A stretch of DNA of 64,000 nucleotides, from positions 20,182,403 through 20,246,402 of the forward strand of contig NC_092688.1 of assembly GCF_964275005.1 (NCBI RefSeq), read 5' to 3'. Source of the DNA: Diadema setosum (lineage: Eukaryota > Echinodermata > Echinoidea > Diadematoida > Diadematidae). The translations under genes were made by a program, and so were the position numbers. Of this stretch, positions 1-64,000 are shown in pieces. The stretch's first letter is position 1. Every line of letters begins with the position of its first letter. The notes under the pieces were generated by a model. That model was not told the origin of the DNA. It did no database searches and saw only the letters and a program-made list of their open reading frames with translations.

Positions 1-321
1 TTCTGAGGGATAACCAGCGATCTCTTTGTATCTTAACTTGCATAGATATCAGCGGTGGTAACCAAAGAGTGTACAGAAGCGCAGGTGGTAACCTCGCCAG
101 GAAGGCACATTGTTCTTACTGCCATCAAAAGATGGCGCTATGTTGTTATCGCAGTCAAAGGCTCTGATCGCAGTCAGAGCCCGAAATGCTTTTAATATGT
201 TGACAGTGTCCGCAGGCCATGAGATGCGTGCACACTTTGTTAATAATGAAATCTATGTACCAGTGCACGTTAGTCCTTTGATGCTAGTAGACCCTATGGC
301 CCGAATTTACCTAGGTAAATG

Positions 322-498
322 AAACCATGGTTTAAACCATGGCCAAAAACCATGGAGCGCCAAGTGTCGCACGGAATATTTCGTTACGAAATTGGTCATT
401 TCGTCGACAAAAAATAGTTAATGACTGATTTCGTAACGAAATATTCCATGCGACAGTTGGCGCTCCACAGTTTTTGTCCATGGTTTAAACCATGGTTT
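322..498. repeat. Foldback (palindromic) MITE-like hairpin
   Basis: Two imperfect inverted arms of about 75-80 bp (beginning AAACCATGGTTTAAACC, ending GGTTTAAACCATGGTTT) surround a short AT-rich centre near 405-420. Both arms carry TTTCGTTACGAAAT and GGCGCTCC-type blocks in mirror order. No coding capacity. The arms differ by a few substitutions, so the element is not brand new. No clear target duplication seen. Confidence 0.8.
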
Positions 499-639
499 CA
501 AATAAAATGTACCATCTTCGTGAATTCGGGCCTATGTGTTGTGGTATAGAATAGTTCCAGAGGAGGGTGCTCTTTTGACAGAACTGTTTGAAGTAGCCTG
601 TAATAAGTTGTCATTGGTTGTTTGTTTTTTTTCCAGAAA

Positions 640-1095
640 TGAAATGATTTAGGAAAGAAGGCACTACTGTGGATTCAATGATTGGGAGAATTCCACAAAA
701 TTTCATTTTTCATGAAAAGTACTCATTCCATCGACTCGTTTTAGCGATAGGATACTATGTTAAAGGTATAGACTTTTTAAAGAGATAGGTCAATTTCTCT
801 TTCATTATGCTAAAAAAAATTGAAAATATGCTGCATTTTCTTTATTTTCTTTATGGCGTTGTCCGTAATGACGTCACGAACTGTTAGTCACCCTATCCAG
901 CGATGACGGCACCGAAACTTTCCAAATTCACAATTTTTGAACGGATTATCCGATTTTCCTCAAACTTTCATTGATGTGGTAAACTAATATTGCTGCTTTC
1001 ACTCAACCCATACTGTATTTCGGCTTTGCTTTCCTCTAAAGCTTCTGTGAATTGCTATAATGGGCGGGTTGAAAGGTCATTATTAATTATCATAA
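640..1095. repeat. Degenerate copy of the AGGACAAG-type MITE (3' part)
   Basis: Carries the family's internal blocks (ACGGATTATCCGATTTTCCTCAAAC, in pieces, then a 'CTAATATTGCTGC...CTCAACCCAT' end), but the outer terminus has decayed. Same family as the intact copies at 31722 and 34661. Confidence 0.6.
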
Positions 1096-1498
1096 GAACA
1101 TGAAATTCAGCTACCAGAGTAATTTTCGGTAATGAGTTCGGACTGGAAATAAAAAGGGAAGTATATGCGGAACATGCCAAAGAAAGAAGATTAAGAAGCA
1201 ATCATAAAGGTCAGAAGCAATCATCAATGAAATGATGATGTCACAATTTGCAACAAAGGGACAGTAAGAAGGAAGGAATATCGTGACTGCGTGAGAAGGC
1301 GTTGATATTTTGGTGCCACATGTTCAATGTTTGATCACCAACCCAAAATACGATTGCAAAAGAAAAATACATAATGCAATGTTTCGTCTCAGTCTTCGAG
1401 CACTTGTGTGAGACCTTGACACGATCTCTTCGGTCATGTCGTCACGACATTTTTTTTTTTTTCTGGCGCTGCTGGAAACATTGTGTCTTATTGTGTGT

Positions 1499-1707
<209 letters not shown>

Positions 1708-2229
1708 ACGACAACAAATGGAGCCGGGACTCGCTATGTTGGTTACGGGTGTTCTTTATTATTCGCAGGTTCTGCTCATCACCCCTGCCGGAGACAAAGA
1801 TAGCTGACTCCCGATCACTCGCTCTGCTTCACAATATCTTGCTGCTTCTTCGTTGTCAAAGATTCCAATATGAAGTGAGGAGAGGAAAGCTTCGCTATTT
1901 ATTGGGTTTAGGACCCTTCCCAAAGATATATTTTAACTTTAAATTCCAATCCACCGACGCACAGTCCTACGTCACTTTTACTGCCACTTTGTTTGGGTGG
2001 ACGGCTATGTCTGGCTATGAGGTCACAGCTTGACCCAAGGAGGGCAGAGAGTGGACATTATGCCCAAATTTGGCAAGCAAAAGTGGAGAATGTGACCGGA
2101 AGGATTGGACTTCCTGACTGACGCAGGGTGACTCATTTTCCAGAAAATGTATTTTAATGTTACTTTTTGTTTTAATTTTTCATTCTTAGAAATCTTTCTT
2201 TCCTTTTGTTTGAGCAAAAACCACAATGT

Positions 2230-2232
2230 TAC

Positions 2233-2293
<61 letters not shown>
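2230..2293. repeat. (TA)n-(TG)n compound microsatellite
   Basis: A TA run passes directly into a TG run of about 20 repeats. Confidence 0.95.
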
Positions 2294-2294
<1 letters not shown>

Positions 2295-2379
2295 CTAGTG
2301 AAATACTAGAAATTGTGATTTTTTTTTTTCAAGACAAAGTGTAAAATGCAATACAGTCCCGCGTTTAAGCGTATAGGCG

Positions 2380-3085
2380 TCATGAAGTTGAAATGAAACT
2401 CAAATATTATACAATAGGCCTACAAGTGCATTGAGTGGATGCAACAATGATCAGTCGAACGCATCCGTGAAAGTTTCGAGGAAAATCGGGCAATCCGTTA
2501 AAAAATTATGAATTCTCATAGTGTCAGTGCCGCCATTATCGCTGGACTGAAAGACTACAACACTCTGTGACGTAACTGAGGGAAAACGATGTACAGAAAA
2601 TATCAACAGAATCTAACCAATTTCATGGTTATTTCTAGCAAAATGAAAGAGCGCTTGACTTACATGTGTACCCCTTTCAATGCTGCTGTTCAGAAAGCAG
2701 GGGCAATAATATCACCCGTAGTATTTGTCAGTAACAAGTCGAGAAAAAAACTGTGCAATACTTTTCATGAAAAATAGTTTTTGTGGTTTTTCACACAAAT
2801 TCTTTTTGGTTCTAATGAAAGTAAGAAGAAGTAAGTGTGAAAGAGTAAGTCAGTTGTTATTTCATTATGCTATTATTATAGAAAAGGGAAAACATGGTGA
2901 ATTTTCTCTATATCTTCTTTATAGTGTTGTCCATACGCGACGTCACAGCTAGAATGTTGAAGTCTCCTCATGCAGCGATGGCGGTACCGAAACTTTACAA
3001 ATATTCATAACATCGAATCGTCCGATTTCCCTAAAACATTGCAGGCTGGATGTGTCCTGCTAATTGCTGCATTTAAGTGTAGTAC
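2380..3085. repeat. Degenerate full-length copy of the AGGACAAG-type MITE
   Basis: Diverged blocks of the family in order: a GTGCATTGAGTGGATGCA start, the central TCATGAAAAATAG region, then ATCGTCCGATTTCCC near the end. Termini are eroded. The small ORFs inside do not resemble proteins. Confidence 0.55.
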
Positions 3086-4020
3086 AATGTACTTTGCTTT
3101 TATTGAACTTTTGTTTTTGTTATTTTGTCTGGCAGACTGTATATAGGATGTAATTGCTTGGGGTTTGGTGTTGTTTGTATGTTTTCTACTTTCTTATAAC
3201 ATACACACACATAATTGCTGCTTCCCTGGCAGTCAGTATCGGCACTATAATTTTGTAATTTAATAAGTGGGATGCAGGTTCACCAGATATGGGGTAGGAT
3301 GGGTGTTGTTTCCTTCTGTTTGATGTGTTTGACTCTTTTCCTTTTTGACATACAAAATTCTTTCTTTTCCATTCGTAATATTGACAATGTGGAATTAATG
3401 TTGTTATAATCAAATTTGTGTTATTTTGTCATGAATTAAAATTGTTTATATGAAAAAGAAAGAAAAATAAAAGATTGACAAGCAAAGTGAGTACATATGT
3501 ACGTATTAATGTGATGGTGTCTTGTTTATCTACTTGACTTCACACAGAATCATTTGTAATATAAATTATGTTGTCATTGTAAAATTTTCATGTGTAGGCG
3601 TCCTAATGAAGATGCTTTCAGGTTGCCTGCATGGCTCTCATTGTAAACGCCACTATTTTATGGTTTTGTGTTTTATTTTGCCGAATAAATGGCCTAAATT
3701 GGCCTCAATCAACCTTGCCTCATTATAATATCCCATTGAACGGTGCAGAAATTTGCTTTTTTTTGTTTTATTTTGTTTGCTTTTTTAACCTATATGTAGG
3801 CCTAACCATATACTGTGTGTACAGGCCACTATATGAGAGCTGTGGAGGAATGACGTCAGCAGCTTATCCAATTTACATAAAATTATCATGGTATGATGGT
3901 GGTTGAAACGGATAATTACCGTTCCGTGTATACACAACTATAACTTCAAATACTCCGTCACGTCTTTCCTTGTACACGATATAAAAATCGAATCTCATTG
4001 AAGCTTCTATACTTGTTTAA

Positions 4021-4572
4021 AGGACAAGTCCACCTTCATAATGTAATGTATACATGTGGATTGAGTGAATGCAGCAATTTTAGTAGAACACATCAATGAA
4101 GGTTTGGGGAAAGTCAGACAATCCGTTCGAAAGTTTTAAATGTATCTGTGCGGTCATTGCTGGATGAGAAGATTACATACAGTGTATATGATGTCACATG
4201 CAAAGAGAATAAAAAAATGTATTTATTATTTTGTTGTTGTGGGAAAAAGGTGCACGTTTCCTCGACTTGTCACTGACAATGTTACGGGTTAGATTATTCT
4301 CCCGGCCTTCTGAATGAGGCAAGTCAAGCGTTCTTTTATTAAGCGAGAAAAGTTAAAATATGCTGAGTTTTCTTTATATTTTCTTAATGTGGTGGTTGTT
4401 CTGCACATGTGACAGCACAAGCTGTAGTAGTCTTCTCGTCCAGCATGCACTGAGCAGAAACTTCAAAAATTCATGATTTTTGAACGGATTGTCCGATTTT
4501 CTTCAAACTCTCACTGCTGTGTTCTACTAATATTGCTGCACTCACTCAATCCATGATGTCTATGAAGGTGGA
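4021..4572. repeat. TTAA-flanked palindromic MITE, family A (diverged copy)
   Basis: Starts right after TTAA (4017-4020) with AGGACAAGTCCACCTTCAT and runs to GAAGGTGGA just before TTAA (4573-4576). The two ends are reverse complements; the last few bases of the right end are lost. TTAA target sites are characteristic of piggyBac-type transposition, so a non-autonomous piggyBac-like element is inferred. Confidence 0.7.
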
Positions 4573-4598
4573 TTAATTTTGCCCTTTTTCAGCGTTAA

Positions 4599-4978
4599 AG
4601 GGACTGTACAGTACTGGTTGAGGTGGGGATTCATGTTTTGAACATTCCTAAGTGAGATAATGAGAAACCTCTCACAAAATATGAAACAGCGTGTAATTAA
4701 GAAGGATTCAATGTTTATTTGATGGAAATTCGTTTTCAGATGGCTGAGATATCAAAAAAGTGATAATAATAAAAGGCGATAGGCCACGCCTTTATTAGAA
4801 TCTCTTTGTTTCACCTTGATTTTGGATATCTCAGCCATTTCAAAATCGATTTTCATCAAATAAACTTTTGATATCCCTTAGAATTGCATGCTCTTTGACA
4901 TATCATAAAGTGGTTTCTGAATATCTTGCAAAATGTTAAAAACTAAATCCTCACCTCAACCAGAACTGTACACACCCT
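4599..4978. repeat. TTAA-flanked palindromic MITE, family B
   Basis: A 380-bp element flanked on both sides by TTAA (4595-4598, 4979-4982). The ends are inverted (AGGGACTGTACAG... / ...CTGTACACACCCT), and inner arms such as TGGCTGAGATATC / GATATCTCAGCCA are also inverted. Other copies lie at 9747, 16237 and about 36585. Confidence 0.8.
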
Positions 4979-4982
4979 TTAA

Positions 4983-7262
4983 TACCCTTTATCAAAGTCA
5001 GTTTTGACGACAGATGCATTGTATAGTATAGGGAACAGTAACTGTTGCAATGTGCAAAATATTACAAAATCCCGAAAGAATTCATGTACACATCATAATT
5101 ATATCAAAAACGTATAGACATGATGAGGTACGTAGCATATAAGAATTGTGATTGATTCCAGTGGTCCCATTCTTTTAAAATCTATATTCAACACCCGTAG
5201 CTGTGTGAAAAACATAAAATGAGGATGTAACTACTTATAACTATACGTTTAGTCGAAGCGATAGACATATATACATACATACATACATACCACTACACAG
5301 TTATATGTAAACACGTATGCATATGCGCTTCAACGACTCAAGGAAAAATGAAAATTGAAATGAAAATTCATTCACCTTTTATCATAATAAGTATATCAGT
5401 TAGTTTCCTTTTTTATTACTTCAGAGTAAGTTATCACTGAATTGACTGCATGCGTCACAAAAGCATCCGTAGCTCATTACAATGAATAGAATACAATGAA
5501 TTTCGAACTGCTCTCGAACAGTTAACTTTGCTTGTCACATAAACTCGAGGGGGTCGTCTTTTTCTTCCCGATAAATAAAACTATGATTTTGCATTGGAAA
5601 TAAGTGAGTCAAAGAAAACATGTAGAGAGCATAACACTTCCGCATGATCTACATGATAAACAATATGTAGTCAACCTACATAATTATGTTGCAGAATCTG
5701 CCTCCTTTTGGTTGCATCGCAAGAACGATGTAATTTAGTTTTTTTGGGCAAAATAGAGTATAAAGACAACTAGATGATTAAACTGACCTAGATTGACCCA
5801 CAAGTGATAAACCGATTACAGCAGAGTACTATAGACCACGTTCAAGTTACTTGGTTTTAAGAATGTTTTAAGTGTAAAAATCAGACGCATATAAAATGAT
5901 AGAAGTGTCAACAAAACAGGACCTTAAATAAAAAGTTATGCAAATTTAAAGTAATTCTTTTGTTTTCGCCAATCACTGATGTATTGGTTGAAACGCCTCA
6001 TATATATTTGTGACGTTGCCGCCTCTTAAGTCTCACGCTGAGCTGCACACATATCTTCATTAAACCCTATTATTTCATCTTGGTTTGGTTTGTTTGTTTT
6101 GTTTGGTTTGTTTCATTTTCCATCTGAGAAGATGACTGGGGTAGCCCATATTCAGCTGCAGTAGCTGGTCTTCAAGCTATTGCAGCTGAATAATGAGAGC
6201 ATCCTTCGCATCAGATTAATGAGTTCTTGTAAGAACACAGCACATATTTGGTTTTCCGGGGGAATGAGTTTTCATTTGCCAAACAATCAACCCCCATATA
6301 AGAACGTAATGTTATTGCTGTGCACGTATATAACAGATAAGCAGTCGAGCTGCGAAGTTGTTAACATCATCGCTTCTATAGCAATTTGCATGTTTTATGA
6401 GTTATACGATACATGTAAAAGGTAAAAACAATCATGTGAAGATTTAAATCGAAAACCGTTAAACCTTTAAACCATTAAACTTTACCACACTGATACACTG
6501 TGACATCTGTCTACGTCGCAACTATTCAATACGCAGCAAATGCTTGATGATCACTTTCAAGTTGACAAATAGTCCACTTTTTACGGGCTTATTTTTCACG
6601 GTATGGGATGTTGGTCATCATGTTTTCGACTGTAAAATGTAAACAGACTTACAGATCATCACGTCGACTTAGGTAGAAAATGACGGCACATTAACTGTCT
6701 TACGAAAGAAACACAATCTCTACTACTCCAATCACTATACTGCATAAAAGCTGTTGTTTCACGTACAGATATTTTCGCGTATGAGGTTACCAATTTCTTT
6801 TGCGAGATTTTGTTTTCGCGATTGACTCAGATGCTATCGTACGTGCACTAATGCCTGTGCGTAAATTCTGAGGAGAAATTCCAGTCCAGTTATAAGTTAG
6901 TCTGATAAAAAAGAGAAAATTCTTTCAAGTAAAACAATGAAAATTCATAGTGACCTTTCAGGAACTGTTTCCTGCAAAATTAGCAAAAATTCAAAATGTC
7001 AGAACTACCTAATTTTTCATCCAATTTTGATGAAATTTTCACGATTGTACTAAGAAAATCTTACTTCTTTTCTTTTCAGAATAAATTTCAACTGCACTGG
7101 AATTTCCATTTGATGCGATCAAGATCAGGCATAATTATCTTTGCATGTTGTTAATTTCGTGAATATTAAACCCTCACGAAAACAAGAGGCTTTATAGAAT
7201 TTGAATGGCGGTGTTCATTTATATCATTTTCGTCTTTGTACATGTATACAATTTACTGTCTA
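4983..7262. other. No gene recognised
   Basis: AT-rich DNA with only small simple repeats such as (ATAC)n near 5270-5292. I looked for exon-like ORFs bounded by splice signals on both strands and support none. Confidence 0.5.
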
Positions 7263-7277
7263 AGAAAGATGTGCGTA

Positions 7278-7326
7278 TGAGAGAGAGAGAGAGAGAGGGA
7301 GAGAGAAAGGGAGAGAGATAGAGAGA
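7278..7326. repeat. (GA)n microsatellite
   Basis: Imperfect GA-rich run with GGGA interruptions. Confidence 0.9.
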
Positions 7327-7969
7327 CGACGTAAAGTATGTGTAAGAGTTCTATGTGACGTCACAACCTCTCAGTCTTGAGCGTCACTGGCGATGCGGAG
7401 TGTTTTTCAAGTGTTAGTCATCATACATTCGATTGAAAAAAAAAATGAATAGGGGCCTACTTAAAAAGCCTTATTGCAAAATCAGTTAAGCGCCATTTTT
7501 AAACATATCAAAGTAAGTCCATCATCAGATAGCGCAAAACAAAACCTCTCCAGTAATACCTCACTTGTCACATAAGGAATATTTTAGAAGTTTTGATTGA
7601 AAATATCCCGAATTTTCTTATTACTTCTTTTTTTTTCTTTTTTTTTTAGGTTTTAATCTCAGATATCTCAATTTAACAAGAATGGAGTTAGCTCGTTTTG
7701 CGATAAAACTCATCACTTATGCCTAGCATAAACATCACATCCATAATGTCTCTTTGAATACGACACTCCCTGGCCGTCATCGTTGGGTTTTTGTAAAGGG
7801 GAAGCATGGGATAAAGTGAGGCAAAAGTAGCAAATAACCAACGCAAATGAGTGGACGGATAGTGTAAATGTCATGACAACAAAATACAATACATTGCAAA
7901 AATTACAAAGCATTATGATACTTCTGGAACAAGATCATAATGATCATCATTATACTCTCTAGGTGTTAG

Positions 7970-9251
7970 TCATACTCTGGTGTCCAATTGCTCGTTCCCG
8001 AAAAAGGAATTTGTCCCGTAGGGACTGCCCACGAGTACGTTGTCTTTATCCAAGGGCTGCGCACAGGGTGCGACGATCTTGATTTTCGGTTTGGACGCAG
8101 GCACACCGCTCTTTTCCCTGACACCTTCTCGTCCTTCCACATCCACGTCCCGACCTTTCTCTTTGTCCACCTGTCCGTCCGTACTTCTGTCCCTCTTATT
8201 TTCACCCTTGACAAGGAAAGGCTCTCCTGGCTGAGAGTGAGATGTAGATTGACCGGTGACGTCAGTTCGACTCCTTGCTGTCGAACTTCTGATGCAGGTT
8301 CTGAAGGGTGTCGAGGGAGGCTTCTCTCCATGGCCATTCTCCGAAGAACGACCGTCCGAAGTATGTCTCGTCGCCGATTTCTTCCTCAAGCCCGCCCTCA
8401 AGGTCATGTGTCTGCTAGGACTCGCTGTCCCGGTCTTCGTTTCGTCAGATGAGAGGTTTGTCCATTTTGACGCGTCTACCTTGCTGGCAGCGGAATTGAG
8501 CGACGAGTCGGCGAGTGACGACCGAACTTTCTCGACAGCAGAAGCCGACACATCGACTTTCTTCGAGCGCAGTGTGGTTCTCTTCCTCCTCTGGTTCCCG
8601 GCAACTTCAGCTTGATTTGACTGATCTGAAAGCCCTCCAGATGGAGCCAACAGCTTAGGAGTTCCATCCTGTGATTGGTCGTTTATTGAGTTCGGCGGTG
8701 CGCGCACGACGAGCGGCTGAAACGGGCCTTGCTTCAGTAAACTGCCTCGATGAGGGATGCCACTCTCACTGGCGATCGAGTGCGTGTCGAGGACGGTCCG
8801 GAAGTGCTTTAGACCTGACTGACTGGCAGTAAAGTTTGTGCTGTCGCTCGGTCGCCAACTGGCAAGGAATCTGCAACCGAAAGGACGCATGTCAGCGCCG
8901 TACTTATCCCGCTGCGACATGCGAAAATCCTCGACAATCTGCATCGGTGTAACGGGAAAGGTCACTCCGCCGTCATGCGGCGGTATCGCTTCTACTACCT
9001 TCACGGTTCTGATATCGCCGTCATTTGTGGCGAGCTGACGTTTCTTACTTTGTGATGCCATGGTTTCAGCAGGGTGCCGAAGTGTTGTCAGCTTGATGTG
9101 CCGAGTTGCTGGGTAGCGAGATTGCAGAGACGAATCCTGATGTCCACCTGAGAGCCAGGTTACACCAACGTCAGGAACTCTCCCAGATTTGTAGCCTGGA
9201 CCGACATGGAGCGGTCGCATTGGCGTAGAATGAAGATCGGTAAACTCGTCC
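7970..9251 (-). CDS. Exon 3 (terminal) of the unrecognised gene
   Basis: Acceptor TTCTCATAG|GGACGAG; 426 codons to the stop. Mostly disordered, with Arg/Ser/Thr-rich and Lys/Asp-rich tracts (KRDRSTDGQVDKEKGRDVD). Plus-strand ORFs over the same span are shadows. Confidence 0.75.
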
Positions 9252-12220
9252 CTATGAGAACAAACAAGAAAACAGAAACAAAGAACAACATGAAAAGTAA
9301 GATTTAAAGAAGCACAATAGTGCTGTGGCTTAGTGGATAAGACCTTCGATTCCCAATTAGAGGACCGTAGTCCGATTCCCGGCCAGGTCTTAAACGTTCT
9401 TGGATATTTATTTTTACCCATCATGTCCCTCTCGACCCAGGTGTATAGGGTACCTGGCAACGCTAGGGTAATGATAATGGCAGGGCCCTCAGGTAGAGCA
9501 GTGGCAACACTAAAGAGACTACCCTAGATAAACTAGACATTATTATTATTGTTACAGCAACATGCATGTCATCTTCAGATTCTAGGATGTAAGAAATACG
9601 TAACAACGAAGATAATACACAGAGATGAAATGTGAGAAAATATATAAGATTTCTGGTGGCAAATACAGTTGTATGGGCAAACGAAACCCGCTGTACATGT
9701 TTTACCTAAAAGACTACATGAGGAATGAATAGATGGCAGAGTTTAAAGGGGTCTATAGTTTTGGTTGAGACCTAGGCCCCGTTGCAAGAAAGTCGCAATC
9801 AATTGCAAATAATTGCTTATTTTGAAACAACCATTCTGATTGGCTCAGGGTTTGCCCTATTAAGAAGACATGCATGCAACAATGATTTTGATAGGCTAGT
9901 GACAATCAGTTGCAAGTTGCGTTTAAACGCTAAGTTTCTAGCAACGGGGCCCAAATTTCAGGTTTCTAACATTTTTTGGTTACGAGATAATGAGAAATCT
10001 CTTATGAAATATGAAAGAGCATGTAATTCCATGAGGAATTCGACGTTTATTTGATGAAAATTGGTTTTGATATGGCTGAGATATCCAAAACAGAGCGATT
10101 CTAATAAAGTGTGGGACCCACACTTTATTACGATCGCTTTGTTTTACTTTGTTTTGGATATTCCAGTCATTCCAAACCCGATTTTCATCAAATAAACTTT
10201 GAATTCCTCTTAAAATGGTATGCTCTGTACTATTTCATAAGTGTTTTCTATAGTTATCTGGCAAAAATTTAAAAGCCCAATTCTCATCTCCACCAATACT
10301 GCGCCATGCCTTTAAACTTAAAACCCCAATACATGTACATGTACTAAACTATCGTCAAACAACAAAGACCAACTCTGCAAAGGTTGGATATAACGAACCA
10401 ATCGGGAATGTTGCACTCTTTGAGTCTGGGGCGGAGGCTGTCAGACAGCGTGCGTACGATCACCATAGCTTCCTGTCGTCCTCCACCCTCCGGGACGGGA
10501 AAGGAGTTCAATCCCGTTCCCGAGCCTCCCACGGTGTAATACCGTCGGTACTCGTCCACATACGCCTGCCAGTCGTGGTAATGCTGAAGCAAGGCAAGAC
10601 AGAAATATATTACAATGTATGTGAAAGTAGACAGACAGAGAACGGTTAGACGTGTGAATGATAACTTCAAAATTGTTTGAGATGAAGAACGGATGGGGAA
10701 AAGATATACTTCTGTCAAATTTGCTTCAATATAATATTCTACCACTGAGTAGCAGATGATTTCATAGCTACAGATATGTATAAATCAATTATGATATAGT
10801 GTTCTGTCATTGAACACTACAGAAATTGAGAAGAAATGTAGAATGATTGCTATCTGCTGCACCCCTGCAAAATCTGTTGTCACTTTAATCTATTATAGTT
10901 CCACCTGAAAATATAAATCTCAATGAAGAAATAAATACACCACCAGAGGGATATTGTCAATAATATTCCCTCATCATCCATTCATATTTCAACGAAGAAA
11001 AGGCGGGGGGGGGGGGGCGGCAGGCTTGTAATCCATCAAACACTTTGTGGCTTGAAGACAGTTAATGGTTTTAGAAGTATAACGCCAGACACATTATATT
11101 TATGAACATGCATTTTTAAGTGAATCGAACACTTGCTATTCCATGGACTTTGTCTTTATAGTGTATGTGATCAAATTTACATATTGTAATGCAATGTGAT
11201 TCAATGAATATTTTCGTTTATCCATATGACAAAAACTGTAAAATTGCCTCAGCTAAGATTTGACTGTACTGTTTCTCATGACGGATATTGGCGAAAATTG
11301 CGATTTTGTTACAATGTGTTTAAAAATGTGCTTAACAGTACTAAAATGAGAAAAATAAGACAACGAAGTCGGTAAAGGTAACGCGCGCATACGGTAATGT
11401 CACAAATGCTTGCCCCCAAACAATGAAAAACGATGATTCTACATTGACATCATACCTTGAAGGTGTAAGCCACGCTGTCTCCTTCGTTTCGATGAAACAT
11501 AAATGGATCATAGGCCTTTTTCTTCTTGGACTCCCTCACAGACGAGGCAGCGCTTGCATCGTTTACGCCAGCATCCCACCAACTTTTCGCGGGAAACCAC
11601 CCATTTAGTTCGTCGTCCTTAACGACGGAACCTCTCGTAGCCTGATGTCTAGTTCTCCTTGTGCTGTCCATACGACCCTGGCTCTTCGCACTTCGCGGGA
11701 TACCATCCTGCATCACGGACGAGGAATGAGATTGGTGGCATCTCCATGGCAACGAACACACGCACTGCCTGAAGAAACTATCGCCTGCGCTATCTGATGT
11801 CGAAATGTCGTCAGAAAATTCCAGGAGTTGACGAGAAAAAGTTGGCTTTCGTTTTGAGGACGGCTTTGTATTGGAGCTCAGTCTGGCAGGCGACTTCTTC
11901 CTTGGCCATTGGTGCATTCCATCGACGGGTTCATCCACCACATCGATGGTTTCGAGTTGTCTCTTGTCGGCAGTTTCCGATGACGAGTCGTTATCTTGTG
12001 CCGTGCGCTCGCGCGCAATATCGTGCAAAAATTCAGGTTCGAGGTAGTAAGTCACTCTACTGTCGCGTGTATCAATTGGGAAGTTTTCCTTCTTTGGCCA
12101 CTGTTTCGGGACAAACTTAGTACCAGAGGGCTTTCTCCATCGCCTTGGTTTTGTCTTGACACGCTTTATCTCGCCATCGGATTCGCCATCAACTTCAAAA
12201 TCGCTCAAAGTTTCTTCCAT
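7970..12220 (-). CDS. Unrecognised disordered protein, three exons, about 743 aa
   Basis: Three minus-strand exons join in frame: 12220-11456 (phase 0 out), 10583-10399 (in phase 0, out phase 2) and 9251-7970 (stop at 7970-7972). The first junction has a clean donor (AAG|GTATGA); acceptors are TTGCTTCAG and TTCTCATAG. The start chosen is the ATG at 12220, with A at -3 and G at +4, opening a strongly acidic N-terminus (MEETLSDFEVDGESDGE). Most of the protein is polar, Ser/Lys/Arg-rich and predicted disordered. The more ordered blocks are YDPFMFHRNEGDSVAYTF across the exon 1/2 border, the aromatic exon 2 (HYHDWQAYVDEYRRYY) and a TPMQIVEDFRMSQRDKYG stretch in exon 3. No catalytic motif, signal peptide or membrane segment was seen. 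I do not recognise the family; that it is a real gene rests on the splice/frame agreement and on codon-like composition against AT-rich surroundings. Confidence 0.72.
9320..9552 (+). mobile_element. tRNA-derived SINE
   Basis: The head has an A-box-like GTGGCTTAGTGGATAAGACC and a B-box-like AGTCCGATTCCC at tRNA spacing, followed by an unrelated body and an (ATT)n tail near 9540-9552. It lies in intron 2 of the unrecognised gene, antisense to it. Not a functional tRNA: the stems do not pair well. Confidence 0.75.
9747..10311. repeat. Family B TTAA MITE with a nested insertion
   Basis: Flanked by TTAA (9743-9746, 10312-10315). Ends AGGGGTCTATAG... / ...GCGCCATGCC match the copy at 4599. Interrupted close to its left end by another MITE (9775-9952). 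Confidence 0.75.
9775..9952. repeat. 178-bp GGCCCCGTTGC MITE, family C (nested)
   Basis: Terminal inverted repeats GGCCCCGTTGCAAGAAAG / TTTCTAGCAACGGGGCC; a second copy at 15570 differs at few positions. It contains the CTGATTGGCT block common to this class. Inserted into a family B MITE. Confidence 0.85.
10399..10583 (-). CDS. Exon 2 of the unrecognised gene
   Basis: 185 nt, acceptor GCTTCAG|CATTAC, encoding HYHDWQAYVDEYRRYYTVGG and a Gly-rich loop. The donor is inferred (TG|GTTCGT) because it alone gives phase 2 with good +5/+6 bases; GA|GTGCAA, 13 bases upstream, is a weaker alternative. Confidence 0.65.
11456..12220 (-). CDS. Exon 1 (coding) of the unrecognised gene
   Basis: 255 codons from ATG 12220 to donor AAG|GTATGA at 11456. 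Acidic N-terminus, then a basic KPRRWRKPSGTKF patch, Ser-rich linker and the conserved-looking YDPFMFHRNEGD block at the end. The frame stays open 57 bp upstream of the ATG with no good acceptor, so this is probably the first coding exon. Confidence 0.75.
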
Positions 12221-14201
12221 TTTGAATATATACGGTCGCGTGTACCTCGTCCGCCTGGCGATGTTTTCCGGATTCACATTTTCATTCGTGTCTGATTGGG
12301 TTTACGTTCATGTATGGTTTGCAATCTTGTAGTTCATATATAGACAGATTTGAATTTATGATTCGACTAGACAACATCAAATATTGTGGATATCAAAATT
12401 TTGCCATCTTATTCGAGCTTGCGCAAATATCCATGTGGGACGCAGAGCAGATTCCGCTGTATTTTCTGACGATCGATCTAAACAGCAGATAAAGGGCCTT
12501 CACAAAAGTCTTCCACTTAGCAGCAGAATCACGATGCCATATCAACATCCCACAAACATTAAACCCAATTGGTAGTCCATCAGCAGTATTTCAGAGCTGA
12601 ATTTATGATGTCACATTCGCCTATAGGACTGTTCTCCGATCTACAGCATGCAGCCACGGCCATAAGTAAAATCAGGTCAGTGTTCGCGATCCCTGTACAG
12701 ATACAAATCATAGATAGAAACATCGGAAATGAGTTACTGCTGCAATGCTCACTTCTACACATATAGTAGTTTACAAATTCATGAACTGTGAGAACGCACA
12801 CGCGGTATCAGTAGTTAGTGAATACACAAATCCAATTCCCTCATCGTCGATGAACCGTAACCCCATTCTCTTGTCCCCACCTCTCGACCTTGATTGGCAA
12901 TCTTTTTAAAGTCATCAGACCGGAGACCATTCATACCGCTTTACCCCACACAAGGATAATTGTTATTTCATCGAATAGGCAACCAATGTTACTGGGCTGG
13001 TATCCAACCAGTATTTGGCAGCTTCCCCGCAGGCCTACAGGTACTTGTTCCGGCATTCCGAGCTCTGTCCCCGTTTGCAATGATTTACCACGCTCCAAAA
13101 GAAGCGTGACATTCTTTGTCAAAATGTTCATTAGATCCAATGTTATTCAGCACGACACGCTCGTGCCGTCAGTAAACATATTTACAAACAAGTTGTCACA
13201 ACTTTGCTTGGTTCTCATTCACAAGATCGCAACTGTACTATGAAACCAAAACCATGCAAGACATATCCATGGCAGCAAAACAATAATTTATCAACATCAG
13301 ATCACTTTATCGTTATCTATATGCGACATTGATTAGTTATCGACGTTTATATGCTCACTCGAGTTGGGTTTCCCCAGAATTATAAGATGATCAAGCAGTG
13401 TCAATCCTCGGCAGTCAGTTTCCCCGACTTGATTGACTGGGTGGTGGTTGAGTGTGTGGTTTGTAACAATTCACCATGCAGTGTGAGGTATACAATGCCT
13501 GTTCAGATTAATACGTGTATTGTATAGACAGAGAGCTTTTGTCGCTTTAACGGATTAACTTGATTGGCGTGACAGACAAATGCAGATAACAGTTGGTACA
13601 CTAATGAGCAGCGTCTGGCGAAGAACAACACACTATAGGCGTACATCACCTCGACACACCACCATTGACTTCGTAGTGCCGCTAAGTCATGACATAGTTG
13701 TGACATTTAGCAGTCATGGTCTATGTTGGGATATAGCAGCTTAAGATATGGAAGTCGCTGCCTATAGGACTACAAATAAAGGGAAAACTTTAGGTATCAA
13801 AATACGGATAGGATTATATTGCTGGAGAATACCCCGCCACGATTCGATATCATTATAATCTCTGCTGCCTTTGAACGTGTTGTATAGTAGATTTAACTCA
13901 TCGGTTTCTTATGATTTACATTTTAAAGCATTGACAAGCAAAAACAGACCCCGACTTGAACATGTGTTACTCTTTCGGGTTTTAAACAGACTCGAAAGCT
14001 AAATGTAAAGAAGTAAGAAATCATACATCATATAAACAAAATGTTTGAAATAAAGAGCTATCTGTAGGAAAGAACCAAATATCGTGAACATTAAAACTAG
14101 AATGTATCTAACATGAAAATCATCTGCGAGGACAACATTAAAACGTATGTTTTCAAGTATTACAAAACGATCTCAAATTCAGGACGCTATTAAACACTGA
14201 C
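12221..14201. other. Upstream of the unrecognised gene; no feature recognised
   Basis: Presumably holds the promoter of the minus-strand gene starting at 12220, but I see no convincing TATA box or exon. Small ORFs here have no protein-like pattern. Confidence 0.4.
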
Positions 14202-14245
14202 CTTTGAGCGTCGACGACGTTCCAAATCATGCATCTTCACAAATC
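14202..14245 (-). other. Orphan exon-like segment
   Basis: A 44-nt minus-strand stretch with good splice signals on both sides (CGCTTTTAG|GATTT and AAG|GTCAGTG). In the open frame it reads FVKMHDLERRRRSK and leaves in phase 0. The next downstream exon at 12220 has no matching acceptor, so the link to that gene is not supported. It could be a 5' alternative exon, part of an unseen gene, or chance. Confidence 0.3.
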
Positions 14246-15569
14246 CTAAAAGCGAGAAGGAAAGTTTCAGATTAGCTTTACCAGTTCGCTCTGTAACTAT
14301 GATGAAATGTGGCTGCACATTAACCGGCAGTCTGAAGGTGGAGATTCATCATAACACCAGAATTTCATGTCTAAACACATTCCATTGTGCTATCAAGAGT
14401 GTATTGTCGTGCAAAGAAGTACACATTATCGCATTACACAACATTTCATCTCTCCAGTACAAGTTTAGAAACGTCACAACGGCCACTTGCTCCCCACCGA
14501 TGTTCAAAGTTCATGAGGTCACGTCGAGACGGCAGGCATAGCGTGCCCCGTGCCCATGGCAACGAATAACTCTCGACCCCTTTTTTTTTTCGGTTACGGT
14601 AGTGCACGTCGCACGCAGACGATTCACAGGAGCAACCACTCTCCCTCTCCGTCGCGGTTGATTGTCGTAGTGATTTATTGTGTTGATATGGCTGTATAAT
14701 GATGACAACGATGTTGATTATGTCATTTTTTTTTTGACCCATAGAAGTTTAGACTGGTCAGTTTGATGAGCTTTCTAATTCCATGCATTTATATCATCTA
14801 ACGTTAAAACGCGCAGAGCAAAAACAGTAAAGTGACCCAACATAGTCAAAATAATGATATCATGTCCTTTCCCCTCCATCTGCAGTTTTTGCTTCATCGC
14901 GGGTGTCAAAATGAGGATCCCACAGTCGCCTACTTATACTAATATTGTGTTTCCAACTTTGCCATAAAGTGCCATCACACCGTTGACGATATACATAAGT
15001 TCACAACAAGGACGCTTAGATCGGGAAAACCATTAACGACACTGTTAATAACCAATAATGTCCTGTACAATACAACAGCGCTTGCTGGATGTAACAAAAA
15101 CCTCTCAATGTAATCTAACACGCCTGTCTTTTAGACAACATTTCTTATTTGACAATATTGTACTCGAATTTCTGACATTTCTTCATTTTTAGAGCGAACG
15201 ATTTTCAAAAAGAGAGAAAACTACAAGCGAAATAACCTCGTTTGTCAACTTTGGCAGAAAATAATAGGCTGCTCAGCTTTTTTACTGAGGCCATAGTAAT
15301 ACTGAGTATACCATTGCTTGATTGGACGTGGGTGACTAATTATAAGTTACAGCATGATAATTAGGTTATAGTCAGCCCATCCATCTGTTTCAGACAATCA
15401 GTAAGCTAAAGGCAAGCGAGAAAATATGGACAACAATAGCCAATCGTCGATTAGCTGGCTATACCTCAATGTTAGTGCTAGGAGAACGAGGGCTGGTAGA
15501 CCGCAGGGTGCAAACAGAAAATAATGTACAATTATTATTCCGGTATGTGCAAGTAAACGGCCAGGCCAG

Positions 15570-15746
15570 GGCCCCGTTGCAAGAAAGTTGCAATCAATTG
15601 CAAATAATTGCTAATTTTGAAACAACCATTCTGATTGGCTCAGGGTCTGCCCTATTAAGAAGACATGCATGCAACAATGATTTTGATTGGCCAGTGACAA
15701 TCAGTTGCAAGTTGCGTTTAAACGCAAAGTTTCTAGCAACGGGGCC
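15570..15746. repeat. GGCCCCGTTGC MITE, family C (second copy)
   Basis: 177 bp, near-identical to 9775-9952, with the same inverted ends GGCCCCGTTGC / GCAACGGGGCC. Confidence 0.85.
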
Positions 15747-16236
15747 CTGAGCTAAGAAGGCAAGCCCTGCCGGAAAACACAAACGAAACCCAAATACTAT
15801 TAAACGGACATTAATTTTTGTATTCGTTGGTTCATACCAGGGAGGTGGCACCTCCCTGTTCATACCGATCGCAATGATATTACCGCTTCCAACGACAATG
15901 CCTGATGTGACTCATTCATGCCAACAGAAAACTAAAGGTGCAGAACAATCATGCTGGAGTCTGTCTTGAGTCCGTTATATCATTTCTTTCTCCTAAATAA
16001 ATGGCTTGTGTATCAGTCGCTATAATTAAGCAGAACGGCGACGACGGTTCACAGATATTTCTTGGCAAACCTCGCGGGTGTTAGCTTTGAGGATTAATCT
16101 GGTCGAAAAAGGAGATAAATGGTAAAGATGGCCGTGATAGTATGATGAGGTTAGTCTCGGAGGAGACTGACGACTCATGTCAGTTTATCTGTTTTCATTA
16201 GGAGAGATAGCGACGATCGACGATAGCGGGATTTAA

Positions 16237-16815
16237 AGGGATGATAAATCTATACAGTTTCAGCTGAGATGGAGCTACATGTTTCCAACGTTTTTTTGAT
16301 GATGATTTCTTTTTTTGATATACTGAGAAACCTATTGTGAAATAATGAAAGGGCATACAATTTTAAGAGGAATTCAAAGTTTATTTGATGAGAATTGGTT
16401 AAGAAATGGCTGTGGTAGCCAAAAACTTTTTAAGATCGCTTTATTTTACTTTAAAAAGATATTTCAACCATTCAAAAAAAAAAAAAACACAACCGACTTT
16501 CATCAAATAAACTAATGTTTCCAGGTTAGCGTGCCTGGTCAGTGACGGGGCATTAATCTGCACGTTACTTGAATATGAGACTGTTCTGAAGCAAATAATT
16601 TTCACACAACAGTAGATATCATAAGGTACTCTTAAATGAATCCCACAAGGATTGGAACAATCATCCCTCAGCATTTCCCACTGATTCCCACTGATCGATT
16701 ACTAGCCATCCCCTTTAAATTCATCTGAGAGAATTGTACGCTCTTTAACATTTCATGAAGTGGTTTCCAAGTAGGCCTATCTCGCAAAAAGTTAAAAGCT
16801 GAATCCTCATCTCAA
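16237..16815. repeat. Diverged family B TTAA MITE with internal insertion
   Basis: Starts after TTAA (16233-16236); internal blocks (GAGAATTGGTTAAGAAATGGCTG..., TTTCATCAAATAAAC) and the right end CTCATCTCAACTAATACTATA match the family. Unrelated sequence of about 180 bp around 16520-16700 interrupts it. A short AAAGATT tandem follows at 16815-16850. Confidence 0.6.
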
Positions 16816-16850
16816 CTAATACTATAAAAGATTAAAGATTAAAGATTAAA

Positions 16851-19375
16851 GATATATATCCTGGAAAAGATATTAGCACGCCACTTGCTTTTCACAATAT
16901 TGCTGTTTAGACTTAGAGCACTTTTCGTGTATACTGCTGCTTGATGAATGAAGTAAAATATCAACGAGAAAATCCGCTATATAAAGTCACATTAAGAAAG
17001 TGACAAGTTTATTTCAATCGGACAAAAGCAGCAAGTCTGTTTAATTTGACTAACTTATCTCTCTCTCTCTCTCTCTCTTTTTTTCAGTAACAGTCATCTA
17101 AGTCAAATGCTGATATAACGATACATTGTATACATATTCAGGAACTAACTTGTCAATGTGTAAACTCAGTTAAGTATAGTAGTCCTTAGACATGTTGGAT
17201 TATTATGCCTCCCGTACATTTTGCTGCGAAAAGAAATGTTTTTATGTATTCACTAAATGTTTTAATGTATTCATTAAAAAAGAAGGAATTTAGCGAAAAT
17301 AAGATTGCAAGCTGTGGGATAATTGTGAAGAGATGTTGTCACCTCATCTAATTGGCATATCTAATATCAGTGGTATCATTCTACGTAATTCTGTAAAACT
17401 TCGGCGTGCCACAAAATTATTGTCTCGTCTGCTTCGCTGTTCTGTTTGTTTTGTTTGACTTCGCTTTTTCAAAGAACTTTTCAAAACCATCACATGATGG
17501 GATTGTATCCCATAAAGTACATAGGCCTATTCCACGAAACTTGTAAACTTTTAATCCAAGAACACCATCACATCCGGGTGTTTTCTCTTCCCACCTCCCT
17601 GATCACGTTTTGTATGGGTTTAACGAAAGTCAAAGCATTGTCACATAAAAATCATTTCTTTTTGTGTAACTGTAAGACACTTTCCAAATGATTGAAACTT
17701 CTAAATCTCATACACTCATTACTAATCTGATATACAGCGACTTAAAGGACCAAGCTTACGGCACATTCACATTCCTGCTTTGGTTTACGTATAGTTACTA
17801 TGTCTTTTGTGGATGTTGAAGGAAAATCACATTCCGGCGTCGTGATGTTTATCTATTGGTCATGCAACGCAATCCAAAATTAATGTTTTTTCCACCTTTC
17901 ATCACTTGCTGATATTTTCTTATTTCTCCATTACACTTCGCAGGAATACAGATGTGGATCCGAAACCAATAAACCTAGGGGGCAAGAAACCAAAAACCAG
18001 AGGATTATACAGAATTGATTCCCCCGCGGCCTAGATCCCCACCCATACATCCCCACTTTCTGGATTAAATTTGATTAGTTTTCCCCGCCACCCCGAATGT
18101 TTACATCGAATTCGTGGTTGTAAATCTATGCATCTGTTACTCTACCAGCCGCTAAACGCAAGGTTAACCAAGTCCTTAATCTCTCGTCAGGGTACAATCC
18201 TCAGACACCATCGATCAGGCAAATCGGACCACCTCGTTACGTCATAGGAAAGGCGCGAAATTCCTCGCCCTTCTCTTTTGGAGACAAAATGTGCACTTTT
18301 GACGTGCGGACATTCACTGGATGAAAACCTTGGGTAGGTCAGAAAGGTCACAGTGCGAATGCCCAAAATTACAGCAACATATATACTACCGTAATCAAAA
18401 TTTATAATTGAAAATACAGTATAGGCCCTGTACATGCATGCATTTACCCGAGGGGTTAAAGTCGATGGTCGGAGTTGGTGAAATTGATTATTATGATGAT
18501 GGCGATGATGATGATGATGATGATGGTGTCGACAACGACAATGGTAAGTAGCTGTGTCAGTCAATGATGTGATGTGTGATATCATAATTAATTTGCTCTT
18601 TCAAGTCTGCAACGAGGGCTATTCAACATCTAATGAAGTAAAGTTCGCACAGCCTGACTGAAGGACATAAAATCACTACCCGGTACTCAATAGGCCTACA
18701 CCTTGACAGCGTACTCACTCAGTCTTTCCTTCCCAAACTGCAATGATTCTCACGAGCATCATCATTTAGAGATAAAAAAAATCACAGCCAATACAATGTC
18801 TATTTATTCCAGAAGGATTAAAACACACACCATCAACCGTTCAAACAAAACAAACAGACAACACTTTATAAGAAACAATAATTTTTTTTTTTGTATGTGT
18901 GTAATATATTATCAGCTGATAAGGTTATTCCATGAAAGGCAACTACATTATGTACATTCATTGCATTGAAAGACTTACAATGTATGTACACATCATGCAA
19001 AATACAATATAATTATCTGACATCAGAAGACACACTGTTTTGAATGAATACATTGTACTTAGAAAATAAGAGCAGATCAGTGACATTGAAAAAGTATGGC
19101 ATCTTTAACAAACTTGAACATCAAGTTTTCTTCAAGGTTTCCAACAGAAACAATGAAATAACCAAACTGATTAAGTAATGGTAGCATTGCATTTAAGTAC
19201 AGCTGTACATTGTACTCATATTTTGTTGGGCAAAAGATCAGACGATGTTTTTATTTTATTTTATTTTATATATTTTATTTTATTTATGACTTTGTTTAGT
19301 TCATACGAAGGCAATCAGCGTATTCGGTCTTCAAGGACCTACCAAACAATTGAGTGGCATTGTTGGTGACCGCAT
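16851..19375. other. Intergenic, simple repeats only
   Basis: Contains (CT)n near 17059-17078, a GATGAT run at 18497-18526 and (TTTTA)n near 19245-19285. No gene supported; the His-rich minus-strand frame at 18.2-18.6 kb is the GAT repeat read backwards. Confidence 0.5.
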
Positions 19376-19663
19376 TGAAGTGAGATATAATAATGTAGTA
19401 GGGAGATATACAAGTTAATGTACCCCCACGCGCGGGCGCGCGTACGTGCCCGTATACTGAGTATTAGCAGACCATTGGCCACGGATGAATGACCCCGCCG
19501 AGGTGTCAAGGGACGCCCGGACGGTATTCCCGAGCAGACCGACGGACAACCGCAAGACAGAGAGACAACCCCCCGCTAACTACTGACCGCCAACTCACCT
19601 CCAGGCTGACACCAGACAGGCCCATACCATAGGTGAGTAGGCAATATCGGCCATTTTACAACA
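19376..19663 (+). repeat. 5' LTR
   Basis: 288 bp, TGAAGTGAGATATAATAATG... to ...CCATTTTACAACA. Contains an alternating CG-rich tract (CGCGCGGGCGCGCGTACG) near its middle-left and a consensus splice donor at 19631-19638. No mismatch to the 3' LTR was found on reading both. Confidence 0.95.
19631..19638 (+). promoter_or_regulatory. Consensus 5' splice donor in the LTR
   Basis: AG|GTGAGT, matching the metazoan donor consensus, 31 bp before the LTR end. Transcripts starting upstream in the LTR would carry it. Other donor-like sites are at 20418/20419 (CG|GTAAGT) and 20801/20802 (AC|GTAAGT) in the leader. It pairs logically with the acceptor before ORF3. Confidence 0.6.
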
Positions 19664-19664
19664 G

Positions 19665-19677
19665 TGGCGCTGCGAGC
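19665..19677 (+). promoter_or_regulatory. Primer-binding site
   Basis: TGGCGCTGCGAGC begins one base after the LTR. The leading TGG complements a tRNA 3' CCA, as expected for the minus-strand primer. I cannot name the tRNA. Confidence 0.7.
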
Positions 19678-21053
19678 AAAAAAAAGAAACTGCGTTTTTG
19701 TGTGTCTTTTCGGTAAAAGATACCGGCAAGAGTTTCTTTTCGGTCTCTCTCTCTATATATTCGTTTTATAAAGTTTACGCGTTTTTTGTAAGTACCGCTT
19801 ACGACTAGTGTGAATATTTTAGGATTTCTTAGGTCCCCGGGCACTTGATATCATTCTTGGGGAAGATTTTTCCGTAGAAATATAGCAGATTTAAACAATT
19901 AAGGGGATATCTGGGTATTTGAGTGGGACACTAAGGCATAGAATCGGTTCCCGCGCAGGCTATTTATAAGCAAAGTAGGAGTTTTTGTCCGTTTACCATT
20001 TCATTGTCTCACGGCGTGCCGAGAATTCCAGGGTTGCGTTTTGGCGGGAGTTTAGGACTCCTGCCACCTACCCTTTTCTAGTACGGAGTTTCCGAGTCGA
20101 TTTTCGATTACTGTGACAATAGATTTGGATTTAATAGCTATTTAGTAGATATTTATATATAGATTTTTTCTTCTTTTCTGCGTATAAATGTGGTATATAA
20201 CCGGATTTTTTTTTTGAAGATATTACGTGGATACGGGAATTAGTTTAATATTGTTCCGTTAGAGCATTAGGTTAGGATTAGCTCGTTTTCCTTATTTTGT
20301 AAGTTATTTAAGTGTCCCGAATTTTGGGAACCTTATATAACAACGGCATTTTCCGAGGAGGATTCTGTGAACCTTTCCGCCGAGAACCTTAACCGGATTC
20401 GAGAGGAACGGGAGCTCGGTAAGTGCACGTTTTCAATCGATTTGTGTGTTGTTTGGGTGTGCTGGTTCATAGTCTCTTTCGAATATTTTATTTTGAGCGA
20501 CATTCTTGTGATTTTTCTGTTATCATTGCCCCCTGTCAGAGATAGAGAAGGGCTAGATCAGGCGAACAATAAGTCTAAAATTCGCATTTTTGGAATTTTG
20601 TCTAAACTATACATTAAATCGGTTACACGTGCGGATGCTGCCATTGTCGGGAAGCGCGCCTGTTGCATCTCGTGATCACCGATTCGCGCGTTTTCCTTAA
20701 GCTTCATTATTTTTCGCGACTTGTGAGCATCCACCTGTTTCCTTGGGGATAGAACAAAACCCCATCTCCCGTCGCACCAGGGTGGTGGATACCGCATGCA
20801 CGTAAGTAGAATTCCTTTTTGGTATTTTGTCACGGCTTTCTTTCTTTTTGCTACTTGTACTTTCTCCGCACTTGGTTCGTTCTAAAAAGTTCCGCATATA
20901 TTTTGTACTTGTATACATGATTGTAAAGTGATGTGTGTGGCTCTATACGTGACGAAACAACTTGTGAGATTTGAAAAGGTTATACTCTTTTGCCCCTTCT
21001 CTCGTTGATTCGCACTATTTTCTTTCTTCCTCGCTACACTGTACACGTGCATA
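19678..21053 (+). other. Retrotransposon 5' leader
   Basis: About 1.4 kb with no Gag-like reading frame. It contains two strong donor-like sites (20419, 20802), suggesting that the leader may be spliced. The expected capsid N-terminal coding region is not found here. Confidence 0.6.
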
Positions 21054-21842
21054 TGAGAAAGGCTGTTTTCTCCCGGTCTTGTTTTCGGACATTTACCTGC
21101 CAATACGCAGAGTTGGCGTCGAGTTTGGAGAACCAAGAGTTTTCAGCCAGAGTGTCCAAACACTCATCAATGCAAGGAAGGGGGTATACGTCCTTTTTTG
21201 TGACTTTGTTTAGTCTACGGTAGTCGATACACCATCGGACGCCACCATCTCGCTTCCTTATCAGCACTGGGGGGGATGCCCATTCGGACACTGAGGGCTT
21301 GATCACTCCGGCCGACAACATCTTGTTTAGAAGTGCTCGTTCCTCTTGAATGAAATTCATGGGTGTGCGCCTCATCTTCTGCTTGATGGGGGTTGCACTA
21401 CCCGTATCAATGGAGTGGGTAACCTCAGTGAAGTTCCCTAGGTCAAATTCGTCTTTGGCGAAGACGCATTCAAATTCAATAAGTAAGTCCCTAAGTACCT
21501 TTTGTTCTTCAGGTTCAAGTTGTACCGAGGATCTTTCCCACAAACCTTGTAAATGAGGGGGGATTTTGTCCTCGGTAACGTTAACTTGATGGACCTGCAT
21601 ATTGTCTGACATATCACTATTGGGGGGCTGGATAACTAAGGCTTCCTGGGCTTGCCCAATTACCTGGTCCCTTCGCCAACGTATGTGACTGTCTGTTGGA
21701 TTCAGAGAATAGATCTCTATATGATCTCTTTCCTCATGCAGCGTCCTAGGGATTAAACCGACTAAGCTCCGCTCCGGTTCCACCACAAACTGTTTCCAGG
21801 GTACGCAAGTTTTAATCTTGCATTTCACCCTTTTCACAGATC
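21054..21842 (-). repeat. Inverted copy of pol (left arm, 789 bp)
   Basis: Reverse complement of 23078-23866. Its minus-strand translation is identical to Pol from KRVKCKIKTC through the first RT motifs (WCIDYRRLN, FSKLDANSAYWQ) to KTAFL. It ends abruptly in non-pol sequence on each side; the right junction shares GATC with the pol copy. It sits where the N-terminal part of gag should be. Confidence 0.95.
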
Positions 21843-22390
21843 CTGTCCGTGACGCCAGGTATCAACACACGCATCGGGCCATCTTTGGGAAGCTCCGGAA
21901 AGAGGTGAGGCAGGTCGCCTTCTCTGAGGAGGACACCCGAGAGCCCACTGTTCAGATGGTAAGTGCGCCCCCGCCCAGGCAGGGAAAGGAGCAAGGGCCA
22001 CTTGAAAAAAGGGTGTCAGCCCTCGAGGGCAAGATGAATCTAGTCCTCGATCAACTTGACTCTCTAAGAGCCACAGTTCAAGGGCTGACAGCAACTTGCG
22101 CCAAGATGGAGTCCCTACAAACCAACATGCAGGGATTAAAGGGATCCATCCAGGGCCTGAGTGAGATGATGGCAAAGACTCGAGCCTCACCAGCCAGACC
22201 AAGGGGCTCTCCGGCAAGACCAAGGCCCTCTCCCGGTAGGAGCAATTTGTGTTACCGGTGTGGGAAGCCTGGCCATTTTGCTAGGGAATGCCCCGAAGTG
22301 AACAGTGACAAGTCCGTGTCCTTCATGGGTGAAGAAGAGGGAAACGACTGGGGATCGGGAAGGGAGGAGGGCCCAACCCGATCCGAGTAG
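21843..22390 (+). CDS. gag: Gag C-terminal fragment (5' truncated)
   Basis: About 182 codons remain. Order: a capsid C-terminal-like stretch (DPVRDARYQHTHRAIFGKL), a coiled coil (LEKRVSALEGKMNLVLDQL and following), a basic Pro/Arg linker, then a CCHC zinc knuckle (CYRCGKPGHFAREC, C-x2-C-x4-H-x4-C) that in this family binds genomic RNA. The stop is TAG 22388-22390. No start codon is native to this fragment: the frame continues upstream only into the inverted pol copy, so the capsid N-terminal domain is lost. The reading frame itself is intact, which fits a recent rearrangement. Confidence 0.85.
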
Positions 22391-22402
22391 ACCAGCGCCC
22401 TC
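22339..22402 (+). promoter_or_regulatory. -1 ribosomal frameshift signal (slippery heptamer and pseudoknot)
   Basis: GGGAAAC at 22339-22345 lies in the gag frame as G|GGA|AAC, the X XXY YYZ form. Six bases later an 8-bp stem, GGATCGGG (22352-22359) with CCCGATCC (22377-22384), can form. Its loop GAGGGC (22367-22372) complements GCCCTC (22397-22402), giving a plausible H-type pseudoknot. The pol frame is closed by TGA 22330-22332 just upstream and gag stops at 22388, so the shift must occur in this 55-base window. Confidence 0.85.
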
Positions 22403-25400
22403 AAACATCAGCCTCTCCGGGGAGGAAGGAACTCTCCAAGGGAGGCGGCCAGGGCAACGCTGACAGGGACACCTCATCAAGAGGAGCAAGAAAGGATGCC
22501 CCCAGGGAGCAAGAGGAAGTGAAAACTTCCTACGCTACTAGTGCCGGGCATCCTCCTATTCCACCGAGTCCCTGGGTAACACCCCCATGGCCCCCACCTT
22601 GTAATAGTATTGTGAACACCCTGAAAGACACGGATGAAATAGTGGTGTGCCGAGTCAAATCGTCATCACTTTTCAGAATTGATATCACCGTTGGACAGAG
22701 GCCTGTTCGTGCGGTGGTAGATACAGCAGCCGAAGTGACCATCCTTTCGGATAAGACATACCAGATGCTTCAACCCACCCCTCCCCTCATCAGAGAAGTA
22801 ACTTTGAATGCAGCTGGGAGGGACATGAAAATGAAAGGCATGGTAGTGGGACCGGTGCAAATGACATTGGGGACACATGTTCTGAATGAGCATATATATG
22901 TGGCTCCAATCGAAGATGACATGCTTTTGGGAGCAGATCTGCTCCGTAAACATCATGCATGCATTGATATACCAGGTTCCATACTTTGCTTTCAGGGAGA
23001 AGCTTTACTTATGACCTTTGGCGAAGGAGGTGCAGTAGCACAAGTGTTCATTTCCGACCCAGTCACAATCCCCCCTCGATCTGTGAAAAGGGTGAAATGC
23101 AAGATTAAAACTTGCGTACCCTGGAAACAGTTTGTGGTGGAACCGGAGCGGAGCTTAGTCGGTTTAATCCCTAGGACGCTGCATGAGGAAAGAGATCATA
23201 TAGAGATCTATTCTCTGAATCCAACAGACAGTCACATACGTTGGCGAAGGGACCAGGTAATTGGGCAAGCCCAGGAAGCCTTAGTTATCCAGCCCCCCAA
23301 TAGTGATATGTCAGACAATATGCAGGTCCATCAAGTTAACGTTACCGAGGACAAAATCCCCCCTCATTTACAAGGTTTGTGGGAAAGATCCTCGGTACAA
23401 CTTGAACCTGAAGAACAAAAGGTACTTAGGGACTTACTTATTGAATTTGAATGCGTCTTCGCCAAAGACGAATTTGACCTAGGGAACTTCACTGAGGTTA
23501 CCCACTCCATTGATACGGGTAGTGCAACCCCCATCAAGCAGAAGATGAGGCGCACACCCATGAATTTCATTCAAGAGGAACGAGCACTTCTAAACAAGAT
23601 GTTGTCGGCCGGAGTGATCAAGCCCTCAGTGTCCGAATGGGCATCCCCCCCAGTGCTGATAAGGAAGCGAGATGGTGGCGTCCGATGGTGTATCGACTAC
23701 CGTAGACTAAACAAAGTCACAAAAAAGGACGTATACCCCCTTCCTTGCATTGATGAGTGTTTGGACACTCTGGCTGAAAACTCTTGGTTCTCCAAACTCG
23801 ACGCCAACTCTGCGTATTGGCAGGTAAATGTCCGAAAACAAGACCGGGAGAAAACAGCCTTTCTCACAAAGCATGGGCTATACGAGTTTGTGCGCATGGG
23901 CTTTGGCCTATGCAATGCTCCCGCGACCTTCTCCAGGGCAATGAACCTCGTCCTCAGAGGGCTGAATTGGGACATTGCTTTGGCATTTCTGGACGACGTA
24001 GTGGTGCTCGGTAACTCTTTGGAGAACCATGTCAACAATCTCCGATTGGTCCTTGAACGATTCAGGGACTTTAAGCTCAAACTAAAGCCCAAGAAGTGTT
24101 CCTTTTTCCAACGTCGTGTGGAGTTTCTTGGCAGGGAGGTGGACGCTAACGGCCTGTACCTAAAAGACGAGCATATCAAGGCCGTCTTGGACTGGCCAAC
24201 ACCTAAATGCAGTAAAGAGGTGGAACAGTTCCTCGGTTTGGTCAACTATCACCGCGTCTTCCTGAAAAACTATGCCGAGGTAGTAGGGCCGCTGTATGGC
24301 CTCACCGGCAAACGGGAGTTTCGCTGGGAAGCTGACCACCAGGCCGCCTTTGATCAGGTAAAAGAACTACTGACCACTGCCCCTGTCCTTGCACTGCCCA
24401 ACTCTGTAGACCCCTTCATCCTGGATACCGATGCATCTGGTACAGCTATAGGTGCTGAACTCATTCAGGTCCAGGAGGGACAAGAGAGAGTGATTGCTTA
24501 TGGCAGTTGCTCCCTGTCCCCGGAGCAGCGACGGTACTGCGTCACTAGGCGTGAACTGCTCGCGGTCGTGAGGTTTACACGTCAGTACAGACACTACTTG
24601 TTGGGTAAACACTTCACAATCCGCACTGACCATGGGAGCTTGACATGGTTGATGAACTTCAAGGAGCCACAAGGTCAATTGGCCCGTTGGCTTGAAGAAC
24701 TTAGCCAATATGACATGAAGGTTGAACATCGACCCGGTATGAAGCATCAGAATGCAGACGCATTATCGCGCATGCCCCAGGGTGATTTTCTCTGTGAGAA
24801 TTATCGCCTAGGCATGGAGCCCGATGATCTACCCTGTGGTGGATGTTCATATTGCAGAAAGGCACATAACAACTGGTCCCTTTTTGCCGATGTCATAGAT
24901 GACGCTGTTCCACTAGCACAAAGAAATAACATCTCAGAGATCACAGTGGATCAGAGTGTAGAAGGGAACCTCTTAATCACCCATTTAGACATAGATTGTC
25001 AGGAAGGTTCCCCCTCTCTGTCCATTAATGGAGTGGCAGCTGACGAAACTGCCCCCAGTCGCCCAGTCGACTTAGACTCAACAGACTCCCTACAAAAAGA
25101 GCAGGAGGCAGACGCCCAACTGTCCCTTCTACGTAGGTGGTTAGTCAGTAAGGAAGAGCCGGACGAGGGCACAATTCTCTTGTTGGAGCCCGCCAGCAAA
25201 TTCCTTTGGATCAACCGAGACATGTTTTTCTTAAAGGACGGCATCATTCAAAAACAGGACGATGACGAGTCTGTGCTAGTGGTGCCAAAATCATTGCAGC
25301 AGGAGGTGATGAAAGTAAATCACGACCTGCCCTCCGCAGCACATGCAGGCGTGACTCGAACAAAAAGCAAACTAAAGTCCAAATACTTCTGGGATGGCAT

Positions 25401-26535
25401 GTCACGTGACATTCAGGAGTATATCAAGAGGTGTACCACCTGTAACCGGAACAAGAAAACGGTCAGGTATGGGAGGCACCCCTTGATAAACTATCATGCG
25501 GGAGCCCCCATGGAGCGAGTACACCTGGACTTTATTGGCCCACTGCCCAAAACCACACAGGGCAATGAGTACATTCTCATGATGGTGGACCAGTTCACCA
25601 AATGGGTAGAATGCGTCCCCCTGCCCTCGCAGACAGCTGAAGTCACAGCCCAGGCCGCAGTCAATGAATTTTTCTGTCGGTTTGGGTACCCCTTCCAGAT
25701 CTTCACTGACCAGGGCAGAAACTTTGAGAGCAAGCTGTTCACCAATATGTGCAAGCTGTTACACATCCACAAGGCAAGGACAACTCCCTACAGGCCATCA
25801 GCCAACGGGCAGGTTGAAAGATTCAACCGAACCTTGATGGATGCAGTACGCTGCTATATTGATAAGTCCCAACGCCAGTGGGACCAGTATCTTGCTCAAA
25901 TAGCAGGGGCCATCCGTTCCACTGTGAATCGCAGCACCGGATTCACACCAAACCAGCTGATGCTAGGTCGGGAAACCAACCAGCCCGCAGAACTAGTCTT
26001 CCCCCTTCCCCCATCCGTCCCAGTCGGATCACTGGACGAATATTCATCTACACTGGCGGAGAATATTCTTCGGGCACATGACACTGCCCGAACTACACTC
26101 CAGTCGACACAGAGACGGATGAAGAGGGACTATGATGTAAAAACACATCTACGCCAGTTTCGGGAGGGAGACAGGGTCTACTTGTTGGATTCAGGTACCC
26201 CCAAGGGAAAGTGCAAGAAGTTACTATCCCCATGGAAGGGTCCTGCCGTAATCCACAAAAGGTACACTCCCTATTTATATCGAGTCATATACAGGAACAA
26301 GGTGTTTACTGTGAACCACGATAGACTCAAGGGGTGTACAGATCTCAGTGAGATCCCCAAAAGTAACTTTGGGAAAGACCTGTACTGCTTCTGCAGGAAG
26401 CCGGATGATGGTTCCCTTATGATCCAGTGTGACGGCTGCGATGAATGGTTCCATGGTGCCTGCGTCCGTATCACGGAGGCAGACAGCATGAACATAGACA
26501 AGTATTTTTGCCCCTTCTGTAAGCAGAAGAAATAG
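22345..26535 (+). CDS. pol: Pol polyprotein: protease, RT, RNase H, integrase, PHD finger
   Basis: Expressed as Gag-Pol by -1 frameshift; the pol frame opens at 22333 and has no ATG-initiated start of its own. With residue 1 set at 22519 the order is: aspartic protease (DTAAE at 68-72), RT (YRRLN at 394-398; FLDD at 490-493 in place of the common YxDD), RNase H (DTDAS at 636-640, RREL, RTDHG, NADALSR), integrase zinc domain (H935, H942, C972, C975) and catalytic core D1004, D1064, E1100, with exactly 35 residues between the last two. The C-terminus carries a C4HC3 PHD finger (about 1286-1335). No internal stop or frameshift, so the enzymes look intact. RT copies RNA to DNA and integrase inserts it into chromatin. 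Confidence 0.95.
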   Translation, partial: RLGIGKGGGPNPIRVDQRPQTSASPGRKELSKGGGQGNADRDTSSRGARKDAPREQEEVKTSYATSAGHPPIPPSPWVTPPWPPPCNSIVNTLKDTDEIVVCRVKSSSLFRIDITVGQRPVRAVVDTAAEVTILSDKTYQMLQPTPPLIREVTLNAAGRDMKMKGMVVGPVQMTLGTHVLNEHIYVAPIEDDMLLGADLLRKHHACIDIPGSILCFQGEALLMTFGEGGAVAQVFISDPVTIPPRSVKRVKCKIKTCVPWKQFVVEPERSLVGLIPRTLHEERDHIEIYSLNPTDSHIRWRRDQVIGQAQEALVIQPPNSDMSDNMQVHQVNVTEDKIPPHLQGLWERSSVQLEPEEQKVLRDLLIEFECVFAKDEFDLGNFTEVTHSIDTGSATPIKQKMRRTPMNFIQEERALLNKMLSAGVIKPSVSEWASPPVLIRKRDGGVRWCIDYRRLNKVTKKDVYPLPCIDECLDTLAENSWFSKLDANSAYWQVNVRKQDREKTAFLTKHGLYEFVRMGFGLCNAPATFSRAMNLVLRGLNWDIALAFLDDVVVLGNSLENHVNNLRLVLERFRDFKLKLKPKKCSFFQRRVEFLGREVDANGLYLKDEHIKAVLDWPTPKCSKEVEQFLGLVNYHRVFLKNYAEVVGPLYGLTGKREFRWEADHQAAFDQVKELLTTAPVLALPNSVDPFILDTDASGTAIGAELIQVQEGQERVIAYGSCSLSPEQRRYCVTRRELLAVVRFTRQYRHYLLGKHFTIRTDHGSLTWLMNFKEPQGQLARWLEELSQYDMKVEHRPGMKHQNADALSRMPQGDFLCENYRLGMEPDDLPCGGCSYCRKAHNNWSLFADVIDDAVPLAQRNNISEITVDQSVEGNLLITHLDIDCQEGSPSLSINGVAADETAPSRPVDLDSTDSLQKEQEADAQLSLLRRWLVSKEEPDEGTILLLEPASKFLWINRDMFFLKDGIIQKQDDDESVLVVPKSLQQEVMKVNHDLPSAAHAGVTRTKSKLKSKYFWDGMSRDIQEYIKRCTTCNRNKKTVRYGRHPLINYHAGAPMERVHLDFIGPLPKTTQGNEYILMMVDQFTKWVECVPLPSQTAEVTAQAAVNEFFCRFGYPFQIFTDQGRNFESKLFTNMCKLLHIHKARTTPYRPSANGQVERFNRTLMDAVRCYIDKSQRQWDQYLAQIAGAIRSTVNRSTGFTPNQLMLGRETNQPAELVFPLPPSVPVGSLDEYSSTLAENILRAHDTARTTLQSTQRRMKRDYDVKTHLRQFREGDRVYLLDSGTPKGKCKKLLSPWKGPAVIHKRYTPYLYRVIYRNKVFTVNHDRLKGCTDLSEIPKSNFGKDLYCFCRKPDDGSLMIQCDGCDEWFHGACVRITEADSMNIDKYFCPFCKQKK
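23078..23866 (+). repeat. Right arm (source) of the 789-bp inverted duplication
   Basis: Part of pol from just after the protease to the middle of RT, duplicated in inverted orientation at 21054-21842. The arms are separated by 1,235 bp. Confidence 0.95.
26374..26523 (+). other. PHD finger module at the end of integrase
   Basis: Cys/His pattern: C-F-C, then C-D-G-C, F-H-G-A-C and C-P-F-C, a complete C4HC3 PHD set with the usual aromatic before the His (EWFHGAC). PHD fingers bind histone H3 tails. By analogy with chromodomains at the same place in chromoviruses, a role in choosing the integration site is inferred. Confidence 0.9.
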
Positions 26536-26563
26536 CGCTTTTATACGAATGTGGGCTATGCTT

Positions 26564-26584
26564 ATGTACCATTTCATCTTGCAG
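26564..26584 (+). promoter_or_regulatory. Candidate 3' splice acceptor for ORF3
   Basis: A pyrimidine-biased ATTTCATCTTGCAG ends at 26584, ten bases before a strong Kozak ATG (ACCATGG, ATG at 26594). It lies just after the pol stop, the usual place of an env acceptor in retroviruses. Confidence 0.55.
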
Positions 26585-26593
26585 GTCATCACC

Positions 26594-27814
26594 ATGGACG
26601 ATCTACTTGAAGTCATGGAAGACTTACGTGTGTTTGACGCGGAAGAGCCGGGAGGGGAGCCGCAGGACACAGGGGGACTCGTAGAGGCAGGACCTCCTCC
26701 ACCTCCTCCACCTCCTCCACCTCCTCCACCCCCTCCACCCCTTCCTCCTTCACCTCCACCCCTGGCGGTACCTCCCACGGGGGCGAGGAGGCGAACACAC
26801 AGGAGGAGAGCACGACGCCTCAAGGCGAGGTCCAGTGGGCCCCAAGCCCCGGCCCCCCAGCCCTCCCAAGCTGTGGCTCGGGCATGGGCGGGGATGGCCC
26901 GGGGTAGAGGCTCCGCCCAAGGGCTGGAAGCAGTCATCAGGATGACGCCAGCTCCAGCCATGGGTCGGGGCCGGGGCCTGCTGAGGCTGGTCCCCGCTCC
27001 TGAGCCCCTGCCGGGTTTCGACTCTCATTTCCATCCGGATAGGTTATGCAACCACATGTGGAGTCAACCGAACCCCGGCAGGGACCCCGTCCACCCGGTG
27101 CACTTGGTCGGGGGGGTACTCAATTACTGCGACCCCGAGACTTACCTCGACCCCGACTTCGTGGACCGGGTGGTGGCGGCCCAGGACGGGGGCAATGCCT
27201 GGAAGCTCGCCTTGGGGATCCACCCCAAAAAGGCCTCCACATTCACCGACCAACATTGGCGGGCACTCCTGCACCATCTAAGTCACCCCCAGGTAATCGG
27301 GCTTAGTGAAGTCGGGCTAGACTTCACCGTGCCCCCCCGGCAGTGGCCAGAGCAGGAGAACCTGCTTAGGGCCCTCCTTGATCTAGGTACGAGGGGCAGG
27401 ATTCTGATCCTCCACCTCCGGGGTGTAGGTGACCAGACGGGCGTCCATGCCATCAGCCGGCGCCTTATCCAGCGGAGCTGCCCTGGGGATCAACGGATCC
27501 ACCTCCACTCTTTTAGTGGAGATAGCCTCCAGGTCAGGGCCTGGACGGCCCGATTCCCCCACTGCTATTTTGGGGTGTCGGCGCTTGTCCGGTCCCTGGC
27601 CGATCCCCAGCGGACGGCAGTGAGGGAGATCCCCCTAGATCGTCTCCTTCTGGAAACTGATGCGCCCCACCTCGCCCCTCACCCAGGTATGCGTTACAAT
27701 ATGCCACGCTTCCTGGGTGATGTGGGCAGGCTGGTGGCCGACATCCGGGGTCTCCCTCTGGCCCGGCTGATGGCAGTGACAACTGCCAATGCCCAGCGTT
27801 TGTATGGGTACTAG
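26594..27814 (+). CDS. ORF3: Pro/Arg-rich leader fused to a TatD-family nuclease domain
   Basis: 406 aa from the Kozak ATG; the frame is also open from 26549. Residues 1-30 are acidic, about 34-60 are a proline run, about 64-78 an Arg-rich patch (RRRTHRRRARR) that could be a nuclear localisation or nucleic-acid-binding signal. From about 142 to the end is a TatD/amidohydrolase-like barrel of about 265 aa. Metal ligands: H145 and H147 (FDSHFHPD), E239 (GLSEVGLDF), H274 (ILHLRG), H305 (LHSFSG), D356 (LLLETDAPH). The family also shows in LGIHPK and the closing MPRFLGDVG and TTANAQRLYG. TatD proteins are metal-dependent DNases, some with 3' exonuclease or RNA/R-loop activity; the substrate here is unknown. 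The ORF is far more GC-rich than pol or the host DNA. It has no signal peptide or membrane segment, so it is not an envelope. Confidence 0.9.
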   Translation: MDDLLEVMEDLRVFDAEEPGGEPQDTGGLVEAGPPPPPPPPPPPPPPPPLPPSPPPLAVPPTGARRRTHRRRARRLKARSSGPQAPAPQPSQAVARAWAGMARGRGSAQGLEAVIRMTPAPAMGRGRGLLRLVPAPEPLPGFDSHFHPDRLCNHMWSQPNPGRDPVHPVHLVGGVLNYCDPETYLDPDFVDRVVAAQDGGNAWKLALGIHPKKASTFTDQHWRALLHHLSHPQVIGLSEVGLDFTVPPRQWPEQENLLRALLDLGTRGRILILHLRGVGDQTGVHAISRRLIQRSCPGDQRIHLHSFSGDSLQVRAWTARFPHCYFGVSALVRSLADPQRTAVREIPLDRLLLETDAPHLAPHPGMRYNMPRFLGDVGRLVADIRGLPLARLMAVTTANAQRLYGY

Positions 27815-28796
27815 TAGTATTAGTTTAATGATCTGTAATGTATTTTAAGGGAAAGTCACCCGTGAAATTATAATGTTATAAGAGAAAGGGAAAGTTACCC
27901 TTTTTTATGTTAAGGTTAAGAAAGGGAAGGGTTAGTTTTAGAAACAATGATAATCATCTGCTGTGTTGTTGCAGCGAAGGGATAATAATAAGTAAATTAT
28001 AGATTTTTGTTGGGAGTGGGATGCATATTTTCACGGGCACCCGTCATGGTCGGTTGGAGGCGTAGGCTGACACCATATATCATTTTCGGAACATACCTCC
28101 CAAGGGTCTCTGGGTTGTGGGCTTCGTGTGGGCTTAGCCGGAAGCCCTTCCATGTATTTGAGGGGACTAGGTCTGTTTTCAGGCTGAGAAGTCTGCTCGA
28201 CGTACTGAGCCGGATTGTCCAGAGAATACATTCCAAAGTGGAAGGTCACTTCACGGTCGGTCCTGCGGACGCCCCCCTAGACGACTAAGGGCAGATATGG
28301 AAATTGTCAGCCTTTACGGTGGGGATATTGAATTACAAATTTGGTTACAGTATTAGTGAAAGTCACTGGTGACAGTTTGGGATGTTGCCATAACTGTTGA
28401 TAAGTTATGGGCTCCGGATGAACGCCGCGGGGAATATATATTATATAACCCCGGCAATTTGAATTTGAGAATTATACTGCATGTAAATGCAGGTTAGGTT
28501 GGGGTATAGTTTAAATATACCAATGCGGAAATTGCAATTTGTAACGAGTATTATTGAACTCAGGTGGATATACATGTATGTTTATATGGGTCTCTTTATA
28601 AAGAAATCGGACGATACTGCAGTTATATATCGAAAGGTTTTTGAGTAAAGGATATAAAATGCTGTAATGTTGAGATATTGGAGGTTAGAATGGAAGGATC
28701 TTTCCGAAAATTCGGGAGATTATATCAAATACATTGGAGGGATCTTTTTTTTTAGAGCTGGAAAAAGTGGGTTGTAGCTTTGTTGGCCGGGGGGTG
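27815..28796 (+). other. Retrotransposon 3' region with purine tract
   Basis: Non-coding on the plus strand as far as I can tell, with GGGAAAGT(C/T)ACCC repeats near 27850-27900. A G-rich tract (CCGGGGGGTG) ends directly at the 3' LTR and can serve as polypurine tract. An antisense open frame lies at 28031-28276. Confidence 0.7.
28031..28276 (-). other. Antisense open frame in the retrotransposon 3' region
   Basis: About 81 codons open on the minus strand with protein-like composition (MYSLDNPAQYVEQTSQPEN, KPTRSPQPRDPWEV). There is no ATG at the front; an acceptor-like CGTCCGCAG precedes it and a GTGAAA donor-like site follows. It could be a captured exon or chance. No family recognised. Confidence 0.3.
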
Positions 28797-29084
28797 TGAA
28801 GTGAGATATAATAATGTAGTAGGGAGATATACAAGTTAATGTACCCCCACGCGCGGGCGCGCGTACGTGCCCGTATACTGAGTATTAGCAGACCATTGGC
28901 CACGGATGAATGACCCCGCCGAGGTGTCAAGGGACGCCCGGACGGTATTCCCGAGCAGACCGACGGACAACCGCAAGACAGAGAGACAACCCCCCGCTAA
29001 CTACTGACCGCCAACTCACCTCCAGGCTGACACCAGACAGGCCCATACCATAGGTGAGTAGGCAATATCGGCCATTTTACAACA
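28797..29084 (+). repeat. 3' LTR
   Basis: 288 bp, identical on reading to the 5' LTR, followed by target duplication GCAT at 29085-29088. Confidence 0.95.
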
Positions 29085-29399
29085 GCATTATAAGATATGA
29101 CAAAAGAATGACAGAGATTATATTATTTAGGCTTTGGCATGATGCCACACCGCTTAGTTTGTCGGCATTCACATTGTCAACACAATCACTGATCTTTAGC
29201 TTCCATTTAACTGCTTTCATCAAATGTGCATCACACATTTGAGTGCTTTCTATTTGACAATGATACAGTGGGACCGTGTTATACAATCTGTACAGAGGTC
29301 GGATATGATAAAACCCTCCAATGGCAAGGTGATTCTGCAGATCCCAATATTCCTATGTTTTTGTACCCTGATAAAGTGAAAAACCTGATACAGTGCACT

Positions 29400-29546
29400 C
29401 CTGGGTCCAATTTCACAAAAAAGTTGATATGAATGGCAACTGTCATAGTAACGACAAGAATCCAGCTTCCTGATTGGCTGTTGCCATTGGAAGTTGCCAT
29501 TCCAGCAAGAGCTGCCATCCTAACATCTTTTATGAAATGGGCCCCT
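29400..29546. repeat. Palindromic MITE of the TTTCATAAA/CTGATTGGCTG class
   Basis: Ends CTGGGTCCAATTTCACAAA / TTTATGAAATGGGCCC are inverted; the CTGATTGGCTG core is shared with the elements at 9775, 30908 and 60312. Confidence 0.65.
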
Positions 29547-30907
29547 GATGTAACAAACATGGTTATAATGAAATTCTCTTGTTACAAAAAAGTTAGAAAT
29601 CTAAGTCTTAAAATTATCAACTATACTACACGTATCTTTAATGCACTTTATAATGAAATTTTGATATAACGAAAGAAAACTGCTGGTCTCGATGGCTTTT
29701 TTTAATAAAAAAGAAAAGAAAAAAGGAATCACCTGTATAACAAGGTAACGGTCACTGTTTTTAGGTCATTGTCATAATGTATAACAAGGCTTCCCTGTAT
29801 GGCTGATACAGTGTACAATATTATCATGAATTTCAATAATCAACAGAATCTTCTATTTCAGCAATCATTTTATTGTTTTATGACATGCCTATTTCTCTTT
29901 AACATCAAACTTAAAAGTAAGTTGATTTCTAACTAAAGAAGGCTCTGATGGCAAGATATTGCTAGAGTAAAATGTCACACTTCTTTTCTCCCTTGTGTTT
30001 CTGTTTGTATTTATCTATCCTGCATCCTGCTGGCTTGAAAAATGCTAGAGTGATAGTGCCTAAAAATAAGCACATGGATCTTGTTTTAGGGTTCATGATC
30101 TGATAGTCACCCCTCAAACTCATGGCTACCATTAAAAAAACAAACAAACTAACATCACAACTATAACCACAACCAAACAAAGCAAGACAAAAACAAAACA
30201 AGACAAGACAAAACAAAACAAAACAAAACAAAACAAAAAATCCTATGTTCCCAGGAATTATTCTGAATGCACCATTGCATGACAGATTCATTTGGTGAGA
30301 GGAATTACTCTGGCATTATCAACATTGACTTGAAGTATGACACTGTTTAAGCATTGACACAAAACTCTGTATCCACTACAAAAAAAGAAAAAAAAAAAGA
30401 AGTGATTATTTACCTTTTAGAGTTTGCCGAGAGTAATTAATGTTTGACAGGTCACTCATCAACTAAGGAAAGGATGGCTTATAAACAGTTTTATACTAAA
30501 ATGCATTCATTACTAAAATGCATTCATTACCTTTAAACTAGAATTACTACTATCTAGTTTGAGGAGCCTCAGCATGAAAGAAAAAGTAAGCTTGCAGCAC
30601 TGGTAACAACAGGGATAAGGCTGTGACTGCAGAGAAATAACCATCTGCCATTCTTTAAGTAGCCAGCATGTTTTCAACATGTATGTATGAAAAACAATTT
30701 CACTGTTTTGCTATTACACTCAGTGTAGTCTAAAAGCAGGAAACTGCAAATTCTACTCACTTGCAACTGCAAATTTTACTCACTTGCACCTGGTCATCCA
30801 CTGTGAAAACTTATACTTGCCATTTCAGGTTTCCATGGATACATCATCCATTATCAAAAACGTTTCATGCATATACATATCAAGGATATTTGCCAAAACA
30901 TTAAGAC
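29547..30907. other. Intergenic, no gene
   Basis: Holds an (AAAAC)n tract at about 30190-30240 and little else recognisable. Confidence 0.5.
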
Positions 30908-31083
30908 CTGGGGACCATTTCAGGAAAGTTGTCTGCCCTAAAAAGTTGTCAGTCTCTGACAATTTTCAGTAAAATCCTTGGTTTTGATTGGCTGAGAAGC
31001 TCTGGTCACTGATTGTTACTCTGGTAATTGTCAGAGACTGACAACTTGTCAGGGCTGACATTTTTTAATGAAACGGTGCCCTA
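30908..31083. repeat. Palindromic MITE (TGATTGGCTGAG class)
   Basis: Mirror blocks GTTGTCAGTCTCTGACAA and TTGTCAGAGACTGACAAC; outer ends GGGGACCATTTCAGGAAA / AATGAAACGGTGCCC are inverted. Confidence 0.75.
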
Positions 31084-31721
31084 AAGAGAGTCCATATGAT
31101 ATAACATAATGCCTTGGAATGATGGCTGTTTTTGGATGAATGGCATCATGGACGACTTCCGTAAACTCTTTGTGCGCTACGGTGTAAACCCACGCTGTGC
31201 TGCGATATTCCGAGACCGTAACGCATAAATGCTTTTTGAAAGCTTCTTTTTTTCAAACCCAAGTAATTTTTTAACAGATACGCTTGTGCTAGAAATGCGG
31301 CACAGCAAAGTTGTAGTACACTATGCTGTTATGCAAATTTTATGACAAAGCTAGGGCTATTTTTCTTGCAAATTGCCAGAATTCTAAACAGACTGCATAA
31401 TTGTTTTCTTGGTCATGATTACACATTCATGTACCTTTATGAATAGGCCTGGGAAGCATGACTTTTCATAGACACAACCTTGACAGAAAATCAATACTCA
31501 AAATATCCCTAGGGAACACCTCTATTCAGTCGCTACACACTGCAAGCTATGCTTAAGGAATGGAATTGCATGAGATGCTGTAAGTGTCCTGTGGCATATT
31601 GTGATTTAACAATCTATTCTTGCAAAGTAGTGTGACTAAGCAAAATATGCAAAGTTAGCAAGCTGTCTACTGAGTGCGGCATGCAAACATGGTGTTATGT
31701 ATTCCCTAAAGTGAACATTAA

Positions 31722-32280
31722 AGGACAAGTTCACCTTCATAAACATAAGGATTGAGAGAATGCAGCAATATTAGTAGAACACATAAGTGAAAGTTTGAGG
31801 AAAATTGGACAATTGATGCAAAAGTTATGAATGTTAAAAATTTTTGCGTTGGAACCGCTGGATGAGGAGACTACTAAGGCTCTTGATGTCATATGAGTAC
31901 AACAGTATAAAGAAAGTGTAAAGAAAATTCAACATATTTTCACTTTTTTCGCATAATAAAAGAGCACTTGACTTGCCTCTCTCTAAAGGCAATGGGAATA
32001 ATATTACCCATAACATATGTCAGTAACGAGTCAAGGGAATGTGTACTTTTTTCAAAAGATAAAATTTTGTGAAATTCTCTTTATATTTTCCTTATAATGT
32101 TGTACGCATGTGACATCATACACTGCAGTAGTCTTCTTATCCAGCGGTGACTGCACAAAAACTTCAAAAATTCATAACTTTTGAACGGATTGTCCGATTT
32201 TCCTCAAACTTTCAATGATGTGTTCTACTAATATTGCTACATTCTCTCAATCCTTATGTTAATGAAGGTGAACTTGTCCT
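31722..32280. repeat. Intact family A TTAA MITE, 559 bp
   Basis: Flanked by TTAA on both sides (31718-31721, 32281-32284). Long inverted ends, AGGACAAGTTCACCTTCAT / ATGAAGGTGAACTTGTCCT. No ORF of note. Same length as the copy at 34661. Confidence 0.9.
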
Positions 32281-32475
32281 TTAAAGTGACTTAAGTACAG
32301 AGACGAAAGAAACAAGTCTTCACTTGAGAGGGTTACAATTCCGAAGCATATATTTTCGCACAGCGCATGCACAGCTTACAATTGCGTCAACATGTATGTG
32401 TTCACACTCATAGTTAATCCAGATACATAACACATGGCACACAAAGAATTGAGAGAAACCAATGGAATCAGGTCA

Positions 32476-32650
32476 AGTACTGTAAAACCAGATAATTTTG
32501 CACGCATGAAATTTTCACAAAATTCTCAAGGAGCCAAGATTCATGAAAGTAAAATGCACCCGAAAGTGTTGTTTACACAATGCATTGTATGCCTGTGGCG
32601 AATGGCGAAAGTTTCATATTAAAAAGGTGAATGTTTCTGGTTTCACAGTG
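32476..32650. repeat. TACTGTAAAAC-type MITE (diverged)
   Basis: Ends TACTGTAAAACCAGATAAT / TCTGGTTTCACAGT; body blocks (GCATGAAATTTTCAC, AGCCAAGATTCATGAAAGT) recur at 49520 and 61738. Confidence 0.65.
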
Positions 32651-33154
32651 AATATCATGAGGCCATCAGCAACTGTGACAAAGTTTTGGTCATTGATGCT
32701 AAAATATGATGTATTCAAGCGAACGAAAACTGTGTCTCATGCCCCAAGCATGTGTTATAAGGACAAATCAAACCATTTGACAGGAAACTTGGAAACCATT
32801 AACCTAACTGGCCCATTATGAGCAGATAAAAAACATATGACTCCAGTCACAAACTTGGAAAAAATACAGATGGGACTTAGTTCATCAGAACTGATATCAA
32901 GGCCAACTAGGGCCACTTTCCAGTTTGCAAGCACACAACTAATGTTCCATACTGTGCTATTTCTATGTGCGTCGTAAGTCAAAGATGCATGGATCTTATG
33001 TCTAATATCAGTAAAGCCTCTGCCTGCATAACATGGATTGTACAGTCATTCCCTTTTCCAATTACAATCAATCAATAAATCTATTTTCAGGGAACGAGAG
33101 TGAAATCGGCTTTGCCTTGAAGAGATGATGAACTCTGATGCACTTGGGAAACCA

Positions 33155-63955
<30,801 letters not shown>

Positions 63956-64000
63956 CTGCAAAGGAAAATGGAACACAATCATTCATCATAATGTCATGCA

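What the first reader, a model, noticed from the sequence alone, without database searches (positions are those of the whole stretch)
26594..27814. A Gypsy-type retrotransposon carrying a TatD-like nuclease as third ORF
Seen: inside identical LTRs, downstream of an intact pol and in the env position, is a 406-aa ORF whose C-terminal 265 aa show the TatD motif series in order, with the H-x-H, E, H, H and D metal ligands all present. Known: TatD proteins are metal-dependent nucleases; eukaryotic TATDN2 relatives have been linked to processing of structured nucleic acids such as R-loops. Inference: the element has captured a nuclease that may trim cDNA ends, remove RNA:DNA hybrids, or counter host defence. 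I know of no standard LTR element class with this gene.
Basis: partly seen in the sequence, partly recalled or inferred. Interest (0 to 1): 0.88.

Follow-up and report, generated by a model that had tools for sequence, protein, structure and literature searches.

The report
Retrotransposon lineage carrying TatD-type nuclease
A family of sea-urchin jumping genes, with a starfish relative and probable mollusc ones, carries its own TatD-type nuclease gene in the slot where related elements keep an envelope gene, which suggests that cutting some DNA or RNA structure helps the element spread.

Summary
ORF3 (26594-27814, 406 aa) lies between pol and the 3' LTR of a Gypsy element with identical 288-bp LTRs and a 4-bp duplication. 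It matches the whole Pfam TatD model (E 1.3e-35), with all six metal ligands and a confident TatD fold. The genome is very probably Diadema setosum. It is not a one-off: three further family A copies have ORF3 open and one has it broken; two other LTR-bounded families (B, C; pol 63-67% identical) and decayed family D carry it too. Between families synonymous sites are saturated and w, where computable, is 0.22-0.28: an old gene kept by selection. A starfish gene model joins integrase, PHD finger and TatD. The domain resembles host TATDN2, an R-loop nuclease, but its origin is unresolved. Correction: the window copy has lost most of gag; an inverted pol fragment stands there. Ten library searches found no report of TatD in an LTR element; Repbase was not searchable. 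The leading mechanism, hydrolysis of RNA:DNA hybrids or ends during replication or integration, is inference.

The parts
19372..19375 (.). target-site duplication GCAT, 5' side
   Evidence: matches 29085-29088
19376..19663 (+). 5' LTR, 288 bp, TG...CA
   Evidence: identical to 3' LTR
19664..19680 (+). position of the primer-binding site; tRNA not identified
   Evidence: by position only
21054..21842 (-). inverted copy of pol 23078-23866, in place of leader and the start of gag
   Evidence: 789 nt, 100% complementary; searches show that sister copies differ here
21858..22387 (+). remnant of gag, C-terminal part with CCHC zinc knuckle
22333..26535 (+). pol (frame from stop to stop): protease, RT, RNase H, integrase, PHD finger
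26386..26520 (+). PHD finger at the C terminus of pol
   Evidence: PF00628 E 9.7e-11
26566..26584 (+). splice-acceptor-like sequence 9 nt before the ORF3 ATG (weak in this family)
   Evidence: 18 of 158 ATGs in the element score as well
26594..27814 (+). ORF3, 406 aa, in env position
27017..27808 (+). TatD nuclease domain
   Evidence: E 1.3e-35; AlphaFold2 pLDDT mostly over 90 here; best PDB match 2gzx, Foldseek E 1.5e-15
28788..28796 (+). G-rich stretch before the 3' LTR, likely polypurine tract
   Evidence: by position and composition
28797..29084 (+). 3' LTR, 288 bp
29085..29088 (.). target-site duplication GCAT, 3' side

Best explanation
Shown: this is one copy of a lineage of Ty3/Gypsy LTR elements that encode Gag (helix-hairpin-helix and CCHC knuckle in family A), Pol ending in a PHD finger, and a third protein ending in a TatD-family domain with a complete metal site. 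The third gene occurs in the same place in diverged families and has evolved under purifying selection. Inferred: ORF3 is made from its own, probably spliced, RNA like a retroviral env; its TatD domain is an active metal-dependent nuclease; and it works for the element by hydrolysing RNA:DNA hybrids or free 3' ends formed in reverse transcription or at the integration site, in the manner reported for host TATDN2. The PHD finger in Pol could bring integration to active, R-loop-rich chromatin where such an enzyme would be useful. I put the anatomy at about 0.95 and the hybrid or 3'-end substrate at about 0.4.
For: TatD match and ligands; fold. Same arrangement within LTRs in Diadema families A, B, C and in decayed D copies. 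Of 21 places around TatD matches that I examined, 13 have pol or PHD pieces beside TatD, 7 show none in the fetched stretch, 1 is the host gene. The starfish gene model P0150 (annotated as partial) joins integrase, PHD and TatD; P0011 begins inside a PHD finger and runs into TatD. Selection: between families pN 0.375-0.451 with pS 0.715-0.797 (saturated), w 0.22-0.28 in the 14 of 28 pairs where it could be computed, against 0.76 for the two D copies; with neutral change at 0.6 per site 0 of 200 simulated sequences stayed open. The profile of 24 element TatDs scores host TATDN2 at 159 bits, above the best (143) of the 92 other hits P0029-P0120; in the stretch GCV..FC.P shared with TATDN2 the Cys is in 23 of 24 elements and 5 of 92 others. 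TATDN2 as R-loop RNA nuclease: passages of PMC10707325 and PMC12709183.
Against: No activity, expression or splicing data. The acceptor-like site is strong in B and D, weak in A, absent in C. Host TATDN2 on its own matches bacterial-type TatDs (best 118 bits) better than element ones (best 100 bits), so descent from TATDN2, and hence the substrate by analogy, is not secured. Pol already has RNase H, so a second hybrid nuclease may be redundant. Saturated dS makes the w values rough. In a five-row TatD tree only B+C is supported (100%); the other branch is at 57%. Seven of 21 places have TatD without pol nearby. Several copies are broken.
Confidence: 0.45

Rival explanations
1. Counter-defence: the nuclease degrades host RNAs or DNAs, such as small RNAs, that silence or sense the element.
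For: Position in an accessory slot; TatD changes faster than pol (A against B: TatD 36.7%, RT-RNase H 65.3%, integrase 63.1% identical), a pattern often seen in counter-defence genes (recalled); variable N-terminal modules.
Against: Ligands are nearly invariant, no host target is known, and fast change also fits weaker constraint.
Confidence: 0.25
2. DNA end or lesion processing: like bacterial TatD, TATDN1 and TATDN3, the enzyme is a 3'-5' exonuclease or AP endonuclease that trims or repairs cDNA before integration.
For: Such activities are stated for TatD, TATDN1 and TATDN3 in PMC12709183 (passages); the nearest solved folds are bacterial TatDs and TATDN3 (no TATDN2 structure appeared in the list).
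Against: Profile score and the cysteine motif point to TATDN2, reported as an RNA nuclease; other Gypsy elements manage without it (recalled).
Confidence: 0.2
3. Passenger: a host gene fragment carried along without function.
For: Some copies are decayed (L019, L020, L022, D copies) and the C copy examined has ORF3 in two frames.
Against: Open in 4 family A and 2 family B copies, same place in diverged families, ligands kept, w well below 1.
Confidence: 0.05
4. Repeated independent capture of TatD genes by several Gypsy families instead of one old gain.
For: In the integrase tree the 5 rows with TatD (one, P0185, only presumed from contig length) are scattered among rows whose ORF3 status is unknown; 5 changes are needed.
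Against: 27 element-type TatDs form one side of a branch against 8 bacterial-type and 1 host row (100/97); B and C group in the TatD trees and lie in one clade of the integrase tree.
Confidence: 0.15

Closest known systems
Ty3/Gypsy (Metaviridae) LTR retrotransposons with a PHD finger in pol
   Same: LTRs, 4-bp target duplications, gag with CCHC knuckle, pol order protease-RT-RNase H-integrase; 114 of the 120 listed pol relatives (of 614 found) carry the PHD domain PF00628
   Different: third ORF encodes a TatD nuclease; whether the other PHD pols have it is mostly unknown
Env-bearing Gypsy elements (errantiviruses, insect endogenous retroviruses)
   Same: third ORF downstream of pol (PMC12992720, passages), possibly from a spliced RNA
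   Different: there the third ORF is a predicted envelope; here ORF3 is an enzyme and its only Pfam match is TatD
TATDN2, metazoan R-loop nuclease
   Same: TatD domain with ligands and the GCV..FC.P stretch; Diadema gene found in four exons (L028)
   Different: host gene has introns and a long unrelated N-terminal region; element ORF3 is one exon inside LTRs
Bacterial TatD / YcfH nucleases
   Same: fold and metal ligands
   Different: the motif cysteine is rare (5 of 92); no retroelement context

Membership tests
TatD DNase family (PF01026) | full-length profile match above curated cut-off | tested here: met
   123.5 bits against 27, positions 1-253
TatD DNase family (PF01026) | HxH, E, H, H, D metal ligands | tested here: met
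TatD DNase family (PF01026) | TatD barrel fold | tested here: met
   predicted model only; Foldseek 2gzx E 1.5e-15
TatD DNase family (PF01026) | metal-dependent nuclease activity | not testable with these tools
   needs protein
Ty3/Gypsy LTR retrotransposon | paired LTRs with target-site duplication | tested here: met
Ty3/Gypsy LTR retrotransposon | RT-RNase H before integrase | tested here: met
Ty3/Gypsy LTR retrotransposon | complete gag in this copy | tested here: not met
   most of gag missing in the window copy; a frame of 757 codons is open in the C7 and C15 copies
TATDN2 descendant | groups with TATDN2 to the exclusion of other TatDs | tested here: inconclusive
   profile score and motif favour it; single-sequence scores go the other way and the tree is unrooted with one host row
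Env-type spliced third ORF | splice acceptor before ORF3 and donor in leader | tested here: inconclusive
   acceptor-like in B, D and weakly A, not C; GTRAGT words occur 4, 6 and 8 times in the 5' stretches scanned for A, B, C (the B stretch includes the start of gag), without a control

The most novel reading that the evidence does not exclude
A whole lineage of Gypsy-type elements in echinoderms and probably molluscs has owned, since before its families split, a TATDN2-class structure-specific nuclease as a third gene, used together with a chromatin-reading PHD integrase to clear RNA:DNA hybrids at integration sites or to disarm hybrid- or RNA-based defence; it would be the first retroelement known to me with such an enzyme.
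Probability: 0.3. Interest if true: 0.85.

Novelty: new variant of a known kind. Interest (0 to 1): 0.72.

Why it matters
The known third gene of Gypsy elements is usually an envelope (recalled; see also PMC12992720). A conserved nuclease with a complete active site, kept by selection, points to a step of the retroelement life cycle, or of host defence, that needs a nuclease beyond RNase H and integrase. It also offers a second system in which to ask what TATDN2-like enzymes cut, and suggests that some invertebrate genes annotated as TATDN2-like (for example P0005 of Lytechinus) may be parts of retroelements.

Tried and rejected
Considered and rejected: chance ORF (full Pfam match, fold, conservation); one-off insertion; only decayed copies elsewhere.

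TatD P0025 and pol P0185 come from contigs of equal length, 16046, which suggests one contig; among so many contigs a chance match is possible.

Rows dropped or partial: 23 of the 92 lower hits were sampled and 15 fell out because my motif pattern did not match them, leaving 8. Those 92 are called bacterial-type because those with an organism name are bacterial; most have none. The label element for the P rows rests on similarity; linkage to pol is seen for A, B, C, D, P0150 and P0011. One search used 53 rows: 5 chosen and a sample of the pols. Protein searches listed 120 of 288 and 120 of 614. Of the 47 TatD matches the surroundings of 21 places were examined; ten further short pieces only by profile.

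Full report
What is there. The window lies in a 912.7-Mb genome. Its contig C3 has the same length, 48,881,309, as the contig of a protein named Diadema setosum (P0020), and P0020 matches C3 at 100% in two pieces, so I take the species to be the sea urchin Diadema setosum. The element runs from 19376 to 29084 with identical 288-bp LTRs and GCAT on both sides. Pol (22333-26535) has protease, RT, RNase H, integrase and a PHD finger; ORF3 (26594-27814) matches TatD at E 1.3e-35 over the entire model. The TatD part of the AlphaFold2 model is mostly above pLDDT 90, and its best solved matches are TatD-family enzymes, 2gzx at E 1.5e-15 and human TATDN3 2y1h at 1.7e-15.

The window copy is damaged. 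Sister copies on C7 and C15 span about 13.26 and 13.25 kb (from the coordinates) and have an open 757-codon gag frame. In the window about 4.35 kb of leader and gag is replaced by 804 bp, nearly all an inverted piece of pol, so the larger part of gag is absent. Pol and ORF3 are open.

Other copies. The TatD profile has 47 matches in the genome, a count that includes fragments of one gene. I examined the surroundings of 21 places (L001-L004, L012-L028): 13 have pol or PHD pieces beside TatD, 7 show none in the fetched stretch, 1 is the host TATDN2 gene. Family A: window, C7, C24 and C15 have ORF3 open; on C3 (L022) it is broken and L020 is decayed. The C24 copy has a repeat insertion in pol. 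Family B: the C7 and C6 copies have an 877-codon frame and LTRs 95.9% and 100% identical; a third copy (C20) is broken. Family C (C16) has LTRs 99.6% identical and ORF3 split over two frames. Family D copies are decayed. Clear 4-bp duplications were read for the window (GCAT), C7 (CTGT), C3 (CCAC) and B on C6 (ACCT); C15 and C16 gave no clear one.

Beyond this genome. The protein search found 288 hits, 120 listed; the top ones include Lytechinus, Strongylocentrotus and Diadema, with Elysia, Dreissena and Tegillarca weaker. P0150 of Acanthaster planci, a partial gene model, has integrase, PHD and TatD in one protein. P0011 begins in a PHD finger and continues to TatD. Nucella P0180, a pol, has a tail similar to the N-terminal part of the TatD protein P0021 (E 2.8e-4), a weak hint for molluscs. 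Outside family A many ORF3 proteins have a zinc-finger-like and helical module before TatD, predicted with high confidence for P0007.

Selection and descent. Nine TatD copies gave 36 pairs. Within A there are 0 to 2 nonsynonymous and 1 to 2 synonymous changes per pair, within B 1 and 2: too few to tell. For the 28 pairs between families synonymous sites are saturated (pS 0.715-0.797) and pN is 0.375-0.451; w could be computed for 14 and is 0.22-0.28, a rough figure. The two D copies give 0.76. In simulation of neutral change from the window sequence 43 of 200 stayed open at 0.1 changes per site, 7 of 200 at 0.3 and 0 of 200 at 0.6. In a tree of 36 rows the 27 element-type TatDs form one side of a branch (100/97) against 8 bacterial-type and 1 host row. 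In a tree of 53 integrases the 5 rows with known or presumed TatD are spread among rows of unknown ORF3 status, so one gain or several cannot be told apart there. B and C lie together in both; a five-row TatD tree supports only B+C.

Origin. The Diadema TATDN2 gene has its TatD domain in four exons. The element profile scores it (159 bits) above all 92 other TatDs tested (best 143), and the GCV..FC.P stretch is shared with it; but TATDN2 alone scores bacterial-type TatDs (118 bits) above element ones (100 bits). Origin from TATDN2 is favoured, not shown.

Expression. Just before the ORF3 ATG there is an acceptor-like sequence in B (as good or better at 1 of 184 ATGs), D (3 of 195) and more weakly A (18 of 158), and none in C. 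An env-like spliced RNA is plausible and untested.

Function. [quoted passage not shown] PMC12709183, passages, some from the abstract; the primary paper is not held). By analogy ORF3 would act on RNA:DNA hybrids or ends during reverse transcription or integration. That PHD fingers often read marks of active chromatin is recalled. Counter-defence and DNA processing remain open.

Known or not. Ten searches of the held open-access library were made. Six paired TatD or TATDN2 with retroelement words or sea urchin, three paired PHD with Gypsy elements, one was on TATDN2 and R-loops. None of the listed papers describes TatD in an LTR element by title or start of abstract. I looked at passages of nine of them: PMC2836005 (Ginger transposons; PHD in DNA transposons), PMC10707325 and PMC12709183 show no such element; PMC5408686 and PMC8062694 mention human TATDN2 retrocopies or pseudogenes, PMC5840709 the host gene, and PMC7545183 was a false match; PMC6962438 lists a putative TATDN2 gene among non-Hox genes in the giant squid Hox cluster, which might be such an element; PMC12992720 speaks of envelopes as third ORFs. 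The remaining listed papers were seen as listings. Repbase and most subscription papers could not be searched, so earlier description cannot be excluded.

Noticed in passing
L009:1797-4061 (C7 copy): Gag begins with a helix-hairpin-helix motif (PF12836, E 1.4e-7); gags of families B and C begin with similar-looking sequence (by eye).
   Followed up: partly
P0205, 1379 aa, JGI protein: A related Gypsy pol has an RNA 2'-phosphotransferase domain (Tpt1/KptA, E 4.2e-43) between integrase and PHD finger: another RNA enzyme in this pol lineage.
   Followed up: no
window 21054-21842 and 23078-23866: Perfect 789-nt inverted repeat: a pol fragment standing backwards where gag should be; sister copies on C7 and C15 lack this arrangement.
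   Followed up: yes
G000 C15 near 13394219: Directly after the 3' LTR of this family A copy comes the primer-site sequence again, as if a second element shared the LTR.
   Followed up: no
L010 about 1410-4300 (C24 copy): Pol of this family A copy is interrupted by an array of imperfect repeats.
   Followed up: no
giant squid Hox cluster (PMC6962438): A putative TATDN2 gene is listed among non-Hox genes there; it might be ORF3 of a TatD-bearing retroelement.
   Followed up: no
window 31715-32287 and 34654-35226: Two copies of a palindromic unit with arms of about 230-260 nt, perhaps a foldback element.
   Followed up: no
window 38446-39551: Tandem pair of units about 565 bp long, 86% identical.
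   Followed up: no
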